Shown piece after piece: positions 1 through 64,000 of a DNA stretch of 64,000 nt. A model generated the notes under the pieces. It was given only the letters and a program-made list of their open reading frames with translations. It did not search any database and was not told the origin of the DNA. A program made the position numbers and the translations under genes. Source of the DNA: Natrinema hispanicum (lineage in GTDB: Archaea; Halobacteriota; Halobacteria; Halobacteriales; Natrialbaceae); NCBI RefSeq assembly GCF_004217335.1, contig NZ_SHMP01000006.1, positions 186,001 to 250,000 of the forward strand. Direction: 5' to 3'. The number at the start of each line of letters is the position of its first letter. Positions within the stretch are counted from its first letter, which is position 1.

Positions 1-192
1 TTCGCCGGACAGTTCGCGGACATCCTCGAGTATTTCGAGACCCTAGACGAGGTGCCGGAGGTCGACCGCGAAGCCGATCTCGCGAACGTGATGCGGCCGG
101 ACGAGGAACGGCCCTCCCTCGACAGCGAGGACGCGCTCCGGAACGCACCGGAAACGGAAGACGGCTACTTCAAAGGGCCGAACGTCTCGTAA
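1..192 (+). CDS. gatC: Asp/Glu-tRNA amidotransferase subunit C (3' part)
   Basis: The frame is open from the window edge to a TAA and encodes the last 63 residues of a GatC-like protein. Visible segments are FAGQFADILEYFETLDEV, then an acidic stretch with MRPDEERPS, then a tail ending in DGYFKGPNVS, which is typical of GatC C-termini. GatC holds GatA and GatB together in the transamidosome that converts misacylated Asp-tRNA(Asn) (and Glu-tRNA(Gln) in some organisms). The start lies outside the window. gatA begins 2 bp after the stop, so the two genes share a transcript. With gatE at the other end of the window, GatCAB probably serves Asn-tRNA here. Confidence 0.9.
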   Translation, partial: FAGQFADILEYFETLDEVPEVDREADLANVMRPDEERPSLDSEDALRNAPETEDGYFKGPNVS

Positions 193-194
193 TC

Positions 195-1463
195 ATGTCT
201 GAGGATATTTTCATCACCGAAGAACGGATCGAGGGAGCCGACGACGGCCCGCTGGCCGGCAAAACGGTCGCGGTCAAGGACAACATCTCCACCGAGGGCG
301 TCCGAACGACCTGCGGCTCGAAGATGCTCGATGAGTACGTTCCGCCCTACGACGCGACGGTCGTCTCCCGGCTCAAAGAAGCCGGCGCGACCATCGTCGG
401 CAAGGCCAACATGGACGAGTTCGGGATGGGGACGACCACCGAGACCTCCTACTTCGGGGAGACGGACAACCCCGCCGCGCCCGGCCATGTTCCTGGTGGC
501 TCCTCCGGTGGCTCGGCGGCCGCCGTCGCTGCCGGCGAGGCCGATCTCGCGCTGGGCTCCGACACCGGCGGCTCGGTCCGCTGTCCAGCCGCCTTCTGTG
601 GCGTCGTTGGCATCAAGCCCACCTACGGGCTGGTCTCGCGGTACGGCCTCGTCGCCTACGGCAACAGCTTAGAGCAGATCGGTCCCTTCGGCGAAACCGT
701 CGAAGACGCTGCCGCGTTGCTCGACGTGATTGCCGGCAGCGACGAGCGCGACGCGACCACCCGGGAGGCTGGTGACGACGCGAACTACGCCGACGCTGCG
801 ACCGGCGATGTCGACGGGCTCCAGATCGGGATTCCGACCGAGTTGCTCGAGGGTGCCGACGAGGGCGTCGTCGAGACGTTCTGGGACGCTATCGATGACC
901 TCGAGGACAAGGGTGCGTCGTATCACGAAGTCAGCCTCCCATCGGTCGAACACGCCGTCGAGGCCTACTACGTGATCGCGATGTCGGAAGCCTCGTCGAA
1001 CCTCGCGCGGTTCGACGGCGTCCGCTACGGGCATTCGGGGGGCTACGACGGCAACTGGAACGAGACGTTCGCGAAAGCCCGCGAGGAAGGGTTCGGCGAC
1101 GAAGTCAAGCGTCGCATCCTGCTTGGCACCTACGCGCTCTCGGCGGGCTACCACGACAAGTACTACAAGAAAGCCCAGGACGCTCGCGCGTGGGTCAAAC
1201 AAGACTTCGACGAGGCGCTTTCGGAGGCCGACGTGCTCGCCAGTCCGACGATGCCAGTGCCGCCGTTCGAACTCGGCGAGAGCCTCGACGACCCGCTCAA
1301 GTTGTATCTCGCCGACGCGAACACCGTGCCGGTGAACCTCGCGGACCTCCCCGCGATTTCGGTTCCGGCAGGCGAAACCGACGGACTCCCTGTCGGTCTC
1401 CAACTCGTCGGGCCAGCCTTCGGCGAGGAACGGTTGATCCGGGCCGCAAGCGCGCTCGCCTGA
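195..1463 (+). CDS. gatA: Asp/Glu-tRNA amidotransferase subunit A
   Basis: This 422-residue amidase-signature enzyme hydrolyses glutamine and channels ammonia to GatB. The catalytic triad is visible: Lys28 in AVKDN, the cis-Ser in GGSSGGS (residues 101-107), and the nucleophilic Ser127 in SDTGGSVR. The C-terminal AISVPAG..GLPVGLQLVG motif is standard for the family. The protein is shorter than bacterial GatA (about 485 residues) because the N-terminal helices are reduced, as in other haloarchaea. The ATG lies 2 bp after the gatC stop. Bacterial-type gatCA linkage is clear, but gatB is not next to it. Confidence 0.95.
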   Translation: MSEDIFITEERIEGADDGPLAGKTVAVKDNISTEGVRTTCGSKMLDEYVPPYDATVVSRLKEAGATIVGKANMDEFGMGTTTETSYFGETDNPAAPGHVPGGSSGGSAAAVAAGEADLALGSDTGGSVRCPAAFCGVVGIKPTYGLVSRYGLVAYGNSLEQIGPFGETVEDAAALLDVIAGSDERDATTREAGDDANYADAATGDVDGLQIGIPTELLEGADEGVVETFWDAIDDLEDKGASYHEVSLPSVEHAVEAYYVIAMSEASSNLARFDGVRYGHSGGYDGNWNETFAKAREEGFGDEVKRRILLGTYALSAGYHDKYYKKAQDARAWVKQDFDEALSEADVLASPTMPVPPFELGESLDDPLKLYLADANTVPVNLADLPAISVPAGETDGLPVGLQLVGPAFGEERLIRAASALA

Positions 1464-1521
1464 GAGACATCGGTCGCTCGTCGTCGTTGACCGGCCCCAT
1501 CACGGCGTATTCAAGTCCGCT

Positions 1522-1531
1522 CCTTATTTAT
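1522..1531 (+). promoter_or_regulatory. TATA-like box of the FNT gene
   Basis: The A/T-rich motif CCTTATTTAT sits about 20 bp before the ATG at 1546. That spacing fits a haloarchaeal promoter giving a leaderless or very short-leader mRNA. Confidence 0.45.
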
Positions 1532-1545
1532 CAGCGATCAGTACG

Positions 1546-2337
1546 ATGGGCGTGTCCGTCGCTCCGAATCCCACCGAAATATTCGACCGCGCCGTCGACG
1601 AAGGCGAACGGCGACTCACGCAGTCGACGCTCGAGCTCGCGGCGACCAGCTTCATTGCGGGGTTCACGGTCGTCTTCGGTATCGCTGCGCTGGGGGTCGT
1701 CGACGGACTGGTTCAACCGCGGTTCGGGGACATCGCGCATATTGCGGGTGCGCTTGCCTTTGGCGTCGGCGTTGTGTTCCTGGTCATCGGTCGAACGGAG
1801 CTCTTCAACGAGAACTTCGTTGCTCCGGCCGCCAAGGCGGTCGATCAGGACGGCTCGTGGATGCTTCGATCGCTCGGCCGCCTCTGGACTGTGACCCTTG
1901 TTTTCAATCTCATCGGTGGATTCCTCTTCGCGTTCGTCTTCGCCGTCGACGGCGTCCTTCCGTCAGGATCGGCGCATGCGTTGGCGCAGACCGCCGAGGG
2001 GATCGTTCATCGACCCACAACAGGGATGTTCGCGAGTGCGATCGTCGGGGGTGCACTCGTGAGCCTCCTGTCGTACCTCCTCGAGGCAGTCAACAGCGTC
2101 CGAAGCCGCATCACGCTGGCCTACATCGTCGGCTTCCTGCTCGCGCTCGGGCCGTTCGATCACGTCATTGTCACTGCGGTCCACGTCTTCTTTGGCTTCC
2201 TCTTCGATGCTGCGATCGGCTATGGCGCGCTGTTCGAGACGGTCGTCGTCGCTACTGCAGGGAACATCGTCGGGGGGCTTGGGTTAGTGACGTTCACCCA
2301 CGTTGCGCAGGTTCGAGGTGCGAGAAAATCGGAGTAG
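1546..2337 (+). CDS. Formate/nitrite transporter family (FNT) channel
   Basis: This 263-residue membrane protein has about six hydrophobic helices. FNT hallmarks are the segment GRTELFNENFVAP (about residues 84-96), NLIGG near residue 125, and the closing helix with AGNIVGGLGLVTFTH. FNT proteins form pentameric channels for small monovalent anions such as formate, nitrite or hydrosulfide. The substrate cannot be read from the sequence. The EIFDRAVDEGERRL N-terminus resembles the YfdC-like subgroup. It is monocistronic, follows gatA after an 82-bp gap, and has its own TATA-like box. Confidence 0.85.
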   Translation: MGVSVAPNPTEIFDRAVDEGERRLTQSTLELAATSFIAGFTVVFGIAALGVVDGLVQPRFGDIAHIAGALAFGVGVVFLVIGRTELFNENFVAPAAKAVDQDGSWMLRSLGRLWTVTLVFNLIGGFLFAFVFAVDGVLPSGSAHALAQTAEGIVHRPTTGMFASAIVGGALVSLLSYLLEAVNSVRSRITLAYIVGFLLALGPFDHVIVTAVHVFFGFLFDAAIGYGALFETVVVATAGNIVGGLGLVTFTHVAQVRGARKSE

Positions 2338-2414
2338 TTCGCCCCGGACGGTCTGTCAGAGCAACTTGACGGGGCCGAAAACGGAGTTTCGATCTCGAGC
2401 GGCGATCGCGCCGA

Positions 2415-2774
2415 TTATTCCTCGTATGCGAGGTTCATGATCCACTGCGAGAAGGCGTCGCTGTTGGGATCGACCTCTTCCTCGCCGATAAACGGCGAGA
2501 GCATGTCGCCGGCCATCAGCAGTCTGAAATCGAGGTCTCGTGCGGTCGGCGAGATGTAGTAGGTGTTGTGACCCTCGTAGACGGTTTCTTCGCGATCGAC
2601 CAGGTCCTTTTCGACGAGCGATTCGACGATCCGGCTGCCCTTGCGCGAGGAAACGTCCAGTTCCTTCCAGAAGTCGCTCTGGTGGATGCCGCCGGACTCG
2701 CGGACGAGTTCGAGGCCGGCACGCTCGTCCTCGGTGAGTTCGGCTTCGGCCGTGGAAACGCTCACGGTGACCAC
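2415..2774 (-). CDS. Winged-helix (MarR-like) transcriptional regulator
   Basis: This protein of at most 119 residues has a helix-turn-helix reading GGIHQSDFWKELDVSSRKGSR and a wing around DREETVYEGHNTYYISPTA. The C-terminal part (DMLSPFIGEEEVDPNSDAFSQW) is conserved in haloarchaeal relatives as far as I recall. It probably binds DNA as a dimer, but no ligand-binding site is evident. The ATG at 2774 is assumed. A GTG at 2765 would give a start VSVSTAEAEL that looks more family-like. It lies downstream of the NRDE gene on the same strand with a 64-bp gap, so the two may be co-transcribed. Confidence 0.75.
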   Translation of the reverse strand: MVTVSVSTAEAELTEDERAGLELVRESGGIHQSDFWKELDVSSRKGSRIVESLVEKDLVDREETVYEGHNTYYISPTARDLDFRLLMAGDMLSPFIGEEEVDPNSDAFSQWIMNLAYEE

Positions 2775-2838
2775 CTCGCCGTGCGCGTCGCTACAGGCAG
2801 GAGTGCGTCCATACTACATCCAAGCGAGGGCGAGCCGC

Positions 2839-3642
2839 TTAAATGTGCCTTTCGTCGTCGACTGTCGATTCGATCGCGGTGCCCTGCCCCTCGAGCCCAT
2901 CGCCGATCGTGAGGTCGACCTCGTCGTAGCTCGTTCGACATGGCGGCCCCGGCGCGAAGGCGTGATATTCCAGTTCGGGGCCGATCGCGAGCAGTGACGA
3001 CGACTGGGTGCCGTATCCGTTCTCGTGAACGCAGGCCCCGTATTCGTGGTCGCCAAGGATCTCGCTTGCCCGCTCGAGCCAGTCCATCGCCGTCTCGTCT
3101 GGGTGAGCCGTCAGCACCTCGCGAAGCGCGTGCGCGTCGGCTGCCTGCTCGTGTCCGATCTCGGCCCGGCGCTCGGGAATGTCGACGTCGTCGTCGACGG
3201 CGACGTTGACGACGACATGGACGCCCGGCTCGAACGCGGTCAGCGAGCGCGTGCCGTCCCACTGATAACAGAACGCGTCCGTCGCGTCGGCGGCGACAAG
3301 GTAGAAGCCGCTGTACTCGTCTGCGTCGGTCGCCGCGTCGACGATCGCTTTCGCGTCCGCGGCGGAGCGAGCCTCAAGAACGTCCGCGACGAGCAGGCCA
3401 CGCGAGCGCTCGCCGGCCAACTCGGCGTCAGTCCACTTGTTCGTGAGACCAACGAAGACGCCGAACTCGTTGTAGCCGATCCACGTGCCGCCTGCTTCGG
3501 CGTCCTGTGGCGCGATGGCCAGCGGTTCGTCGTTGTAGACGGCAGGTGGAAGCGACTCCCGGTCGACCATTTCGTCACGGTTGGCTGCGACTGCGACCGG
3601 CGCGTCATCAAAGACCTGCCAGGCGAGCGTGAGCGTACACAC
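2839..3642 (-). CDS. NRDE (TANGO2-like) family protein
   Basis: The protein of 267 residues starts VCTLTLAWQ. I chose the GTG at 3642 rather than the upstream ATG at 3663 because NRDE proteins normally begin Met-Cys-Thr, which puts the invariant Cys at position 2, where it could act as an N-terminal nucleophile. The NRDE motif itself is visible as AANRDEMVDR. Later segments GGTWIGYNEFGVFVGLTN and SRGLLVADVL match the family (PF05742). The biochemical role of the family is not settled; the eukaryotic member TANGO2 is linked to haem or lipid metabolism. A winged-helix regulator gene follows on the same strand. Confidence 0.85.
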   Translation of the reverse strand: MCTLTLAWQVFDDAPVAVAANRDEMVDRESLPPAVYNDEPLAIAPQDAEAGGTWIGYNEFGVFVGLTNKWTDAELAGERSRGLLVADVLEARSAADAKAIVDAATDADEYSGFYLVAADATDAFCYQWDGTRSLTAFEPGVHVVVNVAVDDDVDIPERRAEIGHEQAADAHALREVLTAHPDETAMDWLERASEILGDHEYGACVHENGYGTQSSSLLAIGPELEYHAFAPGPPCRTSYDEVDLTIGDGLEGQGTAIESTVDDERHI

Positions 3643-3949
3643 GCGTCTGGTTATGAACGCCATCGGCTTAACTTCGCGTCCGGCGGCAATCCGGTTCGGT
3701 CGACTGGTCTGGCAGTCTACAGCGAGGGCCGCGAGTCGTCCGACCCATCACTAGCCGATCGCGTGCCGGGTGCAGACTGCTCGATTGCGGTGTGGTAGCA
3801 GTACTATATCGGGTCCCGAGACAAAGAGCACTTGAGTAGCTAGTGGTGGGATCAGAGACACATCCGATGGTGACTCACAGATCCGTGAGTAGCAACGGCA
3901 CGCGGTCGAACGACTGGGATCGAAACGACGCTCTCGGTCGGTACGAACG
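3643..3949. other. Intergenic region with one small inverted repeat
   Basis: About 307 bp separate the divergent NRDE and BCCT genes, and I find no convincing gene in it. It holds a TATA-like TACTATATC near 3801-3809. Closer to the transporter there is a 6-bp inverted repeat, ACTCAC and GTGAGT, at 3873-3890 with a 6-bp spacer. The repeat could be an operator for osmotic control of the transporter, but nothing in the sequence proves this. Confidence 0.5.
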
Positions 3950-5536
3950 ATGAACGGTGCGAAACTCTTCGGCCTCGAGGAAGCCTCGTGGGCGGAACGA
4001 GGGCTCTTCGTCGTGACGATGAGCGTGATGCTTGCACTCGGCGGAGTCGGATTGGCGCGTCCGTCGCTGCTGAGTCGCGCGCTCACCGGCGCGAAGGGGT
4101 GGATCCTTACCTACTTCGGCTGGTGGTTCATCCTGCTTGGATTCGTCTTGCTCGCGGCCGTGTTCGCCTTCACGGCCTCCCAATACGGACGGCTCCGAAT
4201 CGGCGGGCCCGACGCCGAACCGGAGTTCGACCTGTTCTCGTGGCTGGCGATGGTGTTTACCGTCGGGTTCGGTGCCTCAGTGCTCATCTGGGGCGTCGCC
4301 GAACCGATCTCGATCGTCCAGCATCCGCCGCCGGAGCCGGCTCCCGTCCAGGGGGCATCCCTCGAGTCGATGGCACTGGCGTTTATGTTTATTCACGAGG
4401 TGTTCCCGGGGCTGGCGATGTGGTATCTCCCCGTCGCGATCGCCTTTGGGATCGTGGTCTACACCGACGGCGTCGGCGACTACAAGATCAGTTCGATGCT
4501 CGCCGGCGTCGTCGACGAGGATCGGATTCCTGGCCTCTACTGGCTTGTCGATCTGGCGGCGCTGATCGCGACGATCGGCGGCATTTCGACCACGCTCGGC
4601 TTCAGCGCACAGACGATGTCGGCGATCCTCGGCCGAGTGTTCGGGCTCGACGCGGCGCTTCTGACCTACGTCGTGTTCGCGCTCATCGGGATCGTGTTCC
4701 TCGGCGACGTCTGGCTCGGGTTGCGAAAGGGCATTCGCAACGCGGCCCGCGCGACGGTGATCCTCATCGGCGTCGCGATGGCCGTGCTCGTGGTCGTCGG
4801 TCCAAGCCTCTACATGCTCGAGTTGAGTCTGGACGCGACGGGCGTCTGGCTCAGCGAGATGTTTCGCCTGACGCTGTACACGGCCCCGAACGCCGACAGC
4901 AACTGGGCGGCCAACTGGACCGGCTTCTGGTGGGCCTGGTGGGCCGCCTGGAGCATTTTCGTCGGGAGCTTCGTCGCCCGCGTTTCGAAAGGGCGGACCA
5001 TCCGGGAGATGTTCGCCGTCCTCGTCGTGGTCCCGACGGTCTTCACCTGGATCCAACACGGCCTTATCGGTGGCTGGGTGCTCGCACCGGACTATCAGGG
5101 ACCGGTCGCCGAGGCGATGGCGTCGGCGGGCAATCCCGCAGCGATCGCGAAAGCCCTCCAGATCACGCCCTTTGGCACGGTGCTTGCAGTGTTGTTCGTC
5201 TTCATCATCGCCGGCTACATCATCACCTCACTCGACTCGGCGGTCTTTATGATCTCGGCGATCACGCTCGGTGACGAGAACCCGAACCCGCGAAACCGTG
5301 CGTGGTGGGGTGGGCTGCTTGCTGTCTTCGGGATGATGTCGCTCCGACTCGAGGAGTTCAGCGCCATCGAGTCGCTCTCGGTGACCATGGCGCTTCCGTT
5401 CTCGCTGTTCCTGTTGCTCGTCCTCTATGGCAGTTACGTCGTTGCCCGCGACTCCGTCCGCGACGACGAGACTGCCAACTCGGAGTCCCAGCAACCCAGT
5501 CAACAGCCAGCGGCCCAGAGCGCAGCCGACGACTGA
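3950..5536 (+). CDS. BCCT-family betaine/carnitine/choline transporter
   Basis: This 528-residue protein has about twelve transmembrane segments. The BCCT signature is WWAWWAAWSIFVGSFVARVS followed by KGRTIREM (roughly residues 325-352). Other family landmarks are FGASVLIWGVAEPI, HEVFPGLAMWYLPVAI, the GGISTTLGFSAQTMS segment and SLDSAVFMISAIT. BCCT carriers import compatible solutes such as glycine betaine, usually with sodium. That suits a halophile that also accumulates potassium. The C-terminal tail (about 35 residues, Q/S/D-rich, no helix) is disordered. Neighbours do not form an operon with it. Confidence 0.92.
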   Translation: MNGAKLFGLEEASWAERGLFVVTMSVMLALGGVGLARPSLLSRALTGAKGWILTYFGWWFILLGFVLLAAVFAFTASQYGRLRIGGPDAEPEFDLFSWLAMVFTVGFGASVLIWGVAEPISIVQHPPPEPAPVQGASLESMALAFMFIHEVFPGLAMWYLPVAIAFGIVVYTDGVGDYKISSMLAGVVDEDRIPGLYWLVDLAALIATIGGISTTLGFSAQTMSAILGRVFGLDAALLTYVVFALIGIVFLGDVWLGLRKGIRNAARATVILIGVAMAVLVVVGPSLYMLELSLDATGVWLSEMFRLTLYTAPNADSNWAANWTGFWWAWWAAWSIFVGSFVARVSKGRTIREMFAVLVVVPTVFTWIQHGLIGGWVLAPDYQGPVAEAMASAGNPAAIAKALQITPFGTVLAVLFVFIIAGYIITSLDSAVFMISAITLGDENPNPRNRAWWGGLLAVFGMMSLRLEEFSAIESLSVTMALPFSLFLLLVLYGSYVVARDSVRDDETANSESQQPSQQPAAQSAADD

Positions 5537-5630
5537 TCGACGCGTCGGCACAGAAATTCTGAACGCTGAGCGACGAAAAACACCCATCGCCGCGGCGCTC
5601 AAGACGGTTCCGTGGACGGAACGACGCCGA

Positions 5631-7208
5631 TTAACTCATATCGATCCCAACTTCGAGCAGCCGCTCCCGAACCGCCTCGCGATCGACAGTCCCCGACGCC
5701 GTCCGGGGGAGCGCGTCGACGATCCCGACCGTCTTCGGCTGTTTGAATCCAGCAAGCTGGTCGTCGCAGTGGGCGAGGAGCGCTCGCGGCTCGATCTGAC
5801 TGTCAGCTGCGCTCGAGTCCGTGGCTGGAACGACGAGTGCTGCAACCCGCTCGCCCCACTCCTCGTCTGCGAGCCCGACGACGGCAGCGTCCTCGACGCG
5901 AGGATGGTCACGAAGGGCTGCGACCACCTCACCGGGGTCGACGTTCTCGCCGCCGGTGACGATGCGGTCGCTGCGGCGGTTGAGGATCCAGAGCCGCCCG
6001 TCCGCGTCACGGTACCCGACATCGCCGGTGTGCAAGCCACGGTCGCCGAACGCCGCGTCGGTGTGTGCGTCGTCGAGATAGCCCGGCGTCACTGTCGGCC
6101 CCGAAACGACGAGTTCGCCCTGTTCGCCCGCCTCGACCGCCGCGCCGGTCTCGTCGACGACAGTGACGTCTGTGAACATGAGCGGCTGTCCGACGGTCCC
6201 CTCGTGGGTGGCAGCCGCCTCGGGCAGCGCCGTCGCGATCTGAGAGGCCGTCTCGGTCATGCCGTAGGTCGGACAGACCGGCACGTCACGCTCCCGGCAG
6301 CGCTCGAGCAACTCGCTCGAGGCCGGCGCGCCACCGAGCAAGACGAACCGAAGGGCGTCGGTCGGTTCCCAGCCGGCATCGAGCAGACGCTTGCACATCG
6401 TCGGGACGAGCGAGACGCCGGTTATACTGTAGTCTTCGAGCACGCGCGCGGTCGCAGTCGGGTCGAATGCGCGCTGGATCACGACGGGCGTGCCGTACAG
6501 CGCCGACCGAACGACGGGTGCCAGCCCGCCCATGTGATACATCGGGAGACAACACAGCCACCGGTCGTCGCGGTCGACGCCAAGCCGGAACGCGGAGGCG
6601 GTCGCGCTCGCGACGAGGTTGCCGACCGTCAACCGGACGGCCTTCGGCTCGCCAGAGGTGCCGGAGGTGAACATGATGAGCTGTGTCTCGTCGCGTGCGA
6701 GCGTGGCCGACTCGACTGACTGCGCGTCTCGCTCGGGGACCGACTCGAGCGTCGCGTTCGTTGCCGGCCGCGCCAGTGCCCGTGTCCGATCGCGCTGTGG
6801 GTCGTCGACCGAGTACACGTCGATCGAGTCGGCTTCAGACGCGACTGCAAGCGCAGCCGTCTCGGTCTCGCGTTCGCAGACGATGGCAGTGAGGTCAGTC
6901 CGTGCGGCTTTCGCAGCGAGTTCGCCGGTCGTTTCGCGGATGTTCAACGCGACCACGGTCGTGCCGGTCCGCATCGCGGCGAAAAAGAGCGTCGCGAACG
7001 CGGGGCGCGTGTCCATGAGGACGCCGAGCCGCTCGCCGGCGAGGCCCGCCGACTCGAGCGCCGCCGCAACGCGGTCGATCCGGCGGTCGTACTCGCGGAA
7101 CGTCCAGTCCGTCTCCGTTGCGACGTCGATCAGTGCCGTCCGCTGAGGTGTCGCCGCAACGCGGTGGGCGACCGGATCGCGCGTCGGCCAGTCGATCGGG
7201 GCAGTCAT
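5631..7208 (-). CDS. menE: o-Succinylbenzoate-CoA ligase MenE
   Basis: This 525-residue member of the acyl-adenylate-forming family attaches CoA to o-succinylbenzoate in menaquinone synthesis. The P-loop-like AMP-binding motif MFTSGTSGEPKA is near residues 179-190. YGMTETASQI, the hinge region LHTGDVGYRDADGRLWILNRRSDRI and the C-terminal LPRTASGTVDREAV with its catalytic Lys region are all present. The start is taken at 7208, where the ATG overlaps the menC stop by 4 bp (ATGA). An upstream ATG at 7220 would overlap more. It is the last gene of the menA-menC-menE unit. Confidence 0.92.
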   Translation of the reverse strand: MTAPIDWPTRDPVAHRVAATPQRTALIDVATETDWTFREYDRRIDRVAAALESAGLAGERLGVLMDTRPAFATLFFAAMRTGTTVVALNIRETTGELAAKAARTDLTAIVCERETETAALAVASEADSIDVYSVDDPQRDRTRALARPATNATLESVPERDAQSVESATLARDETQLIMFTSGTSGEPKAVRLTVGNLVASATASAFRLGVDRDDRWLCCLPMYHMGGLAPVVRSALYGTPVVIQRAFDPTATARVLEDYSITGVSLVPTMCKRLLDAGWEPTDALRFVLLGGAPASSELLERCRERDVPVCPTYGMTETASQIATALPEAAATHEGTVGQPLMFTDVTVVDETGAAVEAGEQGELVVSGPTVTPGYLDDAHTDAAFGDRGLHTGDVGYRDADGRLWILNRRSDRIVTGGENVDPGEVVAALRDHPRVEDAAVVGLADEEWGERVAALVVPATDSSAADSQIEPRALLAHCDDQLAGFKQPKTVGIVDALPRTASGTVDREAVRERLLEVGIDMS

Positions 7209-8278
7209 CACTCGGTCCACACGTCGGCGACGCCGAGCCCTTTCGCTTGCGGAACGACTGCCGATCCCTTCTCGAGCAAGACGGGATCACGACCGAGGTC
7301 CTCCGCGAGGAGGTTCCCAGTCGCGAGCCCGCAGGCCGGGACGTCGGGGATCGCCGCCGCCAGGTGGACCGCACCGGTCCGCGCGACGACGCCGTCGATC
7401 GTCGTCGTGACCAGCGGCATCACCTCGAGTTCGGCCAGCCAGGCCGCAACCTTGCGTGCCACGTCGATCCCGCCCAGCGCCATCGGTTTCAGGACGACGA
7501 CGTCTGCCGCGTCGGCGTCACAGATCGTGTCGACGCCATGCTCGAGGAGGCCCTCATCGAGTGCGATCGAAACGCCCGTGTTCTGAGCCCGCAGATCGGC
7601 GTGGCCCTCGAGTGCGCCTGCGGGCAGCGGTTGCTCGAGGATCGAGACGTCAAGGTCCGCAAAGGCCTCGAGTGCCGACTGGGCCTGTTCGTAGGTCCAG
7701 GCCTCGTTTGCATCGGCCCGGAGTTCCACGTCGGGGCCGACGGTCTCGCGCACGCGGCGAACGCGTTCGACGTCTTCCGCGACGCTTCGGAGCCCCACCT
7801 TCAGCTTGCAGGTGTCGAATCCACGGTCGACGGCTGCACGGACGTCACGTGCGGTGTCGGCCAGCGAGCCGTCGCCGATCGTCGCATTGACCGGCACCCG
7901 ACCGACCATCGGTCCCTGGCCGAGATAGCGATACAGCGGCGTCGCCTCGCAGGTCGCCTGCAGATCGGCAAGCGCAAGCGAGACCGCGTGGCGGGCAGCG
8001 ACCTGTTGATCGACGACCTCGAGAGCCTCGCTCGGACCGCCCGTTCGGAGTGCGTTCTGGGCGCGCTCGAGTGCCTGTTCACAATCCGCGAGCGACTCCG
8101 TCCAGCCCGGCAGCGGCGTCGCCTCGCCGTAGCCGACGACGGAATCGTCGCCGGCCTCGTCGACGAGTCGTACGAGAAACCCCTCGCGGGAGGTGATCGC
8201 GCCGTCGGCCGTCTCGAGTGGCTCCGCGAGCGCAAGCGAGAACGGGCGATACGCGAGCGAGAGGTCGGCGTCGGTCAT
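7208..8278 (-). CDS. menC: o-Succinylbenzoate synthase MenC
   Basis: This 356-residue enolase-superfamily enzyme dehydrates SHCHC to o-succinylbenzoate. Active-site residues are readable: the KxK motif CKLKVG (Lys158 and Lys160), metal ligands Asp189 in ADAN, Glu215 in LEQP and Asp241 in ALDE, and the general acid/base Lys264 in VVLKPM. The start is set at 8278, where the ATG overlaps the menA stop (ATGA). The longer open frame upstream lies inside menA. It is translationally coupled on both sides (menA-menC-menE). Related muconate-lactonizing or dipeptide epimerase enzymes are excluded by the men context. Confidence 0.92.
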   Translation of the reverse strand: MTDADLSLAYRPFSLALAEPLETADGAITSREGFLVRLVDEAGDDSVVGYGEATPLPGWTESLADCEQALERAQNALRTGGPSEALEVVDQQVAARHAVSLALADLQATCEATPLYRYLGQGPMVGRVPVNATIGDGSLADTARDVRAAVDRGFDTCKLKVGLRSVAEDVERVRRVRETVGPDVELRADANEAWTYEQAQSALEAFADLDVSILEQPLPAGALEGHADLRAQNTGVSIALDEGLLEHGVDTICDADAADVVVLKPMALGGIDVARKVAAWLAELEVMPLVTTTIDGVVARTGAVHLAAAIPDVPACGLATGNLLAEDLGRDPVLLEKGSAVVPQAKGLGVADVWTE

Positions 8279-9219
8279 AGCACCACCAGCCCACCGGCGA
8301 AGCAGACGGCATAGAGCGCGAGCAATTTCCCCGTCTGCTCGAGTGCGGGATTGAGCGCCTCGCCGTCGGTTCGCGTCAGGACGGTTCGGGCGACCATCGC
8401 GGCGTAGGGGAGCGTGACCAGCGCCAGTAACACGCCAGGGCCGTAGTCGGTTCCGAGCCAGAACCAGACGGGGACGACGTAGGCCAGTGCGAGCATGGCG
8501 AAGTACTCGAGGCGGCTCCACCGGTAGCCGAGTCGCACTGCCAGGGTTCGCTTGCCGGTCTCGGCGTCAGTTTCCAGGTCACGGATGTTGTTCACGACGA
8601 TGATCGCCGTCGAGATCGCGGCGATCGGCAGGCTCGCGACGACGGCAGCAGTCGTGATCGTTCCTGCGGGGAGCGTCGTCGTCAGCGGCTCGGCGAGGAC
8701 GGCTGCGGCCTGCACGTAGTAAGTCCCCGTCACGGCGACGAGCCCGAAGAAGACGAACACGAAGAGATCACCCAGACCGTGATACCCGAGCGGGTAGGGG
8801 CCGCCGGTGTAGGCCCATCCGCAGACGACACTTACGAGCCCGATGACGAGGATCGGCAGTCCGCCGACGTAGACGAGATAGGTTCCCGAGAGGATCGCTA
8901 GCCCGAAGGTCACGATGGTCGCGAGCTTGACCTGTGCGGGCGAAATCAGCCCCGACTGGGTAACCCGGGTAAATCCCTCGCGGTCCTCGGTGTCGGCACC
9001 GTTGATCGCGTCGTAGTAATCGTTCGCGAAATTCGTCCCGATCTGGATCAGCGCTGCCCCAACGAACGCAAACAGCGCCGGCAACGGCGCAACGACCCCG
9101 TCGGCGACTGCCAGCCCCGTCCCCACGATCACTGGAGCCGCAGCCGCGGGCAAGGTCTGGGGACGGGCTGCCATCAGCCACGCCTTCGTCCGTGAAATGT
9201 CGACCTCGGCCGAACTCAT
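8275..9219 (-). CDS. menA: 1,4-Dihydroxy-2-naphthoate polyprenyltransferase MenA
   Basis: This 314-residue UbiA-family membrane enzyme prenylates DHNA to give demethylmenaquinone. The two Asp-rich motifs that bind Mg-polyprenyl diphosphate are NDYYDAINGADTEDREG (from about residue 66) and NNIRDLETDAETGKRT (from about residue 210). Some eight hydrophobic helices follow. It opens the menA-menC-menE block with a 4-bp overlap into menC. Upstream, at 9283, lies a lipoprotein gene on the same strand with a 63-bp gap that could carry a promoter. Confidence 0.92.
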   Translation of the reverse strand: MSSAEVDISRTKAWLMAARPQTLPAAAAPVIVGTGLAVADGVVAPLPALFAFVGAALIQIGTNFANDYYDAINGADTEDREGFTRVTQSGLISPAQVKLATIVTFGLAILSGTYLVYVGGLPILVIGLVSVVCGWAYTGGPYPLGYHGLGDLFVFVFFGLVAVTGTYYVQAAAVLAEPLTTTLPAGTITTAAVVASLPIAAISTAIIVVNNIRDLETDAETGKRTLAVRLGYRWSRLEYFAMLALAYVVPVWFWLGTDYGPGVLLALVTLPYAAMVARTVLTRTDGEALNPALEQTGKLLALYAVCFAGGLVVL

Positions 9220-9282
9220 TACTCGTCTATCCGACTCGAAAGAGTGTCAACGTTGGCATTGTGAGCCGACACGACCGCGCGG

Positions 9283-10479
9283 TCACGCCGTGGGGACTAC
9301 ACACTCGAGGGGCTCCATCTCGAAAAACGCCGTTTCGTACCCCTGATGGCGGACCAGTTGCGGCGGGGACTCGACTGTGATCGTCACCGAATCGCCCGGC
9401 TGGATATCCGTGAGTGAGTGCCCGTAATGGAAGCCGAGTTCACCGTCGAGCGTCCCGACGTGGCGCTGTCGGTCGACGACCGTCGAGCCGTCGCGGTCGA
9501 CAGTGGCCTGCAACGACATGTTCGAAAGTGGCACCCGGTTGTACGGTGTCCGCGGCGAGACGAGCAGATACCTGTCGTCGCCGTCGGCCAGTCGCGAGCC
9601 CGACTCGAGCAGCGAGACCACGAACACCGCGTCGCCGCTTCGTGGCAGGCCATCCCGTTGTTCGGGGTCGGCCTCACGTAACAGGGTGCCGGGATACGCA
9701 TCGGCAGATGGAAGTACGGAGTACGGTATCTCGGAGTGCCTCCCACTATCTCCGTCACCACCGTGTGTCATCGGCTCGAGCGCGCCGCGTTCGCCCCACC
9801 GTTCCCGTTCGAGCAGTTCGATCCCGTCGACGACGGCTTCTCGGAACGCCGAGTCGTACGTAAACTCGAACGTTGCGGTCGCGCCGTCGTCGAACCGTCC
9901 CGCGAGCGCGCCGGTTCGCCGCGTCGTAACCGGTGGCAGATCGACACGCACGGTGTAGGTGCCGTCGGCCGGCAGCGTGACGTTGTCGCCAAAGTGGAGT
10001 CCCATCTCCTGGGAGAGCATCGGCCACAGCGACAGGCGTCGCTGCCAACCGTCGTCGCCCTCGAGCGTGGCCTGCGGACTGATATCGACCGGAAGCACAT
10101 GTCCCGTCACGGCGTCCCAGACGACGAGCATCAGGTGGACGCCGCGACCGGCTTCCGGTTCGACGAGCTGGCGCTCGGTTCCAGTGACGAGCCAGAACGG
10201 ATGCGGGTACGTGACCATCGGTGCCAGTCTGTAGTCACCGGCGGCGACTGGCTCGAGCATCCGCATCGATTTCCGGTGCCCGGGGAGATACACGGCGTCC
10301 GGCGGGTCCTCGAGCATCGGGATCGGCGCGGTTCCCGTAACGTTCCCGCCGCTTCCGGCCCCACTATCGCTTTCACTTTCGTTCCGATCGTCGGTACCAT
10401 CCTCCGGAGCCCCACAGCCTGCGAGGGAAATTGCAGCCGGAAGCGGGGCCGTCCGATGGAGGAACTTCCGTCGGTTCAT
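9283..10479 (-). CDS. Tat lipoprotein, Tp34/iron-transport-like domains
   Basis: The ATG at 10479 gives MNRRKFLHRTAPLPAAISLAGC, a twin-arginine signal (RRKF) ending in a lipobox with Cys22. The mature 376-residue protein would be anchored outside the membrane. After a low-complexity S/E/G linker, residues of the form MGLHFGDNVTLPADGTYTVR resemble the Cu/Fe-binding P19/Tp34 family. A second similar piece (GFHYGHSLTDIQPGDSVT) occurs near the C-terminus, so two related domains are likely. I recall haloarchaeal proteins of this kind being annotated DUF7350 or iron transport. The function is not established. It sits inside the men cluster, between menB and menA. Confidence 0.7.
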   Translation of the reverse strand: MNRRKFLHRTAPLPAAISLAGCGAPEDGTDDRNESESDSGAGSGGNVTGTAPIPMLEDPPDAVYLPGHRKSMRMLEPVAAGDYRLAPMVTYPHPFWLVTGTERQLVEPEAGRGVHLMLVVWDAVTGHVLPVDISPQATLEGDDGWQRRLSLWPMLSQEMGLHFGDNVTLPADGTYTVRVDLPPVTTRRTGALAGRFDDGATATFEFTYDSAFREAVVDGIELLERERWGERGALEPMTHGGDGDSGRHSEIPYSVLPSADAYPGTLLREADPEQRDGLPRSGDAVFVVSLLESGSRLADGDDRYLLVSPRTPYNRVPLSNMSLQATVDRDGSTVVDRQRHVGTLDGELGFHYGHSLTDIQPGDSVTITVESPPQLVRHQGYETAFFEMEPLECVVPTA

Positions 10480-10629
10480 CAGTGGTGGACTCGAGTCGTG
10501 TCGCCGTCGACGTCCCGGTTCATACTGCTGGACAGAACGACGTGAAGCCGGTCGCACGTATGCGGCCGTCACCTATGGGGACGGCCGCGAATTCCCGACC
10601 GGCTTCGTATTGACTTCTGTCCAGTAGTA

Positions 10630-11565
10630 TCAGTAGTGCCACGGGAACTCGTCGAACTCCGGCTCGCGCCCCTCGACGAACGCGTCGCGGCCTTCCTTTG
10701 CCTCGTCGGTCATGTAGCCCAGCCGCGTCGCCTCGCCGGCGAAGACCTGCTGGCCGATCATCCCGTCGTCGGTCATGTTGAAGGCGTACTTGAGCATCCG
10801 CATCGCCGTCGGGCTCTTCGAATTGATCCGGCGGCCCCACTCGAGGGCGGTCTCCTCTAATTCCTCGTGGGGGACGACCTCGTTGACCATCCCCATCTCT
10901 TCGGCTTCGTCGGCGGAGTAGGTCTTCCCGAGGAAGAACACCTCGCGGGCCTTCTTTTGGCCGATCTGTTTGGCGAGATACGCCGACCCGAAGCCGGCGT
11001 CGTAGCTGGCCACGTCGGGGTCGGTCTGGAGGAACTTCGCGTGCTCTTCGCTTGCGAGGGTCAGATCACAGACGACGTGCAGCGAGTGACCGCCGCCGAC
11101 GGCCCAGCCCGGCACCACGCAGACGACGACCTTCGGAATGTGACGGATCAGGCGTTGAACCTCGAGGATGTGCAGTCGACCCTGCTCCGAGGCCCGTTCC
11201 TCGTCGCCGTCGTACTGGTAGCCGTCCTCGCCGCGGATCGTCTGGTCGCCGCCCGAACAGAAGGCCCAGCCGCCGTCCTTCGATGAGGGGCCGTTCCCGG
11301 TCAGCAACACACAGCCGACGTCTGTCTGGCGTTTCGCGTGATCCAAGGCGTCGTAGAGCTCGTCGACCGTTCCGGGGCGAAAGGCGTTGCGAACGTCGGG
11401 CCGGTCGAACGCGATCCGTACCGTCCCGGAGTCGACCGCGCGGTGGTAGGTAATGTCTCTGAACTCGTCGTTCAGGTCCGTCGGCTCCCACTGCTCGGGA
11501 TCGAAGAGGTCCGAAACCATTTGCTCGAGTGTCATCGGCGACGCGTGAAATAGGTTCGCGTCCAC
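10630..11565 (-). CDS. menB: 1,4-Dihydroxy-2-naphthoyl-CoA synthase MenB
   Basis: This crotonase-family enzyme of up to 311 residues closes the second ring of the naphthoquinone. MenB-specific features are GGWAFCSGGDQTIRGEDGY (oxyanion-hole region), VPGWAVGGGHSLHVVCDLTLAS and the C-terminal REPEFDEFPWHY. Start choice is uncertain: ATGs at 11565, 11535 and 11520 are in frame, and the shortest gives MVSDLFDPEQWE, which looks most like the family. A TATA-like CTATTT lies about 30 bp before the shortest start. The IS4-type transposase gene ends about 200 bp upstream, so menB is cut off from menF-menD. Confidence 0.93.
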   Translation of the reverse strand: MDANLFHASPMTLEQMVSDLFDPEQWEPTDLNDEFRDITYHRAVDSGTVRIAFDRPDVRNAFRPGTVDELYDALDHAKRQTDVGCVLLTGNGPSSKDGGWAFCSGGDQTIRGEDGYQYDGDEERASEQGRLHILEVQRLIRHIPKVVVCVVPGWAVGGGHSLHVVCDLTLASEEHAKFLQTDPDVASYDAGFGSAYLAKQIGQKKAREVFFLGKTYSADEAEEMGMVNEVVPHEELEETALEWGRRINSKSPTAMRMLKYAFNMTDDGMIGQQVFAGEATRLGYMTDEAKEGRDAFVEGREPEFDEFPWHY

Positions 11566-11640
11566 GTTTCTGGGATGTAGAGCGTCTACAAACGAGCTTC
11601 GGAGGAACCAAATAAAATCCGAGTAGATATCTCTCGAATC

Positions 11641-11769
11641 CTATGTCGCAATCCTTGGTTCGCTAAGCAAGATGTGCTGAGCAGCGTTCAACACACGATT
11701 TAGGAGATAGAACGCGAGTCCTGCGGCTTGCCGCAGGCGAGCGACACCGAGTGCTTTCCGCTTAGCCAC
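11641..11769 (-). CDS. Possible small ORF overlapping the transposase stop
   Basis: A 42-codon frame starts at a GTG (11769) inside the last codons of the transposase gene, in another frame, and ends with TAG at 11641. The peptide begins VAKRKALGVARLRQAAGLAF and continues with YLLNRVLNAAQ; it is basic and amphipathic with coding-like composition. It could be a coupled accessory peptide, a frameshift extension of the transposase or a remnant. A 7-bp hairpin (CCTGCGG, loop, CCGCAGG at 11720-11737) lies within it. I do not recognise the peptide. Confidence 0.3.
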   Translation of the reverse strand: MAKRKALGVARLRQAAGLAFYLLNRVLNAAQHILLSEPRIAT

Positions 11770-13516
11770 CTTGTCGGAGAGATTGACTGACCGCCCGGAC
11801 GAATGTCCTGGCGGTCACGACCGGCGGCGACCTGATCTCGCGGTCTGTTCCGAGCTTCACCAAGTAATCGGTAAGCCTCCAGAGATTGTACAACAATGCT
11901 GCGAACGTGAAGCTGAACAACCGAACACGGTAGTCCTTCGAGGACGTCCTGGGAAGAAACGCTTTCACCGACTTGTACTGATTTTCGATATCCCAGCGTC
12001 GGCTGTAGCTGTTGGTGACGTGCATGATCTCCTTGGGAGCAACGTGATCACGGTTGGTCACGAACACGGCATAGCTTCCGTCAGCTTCCTCATCAGTCGC
12101 TGGTACGTACAGGAACTCTGCGGTGTGGTGGAGTTCGCCATTAATGGCGAACGGAACATCGTTCTTGACAGCGGCGTCAACTCCTTCTTTGCTCTTGATT
12201 TTCCCGATTGCCTCATAATCGTCTTCATACTTCGGCACTGGCGTCAGGTACACAAGCCCGCGGTCGTGAATCGTTGCGTACACCTCGTTACTGTAGAATC
12301 CCCGGTCTAGGAGCACTTCGTCGAGATCGACGTACTGCTGGGCTGTGTCCAGCAGTACGTCAACCACATCCGCCTTCGAATCGGCTGGCGCATCTTCTGG
12401 TTCCCACGCAGAGCGTTCCTTGACTGGCTCGATACCCAGGATGATTGGGACATCGTTCCCGACGATCGTGATCGTCGCGAACGTATACCCGTGCTTGATT
12501 TCACCGTCTTCTTTGTACCCGCTGACCATCGGCGGATACTCTGCTTTCGGGATTTTCTCGTCCTTGTCGATCCACGGCCAGACGTGGTAGGGAACGTGTG
12601 TGAAGTCGACGGCCGCCACGACGTGGCGGTCGTCGAAGGGATCCTCGTGACGAATCGTCTTGAGGATATTTTCGGTCGCCGCGTTGAACGAGGCCATCAC
12701 AGCCTCTCGATACAGCTCAGTGAACGCGACGATATCCTCAATCTGCAACTCCTGAACGGAGCGCGTTACTTCCTCGTCGGATGGCGTCGCAAACTGCTTG
12801 ATTACTCGGAGAAACGTCGAGTCGTCACAGATCTCGTTCTCTTCAAGGAACCACCCAGCTTCTCCCTCTGAATGAGCGCTCCCCTGCGTGAGGCACGCGT
12901 TGGAGAACAGATCAAGGATCTGTTCGTCCTCATAGACCCTGTTGTCGGCTCTATCGGAGTCGAACTCGGCGAAGCCGTGTCGGCGAGCGAGTTCGACGAC
13001 CTTACTCCCGTGCTCGCGCACGTGTGCGCGAGACACTGTCGAATCGGATTTATCGTCGTTCGCTTCCTTTTCATCCAGGTTAATTGGAATGAGTGCCTCC
13101 GAAATAACGTCGTGATCACGGGCTTCACGAGCTATTCCCTTCGCAGCGGCCTCAAGCGTGGTCTTTGTCTGCTCGCTGAATTGGTTCCAAGCGTATGAGA
13201 GATTCTGCTGAGTCGGCACCCTGTTCAAACCTAGCTGTTTCAGCAGTGCTGGACGGTTCTCAAGCCGATCTGCGACCTCGCTTTGGGCGAGGTCGTAGAT
13301 CGTCTGGTAGATGTAGACTCGTGCCATTGACTCGGTTCCGAACGAGACTTTGTGCTGTTGTCGAGTGTCTGTTAGTCCATCCACGGGAATCGAGACGTCT
13401 CCAAGTACACGCCAAAGATGATCAGCTGTTTCACAGACTTTCTTGGCGTGGATGACGATCGCCCCCGCCAAAGCGGGGGCATCGTCATCAACTGCAGGAG
13501 TGATGTTAGATGCCAT
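11762..13516 (-). mobile_element. IS4-family transposase gene (insertion sequence, ends not resolved)
   Basis: This 584-residue DDE transposase appears complete. The first Asp is in VAAVDFTHVPYH (around residue 305) and the second in EVLLDRGFYSNEVY. The C-terminal YSRRWDIENQYKSVK fits the IS4 YREK signature exactly (Y-x2-R-x3-E-x6-K), followed by RVRLFSFTFAALLYNLWRL. Such proteins cut and paste the element through a DNA hairpin. Terminal inverted repeats and target duplications could not be assigned with confidence. The element separates menB from menD in the same orientation as the men genes. A long hairpin lies in codons 9-21 of its own mRNA. Confidence 0.85.
13453..13491 (-). repeat. Long stem-loop at the 5' end of the transposase mRNA
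   Basis: The left arm is 18 bases (13453-13470) and the right arm 17 bases (13475-13491), around a CAAA loop on the + strand. Pairing is complete except for one extra base in the left arm, and the core is CGCCCCCGC with GCGGGGGC. It begins about 25 nt inside the transposase gene. Stem-loops near the start codon can limit transposase translation, and that is the suggested role. Confidence 0.6.
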
Positions 13517-13621
13517 TAACAGTCAGTCCAGATACTGAAACCGAAGGAGAGACTCCCCATTAGGGCACCTCATTTGGACCTACGCCGAACGGTTATTTAC
13601 GCGCCAAGAGCTACTTGGAGT

Positions 13622-13969
13622 ATGGCTCAAGATGGATCCCTTGTTGAATCGCTTCCAGACCGCCCACTCAAGGATACTGAGCGTGACTCACTCGAACGAC
13701 ACGAGAGCATCCAGTCAATAATGCCTCAGACGACGAAATTTGATCCGGAACACGGGATGGTTATGGACACCGCGATGTTCATTGGCTACGACTGGGTGAC
13801 AGCCGTGACCTACGAAGCAGGTCACGGCTGGAGGATTATCTACGAGAGCGGTATGGAAGATAACATCCTCTCAGATGGGTTTCTGCGAAGCGAAGAACTC
13901 TACGAAGAGCATCCGATTCAGCAAGGAATGGACGCTATGAGCGCTGTTGCCTCGGAAGACGAAGAATAG
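13622..13969 (+). CDS. Hypothetical small acidic protein
   Basis: This 115-residue soluble protein begins MAQDGSLVESLPDRPL. The ATG at 13622 is preferred because GGAG precedes it by a few bases; an in-frame ATG at 13574 would reach into the insertion-element side. There are no transmembrane segments, Cys pairs or recognised motifs. The C-terminal third is acidic (ASEDEE). A T-rich run (TTTCTTTTTC) follows the stop and may terminate transcription. It lies between the transposase gene and the convergent menD gene, on the opposite strand, so it may have arrived with the insertion. I do not recognise the family. Confidence 0.6.
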   Translation: MAQDGSLVESLPDRPLKDTERDSLERHESIQSIMPQTTKFDPEHGMVMDTAMFIGYDWVTAVTYEAGHGWRIIYESGMEDNILSDGFLRSEELYEEHPIQQGMDAMSAVASEDEE

Positions 13970-14231
13970 TTTCTTTTTCAAACAGCTTCTCTGAGGACGA
14001 TCGTAACGGGTGTCAGCTGTATGGTGGTTTGTAGAATTTGAGATCCCGAAGTTGTGTCGCGTCGCGACCCTCCGAATTTTGTATCGCATATATTGGTTCA
14101 TCTGTTAGAAGCAGACCAAGTCAGGTGCTACCATATATCGTGGCAAGGACACACCAATCGCAGATGTGAGCAACGAGAGCCGACTCGAGCGATCGACAGA
14201 CGATTGCAGGACTGCGGAGAAATCTTCGCGT

Positions 14232-16067
14232 TCAGTTCGACCCGTCGACGATGTTCTCGACGGCGCTCGTCACGCGTTCGTCGAGCGCTTCGCGCCGTCG
14301 ATGGCTCGCTTCGGACTCGAACTCGACAGCGAGAACCTGCGTCCCCGGTGTCTCGAGTGAGTCGTGATAGGCAGCCGAGAAGTCAACGGGCGCGACGCGT
14401 TCGAACTCGAGCCCATACATATCGCCAAGCGCCTCGAACTCGAGGCCGTGGGGCGTCTTGAACTGGTCCGTAAACGGCGGTTCGAACTCCTCGATGGGCA
14501 GCTTGTGGAAGATACCGCCACCGTCGTTGTCCAGTAACACGATCGTCGCGTCCACGTCACAGCGCTCGACCGCGAGCAGCCCGTTCGAGTCGTGGTAGAA
14601 GGCCAGGTCGCCGGTCACCAACACCAGCGGATCGTCGGTCGCGCTGCCGGCTCCGAGTGCCGTGCTCGCGATACCGTCGATGCCGCTCGCACCGCGGTTC
14701 GCGAGCACCGTCAAGTCGGCCGCCCGCGGCCGACCAAAGCGGTCCGCGTCCCGGATCGGCATACTGTTCGAAACGAACACCGTGGCCGGGTCCGGCGCGT
14801 TCGCGATCGCCGATGCGAGGATTGCGCCCTCGAAGGGCTCAGACTCGAGCGCGGCCGCGGCCAGCGCATCGTCGCGGATGTCCCAGTGGCGGCGTTCAGC
14901 CGCGTCGAACCGGGCGCGCCACGCGTCGTCAGCCGAGCCGGGTGTGGCCGGCTCGGCGGGCTCGCGCTCGTCGAGTGCTTCGAGCACTCCCTCGACCACA
15001 GTCCCGGGCTCGGCAGCTAAGAGATCGGTCGCAGTGAACGTCGCTTCACGCCACGCGCCCGCGGGATCGATCAAGAACTGTCGTGCATCGGCGCCCCGAA
15101 GCCAGTGGCGAAGCCGTTTCGACGTCGGAGACGCGCCAAACCGGAGGACGACATCCGGTGCTGGCAGTGCATCGATGTAGGCATCATAGCCACCGTAGAT
15201 CGTCTGCAGTGCATCGCTGTCTCTATCCGGTCGTTCGACGTGTGGGCCGTATCGCAGTCCCGAGAGTGGATCCGCAAGGAGCGGCGCGCTGAGCAGGTCT
15301 GCGAGGTCAGTGACCGCACCGGGATCGAGAGAGCTGAGAGCGGTCGGATCGGCAGGCCCCGCGACGAGCAGCGGCCGGTCGGCCGCCTCGAGCGCCTGTA
15401 GCAGCTTCTGATATTTGTCGTTCGTGAGCGTCTGCGTCCCGTCCGTCGTCTCGACGAACGGGCCGTCTCGTCCCACTGCTGCCAGCGTGTCGGCGAACGA
15501 GTCGGGGACGTCGCCGGGAACGTCGATCGGCTCGAGAGGCTTGCGGAACGGGCAATTGCAATGAACGGGGCCAGGCGAGACACCGGTCGTCTCCGCAAGC
15601 GCACGCGCGGCGGTCGTCCGGAGGCTCCGAACTTTCCGCTCGTCGGCTTCGGGTTCGGGCAACTCGGTGTACCACCGAACCGCATCGCCGTAGAGTTTGA
15701 CCTGATCGACGGTCTGATTCGCGCCGCTGTCGCGCAACTCAGGCGGGCGGTCGGCAGTGAGCACGAGCAGCGGAACGCGGGCCTGATCGGCCTCCATCAC
15801 GGCGGGATGGAAGTTCGCGGCTGCCGTCCCGGAGGTACAGACCAGTGCCGTCGGCTCGCCAGTGCGGCGAGCGCGACCGAGCGCGAAATAGGCCGCCGAG
15901 CGCTCGTCTAAGTGCGAGTAGACGTGGATATCCGGGTGGTCAGCGAACGCGACCGTCAGCGGCGTCGACCGGCTGCCGGGGGCGATACAGACGGCCTCGA
16001 GGCCGCCCTTGGCGAGTTCGTCGGCGAGGACGCGACCCCAGAGGGTCGCACGGTTCGGTGCAGTCAT
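14232..16067 (-). CDS. menD: SEPHCHC synthase MenD
   Basis: This 611-residue thiamine-diphosphate enzyme adds 2-oxoglutarate to isochorismate, the first committed menaquinone step. The N-terminal CIAPGSRSTPLTVAFADH and the activating Glu in HLDERSAAYFALG are present, as is the ThDP/Mg motif VTGDLAFYHDSNGLL with NDGGGIFHKLP downstream. The length agrees with haloarchaeal MenD. The ATG at 16067 follows the menF stop by 6 bp, so the two are co-transcribed. Downstream, transcription would now run into the convergent hypothetical gene and the insertion element rather than menB. Confidence 0.93.
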   Translation of the reverse strand: MTAPNRATLWGRVLADELAKGGLEAVCIAPGSRSTPLTVAFADHPDIHVYSHLDERSAAYFALGRARRTGEPTALVCTSGTAAANFHPAVMEADQARVPLLVLTADRPPELRDSGANQTVDQVKLYGDAVRWYTELPEPEADERKVRSLRTTAARALAETTGVSPGPVHCNCPFRKPLEPIDVPGDVPDSFADTLAAVGRDGPFVETTDGTQTLTNDKYQKLLQALEAADRPLLVAGPADPTALSSLDPGAVTDLADLLSAPLLADPLSGLRYGPHVERPDRDSDALQTIYGGYDAYIDALPAPDVVLRFGASPTSKRLRHWLRGADARQFLIDPAGAWREATFTATDLLAAEPGTVVEGVLEALDEREPAEPATPGSADDAWRARFDAAERRHWDIRDDALAAAALESEPFEGAILASAIANAPDPATVFVSNSMPIRDADRFGRPRAADLTVLANRGASGIDGIASTALGAGSATDDPLVLVTGDLAFYHDSNGLLAVERCDVDATIVLLDNDGGGIFHKLPIEEFEPPFTDQFKTPHGLEFEALGDMYGLEFERVAPVDFSAAYHDSLETPGTQVLAVEFESEASHRRREALDERVTSAVENIVDGSN

Positions 16068-16073
16068 TGGATA

Positions 16074-17423
16074 CTACCGCAGTTCGTCGAGAATCGGGCG
16101 GAACTTCAGCTGGACTTCGTCCCACTCCTCGTCGGGGTCGCTGTCGGCGACGATTCCGTTGCCCGCAAACAGCGTCACCGTCTCGTCGGCCGCGACGCCC
16201 GACCGGAGCCCGACCGCGAACTCGCCATCACCGGCGGCGTCGAACCAGCCAACCGGCGCGGCATACCAGCCACGGTCGAACGGTTCCGTGTCGCGGATCG
16301 TCTCCCAAGCTGCATCGGGTGGGACGCCGCCGACTGCGGGCGTCGGATGCAACGCCTCGACGAGTTCGAGAACGTGGTGCTCGCCCTCGAGCGTGGCCTC
16401 GATCGGCGTCCGCAGATGCTGAATGGTCGCCAGCCGGCGGATCGTCTGTTCGCTAACGGTGAGGTCGCGTGCGAGCGGCGCGAGTTGCTCGCGGATCGCG
16501 TCGACGACGAGGCCGTGTTCGCGTTGGAACTTCGGATCGTCGCGCATCCGGTCGACGTGTGCCTCGTCTTCGGCCGGCGTTTCGCCGCGGGGAACCGACC
16601 CGGCAAGCGCTTCCGTCTCGACGCACGCGCCGCGTTTCGAGACCAGTCGCTCCGGTGGCGCGCCGAAAAACGTGCCACCGATATCGTGGTCGACCAGGAA
16701 GCCATAACAGTTCGGATACCGACGGCGCAGCCGCTCGAGCGTCGCCGGGACATCGATCGGTTCCTCGAGATCGACCGACAGCGACTGTGCGAGGACGACT
16801 TTCATCAGCTGACCGTCAGCAATTCGCTCGAGGGCGGTGTCGACCTGTTCGGTCCAGGCCGTCTGCGAGGTCGTCCGCCGCGTCGCAGCGACGCCGGGCG
16901 TCGCGTCGGCTGGTCGCGTCGCCGGCTGGTTCATCAAGCGATCGTGCCAGCGCTCGAGGCGGTCGTCGACCGTCTCATCGTGTTCTCCAACGGCGGTCAG
17001 CCACGTCCCGTCGTCAGTTCGGGTTACGAACAACTGTGGAACGACGAACGAGGCCGCGTCGAAGCCGGTCCAGGGCGGGCCGGCCTCGTGGCCGTCGTGA
17101 AAGGAAAAGCCGCCGAACGCCCGCGGTCGCGCGTGTTCGGGGCCATCGTGTGCGAGTCCGTCGAAGGCACGGCTCGCCTGTGTTCGAATCCGATCGAATC
17201 GGTCGGTGCCGGTAGCGGTAAAGCGGGCGGCAACGCCACGACCGACGATTTCGAGTCCGTCAGGTGTGGCCCACTGAATTCTCGACGCGGTTTCATCCTC
17301 GAGCACCGCACCGAACGCGGCGGTCTCGAGTTCGCGACTCCGGCTGACGAGGTCGACGGCGTTGTCAACCGACTCGGCCTCCCCCGTTAGTCGACCTTCA
17401 CCCGACGATCGGTCCATCGACAC
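16074..17423 (-). CDS. menF: Isochorismate synthase MenF
   Basis: This chorismate-binding enzyme of 449 residues isomerises chorismate to isochorismate. Family landmarks are the base Lys in DGQLMKVVLAQS, YGFLVDHDIGGTFFGAPPERLV, EALAGSVPRGETPAEDE, HLRTPIEATL, LHPTPAVGGVP and AGNGIVADSDPDEEWDE (the last carries Mg-binding Glu residues). The genomic link with menD supports isochorismate synthase over anthranilate or salicylate synthase. ATGs at 17423 and 17417 are both possible. It is the first gene of the men cluster, and the next gene on the strand upstream is an unrelated oxidoreductase. Confidence 0.92.
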   Translation of the reverse strand: MSMDRSSGEGRLTGEAESVDNAVDLVSRSRELETAAFGAVLEDETASRIQWATPDGLEIVGRGVAARFTATGTDRFDRIRTQASRAFDGLAHDGPEHARPRAFGGFSFHDGHEAGPPWTGFDAASFVVPQLFVTRTDDGTWLTAVGEHDETVDDRLERWHDRLMNQPATRPADATPGVAATRRTTSQTAWTEQVDTALERIADGQLMKVVLAQSLSVDLEEPIDVPATLERLRRRYPNCYGFLVDHDIGGTFFGAPPERLVSKRGACVETEALAGSVPRGETPAEDEAHVDRMRDDPKFQREHGLVVDAIREQLAPLARDLTVSEQTIRRLATIQHLRTPIEATLEGEHHVLELVEALHPTPAVGGVPPDAAWETIRDTEPFDRGWYAAPVGWFDAAGDGEFAVGLRSGVAADETVTLFAGNGIVADSDPDEEWDEVQLKFRPILDELR

Positions 17424-17478
17424 AACCTCAGGACCGGCCCGCCTTCAGCCTAACTATTCGCTGACCTGGTGTATACGT

Positions 17479-18075
17479 CTAGCTGTACCGTTCTTCCTGC
17501 CACGGATCTGCGGTCCGCGAGTAGCCGCGTCGCTCCCAGTAGCCACGCTCCGGTTCGGTGAGGAACTCGATACCGTCGACCCATTTCGCGCCCTTGTAGG
17601 CGTACTTGTGCGGTGTCACTACCCGAAGTGGGCCACCGTGGTCTGCGGGTAGTTCGTCGCCGTCGAACGCCCACGTAAACAGGACCTCCTCACGCATGCA
17701 GTCCTCGAGGGGCAGATCCGTGGTGTAGTTGTCCAGCGCGGAAAACAGCACGTGGACGGTATCGTCGTGAACGCCGGCCCGTTCGGCGATCTCGGGAAAC
17801 GGAACGCCGGTAAACTCGCAGTCGAACTTGCTCCAGCCGGTCACGCAGTGAAAGTCCTGGCGCTGAGTTACGCTCGGCAGCGATCGGAACTCCTCCCACG
17901 AGAAAGACAGTTCCTCCTCGACCGCCCCGGTGACGGTAAACTCCCACGTCTCGGGGTCCCAGTCGGGCGTCGCGCTCTTCGAGAGAACGGGGAACGCGTC
18001 CGTCTCACGCTGTCCCGGCGGCAGTCGCTCGTCGCCAAACTCTCGATACAAGTCCGTTACGTCCGTCGCATCCAT
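17479..18075 (-). CDS. Sulfite-oxidase-like molybdopterin oxidoreductase
   Basis: This 198-residue protein is an oxidoreductase molybdopterin-binding domain (PF00174) with little else. The Cys that ligates molybdenum is in DFHCVTGWSKFDCEFTGVPF (around residue 87). VTPHKYAYKGAKWVDGIEFL and ERGYWERRGYS near the end are typical of the YedY/MsrP-type fold. No Tat signal is visible, so it is probably cytoplasmic. The start is set at the ATG at 18075 (MDATDVTDLYREFGDERLPP), because the 46-residue extension upstream has a Cys-rich, unconserved look. The electron partner and substrate are unknown. Confidence 0.85.
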   Translation of the reverse strand: MDATDVTDLYREFGDERLPPGQRETDAFPVLSKSATPDWDPETWEFTVTGAVEEELSFSWEEFRSLPSVTQRQDFHCVTGWSKFDCEFTGVPFPEIAERAGVHDDTVHVLFSALDNYTTDLPLEDCMREEVLFTWAFDGDELPADHGGPLRVVTPHKYAYKGAKWVDGIEFLTEPERGYWERRGYSRTADPWQEERYS

Positions 18076-18261
18076 ACACGTGGCTTCGTGCCGATCGACG
18101 TAGGTGTGACGCCATCGCCCGCCACCCTTCGAGAAACGCCGAATTTGGCAGCAAGCACAGGGGCAGAAACGAATTGAAACGGTCTCGAGACGACCACAAG
18201 CGGCAGTTTCCATTGAAACCCTCGCTACGCCTTAGTATGATCTCCCCGAGGCTATCGATGC

Positions 18262-18561
18262 ATGGCGAGCAGACAACAACTCACGGAGCAGGACGTCACC
18301 GAGAAGCAACCGGAAGCGATCAGTGACGAGGCGATGGGCCCCGCAGTCCTCGCATCGGCGGCGTCGGTCGGACTCTCGCTGTACTACTACTTCATTCGCG
18401 GCGATCGCCAGCTCGGGACGTTCGTCGGTCTCTGGCCGCCGACGATCCTCGCGTTCGCGAGTTACTTCAACCAGCGAAAGATGCGCCGCCAACTCGAGAC
18501 GCTGACCCAGCCGGGGACGAAGCTGCGAGAGGCGTTCGACTCGATGATGGGCAACCGATAA
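18262..18561 (+). CDS. Small two-helix membrane protein
   Basis: This 99-residue protein starts MASRQQLTEQ. It has a polar N-terminus (about 24 residues), two hydrophobic segments (GPAVLASAASVGLSLYYYF and LGTFVGLWPPTILAFASYF) and a basic amphipathic C-terminal tail (NQRKMRRQLETL). The tail is likely cytoplasmic. I recall similar proteins in haloarchaea annotated only as hypothetical. It is transcribed divergently from the molybdopterin protein with a 186-bp gap, and a ribbon-helix-helix gene follows 156 bp downstream. There is no indication of function. Confidence 0.7.
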   Translation: MASRQQLTEQDVTEKQPEAISDEAMGPAVLASAASVGLSLYYYFIRGDRQLGTFVGLWPPTILAFASYFNQRKMRRQLETLTQPGTKLREAFDSMMGNR

Positions 18562-18685
18562 GCCAGCTCCGTCCTCGAGTCACGACCACCGATCAGGTCG
18601 TCAGTGAGCCAGCGGCGCTCGCACACCAACTGTCGTTTCGGCTGCCTGAATTTTTCTTTCCACTCCGTGTAGATTCCCCGTCAAA

Positions 18686-18693
18686 CCTAAATA
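18686..18693 (+). promoter_or_regulatory. TATA-like box for the RHH gene
   Basis: CCTAAATA is centred about 28 bp upstream of the ATG at 18718, the standard spacing for a leaderless haloarchaeal transcript. Confidence 0.55.
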
Positions 18694-18717
18694 CCCCCTC
18701 GCCGAAAGCCGAATCAG

Positions 18718-18945
18718 ATGCCGAAAGTAGAGATCACTATCCCGGAGCACCTCGAGATGCAGATCGCGCAGATGGTCGAACGCGGTGAGTTCGTCAACCG
18801 CGAGGAAGCGATCGAGGACCTCCTGTCGACGGGTATCAAGGCCTACAAGACGAGTGGACCGATGGACGAAGATGAGGGCGCGACCGGCGGCACTGGCCTC
18901 GAAGACGACGGCATGATGGGCCACGACGACGAATACGTCTTCTAA
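18718..18945 (+). CDS. Ribbon-helix-helix (CopG-like) protein
   Basis: This 75-residue protein opens MPKVEITIPEHLEMQIAQMV, a beta strand followed by helix A. GEFVNREEAIEDLLSTGI completes the ribbon-helix-helix fold that dimerises and puts its strand into the DNA major groove. The C-terminal 25 residues are acidic and Gly/Met-rich (EDEGATGGTGLEDDGMMGHD), probably flexible. No toxin gene accompanies it, so it is likely a small chromosomal regulator. The TATA-like box about 28 bp upstream supports this start. A T-run (TTTTT) follows the stop within 15 bp. Confidence 0.8.
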   Translation: MPKVEITIPEHLEMQIAQMVERGEFVNREEAIEDLLSTGIKAYKTSGPMDEDEGATGGTGLEDDGMMGHDDEYVF

Positions 18946-19127
18946 CGTCTGGTTTTTCGGCAGTTCGTTCGAGCGTCCGGCAGCGCATCGACCCGTCCCG
19001 CCGTCGATGACCGATTCGGCCTGCCGGACGACGATCAGTGCCGACTCGAGTATCGTGCGTCGCGGCTCGGCACCGTCACCTCCGCCGATCGCACGCGACC
19101 GGCGTCTAAATCGTGTTGACCGCCGGT

Positions 19128-19322
19128 TTACACGCCGACCGTGAGCAGCGGGATCCCGAAGGCAACTGCCACACCGACGAGCATGACGACGAAGCCGATT
19201 GCAACGTCCCGTGCTGAGTAGGGACTCATCGGTGCAGTCGTTCGCTCGGCCTCGAGGTCGTGACCGACGTCGGCTGCCGAGTCGTGATCAGTCTCCGTCG
19301 CGTGCTCACTATCGTCTGCCAT
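19128..19322 (-). CDS. Small single-helix membrane protein
   Basis: This 64-residue protein begins MADDSEHATETDHDSAADVG. The ATG at 19322 is preferred to 19394, whose extension reads as non-coding. The first 35 residues are acidic and His-rich; TTAPMSPYSARDVAIGF then leads into one transmembrane helix (FVVMLVGVAVAFGIPLLTV) that ends the protein. I recall a conserved haloarchaeal family of unknown function with this layout (DUF7550-like). It is divergent from the lipoprotein gene at 19431, and the 108-bp gap holds promoters for both. Confidence 0.65.
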   Translation of the reverse strand: MADDSEHATETDHDSAADVGHDLEAERTTAPMSPYSARDVAIGFVVMLVGVAVAFGIPLLTVGV

Positions 19323-19397
19323 GCCCGGGCGTTGGTCCCTCTTCGTCTTAAAGACACCTACGTGATGCTTGGAGGAATCGGTGAGACGTATCACCTA

Positions 19398-19409
19398 AGT
19401 ATATTTATC
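19398..19409 (+). promoter_or_regulatory. TATA box of the lipoprotein pair
   Basis: AGTATATTTATC is centred about 27 bp upstream of the ATG at 19431. A GGAGGA follows at 19411-19416, so a Shine-Dalgarno function is also possible. Confidence 0.6.
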
Positions 19410-19430
19410 AGGAGGATAACCTATCCCACG

Positions 19431-20135
19431 ATGCCCTCCAGTCTCGGACCGTGCTCTCGCCGGCAACTTCTCGCCGGTGCGAGCGGTCTTACAGTCGCAC
19501 TCGCCGGCTGTACCGGCACAGAGGAATCGACGAGCTCGAGCAGACGCGATCACACGACGCGTCAGTACGAGTCAACTACCGAGTACGAACCGTTGTTCGT
19601 CCGCTTCGAGAACGACGACCGCTTCGTCTATCGGAACGAGGACGAGGCCACGGCGGCGGAAAACGGCAAGGCCGCAGTGGGCAGCCGCTCGCCGCTGTTC
19701 GTCTGCTCTGAGAATGACGTTGCGGAACTCTGGATCGATCCTGCCCTCGCGGACGGCAAGACGCGCGAGTTCCGTGACTTCCTCGAGGCGACTGACTTCG
19801 GGAGCCAGTCGATCGTCGTCCTCCAGTGGCCGATCGAAGACTGTTACGAGCGGCACGTAATGGGCGTCCGAGCGCTCGACGACGATTTCAAGACATCGTT
19901 CTGTCGGTCCCTGAAAGCGCCAACGACGCCCTGTGAGACAGACCGGGAACTGATGGAAGCGATTATCCTCCGAATCGACCGGGCGTACGCGGAGCGTCCT
20001 TTGAGCAGCGGCGGTTCCGAGAGCGCCTCGTGTCGTGGTCCAATTATCGTTGCAAAGAGTAGCCCCGGCAGAACCGAGAACGCGAGTGCAGACGCGGCGC
20101 TGAACGCGACTGTGAAGATGGAGGGAGACGAATGA
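19431..20135 (+). CDS. Tat lipoprotein of unknown function (first of a pair)
   Basis: The 234-residue protein starts MPSSLGPCSRRQLLAGASG. SRRQLL is a Tat motif and LAGC a lipobox (Cys27), so the product should be a lipid-anchored surface protein. The mature part has four or more further Cys (VCSEN, EDCYE, SFCRS, TPCET, ASCRG), unusual for an exported haloarchaeal protein and compatible with disulfides. I see no catalytic motif. The start is supported by the TATA box at 19398. The stop overlaps the next start by 4 bp (ATGA), so both lipoproteins are made together. Confidence 0.7.
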   Translation: MPSSLGPCSRRQLLAGASGLTVALAGCTGTEESTSSSRRDHTTRQYESTTEYEPLFVRFENDDRFVYRNEDEATAAENGKAAVGSRSPLFVCSENDVAELWIDPALADGKTREFRDFLEATDFGSQSIVVLQWPIEDCYERHVMGVRALDDDFKTSFCRSLKAPTTPCETDRELMEAIILRIDRAYAERPLSSGGSESASCRGPIIVAKSSPGRTENASADAALNATVKMEGDE

Positions 20136-21499
20136 TCGGAAACGACCGGCAGACACGCCGTCGGTTCCTTGCCGGTCTCGGTGCGGTCGCTAGCGTTGCT
20201 GTCGCCGGCTGCAGCACCCTCCCCTGGGGGGACGCCGGGACGGCCACGTCACTCCGGATGTCGCCGGCCGAGGCCGGGAGCGTCCTCACGGACAACGAGC
20301 CGACGATCGAGTGGCCGGCTCCGGTCCGGCCCGCCAAGAGCGCACTCGAGACCGAACTCGAGCGTGTCGACGCGTTGCTAGCCGACGTTCCCGACCCGTT
20401 GAGACCTGATGACGTGCCAAACGGCGTCGTTCGCGAGACGATCGTCGAGAAGCGTGACGAGGCGATGACCATTCGAGCGGACGGTGCCGACGCAACGGGA
20501 GCGGCGCAGTATCACGCGTTTCGGGAGACGAGAGACGCACGTGAGGCGGCCCGACACGCCGTAACGACGTGGCACGCTATCGACGCGGATAGAAAGTCGC
20601 TCGCCGCCGATCTCCACGACGAGCGAGACGCAGTCGATACCGCAGTGACGGACCGACACGAGGCGCTCGAGTATCGCGGCACCGACACGGCCGACGGGCG
20701 ACTCCGTGCGTGTCTGTACTACTACCAACACGAGACCGACCTCACCAATGCGGCCCGGAGTCTCGACCGCTGGAGCGTTGCCGAGGCTGACGACGTTCTA
20801 GAACTCGGCGAGTCCGCCGGCACTCTCGAGTTCGCGACGGCGACGACGACCGTCTGGGAGCACCTCGATGCCCAATGGCTCGCGGACGACGAACCCGTCG
20901 CCCTCGAGTCGACTTTCGAGACCGTCCTCGAGCGCTCCATCGAGGCGGCCGACGAAGCCGGGTTCTCTGCCCAAGACGACGACTGGTTCGAAGCGATCGG
21001 GCTCGGCGATCTGGACGACCAGTACCTCGAGTTCGTCCTCTGGCGGGCCGGACAGCCGGTCGAGGACGCCCAGAATGGCATGAAAGAGGCGTTGCGAGAG
21101 GGCGACCTGGCGACTGGACTCTCCAACGCCCTCGAGTTCGAGGTGGCGTATCGGGGGTTCCAGACGGTTCGCGACCGGATCACCGACGGCGACGTTCGTG
21201 ATCTCTCGGTCGAGGACGTTCGCGCCGAGCGCCGGGAAGCGCTCGCTGCTGCCCAGCAGGCGCGCGAAGCAGAACTCGAGGGCGGATCGCTCACCGAGCC
21301 GTCACTCGGTGCGTACATCCTCGCGGAGACGCTCCGGTCGCTCGCATGGGTTGACGACAGCGTGCGACGCGCTGCCGATCGGGAACCCGAGACGACCGTC
21401 TCGCTGACCAGCCAGTACCGCGACTACGTCCGATACCGGAGCCACCTCGAAGCACTGCCGGCCGCCGTCGAGGCGTTTCGCGCTCGGCTGCTCGAGTAG
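20132..21499 (+). CDS. Tat lipoprotein of unknown function (second of a pair)
   Basis: The 455-residue protein begins MIGNDRQTRRRFLAGLGAVA. TRRRFL is a Tat motif and VAGC a lipobox (Cys27). The mature region is almost entirely helical and acidic, with many Glu/Asp/Ala heptad-like stretches (ERVDALLADV, TAVTDRHEALEY, AALAAAQQAREAELEGG), no further Cys and no transmembrane segment. It could be a surface scaffold or binding protein. I do not recognise the family. It is coupled to the Cys-rich lipoprotein upstream and followed 59 bp later by hisF, which probably has its own promoter. Confidence 0.7.
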   Translation: MIGNDRQTRRRFLAGLGAVASVAVAGCSTLPWGDAGTATSLRMSPAEAGSVLTDNEPTIEWPAPVRPAKSALETELERVDALLADVPDPLRPDDVPNGVVRETIVEKRDEAMTIRADGADATGAAQYHAFRETRDAREAARHAVTTWHAIDADRKSLAADLHDERDAVDTAVTDRHEALEYRGTDTADGRLRACLYYYQHETDLTNAARSLDRWSVAEADDVLELGESAGTLEFATATTTVWEHLDAQWLADDEPVALESTFETVLERSIEAADEAGFSAQDDDWFEAIGLGDLDDQYLEFVLWRAGQPVEDAQNGMKEALREGDLATGLSNALEFEVAYRGFQTVRDRITDGDVRDLSVEDVRAERREALAAAQQAREAELEGGSLTEPSLGAYILAETLRSLAWVDDSVRRAADREPETTVSLTSQYRDYVRYRSHLEALPAAVEAFRARLLE

Positions 21500-21558
21500 C
21501 CGGTTGTCCGATCCAGACCCCTTTACTACCCTCGGTGCGAACGATCCGCTAAGAACAC

Positions 21559-22374
21559 ATGGCACTGACCAAGCGAATCATTCCCTGTATCGACGTGGAT
21601 CTCGACGAGGATGGGAATCCGGCGGTCTACACCGGCGTCAACTTCGAGGACCTGAAATACACCGGCGACCCCGTCGAGATGGCCAAAGCGTACAACGAGT
21701 CGGGAGCGGACGAGTTCGTCTTTCTCGATATCACCGCTTCCGCGGAGGGCCGCGAGACGATGCTCGATGTCGTCGAGCGCGTCGCCGACGAGGTCTTCAT
21801 TCCGCTGACGGTCGGCGGCGGCATCCGCACCACCGACGACATCAAAGAGACCCTGCGGGCTGGCGCGGACAAGGTCTCGATCACCACCGGCGCGCTCGAG
21901 CGACCCGAACTGATCAACGAGGGCGCACAGGCCTTCGGCAACCAGTGTATCGTCATCAGCGTCGACGCCAGACGGCGCTTCGACGAACAGGGCGAACACT
22001 ACGTCGAGATCGACGGCGAGTCCTGCTGGTTCGAGTGTACGAAGAAAGGTGGCCGCGAGGGCACCGGGATCGACGTCCTCGAGTGGGCCGCCGAAGCCGA
22101 GTCTCGCGGTGCGGGCGAACTCTTCGTCAACTCGATCGACAAGGACGGCACGAAAGACGGCTACGACCTGCCGCTGACGAACGCCGTCACTGACACCGTC
22201 GACACGCCGGTAATCGCCTCCTCGGGCTGTGGCAGTCCCGAAGACATGTACGACGTGTTCACCGAAGCCGATGCCGACGCCGGCCTCGCGGCCTCGATCT
22301 TCCACTTCGACGAATACTCGATCGAGGAGACGAAAGCCTACCTCGACGAGCACGGCGTGCCGGTTCGCCGCTAG
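21559..22374 (+). CDS. hisF: Imidazole glycerol phosphate synthase subunit HisF
   Basis: This 271-residue (beta/alpha)8 barrel uses ammonia from HisH to form imidazole glycerol phosphate and AICAR. Catalytic Asp residues are in [11 protein letters not shown] (Asp12) and in [12 protein letters not shown] (around residue 195). Phosphate-binding segments [23 protein letters not shown] and [11 protein letters not shown] are intact. A haloarchaeal insertion is present in the [18 protein letters not shown] region. It stands alone, as his genes are scattered in haloarchaea. Confidence 0.95.
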
Positions 22375-22406
22375 ACGAGACGGCCGGCCCGGACGACACC
22401 CACACG

Positions 22407-22414
22407 TTTATTTT
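22407..22414 (+). promoter_or_regulatory. TATA-like box of the zinc-ribbon membrane protein
   Basis: TTTATTTT is centred about 27 bp before the GTG at 22438, which supports that start and a leaderless transcript. Confidence 0.5.
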
Positions 22415-22437
22415 CTCGGAGTCCCCCGTCTCAAGTA

Positions 22438-23310
22438 GTGAAATGGCGGTGTACGTGGTGTGGGAAACCGCACGCGGAGAACGACCCTCCCTGTGACAAC
22501 TGCGGGCACAACACCTTCGAGAAGGCAGTCGTCCGAGCGGACGAGACCCGCGAGGGCCAGGGCGCGGCCGCCGGCGACGATGCCGACGGCGAACCGATAC
22601 CGTCCGGAACCGTCGACACCGGCCCCGACTACGTCTGGGCCTGCACGAACTGTGGTCGCGAGCACGTCCGCAACTCCCCGCCGTGTTCTCGCTGTGGCAA
22701 CCCCGACCTCGAGAAAGTCGAGCAGACCTACGAGGGACTCGAGCGCGACCTCGAGACGTCGAGCTGGCTTGCGGTCGCGAAACCCTACCTCCCGATCCTC
22801 GCCGTCGTCGGGATCGTCATCGCGCTGTTCGCGACGGGGATCATCCCACCCTCGATACTGCCTGGAATCGGCGCGCCGTCGCCGCCGGACGCGCCCGGCG
22901 AAGGGTCCGAAGCGGCAGGGATCGACCTCGAGGCGACCGAACGGGCGGTCCACGATCGGCTCGAGGCTGACCGAAATCAGTCCGAGTCACGAACGTACGA
23001 CGCCGGGCTCGCGGACTACGCCGAATACATGAATCGTGCGTTCGTGGTGATCGAGTACGAGGAGTCGAGACCCGAGCCGGTCCAAGCGAGTGACTTCGGC
23101 ACCAACTGCCAGCGTGAGCCATACGCCGGACGGCTCCCGGGGACGCTGTCGATCGCCGACTACGACGACGAGGCGGCACTCGCCGACGACGTCGCCACAG
23201 CCCTCAGCGAGGAGACCGGCGACAGCGATTTCGACAGGGAAGGGCTCGACCTCCACGTCGTTGACGGCTCTGTTTACGTGTTCTACGCGGCGTGTAGCAG
23301 TTCGAACTGA
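22438..23310 (+). CDS. Membrane protein with two zinc ribbons and CAP-like tail
   Basis: This 290-residue protein uses a GTG start (MKWRCTWCGKPH). Two zinc ribbons follow: CTWC with CDNC (residues 5-22) and CTNC with CSRC (about residues 66-83). One transmembrane helix (YLPILAVVGIVIALFATGIIPP, about residues 119-140) puts the ribbons inside and the C-terminal 150 residues outside. The outer part contains DAGLADYAEYMNRAF, reminiscent of the SCP/CAP-domain core but without clear catalytic residues. The ribbon sequence is well conserved in haloarchaeal proteins I recall. The role is unknown; coupling of intracellular nucleic-acid or protein contacts to an external domain is a guess. Confidence 0.75.
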   Translation: MKWRCTWCGKPHAENDPPCDNCGHNTFEKAVVRADETREGQGAAAGDDADGEPIPSGTVDTGPDYVWACTNCGREHVRNSPPCSRCGNPDLEKVEQTYEGLERDLETSSWLAVAKPYLPILAVVGIVIALFATGIIPPSILPGIGAPSPPDAPGEGSEAAGIDLEATERAVHDRLEADRNQSESRTYDAGLADYAEYMNRAFVVIEYEESRPEPVQASDFGTNCQREPYAGRLPGTLSIADYDDEAALADDVATALSEETGDSDFDREGLDLHVVDGSVYVFYAACSSSN

Positions 23311-23388
23311 TCGATCGATTACAGCTGGACCTCGGTCGTACTACACTACCGAAAGAGAACGATCGGGTCGAACCCGAGACGACAGTGC

Positions 23389-23670
23389 TTACGCAGCCGC
23401 TTCGAACGCGTCGCGGAACGACGTCGCCTTCTCGCGGACGTCGACCGCGGACTCCTCGAGCGCCTGCAGTGGGTCCGCGCCCTCGGTCTTGATCGTCAGG
23501 ATGGGCTCGGTCTGGCCGCCCGACTGTTCGGGGTTGACGTCGTAGGTCGCTGCACTCACGTCGTCGTGCTCGAGCAGCGCGCCCTTGAGCACGTTCATGA
23601 ACGTGTGGTCCTCGCCGGCGATTTCGATCGAGAGTTCGTCCTCGGTGCTCTCGGTGACCCGCAGTTCCAT
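23389..23670 (-). CDS. rpo11: RNA polymerase subunit Rpo11 (RpoL)
   Basis: This 93-residue subunit heterodimerises with Rpo3 during RNA polymerase assembly. Family features are [37 protein letters not shown] (the conserved HTxxNxL-type helix) and [20 protein letters not shown]. The start was placed at the ATG at 23670, because the upstream extension to 23724 lacks similarity. The gene is monocistronic. Its stop lies 78 bp from the end of the convergent zinc-ribbon gene. Confidence 0.92.
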
Positions 23671-23836
23671 GTCAGTCAGTGCGGCCGTCGGCCGCTTGTA
23701 CCTTTCGAAGCCGGCCCTCGGCACGGCTCACGTCACGCTCGCCGTCGCTTGCCGCGACAGCGGGGTCGACTGATCCGACAACGAGCGAGTTTCGCTGAAG
23801 GCAAACCACTATACGGCCCCGTTCGAACCACGGCAT

Positions 23837-25648
23837 ATGCGCACCCTCGCGGCCCTGCTTGCGGTCCTCGTCGCCGCGTCGCTGATCGGGTCGATCGCGG
23901 TCGTTAGATGGATCCACCGGCCGGGACAGCGCTGGCGCGACGTCGCTCGAGCGCGGCTCGTCTACGGGATTCCGTGGGGATCGCTGGTCGTGATCGCGTT
24001 CGTCCTCGCTGTCTATCTGTTCGTCCAGAGCGGACTGGCGGACTTTGACGATCCCGTGACGATTCCCTTCCGCACATGGTCGTATTTCTACCCGCTCGGG
24101 ATGGCGACGGCGTCGTTTTCTCACGCCGGCCCCGGCCATCTCATCGGAAATCTCGCCGGGACCGCCGTCGTCGCCCCGATCGCCGAGTACGCCTGGGGCC
24201 ACTATCCGGACGAGCGCGATCCGGTCCGAACCGACTCGTGGGCCGCCGATCCGCGCGTCCGGGCGGTCGTCGTCTTTCCGCTTGTCGTCATCGGCGTCGG
24301 ACTCGTGATGAGCCTGTTCGCGCTCGGCCCCGTCATCGGCTTTTCCGGTGTCGTCTTCGCCCTCGCAGGCTTTGCACTCGTCCAGTATCCGATCCTGACG
24401 ATTATTGCCACGCTCGGCGTCCAAGACGTCGTCTTGCGGCTCTACTACGCGCTCCAAGAACCCATCCGTGTCTATACCGCTGCGCCCCGCCCGCCGTCGG
24501 CACCCTCCTGGGCCGGTATCGCCATTCAGGGCCACGCACTCGGGCTCTTCGTCGGCTTCGTTCTCGGGGTCGCCCTCCTCAAACGCCGCCACAGCCGCCC
24601 CGATCCGCTACGGCTCTGGCTTGCCGTCCTGTTGTTTGGCTTCTCGAGGGAGCTGTGGGCGATCTATTGGTTCGGTGCCGAAAACACGTTCATCCTCTAC
24701 CAGGGGCCGGGCGTCGCCATCGTCTCGATACTCGCACTCGTGGTCACGCTCTCGATGACCGCCCCCGACACGCCTCTACTCCCGCCGCCGCTCCGGCGAC
24801 TGGTCGCACAGCCGGTCGACGACGAGTCGTCGCCGGTCACCAGGCCGCTAGAGCTCGCTGGCAGCGCTCGCGACCGCGTCGTCACTGCTCGTCTCGAGCG
24901 CGTGCGCGAAATCATCGGTGCGGGACAGGATCGCGAGCCGGGCCTGCTGGCGACGCTGACTCGCAGACGAGCCGCGTTTCTGGCGGTCCTTGGCGTGCTC
25001 GCAATCCTCGCTGGCATCGCCGTCCCCGCGAACTTCCTTGCCGTCGACGACGCGACAGCAGCATCGGATTCGCCACTCCAGATTCGAGACTACACGGTCG
25101 AGTACGTCGAGGGGGTCCCCAACGAATACGTCTCCGGGATCGGTATCGAGGCCATCGAGAGCGACGACGGCCTCGAGTCGAGCGGGGTGATCGTCGCCAG
25201 CGAGCAACGTGAGATCTGGCTCGAGGCGGTCAGCACCCAACGACTGGCCTTCACGGGCGAGGAGACGATTACCGTCGGCGGCCCCGGCTGGCGCGAGACG
25301 GTTCACGTCGACCGCAGCGGCTGGGAGCCGGTCGGCAACGACACCGTCTATCAGGTCTGGCTGTGGGAGGACGGCACCGATCGCCAGCTCGCGTACGAAT
25401 CCAACGATTCGCGGGCCGATGTGCGGATCGCCGGCCGAAACGTGACCATCGGCACCGACGACGGCACGTTCGATCTCGCGGTCAACGCGAGCGAGGATAC
25501 CGCCACCGCGACGACAGCGATCCCAGCCGAAAACGAGACGACGACGGCTGGCGGGCTGACCTTCGAGCGAGACGGAGAGACGATCTACGCGGCCGCAGAC
25601 GGGACGCGGGTCGCGATCGCGAGCAAAGAGACGTACAACGGCTTCTGA
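23837..25648 (+). CDS. Rhomboid-type intramembrane protease with extra C-terminal domain
   Basis: This 603-residue protein has a six-plus helix rhomboid core. The catalytic Ser170 lies in GFSGVVFAL and the catalytic His233 in IQGHALGLFVG. The upstream segment SFSHAGPGHLIGNLAG holds the conserved HxxxN loop (His96, His101, Asn105). After helix 7 (about residue 310) a cytoplasmic linker with Arg-rich stretches leads to one more helix (AFLAVLGVLAILAGIAVPANFL) and an external region of about 210 residues rich in beta strands. Rhomboids cleave helices of membrane proteins. In haloarchaea the family is linked to S-layer glycosylation and surface maturation. The outer domain is not one I recognise. 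Confidence 0.85.
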   Translation: MRTLAALLAVLVAASLIGSIAVVRWIHRPGQRWRDVARARLVYGIPWGSLVVIAFVLAVYLFVQSGLADFDDPVTIPFRTWSYFYPLGMATASFSHAGPGHLIGNLAGTAVVAPIAEYAWGHYPDERDPVRTDSWAADPRVRAVVVFPLVVIGVGLVMSLFALGPVIGFSGVVFALAGFALVQYPILTIIATLGVQDVVLRLYYALQEPIRVYTAAPRPPSAPSWAGIAIQGHALGLFVGFVLGVALLKRRHSRPDPLRLWLAVLLFGFSRELWAIYWFGAENTFILYQGPGVAIVSILALVVTLSMTAPDTPLLPPPLRRLVAQPVDDESSPVTRPLELAGSARDRVVTARLERVREIIGAGQDREPGLLATLTRRRAAFLAVLGVLAILAGIAVPANFLAVDDATAASDSPLQIRDYTVEYVEGVPNEYVSGIGIEAIESDDGLESSGVIVASEQREIWLEAVSTQRLAFTGEETITVGGPGWRETVHVDRSGWEPVGNDTVYQVWLWEDGTDRQLAYESNDSRADVRIAGRNVTIGTDDGTFDLAVNASEDTATATTAIPAENETTTAGGLTFERDGETIYAAADGTRVAIASKETYNGF

Positions 25649-25649
25649 A

Positions 25650-26300
25650 CTATTCCGACGCTCGAGTCGGCCACTCGATACGGAAAACCTCGGCCTCGAG
25701 CGTCGCTTCTGCTTCGGTATGGAAGTCGAACTGCTTTGGCAGCGGGAACGCCGCCCGAAACGCGTGCGTTACCTCCCCGCCCTCGTCGGCGGCGAACGAC
25801 TCGACGAACTCCTGGCTGCCCTCGTTGTGGATCGTATAGGAGACCGCCCCGATCTCGCGTGCCGTCTCGAGGAAGTCCCGATCCGCGTGGCGATTCCCAC
25901 GCTGTGCGCCGAAGGGTGGATTCGAGAGCACGGTCGCATTAGTGACCGAAAACGGATGATGGGTGACGTCGCCGCGAAGCCAGTCGATAGCGCGACCGCG
26001 GTCATCATCAGCCACGACTGCCTGTTCGTTCCGTTGGGCGACTGCGAGCGCGTCAGCGTCGACATCGATCGCCGCAACGCGGTCGCCACCGGCCAGTGTG
26101 GCCGCGATCGCGAGCATCCCGGTTCCAGTACCGAGGTCGACGACCTGCCCCTCGAGATCGCCCTGCAATCCTGCCAGATGGCAGAGATGCGCGGCTAACT
26201 CCGGCGGGGTGAGATACTGCTCGAGGGCTGGTGACGGCTCCGAAAAGTCCTCGAGAGACTCGAGTCGGCGGGCAAGCGTGCGCCGAGAGGGACGGGACAT
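25650..26300 (-). CDS. METTL5-like N6-adenine methyltransferase
   Basis: This 216-residue Rossmann methyltransferase starts MSRPSRRTLARRLESLEDF. LEQYLTPPELAAHL is the typical lead-in, DLGTGTGMLAIAA is the SAM motif I, and SNPPFGAQRG is the NPPF catalytic motif for exocyclic amino groups. The conserved IHNEGSQEF precedes the C-terminal strand. Eukaryotic METTL5 methylates 18S rRNA at N6-adenine, and archaeal members are thought to act on 16S rRNA. That substrate is inferred here. The gene ends 1 bp from the convergent rhomboid gene. Confidence 0.88.
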   Translation of the reverse strand: MSRPSRRTLARRLESLEDFSEPSPALEQYLTPPELAAHLCHLAGLQGDLEGQVVDLGTGTGMLAIAATLAGGDRVAAIDVDADALAVAQRNEQAVVADDDRGRAIDWLRGDVTHHPFSVTNATVLSNPPFGAQRGNRHADRDFLETAREIGAVSYTIHNEGSQEFVESFAADEGGEVTHAFRAAFPLPKQFDFHTEAEATLEAEVFRIEWPTRASE

Positions 26301-26432
26301 GGTCAGGTGTCGGTACTCGAGTGTAATGGATCTCTCGAGGTCGCGGGCACGTTGCCGGTCGTGTGAGCGTATACGTTCCGCTTTCGTGATATATTCGAAT
26401 AGAGTTAAGGAGAGTCCGTGGAAGTGATAGAT

Positions 26433-26615
26433 ATGGACGAGTGTCCACGGTGTGGGGGATCGATCAACGAACTCTCGCTTGGCGATGTGTCGACAGTCAT
26501 GTGTTCACGCTGTGGCTTTGCCGACATCCCCGTCGAACACCAGCCGACCAGCGAGGAGGTCGAGTCCTGGCGGGACGCGCTCAACCGGTTTTACGAGCAG
26601 TCGGCCGATCGCTGA
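26433..26615 (+). CDS. Small zinc-ribbon protein
   Basis: This 60-residue protein starts MDECPRCGGSINELSLGDV. Two Cys pairs, CPRC (residues 4-7) and CSRC (around residues 25-28), form a TFIIB-type ribbon. A short acidic helical tail (EVESWRDALNRFYEQ) follows. A GTG at 26418 would add five residues and sits closer to the TATA-like ATATTC at 26391, so the start is uncertain by 15 bp. Similar proteins are common in haloarchaea and some act as small regulators; nothing specific is known for this one. Confidence 0.7.
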   Translation: MDECPRCGGSINELSLGDVSTVMCSRCGFADIPVEHQPTSEEVESWRDALNRFYEQSADR

Positions 26616-26685
26616 GGCCTCCGTTCGCTCGCTGCGCTGACTGACCGCAATAAACGCGAAAAAGAAACCCCACTGCGTCGACGGC

Positions 26686-27717
26686 TTACTCGTTTGCAGG
26701 CGCTGCTTCTGCCTCGTCCGCTTCTTCCTCGTGATCGACGTCCTCGTCGGAGCGAGCTGCGACGAGCCCACCGCGAGCGACGCTGTACAGCGGTTCGTTC
26801 GCGTGCGAGACACCGCTGATCGAGAACGGAATGTTCGCCTCCTCTAAGTGGTCGCGGAACAGCGCCTCGAAGCCGTTGGGGCTCGAGGTGCCGCCGGTGA
26901 CGACGACGGGAATGTCGAGTCCTTCTTCGACGTCTTCCTCGTCGACTTCCTGGACGATGTTCTCGATGACGTAGTCGAGTAAGTTCTCGTAGTAGATCGA
27001 CAGCGCACCCTCGACGCCGCCGACGTCGGTCGTGAAGTCGAGTTCGAAGTCGTCTTCCTTGATCGAGGTGACCTTGTCGACGGGCGTGCCGGTTGCGCGG
27101 GCGGCCTGTTCGTCGACCCAGTCGCCACCGCGGGCGACGGAGAACTTCATGACGGGCACGGCGTAGTAGGCCAGACAGACGTTGGTCATGCCGGCACCGA
27201 ACGAGATCCCGAGGCCGGTGAAGTTGTTGTCCGCGAGTTCAGAGTAAATGACGGACATCCCTTCGTTGATCGGCTCGGCGTCGTAGCCCATGTCGTCGAG
27301 GAAGGATTCGATCGTCTTCTGGTGGTACAGCGTCGAGAGTTCGGAGTCGATCGGGTCCGCTGGTGTCGAGAAATAGAGCTTCTCGTCGGGATAGGCGGGC
27401 TCGCCGACGACCTGCTCGATGATGAGTTTCATCATCGGGATCGCACTCTGCTCGTCGTTCGAGAGGATCCCGTGTTTCATCGGCCGTCGAGTCTCCTTGT
27501 TGAAGATGTTCGCGAAATTGAGTGCGTCGTCGCCGACGACGTAGACCTTGTCGTCTTTGCGGATGTGGAGCACTTCGCTTCGCGAGAGCATCTGCTCGGC
27601 CATATCCGAGTACTCGATCTCGACGAATGAGTTACGCTGTTGCACGAATACCGTGTCGGTTCCATCCTGCTGTGCAGACAGGATGTTCATCGTCCCGACG
27701 TCTAGGCCTTTGGCCAT
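26686..27717 (-). CDS. Actin-like filament protein (salactin-like)
   Basis: This 343-residue protein is an actin/MreB/ParM-fold ATPase. [16 protein letters not shown] is the first phosphate loop, [18 protein letters not shown] the second (around residues 170-188), and [14 protein letters not shown] the adenosine loop. [16 protein letters not shown] and [15 protein letters not shown] fit the haloarchaeal family described as salactin (Halobacterium VNG_0153C), a dynamically unstable polymer. The tail ([18 protein letters not shown]) is acidic and disordered. The TATA box at 27741-27748 supports the ATG at 27717. A membrane protein gene lies directly upstream on the same strand. Confidence 0.78.
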
Positions 27718-27740
27718 GTGTGGGGAAGGAAACCGACGGA

Positions 27741-27748
27741 TTATAAAT
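27741..27748 (-). promoter_or_regulatory. TATA box of the actin-like gene
   Basis: On the minus strand ATTTATAA is centred 28 bp before the ATG at 27717. This implies that the actin-like gene has its own leaderless transcript, separate from the membrane-protein gene upstream. Confidence 0.6.
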
Positions 27749-27813
27749 CTATGTACGCCACTTACAGATCTGATACTATGAAGAACGATGCTATTTCTTT
27801 CCGCCGCCCTGCG

Positions 27814-28731
27814 TTAATTTCGTCGTGTCAGATCCCGGATCCGATCGAGTAGCTTTGCGATCGGTGACGTCACCGTCTCGACCGTACTCTTCTCGTCGGC
27901 CGTCGCCAGTTCCTCGGCCCGCTGTTGTTCGCGAAGCTCTTTGAGTTTCGCCGTCTGATCGTCGACCGTCGAACTCGAGGTGGTCTGCTTTGTCTCGCCG
28001 CCTTTGAGGCCTTTGAGACCGGCGACCTGTGCGTCGACACCCGACGAGCGGGTCGTCGTGGTCCCGACGTTGGTTTCGACGTCGACATCGTCGAAATCGT
28101 CCTCGGAGAAGCTCAGTCGTTTGTGCTCGGTCTTCTCGACGCCACCCCACGAAAGTTCGACGCCGTCCATCGCGTCGTCGATGTCCTGTTGGACTTCTGC
28201 GTCGGTTACGTCGGGGTCGTCGTCCTCGTCGTCGGTTGCCACTACGTCGGCCTGCTGTGCCATATCGAGATAGTGGGCGATCAGTGCCGCACCCGTTGAA
28301 GCGGTGATACCAGCGAGCCCGACGGCGTATACTGCGACCACCTGAACGGTATAGTCGTTGTTGTAGCCGTTCCAATGGCGTGGATAGGCGAAAAGGAAGC
28401 CAGCGACCGCAGCGACGGTGATCGCCGCGCCGCCGATCGACGTATACAGCATCCGCCGTTCCGACGGGAGGAGCGTAACGATCCCGAGCATCACGACGGG
28501 AAGCGACACCATCGCAAGTGCGTATGCGGGACCGACCCACGCGAAGTAGCCGGCGGACCGGGCTTCGTGCGTGTTGCCCCACAGAAAGAGCACCAGCGCG
28601 ACGACGGCCAGCCCGATCCCGCCCAGAAACAGACCGAAGCCGACGTAGACGTCGGTCCGATCCTCCGGTTCACCGATGTATCGACGATAGAGGTCGAAGA
28701 GATACCCGTCAGGGGCCTGTTCCGCTGCCAT
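27814..28731 (-). CDS. Four-helix membrane protein with disordered tail (CdpA-like?)
   Basis: This 305-residue protein begins MAAEQAPDGYLFDLYRRYIG. Four hydrophobic helices fill about residues 28-155 (LFLGGIGLAVVALVLFLW; VGPAYALAMVSLPVVMLGIV; AAITVAAVAGFLFA; VVAVYAVGLAGITASTGAAL). A long acidic, low-complexity cytoplasmic tail follows and ends in a basic helix (PIAKLLDRIRDLTRRN). The four-helix plus disordered-tail design matches what I know of the haloarchaeal division protein CdpA, which anchors FtsZ. Relatives are often labelled DUF7139. The actin-like gene is downstream. Assignment to CdpA needs an alignment; the membrane topology is clear. Confidence 0.6.
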   Translation of the reverse strand: MAAEQAPDGYLFDLYRRYIGEPEDRTDVYVGFGLFLGGIGLAVVALVLFLWGNTHEARSAGYFAWVGPAYALAMVSLPVVMLGIVTLLPSERRMLYTSIGGAAITVAAVAGFLFAYPRHWNGYNNDYTVQVVAVYAVGLAGITASTGAALIAHYLDMAQQADVVATDDEDDDPDVTDAEVQQDIDDAMDGVELSWGGVEKTEHKRLSFSEDDFDDVDVETNVGTTTTRSSGVDAQVAGLKGLKGGETKQTTSSSTVDDQTAKLKELREQQRAEELATADEKSTVETVTSPIAKLLDRIRDLTRRN

Positions 28732-28908
28732 TGACCCCCCGTTTACACTCCAGTACTATGACTGTTGGGACGAGAAACGAACTCGATACCCGCCCGCCTC
28801 GCTCCGCGAACGGCACACTTGGTGCCGACGCGACACGACGTGTAAGTCACAGTGAACGACACCATAGTTTGATGATGGCTTGGCCGAAAGCTACTTCTAT
28901 CTCGAATA

Positions 28909-29493
28909 ATGGTTGGTAATGCAAACACCGTCCTCGTCGCGGACGACGATCCCGCCGTCGTCGATCAACTCCGGTCGTGGCTCGACGACTATCGAGTTGA
29001 GGCGACGACGGATGGCGACGAGACGATCGCATGCCTTGAGACCGCCGACGCAGTAGTGGTTGATCACGACCTTCTGCCAGTATCCGGAGCCGTCGCAGCC
29101 GAGCTCGAACACCGTGCGACGACACAGACGCTGGCATTCCTCTGTGAGCAGACGGATGCCCATCATCATCCGTTTTCGATCGGCAACACGCTCGTCAAGC
29201 CCGTCGAAAAGGACACAGTGGTCGAGACCGTCGACAGGCTCCTCCGTCGCGCCCGATACGACGAGCTGATCGCGGAATGTACGACGCTTGCAACGAAACG
29301 AGGGGCACTCGAGGCCGGTGGCGACACTGCATCCGACGCACGATCTGAGACGCTGCAGCGGGATCTCGACGAGCTGTTTACGGAACTCGATGACCTGGTG
29401 GGAACGTTCGACAGCGATGACTTCCGGGCCGCGTTCGCGACGTGTGAGTTCGGGACGGCCATCCAGCCACGGCGTGCAAGCGAGTACTCCTGA
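28909..29493 (+). CDS. HalX-domain response regulator
   Basis: This 194-residue protein has a receiver domain (residues 1-115) and a HalX domain. Acidic-pocket residues are in LVADDDPAVV and the probable phospho-Asp is in VVVDHDLLPVSG. The conserved Lys is in TLVKPVEKDTV. The usual Thr/Ser at strand 4 is Ala (TLAFLCEQT), so signalling may be atypical. The C-terminal YDELIAECTTLATKRGALEA matches the coiled HalX region. Its partner kinase is not adjacent. The ATG at 28909 is preceded by a TATA-like CTTCTAT. Confidence 0.8.
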   Translation: MVGNANTVLVADDDPAVVDQLRSWLDDYRVEATTDGDETIACLETADAVVVDHDLLPVSGAVAAELEHRATTQTLAFLCEQTDAHHHPFSIGNTLVKPVEKDTVVETVDRLLRRARYDELIAECTTLATKRGALEAGGDTASDARSETLQRDLDELFTELDDLVGTFDSDDFRAAFATCEFGTAIQPRRASEYS

Positions 29494-29542
29494 CGGTACC
29501 GAGCGTGAGCACCATCGATATTCTCCGCTCTCGACAGCGTGC

Positions 29543-29550
29543 AGTATATA
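29543..29550 (+). promoter_or_regulatory. TATA box of dph2
   Basis: AGTATATA is centred about 28 bp before the ATG at 29575, which supports that start over the in-frame ATG at 29539. Confidence 0.6.
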
Positions 29551-29574
29551 CGTTCGTGGCAGCAAGGGCTGTCA

Positions 29575-30624
29575 ATGAGTCAGGAGCCGGAGTACAGCGA
29601 GGGCGACCTCCGAAACACCGGGATGAGTCTCAAACACGACCGTGAGTGGGACTACGAACTCGAGCAGATCGTCGAGGCGATCGAGGAACGAGACGCAACG
29701 AAAGTCGGGCTACAGTTCCCCGAAGGGCTGAAGCGACGCGGTCCAGCCGTCGCCGACGACCTACGAGAACTGACCGGCGGCGACGTGACGTTCATGCTCT
29801 CGGGCCAGCCCTGCTATGGGGCCTGTGATCTTGACACCTATCTGATGAAACGCACCGATGTGTTCGTTCACTTCGGTCACTCGCCGATGAAGAACACGGA
29901 CAAGGTCATCTACGTGCCGCTGTTCTCGAACGTCGAGGTGACGCCGATCATGGAGGAAGCACTCGAGACGCTCGAGCCGCCCGAGGAGACGGAGGGTGTC
30001 GGGCTCGTCACGACGGCCCAGCACATGAACCGCTACGAGGAGATGACGGAGTTCTTAGAGGAGCGTGGCTACGAGGTCCACAGCCGTCGCGGCGACGAGC
30101 GACTGACCCACGAGGGGCAGGTGCTCGGCTGTAACTACGCGAGTGCGGACGTCCCCGCCGATCAGGTGCTGTACGTCGGCGGCGGTAAGTTCCACCCGCT
30201 CGGACTGGCGATGGAACACCCCGACAAGCACGTCGTCATCGCGGACCCGGTCAACAACGTCGTCACCGTCGCGGACACGGAGAAGTTCATGAAACAGCGC
30301 TACGGCGCGATCCACCGCGCGATGGACGCCGAGAAGTGGGGCGTCATCTTCTGTACCAAGATCGGACAGGGGCGCTGGGAGCAGGCCCAGGAGATCTTGG
30401 ACGACAACGATAATGCCTACCTCATCACGATGGACGAGGTGACCCCGGATAGGTTGCGCAACTTCGATATGGACGCGTTCGTCAACACCGGCTGTCCGCG
30501 GATCACGACCGACGACGGCCCGCAGTTCCACAAGCCGATGCTGACCCCCGGCGAGTACCGGATCGCCGTCGGCGACGAACCGCTCGACAGTCTCTCGTTC
30601 GACACCTTCCACGGCACCTGGTAA
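29575..30624 (+). CDS. dph2: 2-(3-amino-3-carboxypropyl)histidine synthase Dph2
   Basis: This 349-residue radical-SAM-like enzyme transfers the 3-amino-3-carboxypropyl group of SAM to a His of elongation factor 2, the first step of diphthamide synthesis. The [4Fe-4S] Cys residues are spread over three domains: CYGAC (Cys80 or Cys84), VLGCNYA and NTGCPRI. KVGLQFPEGLKRRGPAVADD opens domain 1. Archaeal Dph2 acts as a homodimer. The ATG at 29575 follows a TATA box by 28 bp and avoids an unlikely 12-residue extension. It appears to be transcribed alone. Confidence 0.92.
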   Translation: MSQEPEYSEGDLRNTGMSLKHDREWDYELEQIVEAIEERDATKVGLQFPEGLKRRGPAVADDLRELTGGDVTFMLSGQPCYGACDLDTYLMKRTDVFVHFGHSPMKNTDKVIYVPLFSNVEVTPIMEEALETLEPPEETEGVGLVTTAQHMNRYEEMTEFLEERGYEVHSRRGDERLTHEGQVLGCNYASADVPADQVLYVGGGKFHPLGLAMEHPDKHVVIADPVNNVVTVADTEKFMKQRYGAIHRAMDAEKWGVIFCTKIGQGRWEQAQEILDDNDNAYLITMDEVTPDRLRNFDMDAFVNTGCPRITTDDGPQFHKPMLTPGEYRIAVGDEPLDSLSFDTFHGTW

Positions 30625-30864
30625 CGCGCCCGACCGTCGGTGCTCGTTTTGACGCCGCCGTCACACCCCAGTTCCTGTGACCGGTTTCGTCCGTTGATGG
30701 GTTCGTAGAATGGGACATTCGCTGAACGCGACGCAACATAGTACTACCGTATCCACAGAATGAGAGTCTATCGTCGAATAGAGTGTGGTAATTCTGTACT
30801 CTCGTGCAGATTCCAAAGCAGTTTGGGGGAGTTCTTTTGCCCACTAGTCACCGACCAGTAGTCG

Positions 30865-31629
30865 ATGAGTAACTCAGCTTCGAGCGGCTCGACGGCCGCT
30901 GTCCGTGATGAGTTCTTCGACGCCCTCGCCGACACCCGTCGCCGAACCGTTCTCCGGCTCGTCCACCGGCAGTCGCCCGACTGGATCGGGAAAGACGAGC
31001 TTGCGCGCCATCTCGCAGCAGTAACGATGGACAAACAGCCCGCCGAGGTGACTGACGACGACCACCGGCAGGCGCTCATCGCCCTCCATCATCGGCTGGT
31101 ACCAGCGCTGACCGACGGCGGCCTCCTCGAGCAATCCGACGACGGGACGATCGCGCTCGGTGAACATCCAGCCTTCGACGAGCCTCACCTCGAAGCAGTC
31201 GTTTCGACGCGCCACGGCGCTGACGACGCGGTGTTCCGTGCGCTTGCCGACGACCGTCGGCGAACGATCCTGTCAGTACTGGCCGAGGAGGACCGTCCGC
31301 TCGAGACCGAAACGCTGGCCCGTCGCGTCGCGGCTCGCGAGGCTGGGACGGCCGAGCGCGAGGTCGCTCGAGAGCGTGTTGAAGAAGTGGAGGCCGCGTT
31401 CGTGCACGTTCACGGACCCATGCTGGCGGACGCCTCGCTCGCCGACTACGACACTGCGGCGGGGCGGGTCGCCGACGCAGATCACCCGGTTGTCGACCTC
31501 GAGTGGATCCAGTCCGGCGGCGCGGCAGCGACAGCGACCGGCGAGCCGGCAACCGTTGAACGACGTGTCGACGACGCCATGCCAGCGACACACCAACTGA
31601 TCTACCGCGCCCAACCGCGTTCTCCGTGA
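30865..31629 (+). CDS. Tandem winged-helix regulator (two DUF7344-type domains)
   Basis: The 254-residue protein contains two copies of the same winged-helix unit. The first runs from FFDALADTRRRTVLRLVHRQ to about residue 98, the second from VFRALADDRRRTILSVLAEE to about residue 210. Each has a basic recognition helix, a loop with a conserved LHHRLVPALTDGGLLEQ-like or FVHVHGPMLADASLAD element, and an LARRVAA-type segment. Haloarchaea use such DUF7344-type domains in putative regulators, usually as single copies. The C-terminal 45 residues are unstructured. No neighbour suggests a target. Confidence 0.75.
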   Translation: MSNSASSGSTAAVRDEFFDALADTRRRTVLRLVHRQSPDWIGKDELARHLAAVTMDKQPAEVTDDDHRQALIALHHRLVPALTDGGLLEQSDDGTIALGEHPAFDEPHLEAVVSTRHGADDAVFRALADDRRRTILSVLAEEDRPLETETLARRVAAREAGTAEREVARERVEEVEAAFVHVHGPMLADASLADYDTAAGRVADADHPVVDLEWIQSGGAAATATGEPATVERRVDDAMPATHQLIYRAQPRSP

Positions 31630-31774
31630 CGAATCAGGCAACGGCGAGGAGAGATGGGGCACCGTGAGCAGCGACACGATCGTAGTAGCCCCGTTCCCTA
31701 CGTCGACTGCGCTTCGTCGCGCCGTCGGTGAGGAGACGACAACACTTACCCAGTCGGTCCCCACAGCCTCGAGT

Positions 31775-32608
31775 ATGATCGAAAGCGACTGGGACGACTG
31801 GCTCGTCCGCGACATCGAAGACGCGACGCCGGCGGAGGTCGCGATCTGGTATCTCGGCTGTAACGGCTTCGTCCTGAAGGGGACCGAGGGAACGACGATC
31901 TACATCGATCCCTATCTCGGACTCGGCGACCCGCCGCGGACGGTCCGGATGATTCCCGTGCCGTTCGATCCAGACGATGTCGCGGAGGCCGACGCCGTCC
32001 TCGCAACTCACGAGCACACCGACCACGTCCACGGCCCGAGTCAGGCCCCGATCCTCGCGAACACGGGCGCGACCTTCTATGCACCCGACGATAGCGTCGC
32101 GAAAGCCCGCAACGAGGAGGCGTGGACCGACGAATGGGACGTCACCGACGAGCAGTTGACCGAAGTCACCGAAGGAGAGACCCTCGAGATCGGCGAGTTC
32201 ACCGTCCACGTCGAGACGGCCAACGATCCCGACGCGACCCATCCCGTCAGCTACGTGTTCGAACACGACGCTGGCACCTTCTTCCACGGCGGCGATACGA
32301 AGCCGACCGACGAGTTCGAGCGGATCGGCGACGAGTACGACATCGATCTCGCGGTGTTTGCTTTCGGCACCGTTGGACAGATTCCCGACAAACAAACCCG
32401 CGAGCCAAAGCGAACCCGCTGGTATAACGACGAGAACCAGGTTATCGAATGTGCCGCCGCCCTCGAGTGTGACCGCCTCCTGCCGAGTCACTGGGATATG
32501 TGGAAGGGCCTGACCGCCGATCCGAAGGCGTTACACCACCACGCAGCGAGCTTCGAGTATCCACAGCGGCTCGAGGTCGCCGAGATCGGCGATCGGGTCG
32601 ATTTGTAG
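31775..32608 (+). CDS. Metallo-beta-lactamase-fold hydrolase (UlaG-like)
   Basis: This 277-residue protein starts MIESDWDDWLVRDIEDATPA. IWYLGCNGFVLKGTEGTTIYIDPYL and the zinc motif THEHTDHVHGPS place it in the UlaG/RNase Z-like branch of MBL enzymes. Later metal ligands are in TFFHGGDTKPTDEF and LLPSHWDMWKG. UlaG hydrolyses L-ascorbate 6-phosphate lactone in bacteria, but no ascorbate genes are nearby, so the substrate is open. The ATG at 31775 was chosen because the 37-residue extension to 31664 is Ser/Thr-rich and unconserved in look. Confidence 0.82.
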   Translation: MIESDWDDWLVRDIEDATPAEVAIWYLGCNGFVLKGTEGTTIYIDPYLGLGDPPRTVRMIPVPFDPDDVAEADAVLATHEHTDHVHGPSQAPILANTGATFYAPDDSVAKARNEEAWTDEWDVTDEQLTEVTEGETLEIGEFTVHVETANDPDATHPVSYVFEHDAGTFFHGGDTKPTDEFERIGDEYDIDLAVFAFGTVGQIPDKQTREPKRTRWYNDENQVIECAAALECDRLLPSHWDMWKGLTADPKALHHHAASFEYPQRLEVAEIGDRVDL

Positions 32609-32630
32609 CGATTTCCGAACTGTCCGCACG

Positions 32631-32638
32631 TTTTATAG
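32631..32638 (+). promoter_or_regulatory. TATA box of the acidic coiled-coil gene
   Basis: TTTTATAG is centred about 30 bp before the ATG at 32665. Confidence 0.5.
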
Positions 32639-32664
32639 TAATGGTATGGTAACGTTGGGCCCAT

Positions 32665-34833
32665 ATGACCAGCACCGCCGATACGGACGACGTAATCGAG
32701 GTCAGCGCCGACGGGATCGCCGTCAAGAAGACGTTCGAAGCAGACGAGTTTCCCGTACCGGCGATCCGATTCGAGCTCGAATCGGACCGTGACGAGCCGG
32801 TCACGGTGCAACTCTCCGAGGAGATTCCTGAATCGTTCCCGATGGACAAAGTCGGGTTCCACCCAGACTATCACAGCGACGACTGGACGGCCTACCAGGA
32901 CAACCACGTCGAGTTCACGGCGACGCTCGAACCCGACAGCAAGCTCGAGACGGTCTATGGCATCCAGATCGACGACGACGACAGCCGAGCCACGGCGTTT
33001 CTGACGGAACCGACGATCGTCGAGCTCGCAGCCGACGACGACGGCTCGCGTGCCGACGAAGTCGACGACGCCGTTATCGGCAATATCGTCTCCGAGGACC
33101 GCAATCAGGCCGTCAAGGATATGATCGCGGGCGAATCGGACACCGTCCCCGGGCTCGAGGATGAGGACGAAGACGAGGCCGAAGCCGAGGACGGAACCGA
33201 CGATGATGACGCAACTGACGACTCCTCGGGACTCGATCTCGATCTCGGTGATGTCGACACCGACCCCGATCCGGTCGATGACGAGGACGGCGATGACGAG
33301 ACACCGGATATCGATCTCGGATTCGGGGACGAACAGCTACCGGACGACGAGCCCGCAGCCGCCGACGAGCCGGATATCGACCTCGGATTCGACGAGGACG
33401 AGGAGCTGGAAATCGGAGACGACGAGCCGGATATCGATCTCGGCTTCGACGAGGACGAGGAGCTGGAAATCGGAGACGACGACGAGTCGACTGCTGCGGA
33501 AGACACCGAATCGGCAGCCGAGAACGACGAACTGACCGCCGAGGTCGATGCCGAATCGATCACCGACGGCGAGACCGACTCGACTGGCGACGACGAGGCC
33601 GAACTGGCTCTCGAGGACGACTCGGTCGCTGCGGAAGACGATGAGTCGACTGTCGAAGCTGACGACGAACCGAGTGCTGAGGAGGGCGACGAATCGGCTA
33701 TCGAAGCTGATGATGAACCGAGCGCCGAGGAGGATGACGAATCGGCTATCGAAGCTGATGATGAGCCGAGCGACGAGGAGGACGACGAATCGGCTGTCGA
33801 AGCTGACGATGAGCAGAGCACCGAGAAGGACGACGAATCGGCTATCGAAGCTGACGATGAACCGAGCGCCGAGGAAGACGACGAACCAGCTGTCGAGGAC
33901 GACGAACCCGACGTAACGATCGAGACCGACGTGGACGAGACGGCTGCCGGAGACGAAGCGAGTGGGGCTGCCGAACCGGACGCTGATGACGAGGCGGACG
34001 AACACGATACGGCCCTCGAGACTGCCGACGACGCGGCTGAACCGGTCGAAGCGAGCGCCGATGAGTCCGAAACGCCAGAACCCGAGGCTGAGGCCGACAC
34101 GGCCGACGACGCCGCCGAGTCACTCGAGCAATCTGGCGATCGTGACGAGACAGCCGATTCGGCAGTCGAGCAGCCGGACTCGGCCGACGCAGCTGACGCC
34201 GACGAACCGACGGCGGACGCCGACGACGCAGCTGACGAGTCGACTGTCGCCGAAACCGCGACCGTCGAATTTGAGGGGTCGGTTGCGGCCCGTCTCGCGA
34301 CCGAGATCCGCGACGGGACTGTCGACGACGACGATCTCGAGACGATTCAGGCCGAACTCGACCTCGAGCCGTCGGGGCCGGAGATCGCGAAAGTCGAGCA
34401 CCTCCAGTCCCGCGTCGAGGAAGTCACAGCCTACACTGACGCACTCGAGACGTTCCTCGAGGACAACGGCACGGGCGCACAGCTCATCGAGGACGTCCAG
34501 GACGATCTCGCGGCGCTCGAAGACGACCTCGCGTCGATGGACGACCGACTCGAGGGGACCGAATCGCACGTCGACGAACTCGACGCGGACGTGGCCGATC
34601 TCACCGACTGGAACGCCGATCTCGAGACGGACCTGAGCGACGTCAGCGACGACGTCGCCGAACTGGACGACACCGTCGCAGGGATCGACGACGATGTCGA
34701 CGACCTCACGGATACCGTCAACGACGTGGAATCTGAGCTCGAAACCGTCGCGGACGACCTCGAAGCGGTCCGGGAGGACGTAACGGACATTCAGGACTGG
34801 CGTGACCAGCTCGGTTCGATGTTCGCTAACTGA
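32665..34833 (+). CDS. Large acidic repeat and coiled-coil protein
   Basis: The 722-residue protein has three parts. Residues 1-120 are a compact domain (IEVSADGIAVKKTFEADEFP, FHPDYHSDDWTAYQDNHVEF) rich in beta strands. Residues about 155-535 are almost all Asp/Glu/Ser/Ala with internal repeats: two 19-residue copies containing DIDLGFDEDEELEIGDDE and five 16-residue copies of the type ESAIEADDEPSAEEDD. Residues 560-718 form heptads of the type LEDDLASMDDRLEGTESHV, a long coiled coil. There is no signal peptide or membrane helix. I do not recognise the N-terminal domain. The layout suggests an intracellular scaffold or tether. Confidence 0.75.
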   Translation: MTSTADTDDVIEVSADGIAVKKTFEADEFPVPAIRFELESDRDEPVTVQLSEEIPESFPMDKVGFHPDYHSDDWTAYQDNHVEFTATLEPDSKLETVYGIQIDDDDSRATAFLTEPTIVELAADDDGSRADEVDDAVIGNIVSEDRNQAVKDMIAGESDTVPGLEDEDEDEAEAEDGTDDDDATDDSSGLDLDLGDVDTDPDPVDDEDGDDETPDIDLGFGDEQLPDDEPAAADEPDIDLGFDEDEELEIGDDEPDIDLGFDEDEELEIGDDDESTAAEDTESAAENDELTAEVDAESITDGETDSTGDDEAELALEDDSVAAEDDESTVEADDEPSAEEGDESAIEADDEPSAEEDDESAIEADDEPSDEEDDESAVEADDEQSTEKDDESAIEADDEPSAEEDDEPAVEDDEPDVTIETDVDETAAGDEASGAAEPDADDEADEHDTALETADDAAEPVEASADESETPEPEAEADTADDAAESLEQSGDRDETADSAVEQPDSADAADADEPTADADDAADESTVAETATVEFEGSVAARLATEIRDGTVDDDDLETIQAELDLEPSGPEIAKVEHLQSRVEEVTAYTDALETFLEDNGTGAQLIEDVQDDLAALEDDLASMDDRLEGTESHVDELDADVADLTDWNADLETDLSDVSDDVAELDDTVAGIDDDVDDLTDTVNDVESELETVADDLEAVREDVTDIQDWRDQLGSMFAN
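33643..33882 (+). repeat. Five tandem 48-bp coding repeats
   Basis: Five in-frame 48-bp units encode 16-residue blocks that follow ESAIEADDEPSAEEDD with substitutions (for example SAVEADDEQSTEKDD). A sixth unit breaks off as EPAVEDDEPD. An earlier 57-bp repeat near 33364-33477 encodes two copies around DIDLGFDEDEELEIG. Both sit in the acidic part of the coiled-coil protein and could vary in number by slippage. Confidence 0.8.
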
Positions 34834-34913
34834 GCAGCGCGATCGTCGGCTATCGGATTCAGACTGTACTGGAAACGCAACTCGTTTATCCGTCGCCGAT
34901 TGAGAACTGGTCG

Positions 34914-35840
34914 ATGGGCGAGACGATACCGATCGCTGTTCCACGAAAGGGGCGACCGCTCGAGTCTGTACTCGATCGGATCGCAGATCGCCTCGGCGTC
35001 CCCGACCTCGCCGACGACATTACATCGACGCTTCGTCACGAAAAGGCACTCACGAAGGGGTCCATCGAGCCCGACGAAGAGGACGTCTACCATCGTCTCG
35101 CAGACTACAGTACCGTCGCCGATCCAACCGCGCCCGAATATACGCTGTTGCGCGACGACCGCGCCGGCAAGCCACGACGGATCGTCTTCGACAGCGTCAC
35201 GATTTCGCTATCGAATGTCGAAGGTGCACCCGACGACGCGGCGGTCCAGCTCGTGGGCCGCGAGGAGCCGTTTCGAGCGCTGCGAACCCACGAGTTCGCG
35301 CTCGGATTCGACAGCGCCGATCTGGTCCTCGAGGAGGTCGTCGAGCTCCGACCGGAGCCACTCGATCGGATCGCCGACGTGAACGCCCGCATTAATCCCG
35401 CCGACACCGACGTGCAAGTCGTCACCGGACTCGGCGACACTGTCTACCACACGCTACTAGCCACGCCCGAGGTCGCGCCGTCCGCCGAATCGATCGATCG
35501 GAACTTCCTCGAGCCCTACGAAGGACCGCTCTGTATCGAGCCCAGATACGAACGGCTCGTCCAGGCCGTGCTTGGCACGCGGCTTCTCGACGGTATCGAC
35601 TTCCGGTATCCGGACGACGGCCGCGAGGAAGAGGCAGCGATCGCCGACGCAGGGCTGGGCGTCTATCTGACTGTGACTGGCTCGACCGCCCGCGAACACG
35701 GCCTCTTGCTCGGCGAACAGCTGTTCCCAAGCGAGACCGTCTTGCTCGAGAACACGGCAGAAACGACCGACACAGTTGACCACGTCCGCTCGCTGCTGAA
35801 CGGCCCCGATCTCGAGACGGAGCTTGCGGTCGGCCAATAA
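34914..35840 (+). CDS. Unknown protein with HisG-like segments
   Basis: The 308-residue soluble protein opens MGETIPIAVPRKGRPLESVL, close to the PKGRL start of ATP phosphoribosyltransferase (HisG). FALGFDSADLVLEEVVELRP also recalls the HisG G(S)D(x)V(x)E region. The rest (NARINPADTDVQVVTGLGDT; FLEPYEGPLCIEPRYERLVQ) is unlike HisG. It could be a divergent phosphoribosyltransferase or a periplasmic-binding-fold protein used for sensing. hisF is in the window but 12 kb away. A TATA-like CGTTTAT lies about 30 bp upstream. It follows the acidic coiled-coil gene by 80 bp on the same strand. Confidence 0.55.
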   Translation: MGETIPIAVPRKGRPLESVLDRIADRLGVPDLADDITSTLRHEKALTKGSIEPDEEDVYHRLADYSTVADPTAPEYTLLRDDRAGKPRRIVFDSVTISLSNVEGAPDDAAVQLVGREEPFRALRTHEFALGFDSADLVLEEVVELRPEPLDRIADVNARINPADTDVQVVTGLGDTVYHTLLATPEVAPSAESIDRNFLEPYEGPLCIEPRYERLVQAVLGTRLLDGIDFRYPDDGREEEAAIADAGLGVYLTVTGSTAREHGLLLGEQLFPSETVLLENTAETTDTVDHVRSLLNGPDLETELAVGQ

Positions 35841-35860
35841 GGTGTCCTCGCGAGTCTCTC

Positions 35861-37174
35861 CTACTCCCAGTTGTACAGCGAGTCGCGGAAGATTTCCGCG
35901 ATATCAGCTTTCGTGACCGGCCGCGGATTACACCGCAGCAGCCGTTGCTGGGTGTCGACCGTCTGTTCGGCCAGCCAGTCGATCTCGTCGTCGGTGATGC
36001 CGGCGAGGTCGTGGAGTCCGCTCGGGAGGACGTTCAGATCACGCTGGAGTGCAACGAATTCCTCGCGTGCGCGATCGGCCGCCGCTCGCGTGCTCAGTCC
36101 GTCTGTATCCGCGCCGAGCAGCTCGGCGATGGTCGCGAAGCGTTCGGGATCGCTGGCGACGTTGTACCCCAACGTGCTCGCCGGCGTGAGCACGGCGATC
36201 GTTTCGCCGTGATAGGTGTGGTACTTGTTGCCGACTGGATACGCCATCGCGTGGCAGAGGCTTGCACCGGCCGTGAGACCGGCGATCGCGCCGTAGAGCG
36301 CTCCTTTCAACATTGCCTCACGCGCCTCGAGATCGTCACCGTTGTTGACCGCCCGTCGCACGTTGCTCGAGAGGAGGTCGATCGCCTTCTCACTGAACAG
36401 TTCGGTAAAGCCAGTTCGGCCGGCGTAGACCGGTCGGTCGGCAGGATCCTCGGGACGGAGCAGGGTGTCGTACCGATGTGTGGTATATCCCTCGATGGCA
36501 TGGCCGAGTGCGTCCATCGCCGTTTTCGCGGTGAGATCAGGCGGGAGCGACGTCGTTAGCGTCGGATCGAGCACCGCGGCGTCGGCCCGCACGTTATTGC
36601 TCGAGATGCCCTCTTTGATTTCTTTCTCGGCGACGGAGAGGATCGCGACCGGCGAAATCTCCGAGCCGGTGCCGGCCGTCGTCGGGAGCAAGACGAGGGG
36701 TGGGCCCGACTCGGTGAGCGCCTCGCCGGAGCCGGTCGGTTCGGCGACGTAGTCGAGGATTCCGCCGCCGTTGGCGACGACCGCACGCGTCGTCTTCGCG
36801 GTGTCGAGACAGCTGCCGCCGCCAAGCCCGATATAGAAGTCGTAGCCGTCCGTACCCATCTCGTCCCGAACGAACGAGATACATTCTTCGACGGCCTCGA
36901 TCGAGGGTTCGCGCTCCGAGCCGTCGTAGACGTCGACGTCGAATCCCGCGTCTTCGACGTGGTCGGCGACCCGGCCTGCATGGCCGAGCTCGGCGAGCGT
37001 CTCGTCGGTCACGATTAGCCCGCGTGCATCGTCTGCGACGCCTAAATCCTCGAGCTGAAAGCCGAGTTCGCTAACTGCGCCGCGGCCCACGCGGATCTGT
37101 GGCATCTGGACGTGCCAGACGGTCTCGGGTGTGAGTTCGTGCGGGCTAGCGGAGACGGACCGCTCGTAGCTCAC
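35861..37174 (-). CDS. Iron-containing alcohol dehydrogenase (HOT/GHB dehydrogenase-like)
   Basis: This 437-residue group III dehydrogenase has the dinucleotide motif GLGGGSCLDTAKT and LPTTAGTGSEISPVA. Fe-ligand regions are AMDALGHAIEGYTT, SLCHAMAYPVGNKYH and YHGETIAVLTPA. The closest well-known relatives I recall are ADHFE1-type hydroxyacid-oxoacid transhydrogenases and 4-hydroxybutyrate dehydrogenases. The start is set at the GTG at 37174, which overlaps the TGA of the lactonase-like gene by 4 bp (GTGA). The longer upstream frame lies inside that gene. Substrate is inferred, the overlap is seen. Confidence 0.85.
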   Translation of the reverse strand: MSYERSVSASPHELTPETVWHVQMPQIRVGRGAVSELGFQLEDLGVADDARGLIVTDETLAELGHAGRVADHVEDAGFDVDVYDGSEREPSIEAVEECISFVRDEMGTDGYDFYIGLGGGSCLDTAKTTRAVVANGGGILDYVAEPTGSGEALTESGPPLVLLPTTAGTGSEISPVAILSVAEKEIKEGISSNNVRADAAVLDPTLTTSLPPDLTAKTAMDALGHAIEGYTTHRYDTLLRPEDPADRPVYAGRTGFTELFSEKAIDLLSSNVRRAVNNGDDLEAREAMLKGALYGAIAGLTAGASLCHAMAYPVGNKYHTYHGETIAVLTPASTLGYNVASDPERFATIAELLGADTDGLSTRAAADRAREEFVALQRDLNVLPSGLHDLAGITDDEIDWLAEQTVDTQQRLLRCNPRPVTKADIAEIFRDSLYNWE

Positions 37175-37977
37175 AGCCCCCACCCCGGCTGCATAGCCTC
37201 GAACTGCTCGGGATCGTGTCCATAGACGACCTCGGCGTCGTGACGTCGCTCGAGTGCTTTGATGCGACGGAGGCTGTCGAACCACTCGGTTTTGCCCCAG
37301 AGGAGGTGTGCCCCGAGCGGAATCTCGTCCTCGAAGTTGTCGGCCATATAGACCTGATCGCCGGTAAACACGAGCGTCCCCTCGTCGTCAAGATGGATTA
37401 CCGTCCCGGTGAGTCCGGGCGTGTGACCGGGGAAGCGGACGAACTCCATGTCCTCGAAGTGTTGCTCGCGATCCTGGTGTAACACGTGCCAGTTGAGGTC
37501 GTGGTCGAAGTCCTCGAGGATGTACGCGCCGCTGCCTTCGTCGGTCTTTGCGCTGTAGTAGGCGAACTGGATCTCGCGCTCGTGGACGAAAACCGGGACA
37601 TCAGTTCCGTCGAAGAACTCCAGTCCGCCGGCGTGGTCGAGGTGCAGGTGGGTCTGGAAGACGTAGTCGATGTCGTCGATGCCGAATCCGGCCTCGTTTA
37701 GATCGTCGTCGAGCCGATGTTCGTGGGCCTCGTGCGGATAGAACGCCTGAAGTAACCCCTCGGGCCAGTGACCCTCGAGTGCGTCGTGATGTGACCCGGT
37801 ATCCCAGAGGATCGTTCCCTCGGGATGGTCGATCACGAGGCTCCAGACCGGAATTTCGCCGTAATCGATGTCGGGGTTGGGCTCGTCGTGTGTGCCGAGC
37901 ACGTGCCCTTCCATCATGTAGTTCATGTCGACCTCGAGCCCACCGCGATCGAGAACGTGTATGGTAGCACCAACCAT
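37171..37977 (-). CDS. N-acyl-homoserine-lactonase-family MBL hydrolase
   Basis: This 268-residue enzyme starts MVGATIHVLDRGGLEVDMNY. The dinuclear zinc motif is QTHLHLDHAGGLEFF (His110, His112, Asp114, His115), with further ligands in RFPGHTPGLTGTV, VFTGDQVYMADNF and YGHDPEQF. It matches the AiiA/AttM-type lactonase group. The gene overlaps the iron alcohol dehydrogenase downstream by 4 bp, so the two enzymes are made together. A lactone ring opened by this enzyme would give a hydroxy acid for the dehydrogenase. AHL quenching in an archaeon is not implied. The ATG at 37992 is a less likely start. Confidence 0.85.
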   Translation of the reverse strand: MVGATIHVLDRGGLEVDMNYMMEGHVLGTHDEPNPDIDYGEIPVWSLVIDHPEGTILWDTGSHHDALEGHWPEGLLQAFYPHEAHEHRLDDDLNEAGFGIDDIDYVFQTHLHLDHAGGLEFFDGTDVPVFVHEREIQFAYYSAKTDEGSGAYILEDFDHDLNWHVLHQDREQHFEDMEFVRFPGHTPGLTGTVIHLDDEGTLVFTGDQVYMADNFEDEIPLGAHLLWGKTEWFDSLRRIKALERRHDAEVVYGHDPEQFEAMQPGWGL

Positions 37978-38105
37978 GGTATGAAACCACAACTAGCCGA
38001 CCAGAACCTGGCTAATAATCGTTCGGGAGAACGAATCTGTCGCCGGTTGCATGCTAGTCGACAACGAGAGCGCAGGCTCGCACGGGAGAACAACGTAACG
38101 CGTGA

Positions 38106-38155
38106 GACTACAGACGGAAACAACCTGGATGACAGCTGATTACGCGTCTGTAGTC
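38106..38155. repeat. 11-bp inverted repeat at the island's left edge
   Basis: GACTACAGACG (38106-38116) and its exact complement CGTCTGTAGTC (38145-38155) are separated by 28 bp. The block lies in the 249-bp gap between the lactonase-like gene and the 38227 gene, where base composition changes to AT-rich. GACTACAGA recurs at 40374-40382. It could be a recombinase arm site or an operator; nothing proves either. Confidence 0.5.
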
Positions 38156-38226
38156 ACGAATGCCAAAGTTGCTGAACGAGATACTTAGATTACTAATCCC
38201 TGTGTTGTTTATTTGACTCTAACGCT

Positions 38227-38706
38227 ATGCGATGGATTACTGAAAAGAACGCCCCGTTCGTCAAGCGGACACGCGTTGTGTTGCTCCTAATCGGAACGGT
38301 TGGTGTCGGGCTATGGATTGGCGTCAACCAATCAACGATGTATGGCCCGCTTGCTGAGATACCGCAGGTACTGGCAGTCACCTGCTTTCTTGGATTCATA
38401 TCATTATATGTAACACGACTTATTGTAAAAAGCAGTATACGTCGGACAGACCCCACTCGGAACGAGAGAAAGTGGCTAACAGTAATCGAGAATATCGGGA
38501 CAGTTCTGATTTTACTGCTTATCGGACTCTCGTTCGTCGCACTACTCAACGGTGTTGCCTATTTCGCACTTGGCAGGCAATGGTTTATTTCACCCGCACA
38601 AGCTGGCGGAGTTCAATTTTTCTTTCTCGCTGGAATCGTCCTTACCCCCATTGCTGTTGGAGTACTCTCCACTATTCTCATGGCTCATTGCTCTCATACT
38701 CAGTAA
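38227..38706 (+). CDS. Small four-helix membrane protein
   Basis: The 159-residue protein (start MRWITEKNAPFVKRTRVVLL) has four hydrophobic helices: VVLLLIGTVGVGLWIGVN, VLAVTCFLGFISLYVTRLIV, TVLILLLIGLSFVALLNGVAY and FFFLAGIVLTPIAVGVLSTIL. Its codon use is AT-richer than that of surrounding core genes, which suggests recent transfer. A TATA-like TTTATTTG lies about 18 bp upstream. I recognise no family. It may belong to the mobile island with the recombinases downstream. Confidence 0.55.
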   Translation: MRWITEKNAPFVKRTRVVLLLIGTVGVGLWIGVNQSTMYGPLAEIPQVLAVTCFLGFISLYVTRLIVKSSIRRTDPTRNERKWLTVIENIGTVLILLLIGLSFVALLNGVAYFALGRQWFISPAQAGGVQFFFLAGIVLTPIAVGVLSTILMAHCSHTQ

Positions 38707-38996
38707 CGACTTTGGCTGAATATTTACCGTAAGTGTAGCGGCGCGACAAACCTGAAGACAATTCCATTCAGCAAATCCCGCAAGCACGCACGCGCGAATT
38801 GATATAGCTGTATTTAGTTTACTAGACCGAGGAGAGACACAGATATTGAGTTCGAATATAGTAAGTATTATTTTGCTGTTCGTCATAGAGCCCAAATTTG
38901 TCGACGTGAGATGTTGACACCAACAGTCTCCCTGTTAAGAGTGTGGGAGTGCCAGAACACGCTACTGAAACTCGAGGGTGACTACCAGCCCGGCAC
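38707..38996. other. AT-rich gap with no recognisable gene
   Basis: This 290-bp stretch between the membrane protein and the convergent recombinase stop holds short open frames only. I see no promoter pair, tRNA or strong repeat in it. Confidence 0.5.
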
Positions 38997-40046
38997 TCAG
39001 CACCGAGTGACAGTGTAAATCGACTCGAGATAGGTCTCCCGGACACGATCACCCCAGTTGTGTGTGTAGGTATCGATCACGTCGCCGGCGACGTCACCCC
39101 GGAGATACTGGACGATCCCCCGATCCCCGGTTCGATCCCGCAGATGTGTCGTGAAGAAGTGCCGGAAGTAGTGTGGTGTGACGTTCTCCTGGGTCCCCCC
39201 ACCGGTGCGATACCAGCCGTGATCGCGGGCGTGTTTCTCGACGATATAGCGGACGTCCGACGGCGTGAGCCGCTCGCCCCACGCGTCGCGGGTATCGAGA
39301 AAGAGCGGCCGTGCCGACGACACCGCGTCCGGGCGAATCGCCAGCCACTCACAGATCACCTGCCGGAGTTCGTCGTCGACGGGGACGACTGTATCCCGTT
39401 TCCGTTTGTTCGAGGCTGTCCGTTCCTCGCCGTTGACGGTCTCACCGCGGGCCGGCTCGGCCGAGACGAACACCGATTTGGGGCGTCGCTCGAGGCCGAC
39501 GCGGGGCGTCCACGTGAGGTCGAGTGCCGGCGTCTCGAGGTGCAGGTCGCGCAGATCGAGGTTGCAGAGCTCGCCAACGCGCATCCCCGTTTTGAGGAGT
39601 GTGACGACGGCGGCTCGCTCGAGAGGGTGGGCGATTTCGGCGACGAACGACTGCATTTCCGGCACCGAGATATCGCGTCGCGTCGGGTTCGTCTCGATCG
39701 ATTCGGACAGTTCCTCCATGACGAGTGCCATCGGGTTGTCGTCGAAGACGCCGACGCGGGTCATGTAGTCGTAGAACCGATTGAGATAGGACGCGTACGT
39801 CGCGATCGTGCTGTCTTCGAACTCGTCGCGCAGCGAATGGACCCAGGCCATACACTCCCGGCGTTGGGCCGTGCCGACCGCGTCGACGTCGAAGCGCTCG
39901 CGAAGGAAAGCCTCGAATCGCCGCAGCACTCGCTCGTAGGCTGCAAGCGTCCGTTCGCTCTTGCCGTGATAGCGCTGGTCATCGAGGAAGTATGCGATTG
40001 GATCCGTTACATCCGCCGGCGCGTTGCCGGTCGGTTCAGTCGCCAT
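38997..40046 (-). CDS. XerC-like tyrosine recombinase A
   Basis: This 349-residue recombinase has an N-terminal SAM-like core-binding domain (residues 14-110) and a catalytic domain. Active-site residues are Arg156 in KTGMRVGEL, the Lys region SNKRKRD, His292 and Arg295 in PHYFRHF, and Tyr327 in DTYTHNW. The position normally held by His in LGH reads LRGD. The ATG at 40046 overlaps the end of the truncated regulator gene upstream by 11 bp. Its catalytic domain is strikingly similar to recombinase B, including TGGG..ENVTPHYFRHFFTT. It probably integrates or inverts a nearby element. Confidence 0.85.
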   Translation of the reverse strand: MATEPTGNAPADVTDPIAYFLDDQRYHGKSERTLAAYERVLRRFEAFLRERFDVDAVGTAQRRECMAWVHSLRDEFEDSTIATYASYLNRFYDYMTRVGVFDDNPMALVMEELSESIETNPTRRDISVPEMQSFVAEIAHPLERAAVVTLLKTGMRVGELCNLDLRDLHLETPALDLTWTPRVGLERRPKSVFVSAEPARGETVNGEERTASNKRKRDTVVPVDDELRQVICEWLAIRPDAVSSARPLFLDTRDAWGERLTPSDVRYIVEKHARDHGWYRTGGGTQENVTPHYFRHFFTTHLRDRTGDRGIVQYLRGDVAGDVIDTYTHNWGDRVRETYLESIYTVTRC

Positions 40047-40260
40047 CGCCACCACCGTCGACGGTCGTGTATCCGCCATGGCGTCCGCTGTATCGAATCC
40101 GGTTGGTCGCCTGTAGCTCCTCGAGTGTCTCGTCCAGTCGTGACTCGATGTCATCTGAGACCGCCTCGAGTAGTTCGTCCCACGAATACGTGTCAGAAGA
40201 GAGTAATTCGAGGACCTGTCTTTCGAGGCCGTTACCCCCAGGGTCTGGGTCCGAGAAATA
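40036..40260 (-). pseudogene. Truncated regulator gene (wHTH half only)
   Basis: The minus strand encodes LERQVLELLSSDTYSWDELL, then IESRLDETLEELQATNRIRY and SGRHGGYTTVDGGG before TGA at 40036-40038. This matches the C-terminal winged-helix half of the intact regulator at 40495. Upstream the frame meets a TAA in the AT-rich gap and there is no Met. The ribbon-helix-helix half is absent. The stop lies inside the first codons of recombinase A, the same coupling as in module B. It is therefore a degraded copy or an unannotated wHTH-only peptide. Confidence 0.65.
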
Positions 40261-40314
40261 ATATAATATTTATAACAAATTTTGACGCCGGTTATTCGTC
40301 TATAGAACTGAGTC

Positions 40315-40355
40315 GTACCAAAGATGTTCGAAATAATTATTTGGTATTTTGGTAC
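40315..40355. repeat. GTACCAAA/TTTGGTAC inverted repeat
   Basis: GTACCAAA (40315-40322) is complemented exactly by TTTGGTAC (40348-40355), with a 25-bp AT-rich spacer that also holds an internal TTTGGT. The total of 41 bp is close to the size of a recombinase core site, but no function is shown. Confidence 0.4.
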
Positions 40356-40419
40356 TGTTTAGGAGTGGCTAGAGGACTACAGATACAAATAAGAAAAATA
40401 GATCACGGTGATTACGACA

Positions 40420-40457
40420 CTACATCCACAAATAAACATCCTTATTTGTGAATGTAG
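40420..40457. repeat. 16-bp inverted repeat upstream of module B
   Basis: Arms CTACATCCACAAATAA (40420-40435) and TTATTTGTGAATGTAG (40442-40457) pair at 15 of 16 positions around a 6-bp spacer. The repeat ends 37 bp before the regulator ATG, just upstream of the likely TATA box. That is a natural place for autoregulation by the ribbon-helix-helix protein. Confidence 0.65.
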
Positions 40458-40494
40458 GAAAGACTGAAGTGATAAGAGTTCGAATACTGAGAAT

Positions 40495-40884
40495 ATGGCT
40501 ACTGACGACCGAACTACCGTGAAAACCTACGTTCCTCGGTATCAAAAAGAGAAATGGACCGAACACGCTGATAAACTCGAGATGAGCCAAAGCGAGTTCG
40601 TTCGAACGATGGTACAGGCCGGTCGCTGTGATTTCGATGTTCCTTCAATAGACAGTCGTGTTGTCGATGCTGATGAGTCGCCGGAGTCGAACGACGACGA
40701 TTTTCGGGAACGAATTCTCGCTTTACTTGATCGAGAGGATGTTTTGGACTGGGATGAGCTCATTGAGCACCTTATTGACGACATAGAAGACGACGTTGAT
40801 GCAGCATTAGGACAGCTCCAAGACGATAATCTCGTCCGATACAGTGGCCGTGAGGGAGGATACATCCGGACCAGCAATGAGTGA
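40495..40884 (+). CDS. Ribbon-helix-helix plus winged-helix regulator
   Basis: This 129-residue protein has an N-terminal RHH domain (TVKTYVPRYQKEKWTEHADK, then EMSQSEFVRTMVQAG). After an acidic linker follows a C-terminal winged helix (RERILALLDREDVLDWDELI..LGQLQDDNLVRYSGREGGYI). I recall such proteins labelled DUF5805 in haloarchaea, often next to integrases. Its stop overlaps the recombinase B start (ATGAGTGA), so the two are translationally coupled. It could be an accessory directionality factor or a repressor. The 16-bp inverted repeat just upstream is a likely binding site. Confidence 0.72.
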   Translation: MATDDRTTVKTYVPRYQKEKWTEHADKLEMSQSEFVRTMVQAGRCDFDVPSIDSRVVDADESPESNDDDFRERILALLDREDVLDWDELIEHLIDDIEDDVDAALGQLQDDNLVRYSGREGGYIRTSNE

Positions 40885-41884
40885 CCGATCAGAGTCGATC
40901 GACTACTTTCTCGAGGATATCAAGCAGCACGGCCGTAATGAACGAACTGTTTCGGCATATCAGCGCGTCTTATCTAAATTCGAGGGCTTCCTCTCCGAAC
41001 GGTTCGGGAAAACTCCGACAGAAGCCGGATATCGGGATTGTATGGCGTTCACACATGAACTTCGTTCGCAGTATGCAGAAAGTACAGTGGCAAGTTACGC
41101 TTCTTACTTGAATCGATTTTACGGATATCTCGTTCGTGTTGGACGACACAACGAAAACCCGATGGAACTTGTTTTAGAGGAAATGAACGAGTCGATCGAG
41201 TCGAATCCGTCCCGTCGTGATATTCAGCTTGCAGATATGCGTGACTTCGTTACAACCGTTCGGCATCCACTCCACCGGGCGGTCATATTAATATTATTGA
41301 AAACAGGGATTCGGTCTGGTGAGTTGTGTAATCTTGATTTGATTGATTTGAATCTCGCTCACGAAGCCGCCGACTGGCATCCTCGGGCCCAGATCAACGG
41401 TAAATCAAGTTCGATTTATATTTCACCAGAACATTCATATGGTAAAGAGTCCGGAGGAGCAGTGCGAACGGCTTCAAACAAGCGTAAGCGTGAGACGATC
41501 ATCCCCGTCGATAGCGAACTTGAGGACGCACTCATTCGCTGGCTCGCCATTCGACCGAATTCGGCCTCTAAAACCGAACCGCTGTTCGTCGGAACTGTCG
41601 ACCGATGGGGAAAGCGGATTACCATAGATTCGGTCCACCACATTGTGGAGCAATACGCAACAGAGCATGGTTGGTATCGAACCGGTGGAGGTGCAACAGA
41701 GAACGTCACACCACACTACTTCCGGCACTTCTTCACGACGCATCTACGGGATCGAACTGGTGACCGTGGCGTTGTAAAATACCTCCGTGGCGACGTTGCG
41801 AGCGATATCATCGATACGTATACACACAATTGGGGAGACCGTGTCCGAGAGACATATCTTGAGAATGTTTATTCACTCGTATGA
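40877..41884 (+). CDS. XerC-like tyrosine recombinase B
   Basis: This 335-residue recombinase begins MSDRSESIDYFLEDIKQHGR. A core-binding domain (residues 5-100) precedes the catalytic domain with Arg146 (KTGIRSGEL), Lys region NKRKRE, His280 and Arg283 (PHYFRHF) and Tyr315 (DTYTHNW). As in recombinase A, the third-box His is replaced (LRGD). Codon use is AT-richer than in A (for example more GAA/TTT), so the copies have different histories or ages. It is coupled to the regulator upstream. A convergent HNH fusion gene ends 3 bp away. Confidence 0.85.
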   Translation: MSDRSESIDYFLEDIKQHGRNERTVSAYQRVLSKFEGFLSERFGKTPTEAGYRDCMAFTHELRSQYAESTVASYASYLNRFYGYLVRVGRHNENPMELVLEEMNESIESNPSRRDIQLADMRDFVTTVRHPLHRAVILILLKTGIRSGELCNLDLIDLNLAHEAADWHPRAQINGKSSSIYISPEHSYGKESGGAVRTASNKRKRETIIPVDSELEDALIRWLAIRPNSASKTEPLFVGTVDRWGKRITIDSVHHIVEQYATEHGWYRTGGGATENVTPHYFRHFFTTHLRDRTGDRGVVKYLRGDVASDIIDTYTHNWGDRVRETYLENVYSLV

Positions 41885-41887
41885 CAA

Positions 41888-42739
41888 TTACCCGAAAATT
41901 TTTAATATGTTGTTCCTGTAATCATCTTCAAATGACGAAACGTCGATATCCGACCTCGTTCGTCGACCGAGGATGTACTCACGATGGGCTGGCCGGCCAC
42001 CAAATCGCTCTTTGAAAAAATATCGTAAGGAAACCGGTGTCAGATTTTCCATCTCGTTATTTTCGGAATATAACCCATGATCTCGGCCTATTTTCTCAAA
42101 CACGTATCGAACCGTGGATGGATCAATTCGTTCGCCCCATTTCTCTTTCGTTTTTACGAATAGCGAATCGGTGTCAGGATGATCCGGCCGAATTGCTAAC
42201 CACCTCAATAAAACGTGTTCCAGTTCAGAATCAACTGGGATCACGGTGCTCTCACGTCTCTCACGACGATTATTATATGGAATGTCACCGCCGTATCGTA
42301 TCTGTAGGCCGGGTCCAGACAGTTCTGGGAGAGTGTTACTACTATCATTTTTGAGAGTAACATCCTGAAGATCAAGGTTACAGATCTCACCGACTCCAAT
42401 TCCAGTTTTTATAATAATAACAATGAGTGCAAGATGAAGCGGGTGATGAGTTGACCGGCAAACGGTCGAAATTGTACCTTCGGTGAAGATTTTTCGTGAA
42501 GGGAGTTCTGAAGATGATCCGTTCTCTATTCCCGATCGGTGATTATGTGCGGCTCGATGGCATTGTCGGCAAAGGGTAACCAGATTCGTCAGTTGATTCG
42601 TTCCGTGATTGCTGATAGGGACGATATGGTGAACGACTAAATTACTTTCTTCCGCACAGTTGCGACATTGCCAGTCATCACGTTCCATCACTTGTTCACG
42701 GATCTTGAACCATTCGTGTCCGCGAATTCGCTCACCCAT
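41888..42739 (-). CDS. HNH nuclease fused to a degenerate tyrosine-recombinase domain
   Basis: The 283-residue protein has an HNH domain at residues 8-67: CRNC (Cys25, Cys28), VVHHIVPIS (His37, His38), NLVTLCRQC (Cys57, Cys60) and HRAAH, all intact. After a Ser-rich linker, residues 97-283 align with the catalytic domain of recombinases A and B (KTGIGVGEICNLDL, TVIPVDSELEHVLLRWLAIRP). The active-site Arg is Gly115, the HxxR His is Val236 and the Tyr position is Ser269/Phe270. Only Arg239 remains. The core-binding domain is replaced by the HNH. AT-rich codon use fits the island. The role is unknown. Confidence 0.75.
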   Translation of the reverse strand: MGERIRGHEWFKIREQVMERDDWQCRNCAEESNLVVHHIVPISNHGTNQLTNLVTLCRQCHRAAHNHRSGIENGSSSELPSRKIFTEGTISTVCRSTHHPLHLALIVIIIKTGIGVGEICNLDLQDVTLKNDSSNTLPELSGPGLQIRYGGDIPYNNRRERRESTVIPVDSELEHVLLRWLAIRPDHPDTDSLFVKTKEKWGERIDPSTVRYVFEKIGRDHGLYSENNEMENLTPVSLRYFFKERFGGRPAHREYILGRRTRSDIDVSSFEDDYRNNILKIFG

Positions 42740-42855
42740 ACCAATATAGTATTACATGTTTAATTTAAAGGTGTCTGACAGGAATTGTCTGGTGTAAATC
42801 TCATTATGCTATATTAATTCTCGTAGTCTACGACAGAGGAACATTAAAAGTTTCC

Positions 42856-44442
42856 TCAATTATCATTCTCCCTCTTTTTCGATGGGCAAGAGTCCGACTT
42901 CTCACTTTCATCTTGACGCCAGCGACCACTTGCCCGCTGTTGCTTTCGCGCGTGAAGCTGCCTCTGCAGTCGCCCCTCGATGCCCGCCTGCAACTCTAGT
43001 CCGCGATCGGCATCGATATCGTGGGCCGTCGCAGCCCGACCGAAAAACGAGGCGGAACTGGCGGTGTCGGCAGTCACGCTGGCGAGGTGGCGACGGCGCT
43101 GAAAGATCGTCGCCTCGTGAAGGACGGCCTGCACCCGGTAGTAGGGAACGATCTTCGTCGTTCGCCGCCAGAACCCCGTCTGCGTGAAGAAGTATCGCTC
43201 ACCGGTGTGAAACCCACGATTCGTCCATTTGAGGTGGGCAGCGACGGGGACGACTGCGACGAGAACCGCGGCGACGTACCACCGGTCAAGCGGCGTGTAG
43301 CGCGCGACGGCAAACGCACCGGCGACCGACGCAGCGACGACCAGCAGGTAGCGGACTGCGTACCGTTCTCGAGCGCGCCGGGGCGGCGACTCGAGGTCGA
43401 TCGGGCCGAATGGTTCGATCGCACGCGCAAGCGCGACGACGCGGTCGGCATCGGCGAGGGGAATCGCGGATTCGGTCCCGCGAGAGTCGGACTGGCCGGG
43501 GGCGTAGCCGGCCGTCTCGACGCTCAACGCGGCGTAGCCGAACCAGCGGAAGGGAATCGCTTCCGAGATCGTCAGTGCCTGAACCTTCTCGAGGGGGATC
43601 GTCCCGCTGTAGCGCTGGAGGAGCCCCCGCTCGTAGTAGAGTTCGTCGCCGGCGCGGGTGAGCCGGAAGCCGTAATAGCGGGTGAATGTGAGGAGCGCAC
43701 TGATAACCCAAGCGGCGAGCAGAAAGAGCAAGAGCCCCCATGCGAGCGCGAATATCCCGGTTGCTGGTCCGGGGAGGCCGCCGACACGATCGGCGGGGAC
43801 CAGCGTGGCGGGATCGAATCCGCTGGCAAACGAGAGCGCGATCCCACCCAGCACGCTCGCACCCGGATCGATGGTGAAGACGCTCAAGATCGCGAGTTCG
43901 CGGGGCTGGATCTCGAAGAGGAGTTCTTCCTCCTCGACCGCCGCTGCTGGGGATTCGGCAGTGGCTTCCTCGCCCTCGAGTGATTCTTCGTCTTCGGCCT
44001 CGGTACGTGCCCCCTGTCGCAGTTGCTGTCTGAGGCGATGGGCTTCCGCCTCGGAGACGTATCGAAGGTTGACCTCGGTCTCGCCACCGCCAGCGGTTTC
44101 GATGTGGACGGCAGCGATGCCGAGGAGTCGATTGACTACGTTCTGTCTGATGTCGACGTTTTGGATCCGTCCCAGCGGGAGTTCGCGGGTGCGACGTGAA
44201 AGGACGCCGGAGGTGACGTCGAACGTGTCCGCGGTGAGTTCGTACCTGAATCGCTGGTAGTAGGCGAACTCGTAGACGATCCCCGTGATGATCCCGAGGA
44301 CGACGAGGCCGACGATCGACAGCAGATCCATCCCGTTGCCGCCCGGCGAGACGACAACGCCGATAATAAAGAAGACGAAGCCGGTGTTGAGGCTGCGCGA
44401 GAGCGACCGAACGGCGACCGACGTTGGATGGAGTTTCTTCAT
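42856..44442 (-). CDS. bPH2 (DUF304/YdbT-like) membrane protein, copy 1
   Basis: This 528-residue membrane protein has three bPH2 units separated by helix pairs. Typical pieces are [20 protein letters not shown] with [11 protein letters not shown], then [27 protein letters not shown], then [24 protein letters not shown] Glu-rich linker ([17 protein letters not shown]) lies near residue 160. The C-terminal tail is basic, then Ser/Glu-rich. Bacterial YdbS/YdbT pairs work together and are implicated in resistance to certain exported peptides; the role in archaea is unknown. It overlaps its small partner upstream by 4 bp (ATGA). Confidence 0.85.
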
Positions 44443-44927
44443 ACCGCGTCCTCACCCTCGCTCTCGATCGCGAGTCGGCGAAGCGACTCCTGAAGCGCCT
44501 CGGCGCGTGCCGGCGTCAGGCCAGGGATCGCGACGTCCGAACTCCGCGAGCCAGCAGTGTAGACGACGACCGTCGCAAGGCCGACCGCTCGCTCGAGCGG
44601 TGAGCGCCGGGAATCGACGTGCTGGACGCGAACGAAGGGAACGACCGTCTTGGTTCGCGTAAAGACACCCCGGCGGATGTAGAGATCGTCGTCTCGAAGC
44701 TCGAACCGCCAGACGCCGTAGCGTCGCCAGGCGATGAAGACGCGAATCACGGCGAGTGCAACTGCGATCACCGCGGCGGCAGGGACGATCGCAACCGGCA
44801 CGGCGTCGCCGAGTTCGGTTCGCGAGAGGCCGATCGCCCCGCCGACGATGAATCCACCGATGATCGCGGCTCGAGCGAGCGCGAGTGCGAGCCAGACGAT
44901 CCGAACGCGCGGCGTGAGCCGTTCCAT
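44439..44927 (-). CDS. Single bPH2-domain (YdbS-like) membrane protein, copy 1
   Basis: This 162-residue protein starts [20 protein letters not shown]. Two helices ([38 protein letters not shown]) precede one bPH2 domain: [60 protein letters not shown]. The ATG at 44927 was chosen because the frame further upstream has no helix and no conserved look. It overlaps the three-domain partner downstream by 4 bp. A paralogous pair lies at 48781-50851. Confidence 0.85.
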
Positions 44928-45123
44928 ACGTGTCGTGACGGAACTGACTCGATTAAAGGGTGGGAAAGCGGCGGTCGTTTGCACCGGGTGAGAGCGCCGA
45001 TCGAGACATGGATTTCGTTCGAGTCGGAGTTCCACGACCCTCTACAGGTACGACCGAGAGTCGTCGACGTAGACTCCAGTAACTAGAAGACAGAAAAGAA
45101 CTCCGGGATGAGACTGACTCCTA

Positions 45124-45357
45124 TCAGTGAGTCGTCGTTCGAACGTCTTCGACGCGATAGAGGTCGTCCTGCAGGCCGTCGCCATCACAGTCTTCGTTCG
45201 GACACTCGTAGTGCCAGCCGTCTTGGGTCGCGTCTCCCTCTCGGAATCGGTCTCCACATACCTGACAGAAGAGTTGTCCCTTTTTGCACGTATCGCGGTG
45301 TAGCTCGAGGGCGAGCTCGGTCTGGAACGACTGGTTGCAGTTACGACAGGTGTGCAT
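45124..45357 (-). CDS. Small C2H2-finger plus zinc-ribbon protein
   Basis: This 77-residue protein starts MHTCRNCNQSFQTELALELH. CRNC with HRDTC resembles a C2H2-type finger (Cys4, Cys7, His20, Cys24 as a variant), followed by a second zinc site CQVC with CPNEDC. The two sites together imply a small nucleic-acid- or protein-binding factor. The ATG at 45357 is preferred to 45384 for its tight match to the first finger. I do not know a function. It is expressed opposite to the CNNM gene. Confidence 0.68.
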   Translation of the reverse strand: MHTCRNCNQSFQTELALELHRDTCKKGQLFCQVCGDRFREGDATQDGWHYECPNEDCDGDGLQDDLYRVEDVRTTTH

Positions 45358-45657
45358 ATTTCGTCTGACGTGAGCATCCGCCAAAACTGCTTGGGTTCTT
45401 TTATTCCGCTAGATTCGGGCGTGATTCGGCGTCACTGACCCGATTTGGGAACGATAGCCAGGCAAAAAAGAACGGTTGAAATTCGTGTTTACTCGACTTC
45501 GGGTTGTTCATTTGTTGGTAGATCGACCATCTCGTGTTCTGTGTGATAGCGTGTCATCACTGGGTGTCGAAATAGTGGTAGTTAGAGTCACGGGACTGGG
45601 TCAAACCGGCGATGGTCTCCCTGATTGATTTCTGTCTGGCGATATAACCGATCGGTA
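45358..45657. other. 300-bp gap with one possible micro-ORF
   Basis: The gap between the zinc protein and the CNNM gene has a poly-T/A region near 45395 and 45460. The minus strand holds a 22-codon ATG frame at 45489-45557 (MTRYHTEHEMVDLPTNEQPE and two more residues). Its composition is acidic and haloarchaeal-like, but it lacks support, so I do not list it as a gene. A TATA-like GATATAAC at 45641 may serve the CNNM gene. Confidence 0.35.
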
Positions 45658-46779
45658 ATGGACTCGCTCGTCATCGGCGGCCGGCTGTTCGCAGGAGTGT
45701 TGCTTATTCTGGCGAACGCCTTCTTCGTCGCGATCGAGTTCGCGTTGACTCGCGCTCGACAGTTCACCAAGGAGGAGTTCGTCGGAGACACGCCCGCACT
45801 CGAGCGGGCATGGAAGATGACCGACAACCTCGAGCTCTATCTCACCACGTGCCAGGTCGGGATTACGGCCTCGAGCATCGCCGTCGGGATCGTCGCGGAA
45901 CCGGCGCTGGCCGCGATATTCGAGCCGCTGTTCGTGAACACAGCACTTGCTTCGATCGGCAGCGGGGCGATCATTGCCTTCCTCATCATCAACCTCGTCC
46001 ATCTGACCCACGGGGAACAGACGCCGACGTATCTCGGCGTCGAGCGCTCACGGCTGGTCTGTCGGTACGGCGCGACACCACTGTACTGGTTTCACTGGAT
46101 TATTTCACCGATCATCACCCTCGGCGACGGCATCGCGAAGCTGACTCTCAAGCTCTTCGGGATCGAGATGACTGGCGCGTGGCTCGAGACCGAAGAGGAC
46201 GTCATCGAGTCCCGGGCCGACCTCCGGAACAAGCTCGGTTCGGTCCTCGAGAAGGGAGAACTTCCGGAGGAACGCCGCGAAGAGGTGATGAACGCATTTC
46301 AGATCGGCGAGCAGGCGATTCGTGAGGTGATGGTGGATGCCGAGGATATTATCGCGCTGTCGACAGAAGCGAGCCCCGAGGAGAACTTTCGAAAAATGGA
46401 AGACCGTCCGCAGACGCGGTATCCGCTGGTCGGCGACGACCTGACTGACTTTCGCGGGATCGTCTACACACCGATCCTCGTCAGATACCGCGAGGAACTG
46501 GCGAGCGGTGACATCGACTTCGCGGAACTGGCAGCGCCGCCGATGACGCTGTCCCCCGATACGGACGTCAGTGACGCGGTCGACCAGTTTCAGGCGGAAA
46601 ACCAGGAACTCGCACTGGTGATCGAAGACAGCGAGGAACGGAGTTCCTCGAGCAGCCGGACGCAGTCCGGCGATGGCAATGTTATCGGCCTCGTCACTGT
46701 AACCGACTTGCTCGAGGCGGTGATGGGCGACATCGAGGACCCGCTCGATCAGCGGCAAGTCGAAGCGGCCGATCGGTAA
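45658..46779 (+). CDS. CNNM/CorC-type membrane protein with CBS domains
   Basis: This 373-residue protein begins MDSLVIGGRLFAGVLLILAN. A CNNM domain with about four helices (residues 5-165) contains FFVAIEFALTRARQF and THGEQTPTYLGVER. A CBS pair follows (VMVDAEDIIALSTEASPEEN; LSPDTDVSDAVDQFQAENQE..GLVTVTDLLEAVMGDI). Such proteins export magnesium or otherwise handle divalent cations; MpfA/CorC are the relatives I know. The usual C-terminal transporter-associated domain is absent, so this is the short form. The ATG at 45658 was preferred over 45625 for helix placement. Confidence 0.86.
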   Translation: MDSLVIGGRLFAGVLLILANAFFVAIEFALTRARQFTKEEFVGDTPALERAWKMTDNLELYLTTCQVGITASSIAVGIVAEPALAAIFEPLFVNTALASIGSGAIIAFLIINLVHLTHGEQTPTYLGVERSRLVCRYGATPLYWFHWIISPIITLGDGIAKLTLKLFGIEMTGAWLETEEDVIESRADLRNKLGSVLEKGELPEERREEVMNAFQIGEQAIREVMVDAEDIIALSTEASPEENFRKMEDRPQTRYPLVGDDLTDFRGIVYTPILVRYREELASGDIDFAELAAPPMTLSPDTDVSDAVDQFQAENQELALVIEDSEERSSSSSRTQSGDGNVIGLVTVTDLLEAVMGDIEDPLDQRQVEAADR

Positions 46780-46872
46780 CGGGATCGAACCGACGACTCG
46801 ATCTCGCCATCGAGAGCGGACTACGCGACTGCGCGCCGCCGGCTTTTCCGTGTCACGATGGAATGAACAGCC

Positions 46873-47304
46873 ATGTATCACGACATTCTGGTACCGACCG
46901 ACGGCAGCGACTCGAGTACGGCGGCGGTCGATGAAGCTGTCGCGATCGCCGACGGGGAGGGGGCGACGGTCCACTTTCTCCACGTCATCGACGAGGGAAC
47001 GGAGATGTCCGCGGGCGCGTCGGGGATGATCGCACCGCAAGTCACGGAAACGCTCGAGGAGGAAGCGGAGTCGGCCCTCGACGATGCCGAACGACGGGCC
47101 GAGAATGCCGGCGTGACCCACGACCGGACGATCCGCGAGGGCGACCCCCACGAGGTGATCGCAGCCTACTGCGACGATGCGGACGTCGATCTCGTCGTCA
47201 TGGGTGCAAGCGGCCGCTCGAGATTAAAAGAACACCTCCTCGGGAGCACGACCGATCGCGTCGTACGAACGGTCGAAACGTCGGTGCTGCTCGCACGGCC
47301 CTGA
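46873..47304 (+). CDS. UspA-family universal stress protein
   Basis: This 143-residue alpha/beta protein begins MYHDILVPTDGSDSSTAAVD. The ATP-binding motif is MGASGRSRLKEHLLGSTTDR (the G-x2-G-x9-G-S/T pattern), so it is of the nucleotide-binding type. DGSDSS and VHFLHVIDEG complete strand 1 and strand 2. USPs dimerise and respond to stress. It lies 93 bp after the CNNM gene on the same strand and may be co-transcribed. The partner process is unknown. Confidence 0.9.
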   Translation: MYHDILVPTDGSDSSTAAVDEAVAIADGEGATVHFLHVIDEGTEMSAGASGMIAPQVTETLEEEAESALDDAERRAENAGVTHDRTIREGDPHEVIAAYCDDADVDLVVMGASGRSRLKEHLLGSTTDRVVRTVETSVLLARP

Positions 47305-47344
47305 GCAGGTCGAATCGCAGAGGGAAAAAGCGCTGTCGACTCGG

Positions 47345-48760
47345 TTAGTCGTCCTGGCCGAGAATGCCGCGCTCGGTCATCTTCCGGGGGTCGAGGACCT
47401 CGTCGGCCTCGTCCTCATCGAGGTAGCCCTTCTCTAAGACGACCTCACGAACCGTCTTGTCCTCCTTGAGTGCGGTCTTTGCGACCTCGCTTGCTTTGTC
47501 GTAGCCGATGTGGACGTTGAGCGAGGTGGCCATTGCCATCGACTCCTCGACGCGGTCTGCACAGTACTCCTCGTTGGCCTCGAGTTTGCGGACGAACCGG
47601 TCGCCGAACACCTGGCTCGCGTTCGAGATGAGTTCGGCCGACTCGAGGAAATTGTGCGCAAGCACGGGCTTGTAGAGGTTGAGGTCGATCTGACCCTCGG
47701 CTGCGCCGGCGGAGACGGCGGCGTCGTTGCCGACGACCTGCTTGTGGACCTGGTTGACGGCCTCGGCGACGACCGGGTTGATCTTGCCGGGCATGATCGA
47801 GGAGCCGGGCTGGTTCTCAGGCTGTTCGATCTCACCGAGCCCGTTGCGCGGCCCGGAGGCGAGCAGGCGCAGGTCGTTGGCGATCTTGTTCAGCGAGCCG
47901 GCGACGGTTCGCAGCGCGCCGTGGGCCTCGCTCATGGCGTCGTGGGCGGCCTGGGCCTCGAAGTGGTTGTCGGCTTCGCGGAACTGGACGCCAGTCTCTT
48001 TTGTGATGTACTCGGCTGCGCGACCGGGGAACTCGGGGTGAGTGTTCAGGCCAGTGCCGGTCGCCGTCCCACCGAGGGCGAGTTCCGCGAGGTGGTCGCG
48101 GACGTTGTCGACGCGGGCCAGGCCCTTCTCGACCTGCGTGCGGTAGCCGCCGAACTCCTGGCCAAGCGTGACCGGCGTCGCGTCCTGGAGGTGCGTGCGG
48201 CCGGTCTTGACGACGTCATCGAACTCTTCTTCTTTCTCCTCGAGCGCCTCGCGGAGTGCGTCGAGTGCCGGAATGACGTCTTTCTCGACGGCCTCGAGGG
48301 AGGCGACGTGCATCGCGGTCGGGATGACGTCGTTGCTCGACTGGCCGTAGTTGACGTGGTCGTTGGGGTGGACGACGCGGTCGCCGATCTCGCTGCCCAT
48401 GAGTTCGGCGGCGCGGTTGGCGATGACCTCGTTGGCGTTCATGTTCGAGGATGTGCCGGAGCCGGTCTGGAAGACGTCGACCGGGAACTGGTCGTCGTGG
48501 TCGCCGGCGATGACCTCGTCTGCAGCCTCGATGATCGCCTCGGCGACGTCCTCGTCGACGAGGCCGAGGTCGCGGTTGGCCTGTGCTGCGCCTTTCTTGA
48601 CGACGCCGAGTGCGCGGACGAACCGACGGCTGAACGTAATTCCCGAGATGGGGAAGTTCTGGATCGCGCGCTGGGTCTGTGCGCCCCAGTAAGCGTCTGC
48701 GGGCACCTGCATCTCGCCGAGACTGTCCTCCTCGATTCGGTATTCGTCTTCGTCTCCCAT
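47345..48760 (-). CDS. fumC: Class II fumarate hydratase FumC
   Basis: This 471-residue homotetrameric enzyme interconverts fumarate and malate in the TCA cycle. The class signature GSSIMPGKINP carries the catalytic Ser, the TGRTHLQDATPVTLGQE motif holds the catalytic His region, and QTGSGTSSNMNANEVIA binds substrate. Lys/Asn of KINPVVAEA and the C-terminal DEADEVLDPRKMTERG fit fumarase rather than aspartase or argininosuccinate lyase. Its stop is 41 bp from the UspA stop (convergent). It lies between two parts of a duplicated bPH2 locus. Confidence 0.95.
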   Translation of the reverse strand: MGDEDEYRIEEDSLGEMQVPADAYWGAQTQRAIQNFPISGITFSRRFVRALGVVKKGAAQANRDLGLVDEDVAEAIIEAADEVIAGDHDDQFPVDVFQTGSGTSSNMNANEVIANRAAELMGSEIGDRVVHPNDHVNYGQSSNDVIPTAMHVASLEAVEKDVIPALDALREALEEKEEEFDDVVKTGRTHLQDATPVTLGQEFGGYRTQVEKGLARVDNVRDHLAELALGGTATGTGLNTHPEFPGRAAEYITKETGVQFREADNHFEAQAAHDAMSEAHGALRTVAGSLNKIANDLRLLASGPRNGLGEIEQPENQPGSSIMPGKINPVVAEAVNQVHKQVVGNDAAVSAGAAEGQIDLNLYKPVLAHNFLESAELISNASQVFGDRFVRKLEANEEYCADRVEESMAMATSLNVHIGYDKASEVAKTALKEDKTVREVVLEKGYLDEDEADEVLDPRKMTERGILGQDD

Positions 48761-48780
48761 ACGCGAGAACTCTCAGTCAG

Positions 48781-50400
48781 TCAGGTAAAATCCACCGAAA
48801 GCCCAGTCTCGTCCGAGCGAGCGCGCTCACGGACGGCCGACTGGAGCCGTTCCCGGCCAATGCCGTGGATCTCGCGGGCCGTCTCGAGTTCGAGATCGGG
48901 AACTGTCGGCGTCCCCCAGGAAAACGTCCGTGAGCTAGCGGTATCGACGGCGAGTGACGCCAGTCCGAGCCGGCGCTGGAAGATCGACCGCCGCGTCGAG
49001 ACCGTCTGAATCCGATAGTAGGGGATCACGATCGTTCTGCGGTTCCAGAACCCTGATCGGATCACGAGATGGTCGTCGCCGACGTGATAGCCCAGGTTGA
49101 CGTACTTGAGATGGGCTGCAATGGGTACCGCGACGAAGACGGCCACGGAGAGATACCAGCGCTCGAGGCCTGTACCCTGTGCAAGTCCGAACGCGACGGC
49201 GACGACGACGGCTGCGATGAGCGAATAGCGGACGAGGTACCGCTGCCGAGCCAGCGTCGGCGGCCGCTGGAACCGTGGCGTTTCGACGCCGGTGAGGTTC
49301 TCGGCGAATCGATAGCTGCGGTCGGTCTCGGCAAGTGGGACAGCTGATTGGCTGCCACCGCTGCTTTCTGGCCCATAGCCTGCGGTTTCGACCCAGAGGC
49401 CGGCGTAGCCGACCAGTCGCTGGAGCGGGTTCTCGGTGATGGTCACCGACTGAACCTTGTCGACGGGGATCGAGCCGCTGTAGCGCTGGATCAGTCCCCG
49501 TTCGTAGACGAAGTCGGACCCTGCGCGCCCGAGACGGAACCCGTAGTAGTTCGCGACCGTGTAGATCGCACTCGCGACGTACGTTGCGACCGACCACTGG
49601 AGCGCAGTGACAGCGATCAAAACGAGCAGCGACCCCACCGCGGCACCGTCGAGCGACGCCGGCCCGCCGACGGGACGCGCGATCTCGAGGACGAACGCGG
49701 GAACCAACCCCGAGCCGGAGTCAGCGCTCGTAAGGAAGATCACCAGCGCGATCGGGAAGATCGCCGCGCCCCACCGGAACGATGTCAGAGCATACACCAA
49801 CAGTTCCGTCGGCTCGAGTTCGAACAGCAGCGTCGGCCTGCGGTCAGGGTGTGAGCGCTCGTGGCGCGTCGGCTCATCGACGCCGCTGGTCGAGGCCGAC
49901 CCACTCGCCGAGGCCGCGCGCTCGTCGCTGCTCGCGTCGTCGTCCGCTCGAGCGGTTTGCCGGCGGATTCCGGCGCGAAGCCGCTCGGCTTCGGCCTCGC
50001 TGACGAAGTTCAGCGTCGCCTCCGTCTCGCCGCCGCCGGCAGTCTCGAGGGAGACGACGGCAAGCCCGAAGATACGGTGCAAGACACTCTGAGAGACGTC
50101 GACGTTCTGGATACGGCGATACGGAATCTCGCGCGAGCGCCGGGAGAACACGCCCGAAGTAACGTCGAACGTCCGCGACGTGATCGCGTACGTGAACCGA
50201 TAGTAGTACGCGATGCCGTAGCCGACCCCGCCGACGAACCCGATCGGGGCCAACATGAAGATCCAGTCGATGTCGATGCCGTCGAAGACAGTCGAGAGGA
50301 CCATCACGACGAAAAACGGCATCGAGAGCCCAGTAAGACCGCGCTGGAGCGCCAGCGTCACCGCGCTCAGCGGATGCAATCGATTCACATCAGACGGCAT
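48781..50400 (-). CDS. bPH2 (DUF304/YdbT-like) membrane protein, copy 2
   Basis: This 539-residue paralogue of the 42856-44442 protein has the same three-unit layout: [20 protein letters not shown] with IPYRRIQNVDV; SDFVYERGLIQRYSGSIPVD with KVQSVTI; VIRSGFWNRRTIVIPYYRIQTVST. Its linker (about residue 170) is Ser/Ala/Asp-rich with a basic run (TRHERSHPDRRP). The ATG at 50400 overlaps the stop of the small partner by 11 bp. The longer frame upstream lies within that partner. Downstream it ends 20 bp from the fumC start, so read-through into fumC is possible. Confidence 0.85.
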   Translation of the reverse strand: MPSDVNRLHPLSAVTLALQRGLTGLSMPFFVVMVLSTVFDGIDIDWIFMLAPIGFVGGVGYGIAYYYRFTYAITSRTFDVTSGVFSRRSREIPYRRIQNVDVSQSVLHRIFGLAVVSLETAGGGETEATLNFVSEAEAERLRAGIRRQTARADDDASSDERAASASGSASTSGVDEPTRHERSHPDRRPTLLFELEPTELLVYALTSFRWGAAIFPIALVIFLTSADSGSGLVPAFVLEIARPVGGPASLDGAAVGSLLVLIAVTALQWSVATYVASAIYTVANYYGFRLGRAGSDFVYERGLIQRYSGSIPVDKVQSVTITENPLQRLVGYAGLWVETAGYGPESSGGSQSAVPLAETDRSYRFAENLTGVETPRFQRPPTLARQRYLVRYSLIAAVVVAVAFGLAQGTGLERWYLSVAVFVAVPIAAHLKYVNLGYHVGDDHLVIRSGFWNRRTIVIPYYRIQTVSTRRSIFQRRLGLASLAVDTASSRTFSWGTPTVPDLELETAREIHGIGRERLQSAVRERARSDETGLSVDFT

Positions 50401-50851
50401 CGTCAGCCTCGCTTTCGACGGCCAGTTCACGAAGCGTATTCTGCAGCGTTCGTGCGCGATCCGGCGTCAGCCCCGGAATGCGAACGTCCGCGTTTCGGGA
50501 CCCAGCCGTGTAGACGACGACGCTCGAGAGGCCGAGAGCACGCTCGAGAGGACCGAACTGCGTGTCGACGTGCTGGACGCGGACGAACGGAACGGCAGTT
50601 TCGACGACCGTGACGACGCCACGCTCGAGGTAGAGGGCGTCGTCTTGCAGTTCGAACTGCCAGACCTGGTAGCGCCGGAGGGCATAGCCGACCCCGATGA
50701 CGAGTCCGAGTGTAACGATGCCGCCGACCGCCGGGAACGGGACAGTGAACTGCCACTGATCGATGGCGGTGAGGACGACGCCGAGGACGACCGCAGCGAG
50801 CGCCCCACGGGCGATCCAAAGGAACCTGATGCGGGGATGGAGGGTCTCCAT
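50390..50851 (-). CDS. Single bPH2-domain (YdbS-like) membrane protein, copy 2
   Basis: The 153-residue protein starts METLHPRIRFLWIARGALAA. Two helices (ALAAVVLGVVLTAIDQW; VGGIVTLGLVIGVGYAL) precede one bPH2 domain ([60 protein letters not shown]). It is the paralogue of the 44439-44927 protein; both share the VRVQHVD..FGPLERA and YTAGSR pieces. It overlaps the large copy downstream by 11 bp, so the pair is translationally coupled as in copy 1. Confidence 0.86.
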   Translation of the reverse strand: METLHPRIRFLWIARGALAAVVLGVVLTAIDQWQFTVPFPAVGGIVTLGLVIGVGYALRRYQVWQFELQDDALYLERGVVTVVETAVPFVRVQHVDTQFGPLERALGLSSVVVYTAGSRNADVRIPGLTPDRARTLQNTLRELAVESEADDAV

Positions 50852-51031
50852 AGTAATGAAATGTCATTTCTAGTGGATAAAATTACGGTTCCACTCGACG
50901 TGCCGCTCGCGGTATTGACGTCCGCTCACGGCAGAACCGGCCAATGGCGGGCGTCCGTCGAAAATCCGTGATCGTCGTTCGCGGTTCGCTGATGGGTGAT
51001 ACCGATGGCGAGTCGTAGTGGGTAATGACAT

Positions 51032-51039
51032 CATTTATC
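51032..51039 (+). promoter_or_regulatory. TATA-like box of the enoyl-CoA hydratase gene
   Basis: CATTTATC is centred about 28 bp before the ATG at 51064 and supports that start over the ATG at 51025. Confidence 0.5.
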
Positions 51040-51063
51040 ACCCCATCTAGTCAATCAGCTCAC

Positions 51064-51876
51064 ATGGCTTCCGAGACGTCCACGACCGAGCAGTTGGAAA
51101 CCGTCGACTGCAGCCGTGACGATCACGTCGGCCGGATCACGCTTGCCCGCCCCGAGGCGATGAACACGTTTAGCACCGAACTCGCACAGGACCTCGACGC
51201 AGCGCTGCACGCACTCGACGAGGACGACGACGTGCGGGCGATCGTCGTCGACGGCGCAGGCAAATGCTTCTCGGCCGGCATCGACCTCTCCGAACACGGC
51301 GACCACGAGACCGAGTCGGAATACGAGGCGTGGGTTGCACGGATGGAAGAACCGTTTCACACCCTGACCGAGATGCGAACACCCGTGATCGCTGCGGCCC
51401 ACGGCCACGCCGCCGCCAACGGGATCGGACTGGTCGCAGCCTGTGATCTCGCCGTCGCCGCCGAGGGAACGAAATTCGGCGCGACAGCCCCCAAGGTCGG
51501 CCTGTTCTGTATGGGGCCGGCCGTCCCGCTGATGAAGGCACTCACCAGAAAGCGGTGTCTCGAACTCATCCTGACCGGCGAACTGATTGACGCCGAAACG
51601 GCCCTCGAGTGGGGACTGATCAATCGCGTTGCACCCGAGGGCGAGCAGCTGGACGCGGCGATGGAACTCGCCAAAACGATCGCACAGAAGAGTCCGATGG
51701 GTGTCCAAATGGGCAAGCGAGCGTTCTACGAGATGGTTGAACTGGACTACGACGAGGCACTCACGTACTCGAACGAGCAGTTCGCCACGCTCTGTACGAC
51801 AGAAGACGCGAACCAAGGCATTGCGGCCTTCCTCGAGGGTGAGCCACTCGCCGCCGACGAGTGGCCCGGCGAGTAA
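51064..51876 (+). CDS. Enoyl-CoA hydratase/isomerase family protein
   Basis: This 270-residue crotonase-fold protein begins MASETSTTEQLETVDCSRDD. GKCFSAGIDLSEHGDHE forms the first oxyanion-hole NH, and HGHAAANGIGLVAACDLAVA the second. The usual catalytic Glu pair of enoyl-CoA hydratases is not obvious, and FGATAPKVGLFCMGPAVPLM with SPMGVQMGKRAFYEMVELDY looks like the ECHDC3-like group. The exact reaction is therefore uncertain. It differs from menB in length and motifs. The TATA box at 51032 supports a leaderless start. Confidence 0.82.
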   Translation: MASETSTTEQLETVDCSRDDHVGRITLARPEAMNTFSTELAQDLDAALHALDEDDDVRAIVVDGAGKCFSAGIDLSEHGDHETESEYEAWVARMEEPFHTLTEMRTPVIAAAHGHAAANGIGLVAACDLAVAAEGTKFGATAPKVGLFCMGPAVPLMKALTRKRCLELILTGELIDAETALEWGLINRVAPEGEQLDAAMELAKTIAQKSPMGVQMGKRAFYEMVELDYDEALTYSNEQFATLCTTEDANQGIAAFLEGEPLAADEWPGE

Positions 51877-51903
51877 CGACTGCGCGGTTCGATGCGTGGT
51901 CGA

Positions 51904-52164
51904 TTACTGGTCGGCCTCGAGTTCCTCGTATTCGTCGGGTGTGTACGTCGACAGTTCGAGGGCGTGGATATCGGTCGTCATGTGCTCGTCAAGTGCGTCG
52001 TAGACCTGCTGGTGTTGCTGAACCAGCGGCAGGCCCTCGAAGACCGGCGAGACGACCGTCGCGGCGAGGTGGTCCTCGTCGTGTTTGTCGCGGGCGTGGG
52101 TGACCGTCGCCTCGGCGTCCTCGAGATTCGATTCGATGAGTTCCTCGACGGTTGCTGGCTTCAT
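51904..52164 (-). CDS. BolA-family protein
   Basis: This 86-residue protein starts MKPATVEELIESNLEDAEAT. It has the BolA fold: ARDKHDEDHLAATVVSPVFE, then LPLVQQHQQVYDALDEHM and DIHALELSTYTPDEY. BolA proteins partner monothiol glutaredoxins or other Fe-S trafficking factors. The invariant His in this type of protein (ALELSTYTPDE region) is the candidate cluster ligand. An NfuA-like gene is immediately upstream on the same strand (64-bp gap), which favours a role in cluster delivery. The ATG at 52164 avoids the hydrophobic, unrelated extension to 52218. Confidence 0.85.
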   Translation of the reverse strand: MKPATVEELIESNLEDAEATVTHARDKHDEDHLAATVVSPVFEGLPLVQQHQQVYDALDEHMTTDIHALELSTYTPDEYEELEADQ

Positions 52165-52228
52165 ACGGAAAGGATGTGTCGCTCGAGGCAAAAACGCCGC
52201 GGTCGCGGCCAGCGACACGGTTGCACGC

Positions 52229-52555
52229 TCAGAACGGGACGTCCGGCGGCACGTCCGGGCCCGACGATCCCTGCTCGCTCAGTCCGTCGAGGCCGGTCGT
52301 AACGGTGACGTGATCGATCGCGTCGATCTCGGCCGGAAGTCGCCGCTGGATCGCCTGGGTCGTCATCGAACTGACCCCACAGCCGCTGCACGCGCCATGC
52401 AAATTGATCCCGACGTGGCGCTCCTCGAGGTCGACCTCGGTGATCGAAGAGTCGCCGCCGTGGCCCTCGATCTGGGGGAAGTTGCGACGGAGGAACAGGG
52501 AGACGGCTTCGCGAACGGCGTCCTCGGGGGATTGGTCCGGCTCGGACTCGCTCAT
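52229..52555 (-). CDS. NfuA/NifU C-terminal-type Fe-S scaffold
   Basis: This 108-residue protein starts MSESEPDQSPEDAVREAVSL. The NifU C-terminal domain holds the cluster motif GACSGCGVSSMTTQAIQRRL, a CxxC that bridges a [4Fe-4S] in a dimer. HGGDSSITEVDLEERHVGI is the typical strand region. It lacks the A-type domain of bacterial NfuA, so it is a stand-alone Nfu. The bolA gene follows on the same strand, and the two probably work in Fe-S delivery. Confidence 0.88.
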   Translation of the reverse strand: MSESEPDQSPEDAVREAVSLFLRRNFPQIEGHGGDSSITEVDLEERHVGINLHGACSGCGVSSMTTQAIQRRLPAEIDAIDHVTVTTGLDGLSEQGSSGPDVPPDVPF

Positions 52556-52631
52556 GACTGTGGCGAGGGGCTGGAGCGGTATATATGTCGGGCATCGGTC
52601 CGTGCGACCGCAATCAGAGCGGCAATGACGG

Positions 52632-52641
52632 CGACTTTATG
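52632..52641 (+). promoter_or_regulatory. TATA-like box of the 52666 gene
   Basis: GACTTTATGC is centred about 29 bp before the ATG at 52666, which supports that start and a leaderless mRNA. Confidence 0.5.
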
Positions 52642-52665
52642 CCGGCTCGAGACGCCGTCCCCGAT

Positions 52666-53169
52666 ATGTCACTGGCAGCCGAGACGCGCCGGGCAGTCGA
52701 TCGTCGGCCGTTCCTCCGAACCGCGCTACGGGCCGGCGTCGTCAACTACACCGCCGCCGCTCGCTCTCTCGCGGTCGACGGCGAGACCGACGCGATCGCG
52801 ACGGCGCTGCGCCGCTACGCCGAGGAGTTACCGGCCTACGAGACCGAGTCGCGAGACGTCCGTGTCCGGATGGAAAGCGGGATCGGCCCGCTCGAGGACG
52901 CAAGCGGCGATGCCGACGCACTCCTGACGGTCGGCGGGCAGGCCTTCGGTCCCGTCGACGGCGATCTGACCGCCATCGTCGCCGCCGGCGACGTCGATGC
53001 GGCCGCGCTCGCGGCCGTGCTTGCACGACTTCTCGCCGAGGGGCTGTCGCCGACTGCAGCCGGCGTCGCCGGAGACGTGATGGTAGTCGTGGCCGAGCGA
53101 CTCGAGGGTGCGAACGCGCTGCGGGCGGTCGAGGACGCGCTCGAACGTGTGGGTGCACAATCCGGATGA
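52666..53169 (+). CDS. Small acidic haloarchaeal protein of unknown function
   Basis: This 167-residue protein begins MSLAAETRRAVDRRPFLRTA. GVVNYTAAARSLAVDGETDA and IATALRRYAEELPAYETESR suggest a small helical N-terminal domain, followed by an alpha/beta C-terminal domain with repeats of Ala and Gly (GEVD-like loops around AAGDVDAAALAAVLARLL). It resembles ACT-type regulatory folds in haloarchaea that I recall as DUF7523. No active site is visible. An ATG at 52639 is an alternative, but the TATA box is closer to 52666. Confidence 0.7.
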   Translation: MSLAAETRRAVDRRPFLRTALRAGVVNYTAAARSLAVDGETDAIATALRRYAEELPAYETESRDVRVRMESGIGPLEDASGDADALLTVGGQAFGPVDGDLTAIVAAGDVDAAALAAVLARLLAEGLSPTAAGVAGDVMVVVAERLEGANALRAVEDALERVGAQSG

Positions 53170-53252
53170 GGGCACTCGATCGATGACGGCAGTCGCGGGG
53201 GGCTACTTCTGTTGGTTATGACTTTTTATACCCACACTTTCTGAGATGTTAT

Positions 53253-54299
53253 ATGGGGATTTCCCAGGGCGTGTCGTTACCGGCAGCGTTCGACGATCTC
53301 GAGATCGGCATCGTCTTACGCGACCCGGAAACCGGCGCAGCTCTCGACGTAAACGACCGGATCGAGGAGTTATACGGGTATTCTAGAGTGGACATCCTCG
53401 AGATGGAAATCGGAGAGTTCACAGCACCATCGACGACGTTTTCTCAGGACGAAGCGGTCGATCGACTGCACGCTGCTGCCGCCGGCGAGTCGCAAGTGTT
53501 CGAGTGGCAGATCGAACGGCCCACGGGTGAACTGGTCTGGATTCGCGTCCGGCTCAATCGGACGACGGTCGACGACACCACGTGTGTCATCGCCGAGGTT
53601 CGGGAGATCACTGAGTACAAGGCGCGGGAACGTCGATTGCGCCTCCTCAATCGTGTCGTTCGACACAACCTTCGAAACGAGACGAACGTACTCATGGGGT
53701 ATGCCGACCGTCTCAAACAAGCCGTCGAAGAAGAGACGCTCGAGAAGGAAGTCGAGACGATCCGCGAGATCGCGTCGGAAATCGGGACGATGAGCGACTC
53801 GATTCGCCAGATCGAGGAGATCGCAACGCCCGACGCAACGCAGCGATCGCCCACGGATATCGGCGAATTGGTCGAAGAGATCGTCGCGGAGGCGCGAGCG
53901 GACGCGCCGGCGGCCGAGATAACCGTCGACATCCAGGACGATGTCTGTGTAAACGCCGATACGGGCCTTCGGCACGCGATCACCCACGCCATCGAAAACG
54001 CGATCGAGCACAACGATCGCGAAGTCCCGTCCGTCGAGGTGTCAGTCGCCATCGATTCGACCACTGGACAGGCCGAGATCGCTGTCAGCGACAACGGCCC
54101 ACCGATCCCGGAGGTCGAAGTTGACGTTCTCAGAGAGGACGTCGAGTCGAGTGCGACCTACCACGGCTCCGGCATCGGGCTGTGGGTGATGCAGTGGTGT
54201 GTCGACTCGCTGGGCGGCGAACTCGTCTTCGAGGAGAACACTCCCCGTGGAAACGTCGTCCGGTTCTTACTGCCACGGGTCGATCGCGCCGAGCCGTAG
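53253..54299 (+). CDS. PAS-domain sensor histidine kinase
   Basis: This 348-residue kinase has one PAS domain (residues 10-125: IGIVLRDPETGAALDVNDRI, EWQIERPTGELVWIRVRLN). The dimerisation/phospho-His helix RLLNRVVRHNLRNETNVLMG follows (His about 137), and then an ATPase domain with IENAIEHND (N-box), VSDNGPPIP (G1) and GSGIGLWVMQW (G2). There is no transmembrane helix, so it senses in the cytoplasm. No response regulator is adjacent. It ends about 90 bp before the cysS start, on the same strand. Confidence 0.88.
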   Translation: MGISQGVSLPAAFDDLEIGIVLRDPETGAALDVNDRIEELYGYSRVDILEMEIGEFTAPSTTFSQDEAVDRLHAAAAGESQVFEWQIERPTGELVWIRVRLNRTTVDDTTCVIAEVREITEYKARERRLRLLNRVVRHNLRNETNVLMGYADRLKQAVEEETLEKEVETIREIASEIGTMSDSIRQIEEIATPDATQRSPTDIGELVEEIVAEARADAPAAEITVDIQDDVCVNADTGLRHAITHAIENAIEHNDREVPSVEVSVAIDSTTGQAEIAVSDNGPPIPEVEVDVLREDVESSATYHGSGIGLWVMQWCVDSLGGELVFEENTPRGNVVRFLLPRVDRAEP

Positions 54300-54391
54300 C
54301 GACGGTCAGCAGTCTCGCTGCCGGGACTGGCCGGCCGTCGGGTCCGGAGGGCATCACACGCTTTAACTTTCGGCCGGGGGAAGAGAGGATA

Positions 54392-55906
54392 ATGACCCTG
54401 CACGTGACGAACACGTTGACGGGCGAAAAAGAGCCGTTCGAGCCACAGGACCCCGAGAACGTCTTGCTCTACTACTGTGGCCTGACGGTCTCTGACCCGC
54501 CACATCTGGGCCACGCACGCTCGTGGGTCCACGTCGACGTCATGCACCGCTGGCTCGAGCACCTCGGTTACGACGTGCGTCACGTCGAGAACTTCACCGA
54601 CGTCAACGAGAAGATCGTCGCCCGGATCGGCGAGGACGACCTCGGTGAGAGCGAAAGCGAGGTGGCCGAAACCTACATCCAGCGGACGATCGACGACATG
54701 CGCTCGCTGAACCTCCTGCGTGCGGAGGTGTATCCGCGGGTGTCCGAACACGTTCCAGAGATCGTCGATCTCGTCGAGACCCTGATCGAGAAGGACTACG
54801 CCTACGAGTCCAACGGCTCGGTCTACTTCGACGTGACCAGTTTCGAGGAGTACGGCAAACTCTCGAATCAGGAACTCGACGAGATCGAATCCCAGGGCGA
54901 TCCCGACGAGCGCACCGAGAAGCGCCATCCGGCGGATTTTGCGCTCTGGAAGGCCGACGGCGTCGACCCCGATGCGATCGACGAACACAGCCACGAGGGC
55001 GTCGACCACGGAGACACTCCGCCCGAGGGCCTGACCTGGGACTCGCCGTGGGGCGAGGGGCGTCCCGGCTGGCACATCGAGTGCTCGGCGATGAGCATGA
55101 CCCATCTGGGCGAGACGCTCGACATCCACGTCGGCGGGCGGGATCTGGTTTTCCCGCATCACGAAAACGAGATCGCTCAGTCCGAGGCCGCAACCGACCA
55201 GCAGTTCGCAAACTACTGGCTTCACTGCGAACTCTTCCAGATGGACGACGAGAAGATGTCCTCGAGTCTGGGCAACTTCGTCACCGTCGACGAGGCCATC
55301 GACCGCTGGGGGACGAACGTCATGCGGACGTTCCTGACCGCGGGGTCGTACAACAGCAAACAGCTGTACGCCGACGAGACGATCACCGAGGCCGAAGAAC
55401 GCTGGGACCAACTCGAGCGGGCCTACGAGGCCGCCGTCGACGTGCTGGATTCTCCACAGGCGAGTGCGAAAGCAACGGACGAGTCGCTGCGCAACGAAAT
55501 CGACAGTGCGCGCGAGGCGTTTGCGACCGCGATGAACGACGACTTCAACACCCGGGAGGCGCAGTCTGCACTGCTATCGGTCGCGACAGCGATCAACCGC
55601 CATCTCGAGGCGATCGGCGGTGATACCGACGGCGAGGGCGGCTCCGATTACCGTGGGCTTCGACGCGCCGTCGAGACGCTCGAGGAACTGGGTGGCGTCC
55701 TCGGGCTGTCCTTTACGGGCGAGACGACGGGCTCGGCCACACTCGCCGGTGACGTCGTAGAACTCGTCCTCGACGTGCGCGAGGCCGAACGCGACGTCGG
55801 CAACTACGAGCGTGCCGACGAGTTGCGCGACGAACTCGAGGCCCTCGGCATCGAAGTCCAAGATACCGACGAGGGGGCGACCTACCGGCTGCCATCGGGG
55901 GAGTGA
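54392..55906 (+). CDS. cysS: Cysteinyl-tRNA synthetase CysS
   Basis: This 504-residue class I synthetase charges tRNA(Cys). The HIGH-type motif is [10 protein letters not shown] (residues 36-45) and the KMSKS-type motif is KMSSSLGN. Zinc ligands are Cys29, the Cys in HIECSAMSM and His residues in VFPHHENEI. The anticodon-binding region ([31 protein letters not shown]) ends the protein. The ATG at 54392 has TTTAACTTT about 28 bp upstream, whereas a longer frame would overlap the kinase gene. It lies between two histidine kinases but is probably not functionally linked to them. Confidence 0.95.
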
Positions 55907-55985
55907 GACTGTCTCGTCCGAGTTCGTGAAAGGATACGTACCTGTTACCTTATCGCTCAAGTAGGTGGCGCGTCTCTAGGCGATA

Positions 55986-57095
55986 ATGACTGATTCTCGG
56001 TCGGTCGTCACCGCTGGGTTCGATGCCATGCCTGCACACGTGGCGATTCTCGACGAGATGGGGGAAATCGTCTACACCAACAGGGCATGGGACGCGTTCG
56101 GCGACGAACAGGGGTTGTCTGACGCGGCGGGCGGGGTCGGCACGAACTATCTCACGGTCTGTGAGGGAAGCAACGCCAACGAGGCGGCGGAGACGGAACG
56201 CGGGATTCGGGCGGTCGCAAACGGCGACCGCGAGGAGTTCAGCCTCGAGTACCCCTGTCACACGCCCGAGTGCAAGCGCTGGTTCATGATGCAGGCGACG
56301 CCGTACGACCACGCGGGCGAGCGGTTCGTCCTCGTCATGCACGTCGACATCACCGAACGTCGCCGCCTCGAGCAACGAACCCAGGCCCAGGCCGAGCGTA
56401 TGGAGCGGTTCGCGAGGCTCCTCTCACACGATCTGCGAAACCCGCTGTCGGTCGCACTGGCAGAGGTACACACCCTCGAGCGCGACGACGATATCGATCT
56501 CAGATCCGACGACGGCGACCGCAGTTCGTTGCGGTCGTCGCTCGAGCGCATGGAGTCGATTACCGACGACGTGCTGGCGCTCGTGACGATCGACGAGGTC
56601 GCGGAGGCCGAGCGAGCGGCAATTCCGCTCGAGAGGGCAGTCGAGGACGCCTGGGCACACGTCCATACGGAGTCATCGACCGTCGAGGTCGTCGGGACCG
56701 TCGCGATCCGTGCGAACGAGTCGCTGGTGAGCCATCTCTTCGAGAACCTCTTTCGGAACGCGATCGAACACGCCGGCGACGACGTGACTGTCGAGGTCGG
56801 CCCGCTCGAGCACTCGAGGACGGATGCAGACGATACTGCGTTTACCGGGTTCTACGTCGAAGACGACGGTCCGGGGATTCCACCCGATCGCCGCGAACGG
56901 GTGTTCGAATCGGGGTATTCGGCAGCGTGCAGTGAGCCTGGAGCGGGAGCGACCATGGGTGGCTCTGGACTGGGGCTTGCGATCGTTCGGGAAGTCGCCG
57001 ACGCACACGGCTGGTCGGTTTCGGTGACGACAGGCGAAGACGGCGGCGCTCGATTCGAGATTCAGGGCGTCTCGATGCTCGAGCAGTCGTCCTAG
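55986..57095 (+). CDS. PAS-domain sensor histidine kinase (second)
   Basis: This 369-residue kinase has a PAS domain (residues 10-125: VAILDEMGEIVYTNRAWDAF, GTNYLTVCEG) with a Cys-rich insertion (EYPCHTPECKRWF). A coiled linker (RTQAQAERMERFARLLSHDL) carries the phospho-His, then FRNAIEHAGDDV (N-box), DDGPGIPPDRR (G1) and MGGSGLGLAIVREVADAHGW (G2). It is cytoplasmic, orphan and downstream of cysS on the same strand. The two Cys in the PAS domain may bind a metal or sense redox; that is a guess. Confidence 0.88.
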   Translation: MTDSRSVVTAGFDAMPAHVAILDEMGEIVYTNRAWDAFGDEQGLSDAAGGVGTNYLTVCEGSNANEAAETERGIRAVANGDREEFSLEYPCHTPECKRWFMMQATPYDHAGERFVLVMHVDITERRRLEQRTQAQAERMERFARLLSHDLRNPLSVALAEVHTLERDDDIDLRSDDGDRSSLRSSLERMESITDDVLALVTIDEVAEAERAAIPLERAVEDAWAHVHTESSTVEVVGTVAIRANESLVSHLFENLFRNAIEHAGDDVTVEVGPLEHSRTDADDTAFTGFYVEDDGPGIPPDRRERVFESGYSAACSEPGAGATMGGSGLGLAIVREVADAHGWSVSVTTGEDGGARFEIQGVSMLEQSS

Positions 57096-58117
57096 AACCC
57101 GAGTGCAGTAACGATCGAAAGCCCACTGGCGAGCGCGCCGAGCAGATAGCCGCCGATCGCGCCGCCGTTGAGCAGCGGCAACCCGGCGTGAGGTCGACCC
57201 TTGAGGACCATGTACATGAGTACGAGCAGCCCGGCGATCGTTCCAACCAGCGCGCCGAGTGCAGGCAGGTTCAGCGCGATCAGGGGCACTGAAATCGTCC
57301 CGGCCTCGAGGAAGTACGCCGCGCTGGCGACGAGAATCGACGGAATGACGGCGTCACCGAGGCCGATGAACAGCGCGTCGCGGTCGAGGGCTCCTGCATC
57401 GTCAGCAGCAGACCTATCGTCGGTGTCGGGGTCGATGCCGCCGTCGGCAGCGCTCGTGTCGGTCTCGCGGTCGTCCTCGAGCACGTCGTCGGTGCTGCCG
57501 TCGGCGAGGTAGGAATAGGACAGCGTCATCGGGACGACGAGGACGACGGGAATCTTGAGGTCCATGACGCCTTCGGCGAGGTCGAGCATGTGTTCGGTGC
57601 CGTAGACGCTGATGGCGTCGTAGACTGCCAGGACCGCGAGCAACAGCAGCGCCGGCAGCAGACCGAAGCTGATCCCGAACAGGGCGGCGGCACCGGCACC
57701 CATCACGACGCCCGTCGTATCGATGACGTACCACTCGGGGTACAATAGGAGCGCCGCGCCGACGGCAAGCGCGACGACGATCGCGAGCGCGTCGGCTACA
57801 GCCGCAGCGAGCGGCGGTGCGAGCAGTGCCGGCACGAGTTCGGCGAAGACGTACCACGAGATCATCACGCTGACGCCGACGATCAGCAGCCGGATGAGCC
57901 ACTCGAGATCGTACTTGAAGGCCGCGAGCATCAGCCCGGTTGCGACGAGCATCACCCCGAAGTAGAGAACACTGTTCGTCGGATTCTGGGGATTCTCAAC
58001 GGCTTGCCGACCCGATTCGTGGAAGGGCTCGACCAGCGCCAGCGCGCCGAGCTGGACGCCGAGAAAGAGCAGGACCGTCGTGCCTACGGCGACGAGGACC
58101 CGCGTCCGATCGTTCAT
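57092..58117 (-). CDS. Presenilin-like intramembrane aspartyl protease
   Basis: This 341-residue membrane protein starts MNDRTRVLVAVGTTVLLFLG. Nine or so helices include LAVYDAISVYGTEHM (YD motif, Asp167) and FIGLGDAVIPSILVA (GLGD motif, Asp255), the two catalytic Asp of presenilin/SPP proteases. HAGLPLLNGGAIGGY occupies the PALP position. A Asp/Thr-rich loop (residues 207-243) sits between the catalytic helices. It overlaps the kinase stop at 57095 by 4 bp (convergent). gar1 and srp19 follow upstream, a grouping I recall from other haloarchaea. Confidence 0.88.
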   Translation of the reverse strand: MNDRTRVLVAVGTTVLLFLGVQLGALALVEPFHESGRQAVENPQNPTNSVLYFGVMLVATGLMLAAFKYDLEWLIRLLIVGVSVMISWYVFAELVPALLAPPLAAAVADALAIVVALAVGAALLLYPEWYVIDTTGVVMGAGAAALFGISFGLLPALLLLAVLAVYDAISVYGTEHMLDLAEGVMDLKIPVVLVVPMTLSYSYLADGSTDDVLEDDRETDTSAADGGIDPDTDDRSAADDAGALDRDALFIGLGDAVIPSILVASAAYFLEAGTISVPLIALNLPALGALVGTIAGLLVLMYMVLKGRPHAGLPLLNGGAIGGYLLGALASGLSIVTALGF

Positions 58118-58219
58118 GGCGCGGGGTTTGTACCCCGCTCGTATTGGCTTTTCCACTCCGTGGTCGCGTCTTTCGACCACGGGGACGGACTCAATGAGGC
58201 CGATACCCGCGAACCAGCG

Positions 58220-58468
58220 CTACCGCGCGTACAGCGTCGAACTCACCAGCGACGGCAGGTGCACGTCGTCGTCCGGCGTCACCGCCAGATACGGCTGCGA
58301 AACGGGCCCAAAGACGTCGACGACGCGGCCGACTTCCTCGAGGGAGTCGTCGAGGACGGTCGTGCCGATCTCGTCGCGGTACGCCTCGGCTGCCTCGTCG
58401 TCGACGGCGTCCGCGCGGAGTACCGCAAGTCCCTGTGCCGTACGGACGACTGCGCCGATCCGGCGCAT
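58220..58468 (-). CDS. gar1: H/ACA RNP subunit Gar1
   Basis: This 82-residue protein starts MRRIGAVVRTAQGLAVLRAD. It has the six-strand barrel of Gar1/Naf1 with TVLDDSLEEVGRVVDVFGPV and SQPYLAVTPDD. Gar1 binds Cbf5 in the H/ACA ribonucleoprotein that makes pseudouridine in rRNA. Archaeal Gar1 is short, as here, without the Gly/Arg-rich tails of eukaryotes. The ATG at 58468 is 1 bp from the srp19 stop, so they are co-transcribed. Confidence 0.87.
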   Translation of the reverse strand: MRRIGAVVRTAQGLAVLRADAVDDEAAEAYRDEIGTTVLDDSLEEVGRVVDVFGPVSQPYLAVTPDDDVHLPSLVSSTLYAR

Positions 58469-58469
58469 C

Positions 58470-58751
58470 TCACTCGCGCATCGCGACGACGTACGCCGCG
58501 ACGGCTTGCACGAGGTCGTTTTTCGTCGAGTCGTCGGCTCCGCGGACGACGACCCGGCCCCGGTCGAGCCAGTGCTCTCGGGAATACGACTTGTCCCGCT
58601 CGATCGTGGCATCGTACCCGATCTGCTGGACGGCCTTTGCGATCTCGTCGACCGTCGGTTCTTCGACTGCCAAGTCCTGGGACACGCGTCGTCCGTCGCT
58701 CCGCGAGAGGTCCGCATCGAGATAAGCGGGCCAGATGACGTTCTCGACCAT
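58470..58751 (-). CDS. srp19: Signal recognition particle subunit SRP19
   Basis: This 93-residue protein starts [40 protein letters not shown] is the conserved RNA-binding start of SRP19, and [20 protein letters not shown] the C-terminal region. SRP19 remodels 7S RNA so that SRP54 can bind. The ATG at 58751 is preferred to 58790, as MVENVIWP is the canonical start. gar1 follows with a 1-bp gap. Confidence 0.92.
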
Positions 58752-58858
58752 GCGCCCCTCTGGGCGGTCCGGCGAGTAAACCCTTTTCAAAACGATACGT
58801 CGGCTGCCGTCGAGAAGACGACCGAAACGAATCAGAAGCGTGACTCTACTTGCCCGCG

Positions 58859-59923
58859 TTATCGTCGCCGTGCGACGAATCCGATGGCAGCAAGCAAGGC
58901 GACGAGGGTGGCAGGAACGCCGAATCCAGGAATGCTGTCGTTTTGCTGGTCGTCCGACGTGGTGTCGTCCTCGGGTGCGGCGTCGAGTTCCGCGCTCGCC
59001 TCTTCGTAGGCCTCCGGATGGACCGTTTTGACGATGTCAGTAATCGCGTAGACGACCCGTGGCGCGGGCTGGCTGATGTAGTTTGCGTTCACCGGGAGGA
59101 TGTTGTCGTTCTGGTAGGCAGGCGTCGCCGTAACCGACTCGTGGATTGGGACCTGCTCTCGGTCGTTCGGATAGACGATCCAGGCGGGGCTCTCGTTGAC
59201 GACTGTTTCGGGGTTGATCTGTTTGTATGACTGGACACCCGCCTCCGCTGCAATGTTCGTCATGCCGGCCGTCGTCAGGACCTCGTTGATGAACGTTCCC
59301 GACCCGGCGGTGTATCCATCACCCATCGCGTAGTACGCCGTCGGGCGGTCCACCTCCTCGAGCGTCCGTTCGACGATCTCGAGTTGCTCGTTCATCCATG
59401 TAATCGTCTCTTCAGCACCGTCACACTCGCCGGTGAGTTTACCAGCCGTCCGGACGTTTTCACGAACGTCGTCGAGCGATTTGGCGTCGCTGAACTGATA
59501 GACGGTAAGGCCCGCGTTCCGAAGCTGTTCGATGTCACCTTCCTTCGTCGCGTTCGCCGCTAGCACGATGTCGGGATCGAGATTGATCACCTGTTCGTGC
59601 TTGACCGTCCAGCCGTCACCGACGTTCACACGCTCTCCACGGTCGAAATCGCTGGTTGCATAGCTGTAGGGCATCCCCACGAGCCGGTCCTCGGCGCCGA
59701 TTTCGTACACCGTCTGGGTGTCGCTGGCCTGCAGCGTGACGATCGAGTCGGGTCGCTCCTCGAGCGTGATGGTCGTGCCGGTCGCATCGGTCAGCTCGAG
59801 GGGGAACTCACACGAAACGTCGACGGTCGATTCAGTGTCGGCGTTCGACTGCCCAGCGGCGGTGGGCGCAACCGCGGAACCGACAATTAGCAGGGCAAAC
59901 AGGACGGTTATGTGGCGTCGCAT
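58859..59923 (-). CDS. btuF: Cobalamin ABC transporter binding protein BtuF
   Basis: This 354-residue protein begins [20 protein letters not shown], a Sec signal peptide. Two lobes ([39 protein letters not shown]) match class III binding proteins of the FecB/BtuF type. The tail has a Ser/Asp-rich linker and then [20 protein letters not shown] with RRR: a PGF-CTERM signal that archaeosortase A processes and lipid-anchors. btuC and btuD are transcribed divergently 60 bp away. Substrate (cobalamin rather than iron) rests on neighbourhood and similarity. Confidence 0.85.
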
Positions 59924-59983
59924 CGCTCCCACCTCAACCCTACTTCAACAAATATTTGCCTACTGCAAGGTTGGTTGTCGGGT

Positions 59984-61081
59984 ATGTATCGATCGGGTCG
60001 GACAGCAGTGTGGTCGGCGGGGCTGTTCGTCCTGCTCGTCGCGGTCGTTCTCACCAGCGCCGCACTCGGACCAGTCAGGATCGATGTCGTGACCGTCGCG
60101 ATGGCGATGTTGAACGCGGTCGTCGTCCCTGTCGGCGTGACGAGTAGCAGTGCGTCGCTTCCCGTCCTCGGCGTCTCCGTTCCGACTCCGGGACTCGAGT
60201 ACGCGACCGTCTTTTCGTTCGACGTGCCGGTGACACACCAGATCATCGTCAAAGACATTCGACTGCCACGGATCACGCTCGCGGCGACGGTCGGACTCTC
60301 GCTCGGTGCCGCGGGAACGGTGATGCAGGGGTTCTTCCGGAACCCGTTGGCGGATCCGTCGATTATCGGTGTCTCTTCGGGTGCCGCAGCGGGTGCGGTC
60401 GCGGCGATCGTCTTTCCGGGGCTCATTCCCTTCGGAAGCCTCCACGTCTCGGCCTTTCTCGGCGCGCTCGCGACGGCGTTTCTCGTCTATGCTATCGCGA
60501 CAGAGGGTGGCCGAACGCCAGTCGCGACGCTATTGCTCGCCGGCGTTGCGATTCAGACGTTTCTCGGCGCGATGATCTCGTATATGCTCGTCCATAGCGG
60601 TGACTCGCTTCGACAGGCCGTCTACTGGATGATGGGCCATCTCAACAACAGCCAGTGGGGAGACGTGGGATTTGCCCTCCCGGTCACGCTGGCGGGCGTG
60701 CTCGCGCTCTGTGCGTTCCGACAAGAGCTGAACGTTCTATTGCTCGGCGAGGAAGACGCACACCACCTCGGCGTGGAAGTCGAGCGGACCAAACTCCTCT
60801 TGCTCGTGCTTGCGAGCATCGTAACCGCCGCCGGCGTCGCAGTTGCAGGTGTCATCGGCTTCGTCGGCCTCGTCGTGCCACACATTATGCGGCTGATCGT
60901 GGGACCGGACCACCGGATCCTGTTGCCGACCAGCGCACTCGCCGGCGCATCGTTCCTGGTGGCGACCGATACCCTCGCTCGGACCGGTCCGGCCGTCGTT
61001 CCGGTCGGGATCATCACGGCGGCGCTTGGCGCACCCTTCTTCCTGTTCCTGCTCAGCCGCCGGGAGGTGCACTCGGTATGA
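59984..61081 (+). CDS. btuC: Cobalamin ABC transporter permease BtuC
   Basis: This 365-residue permease starts MYRSGRTAVWSAGLFVLLVA and has about ten helices. GAAGTVMQGFFRNPLADPSI and VGLVVPHIMRLIVGPDHR are BtuCD/FecCD signatures, and the second contains the cytoplasmic loop contacting BtuD. The ATG at 59984 follows a TATA-like AATATTTG by about 30 bp. A 4-bp overlap (ATGA) couples it to btuD. btuF is divergent, so the two promoters share the 60-bp gap. Confidence 0.88.
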   Translation: MYRSGRTAVWSAGLFVLLVAVVLTSAALGPVRIDVVTVAMAMLNAVVVPVGVTSSSASLPVLGVSVPTPGLEYATVFSFDVPVTHQIIVKDIRLPRITLAATVGLSLGAAGTVMQGFFRNPLADPSIIGVSSGAAAGAVAAIVFPGLIPFGSLHVSAFLGALATAFLVYAIATEGGRTPVATLLLAGVAIQTFLGAMISYMLVHSGDSLRQAVYWMMGHLNNSQWGDVGFALPVTLAGVLALCAFRQELNVLLLGEEDAHHLGVEVERTKLLLLVLASIVTAAGVAVAGVIGFVGLVVPHIMRLIVGPDHRILLPTSALAGASFLVATDTLARTGPAVVPVGIITAALGAPFFLFLLSRREVHSV

Positions 61082-62436
61082 CCGAGCCCGGGTGGCCCAC
61101 CGATACGGCTGATGCAGACCCCGAGAGCGACGAGCAGTCGCGTCCGGATCCAGCGACGATCTCCGTCGAGGGCTGCTCGCTGTCATTCGGCGACCTCTCG
61201 GTGCTCGAGGACGTCTCGCTCACCATCGAACCGGGCGAGTTCGTCGGTTTCGTCGGACCAAACGGGGCCGGAAAGACGACGCTGTTGCGGACGATCAGCG
61301 CCGCGCTCGAGCCAGATTCAGGCACTGTCGCGATCGACGGGGCCGACGTTCACGACCTTTCGTCGCGGGCCTCGAGTCGGCTCGTCTCGGTCGTGCCCCA
61401 GGACACCTCGATCTCGTTTTCGTTTCCCGTCCGTGATGTCGTCGAAATGGGGCGTCATCCACACCGCTCGCGGTTCTCGTCGGCGACACCTGATGACCAT
61501 GCTGTCGTCGAGCGCGCCTTAGAGCGCACCCGGACGGCGGAGTTGGCCGACCGACCGATCGACGAGGTAAGCGGCGGCCAGCGCCAGCGGGTCGTCCTCG
61601 CGCGGGCGATTGCCCAGGCGACGCCAGTCATGCTGTTAGACGAGCCGACGGCGAGTCTCGACGTCAACCATCAGGTCGAGACACTCGAGCTCGTCCGCGA
61701 GCTGGTCGACGAGGGCCGAACCGTGATCGCAGCGATCCACGATCTCGATCTCGCGGCGCGGTACTGCGATCGACTGGTGTTGCTGTCGGACGGCACGGTC
61801 GCCAGAGACGGCCCACCAGCGACGGTGTTGACCGGCGACGCGCTGGCCGACTCCTTCGACGCGAACGCGGTCGTGACACAGAATCCGGTGACGGGAACCG
61901 AGACGGTGACGGCGCTGGCAGACACCCACGAGCCGGAGCCAGCGTCGCGTCCGGACCGGGTTCACGTCCTCGGGACAGGAGCCGCCGCAGCCGGCGTCGT
62001 CGCCAGACTCGCGGCCGCGGGGATCGATGTGACGCTCGGACCCGTCTCGAGCGGCGACGCTGCAGCCGAAACCGCTCGCTCGCTGGGCGTCGAGGCAATC
62101 GAGACCGAACCGTTTGCGCGCTTGGCCCCCGAGGACCGCGCCACCGCCGAGACGCTCGTTCGAGAGGCCGATGTCACGGTGCTTGCCGATCTCGTCCTCG
62201 GTGCTGGCACCCAGCCGCTCCTCGAGGCGCTCGAGACGAGCGACGGGCTGGTCGCCGTCGAGACGCGGCCGCTCTCCGAGCGTGATTTCGCGGCCACGGA
62301 CGCTCGAGCGCGGTACAGCGCCTGTTGTGAGCGCGCAGTGGACGCGACGCTCGAGGGCGTCTGCGAGGCGGTCGCCGACGCGGCAGTGGGTGGTTCGTCC
62401 TCACGGCAGGTAGACTCGATCGACGTCGACGACTGA
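61078..62436 (+). CDS. btuD: Cobalamin ABC transporter ATPase BtuD with C-terminal domain
   Basis: This 452-residue protein has a canonical ABC domain: Walker A GPNGAGKTT (residues 60-68), signature VSGGQRQR (164-171), Walker B VMLLDEP (184-190) and the H-loop AAIHDLDLAARY. Residues 300-440 add a separate alpha/beta domain (RVHVLGTGAAAAGVVARLAA, VTVLADLVLGAGTQPLLEAL) not found in bacterial BtuD. It has a Gly-rich loop like an NAD-binding or Rossmann fold. Its role could be regulatory. The start overlaps btuC by 4 bp. The N-terminal 28 residues are acidic and disordered. Confidence 0.87.
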   Translation: MTEPGWPTDTADADPESDEQSRPDPATISVEGCSLSFGDLSVLEDVSLTIEPGEFVGFVGPNGAGKTTLLRTISAALEPDSGTVAIDGADVHDLSSRASSRLVSVVPQDTSISFSFPVRDVVEMGRHPHRSRFSSATPDDHAVVERALERTRTAELADRPIDEVSGGQRQRVVLARAIAQATPVMLLDEPTASLDVNHQVETLELVRELVDEGRTVIAAIHDLDLAARYCDRLVLLSDGTVARDGPPATVLTGDALADSFDANAVVTQNPVTGTETVTALADTHEPEPASRPDRVHVLGTGAAAAGVVARLAAAGIDVTLGPVSSGDAAAETARSLGVEAIETEPFARLAPEDRATAETLVREADVTVLADLVLGAGTQPLLEALETSDGLVAVETRPLSERDFAATDARARYSACCERAVDATLEGVCEAVADAAVGGSSSRQVDSIDVDD

Positions 62437-62606
62437 GACGGGATGCTATCACGGGTTTCCGGAACGTTCCACGGCGGTCGTGAGTGGGTTGGTACTGACT
62501 CCGCAGCCGATAGTAGCACGGTTTCCGTGTGCAGAAGCACTCGTGATTCCGGTAAGTACAGCCGGCCACCTGTTCGCTACCCTCTACACAAATAATATAA
62601 ATAAGA

Positions 62607-62804
62607 ATGTATTCGTCATTAAATGTGACTACAAAAAGCTCCTCAATTCTCATTCCCGGCGTTATCTGTATGGTTATTGGATTTTTCCTTTTCAACGTAG
62701 TTGGGGCCGGTTTGGGGCTGATACTGGGATTTGCGATGGGTGAACAATATTACAACCGTCGTGAGTTAGAAAAGCAGATAGACGAATTGAAAGGCAGTGA
62801 CTAA
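62607..62804 (+). CDS. Small membrane protein (two hydrophobic segments)
   Basis: This 65-residue protein starts MYSSLNVTTKSSSILIPGVI. PGVICMVIGFFLFNVVGAGL and GLILGFAMGEQYY form one or two helices, and RRELEKQIDELKGSD is a polar tail. The gene is AT-rich compared with the flanking btuD and gatE genes. TATA-like AATATAAATA lies within 15 bp of the ATG, which is close for this start, so an internal start at 62670 cannot be excluded. I know no family. Confidence 0.45.
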   Translation: MYSSLNVTTKSSSILIPGVICMVIGFFLFNVVGAGLGLILGFAMGEQYYNRRELEKQIDELKGSD

Positions 62805-62916
62805 TACTATTTCTAACATTCGCACGATATAGATAGTTCGCATCTGTAGTTACCGAATCGGACGTTAAATTATGACCGGCGGTATGACACTGTCATCCCG
62901 CGAGCGGACTGGACGG

Positions 62917-62923
62917 TTTTTTA
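62917..62923 (+). promoter_or_regulatory. TATA box of gatE
   Basis: TTTTTTAC is centred about 28 bp before the ATG at 62949. A 13-bp palindrome, ATGACACTGTCAT, at 62884-62896 lies just upstream and may bind a regulator. Confidence 0.45.
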
Positions 62924-62948
62924 CCCCTCCGCCTCCGAGTGGCCGCCA

Positions 62949-64000
62949 ATGACCGAGTACGATTACGAGGCCCTCGGACTCGTCGCCGGGCTGGAGATCC
63001 ACCAGCAACTCGACACGGCGACGAAGCTGTTCTGCCAGTGTCCGACCGACCTCCGCGAACCCGACGCGGCGACGCGGTCGTTCACGCGCTATCTCCACCC
63101 CACCCGGAGCGAACTGGGCGAACTCGACGACGCCGCCGTCGAGGAGAGCATGGTCGAACGCGAGTTCGAATACCTCGCCTACGACTCGACCTGTCTCGTC
63201 GAGGAAGACGACGAGCCACCTCACGAACTCGACGACGAAGCCCTCGAGACGGTGCTCGAGATCGCCCAGCTGATGGACATGAACCCGGTCGATCAGGCTC
63301 ACGTCATGCGCAAGATCGTCGTCGACGGGTCGAACACGAGCGGCTTCCAGCGCTCGTCGCTGGTCGCCACCGACGGCGAAATCGAGACGAGCGACGGGGC
63401 CGTCGGCATTGAGGATCTCATGCTCGAGGAAGAAAGCGCCCAGCGCGTCGAAGAAACCGACGACGGGGTGCGCTACAGCCTTGACCGACTGGGGATCCCA
63501 CTGGTCGAGATCGGCACCCGTCCGGACATTTCGACGCCCGAGCAGGCCCTCGAGGCTGCCGAACGGATTGGGATGCTGTTGCGCTCGACGGGGAAGGTCA
63601 AACGCGGCCTGGGGACGATCCGTCAGGACGTCAATGTCTCCATCGAGGAGGGTGCCCGCGTCGAGATCAAGGGTGTCCAAAGCTTAGACGACATCGACGA
63701 TATCGTCCACAACGAGGTCGGCCGACAGGTCGAACTTGTCGCGATCCGTGACGAACTCGAGGAACGTGACGCGTCGGTCGGCGACACGCAGGACGTGACT
63801 GCGGTCTTCGAGGACACCGACAGCGGCGTCATTCAGGGCGCGCTGAATTCGGGTGGCTCCGTGATGGCGGTGCCGCTCTACGGCTTCGACGGCCTCGTCG
63901 GGCGTGAGATCGCACCCGACCGCCGCCTCGGCACCGAGTTCTCGGATCACGCCAAGCGCCACGGCGCGGGCGGGATCTTCCACACCGACGAACTCCCCGC
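62949..64000 (+). CDS. gatE: Glu-tRNA(Gln) amidotransferase subunit E (5' part)
   Basis: The frame is open to the window edge and covers 350 residues. It starts [20 protein letters not shown]; the LEIHQQLDT and FCQCPT (zinc Cys) segments are those of GatE, not GatB, which has LEVHVQLNT. GatE activates Glu-tRNA(Gln) and works with GatD, a type I asparaginase-like subunit, in archaea. [20 protein letters not shown] and later DYGLDGL-like [17 protein letters not shown] fit the B/E family and the GAD insertion. gatD is not in the window. Confidence 0.92.

Follow-up and report, generated by a model that had tools for sequence, protein, structure and literature searches.

FUS, an HNH nuclease domain fused to an inactive Xer-like recombinase domain in haloarchaea, a candidate homing nuclease of the xer/dif locus

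HNH homing endonucleases are well known. Among the tyrosine recombinases, TnsF of the Tn6022-like transposons has been described as an inactivated member serving as a targeting module (PMC10293859). In archaea, XerA and its dif site have been described (PMC2958812, PMC3646895), and recombination by XerA was shown to be abolished by the R135A and by the Y261F exchange, each alone (PMC3646895). For Haloferax volcanii, a review reports several Xer homologues and leaves their role open (PMC7776575). A fusion of an HNH domain with a tyrosine recombinase of the dead Xer type is not described in the open-access literature searched, which leaves out most subscription journals, and the domain DUF5805, which recurs at the locus presented here, is not mentioned in it. 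A sequence-only reading of this locus had stated that no protein of the type was known, and no contrary report was found in the same literature.

This paper concerns a gene, here named FUS, and its neighbours in the window, by which is meant the whole 64,000-nucleotide stretch of Natrinema hispanicum DNA that was analysed (Table 1).

Table 1. Coordinates of FUS and of the adjacent features, given as positions in the window
Feature	Position	Strand	Description
FUS	41888..42739	minus	ATG start, 283 aa; fusion of an HNH domain and an inactive tyrosine-recombinase catalytic domain
HNH nuclease domain of FUS	42539..42718	minus	residues 8-67; all ligands present
Xer-like catalytic domain of FUS	41891..42451	minus	residues 97-283; without the RI Arg (Gly115), the HxxR His (Val236) and the catalytic Tyr
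Recombinase B (RecB)	40877..41884	plus	Xer-like tyrosine recombinase, intact; belongs to the incoming cassette and is oriented convergently to FUS
RHH_B	40495..40884	plus	RHH-type N-terminus (weak NikA-like match) and DUF5805; overlaps the start of RecB
Cassette dif-like site	40427..40450	no strand	CACAAATAA-ACATCC-TTATTTGTG
Truncated resident RHH_A	40044..40254	minus	DUF5805 half only; homology to cassette-free relatives ends at ~40254
Recombinase A (RecA)	38997..40154	minus	resident core Xer-like recombinase; likely true start ~40043

Domain composition of FUS and loss of the recombinase active site

Two Pfam domains were identified in FUS above the curated cut-offs, HNH (PF01844) at residues 25-66 with an E-value of 1.3e-10 and Phage_integrase (PF00589) at residues 98-239 with an E-value of 2.2e-8. 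A SAM-like core-binding domain was not detected by Pfam in FUS, whereas recombinases A and B alongside contain both integrase domains; the HNH domain is located where the core-binding domain of an Xer-type recombinase would be. The HNH ligands are C25, C28, H37, H38, N52, C57, C60 and H61, and with its catalytic His/Asn and paired CxxC FUS meets the profile criterion of the HNH endonuclease superfamily. Metal-dependent DNA cleavage is inferred, biochemical data being absent. The closest solved HNH domains are those of EcoKMcrA and IscB (6ghc, 9nvu). The gene has a GC content of 45% compared to 62% for the window, and an AlphaFold2 model of the protein, based on only three sequences, reached a mean pLDDT of 43, too low for the model to be of use.

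In a profile alignment to the solved XerA (4a8e), Gly115 of FUS occupies the position of R135, the 'RI' arginine, in a motif reading TGIG in FUS compared to TGIR/TGMR in the two neighbouring recombinases. Val236 takes the position of H226, and R239 of the HxxR motif is kept. In the column of the catalytic Tyr, FUS contains Ser268, followed by a gap of six residues; Tyr274, which is invariant, is part of a later 'ETYLESIY' motif and is not the catalytic residue. The active neighbouring recombinases retain R145, H279, R282 and Y314 (RecB numbering, counted from window base 40880). FUS fails both criteria for an active tyrosine recombinase or XerA, namely the R...HxxR...Y residues and the N-terminal core-binding domain, and because either exchange described above abolishes recombination by XerA, the recombinase domain of FUS should be unable to recombine.

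The sequence-only reading had claimed an intact HNH domain at residues 8-67 with paired CxxC, HH, N and H, the exchange of the Arg to Gly115 and of the HxxR His to Val236, and the absence of a SAM-like core-binding domain. All three claims held, on the basis of the Pfam match and the ligands, the alignment to 4a8e, and Pfam, respectively. Its assignment of the lost Tyr to Ser269 or Phe270 held only in part, since the Tyr is lost but the position aligns to Ser268. Its reservation that the HNH half might be unrelated to nucleases was not borne out, given the PF01844 match.

Conservation and distribution of FUS

FUS was searched in 149 relatives and in 391 genomes of the class, with additional searches for relics at the core loci. 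Eighteen loci were identified, all of them haloarchaeal. Nine are apparently intact (the window, L025, L026, L027, L028, L029 with an unclear start codon, L030, L031 and L077) and nine are broken or relics (L032, L033, L063, L073, L078, L079, L080, L092 and L093). These counts describe genome samples and are no census, and intact or broken was judged by the reading frame only. To look beyond the class, 295 genomes from across the phylum were searched at E 1e-50; the window genome and a second haloarchaeal carrier were the only matches. In viral_contigs, the FUS alignment identified a single HNH-only relative and recombinase B gave no match, and no record in the phage and plasmid collections contains the complete fusion, the matches there being limited to HNH or integrase parts.

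The fused open reading frame is not a product of chance, because other genomes contain it in full length, with identities between 77 and 34%. Eight intact proteins were aligned, namely the window copy and seven others with 34-77% identity to it; the HNH ligands, Gly115 and the missing Tyr are invariant among them. Comparison of the window copy to L025, its nearest relative, gave an overall dN/dS of 0.14, with 0.26 for the HNH half and 0.10 for the recombinase half, and both halves are under purifying selection. In the tree, the dead domains form one clade (support 100/99) on long branches, separate from the active recombinases, so that the FUS domain was not copied recently from its neighbours.

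One explanation for such a gene is a decayed fusion or an assembly artefact, and about half of the copies elsewhere are indeed broken. However, the window copy is intact, the identical fusion is present in many independent assemblies, the lost residues are conserved along with the fusion in divergent homologues, and dN/dS is as low as given above. Both a decayed pseudogene and an assembly frameshift are ruled out for the window copy, and the explanation as a whole is all but excluded. With this, one of two options left by the sequence-only reading, the decayed fusion, failed for this copy, as did its concern about an assembly frameshift. The second option, a real nuclease using the recombinase fold only to bind DNA, is supported by conservation, selection and the single clade; DNA binding and cleavage are inferred.

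The Xer-like core locus and its partial replacement by the FUS cassette

The recombinase half of FUS is strongly matched in 387 of the 391 class genomes, mostly by the active core recombinase. In the core loci read, the gene in front of this recombinase usually encodes an RHH-type N-terminus together with DUF5805, and 38-62 bp upstream of the RHH gene an ATAA-N6-TTA dif-like palindrome was identified in 42 of 50 loci, compared to 0.2 expected from shuffles. The neighbouring genes meet the Xer/dif criterion of inverted arms, a 6-bp spacer and a position near an xer gene. RHH-DUF5805, the Xer-like recombinase and the linked site together constitute a putative haloarchaeal Xer/dif system. The core recombinases are similar to archaeal XerA, yet they remain under the family cut-off (113-115 bits for the neighbours, with a cut-off of 220 bits), and the system is therefore called Xer-like.

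The dif-like site is probably in use, as judged from two genomes. In G001 (L067:8064-9667), an insert of 1.6 kb lies between hybrid dif halves with the common hexamer ACTCAC and is likely the product of site-specific integration into the site. In G025 (L069:8546-15001), other sequence has taken the place of the left half of the site, followed by plasmid/virus-like genes; this segment is likely an integrated element, the far end of which was not located.

Fourteen of the 18 FUS loci are situated at this core locus, composed of the RHH-DUF5805 gene, the Xer-like recombinase and the upstream dif-like site. In the window, L025, L026, L027, L080 and L073 (here with a FUS relic), a low-GC unit of RHH_B and RecB followed by the convergent FUS adjoins the resident recombinase A. 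The layout of an HNH domain with a dead recombinase thus recurs beside active recombinases, and, beyond what the sequence-only reading had seen, the FUS gene belongs to a cassette replacing part of the core xer/dif locus. In cassette-free relatives the RHH_A-RecA operon is intact and a dif-like site is present. Carriers of the cassette have lost the initial half of RHH_A along with the resident dif-like site, which leaves recombinase A orphaned from its own RHH and dif-like site. The cassette site CACAAATAA-ACATCC-TTATTTGTG, the sole such site in the genome assembly, differs from the resident one.

Pairwise comparison placed the break points of window 40254 at L068:7461, of L026:9949 and L073:7360 both at L068:7457, of L025:9658 at L069:8285 and of L080:6228 at L094:5752. 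All five junctions are no more than ~10 bp away from a single RHH motif, GACCCTGGGGGTAAC, which is part of the linker joining the two domains of RHH_A; RHH_B is without this motif. As the sole target, GACCCTGGGGGTAAC was ruled out, because the whole motif persists in the RHH_A remnant of the window itself. That the cassette had entered the resident dif site by simple Xer-type integration was also rejected, since hybrid dif halves are absent on the FUS side of the cassette. Decay is found on the resident side, with a frameshift (L025) or a stop (L026) in the RHH_A remnant and with a decayed recombinase A in L027, L080 and L063. In G085, a B-type pair is present alone at the locus.

Some further observations were made on these sequences. 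At the L025 junction (L025:9640-9670), a second copy of GGGGGTAACGCnnTCGnAA stands inverted to the first, as fold-back repair of a break might leave it. One or two extra half-sites, similar to TTATTTGTG or CACAAATAA, are present at window positions 40255-40426 and in the matching segments of L025-L027, L073 and L080; lying upstream of the cassette dif-like site, they could be accessory sites. Two carriers with an apparently intact FUS (L028 and L029) have changes in the inner arms of the dif-like site, which is suggestive, the cases being too few to test.

The recombinase A genes of the carriers are polyphyletic, requiring at least five changes, and monophyly is rejected with a p-AU of 8.3e-6. 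RecB of the window and of L025 are sisters in the tree, though the recombinase A genes of these two carriers come from separate clades. The flanks in G103 (L028) share 88-90% identity with those of relatives from the genus, and the FUS-linked recombinase falls outside the clade of these relatives. In Halorussus ruber (L063), FUS and a different recombinase were identified beside a resident locus with an RHH truncated at the matching place and a frameshifted recombinase. It is likely that the FUS cassette arrived repeatedly at one site, a part of which could also be explained by exchange of the whole locus between strains.

Other settings of FUS have also been identified. Natrinema salsiterrestre contains an intact FUS behind a parA-like gene (L030:6726-8941) on a 56-kb plasmid/virus-like contig, off the core locus, and its core locus L081 is untouched. 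Salinadaptatus (L031) has an intact FUS alongside an RHH motif and a dif-like site that are likewise intact. In G156 (L077:7280-8579), FUS takes the place of the recombinase in an RHH-FUS operon beside the succinate dehydrogenase genes, and no recombinase adjoins it; further along, at 9942, there is a second small gene of the HNH type.

The neighbourhood of FUS allows for two further roles. As an accessory factor, FUS would be a dead subunit bridging or nicking the site during integration of a mobile unit by RecB and RHH. In favour of this, FUS is linked to an active recombinase and an RHH protein, the dead domain retains the fold and R239, and in another system the Tsy elements, a GIY-YIG nuclease gene downstream of the recombinase genes aids transposition (PMC10293859). 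However, most genomes have RHH-recombinase pairs without FUS, FUS is present without an adjacent recombinase in G027, G146 and G156, and the hybrid dif halves are missing on its side of the cassette; this role is considered unlikely. Still less probable is a non-catalytic regulator, which would bind the dif or promoter region of the RHH-recombinase pair and repress it, with the HNH domain as a zinc fold only. FUS adjoins the locus, and binding at a site upstream of RHH is plausible, but the catalytic HH, N and H, and not merely the Cys ligands, are invariant in all eight aligned intact homologues.

FUS as a putative homing nuclease and comparison to known systems

The reading that we favour, at a probability of about 0.55, is that FUS is a homing-type nuclease which binds the xer/dif locus through its dead Xer fold, cuts alleles lacking the cassette and spreads by repair. 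The domain composition, the conserved loss of the active site, purifying selection, the position, the shared junctions, the polyphyly of the carriers and the decay are shown; binding, cutting, the exact target and spread by break repair are inferred. According to this proposal, the Xer catalytic domain, with its chemistry removed, would serve only for DNA recognition at the haloarchaeal xer/dif locus, the recognised target being the dif-like site and/or the adjacent RHH gene. FUS would cut core-locus alleles without the cassette at or near these sequences, and repair from a cassette-bearing copy would install FUS, here together with RHH_B, RecB and a different dif-like site. The carrier would be immune through loss of the resident dif-like site and the 5' half of RHH, and through the diverged site of the cassette itself. 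RecB could then take over, and the resident recombinase, and later FUS, would decay.

Three criteria for homing are met. Insertion at a defined site with alleles intact in relatives is given by the common junction in RHH_A; mobility independent of the host phylogeny follows from the rejected monophyly, with whole-locus exchange not fully excluded; and a cycle of gain, decay and loss is seen in the nine of 18 copies that are broken or relics. Cleavage of the empty allele and resistance of the occupied one are inferred without cleavage data. Against homing, the shared junctions could possibly mark the end of homology between RHH_A and RHH_B and not a cut site, and ordinary whole-locus exchange may account for part of the incongruence between RecA and RecB. 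Further, the subclade of L030, L031 and L077 coexists with intact motifs or is located elsewhere. Because an intact FUS coexists there with an intact motif and dif-like site, either the target of the L030/L031 subclade is a different one or the model falls short.

A possible alternative is a nuclease of competition or defence, which would find, via the dead Xer fold, and cut the dif-like sites of rival elements integrating at the core dif, its location reflecting linkage to the Xer module and not homing. Elements do use the dif site, as shown by the hybrid halves in G001 and the replaced half in G025, HNH domains are common in defence proteins, with weak matches to DpdF, ZorE and McrA, and one FUS is located on a plasmid/virus-like contig. 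However, no PADLOC model covers FUS, the matches are confined to the HNH part, and defence predicts neither the recurrent loss, at a single junction, of the resident dif-like site together with half of RHH nor the linkage to a replacement recombinase.

A bolder form of the homing proposal, to which we give slightly less than even odds, is that a recombinase-guided homing nuclease attacks the xer/dif locus of the cell itself and, across haloarchaea, forces a near-universal chromosomal recombinase to be replaced repeatedly, together with its site. If true, FUS would represent a naturally evolved nuclease that takes its DNA recognition from a disarmed site-specific recombinase, and a selfish nuclease driving the turnover of a core chromosome-maintenance gene. 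The study of FUS also exposes the putative haloarchaeal Xer/dif locus.

In comparison to known systems, the HNH domains of EcoKMcrA and IscB are related to FUS, which is without their parts for 5-methylcytosine recognition or RNA guidance. Archaeal XerA provides the parent fold of the C-terminal domain, and the recombinases next to FUS, with their linked dif-like site of 11+6+11 layout, are similar to XerA/dif, but the residues equivalent to R135 and Y261 are absent from FUS. Genes for Tn7-type transposition were not seen in the open reading frame lists of the window, L030, L032 and L077. TnsF and FUS share a tyrosine-recombinase fold with a lost active site that is kept for target recognition, which for FUS is inferred; TnsF carries core-binding domains as well as zinc fingers and guides a Tn7-type transposase, whereas FUS has its own HNH domain and no core-binding domain. 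Free-standing HNH homing endonucleases, known from phages and intronless homing, are like FUS small, patchily distributed and often broken HNH genes, found at the edges of replaced segments and linked to the replacement of a resident locus. FUS differs from them in that recognition would rest on a dead Xer recombinase and not on the small DNA-binding modules that are usual in them, and in that it is located at an archaeal chromosomal xer/dif locus and travels with a replacement recombinase.
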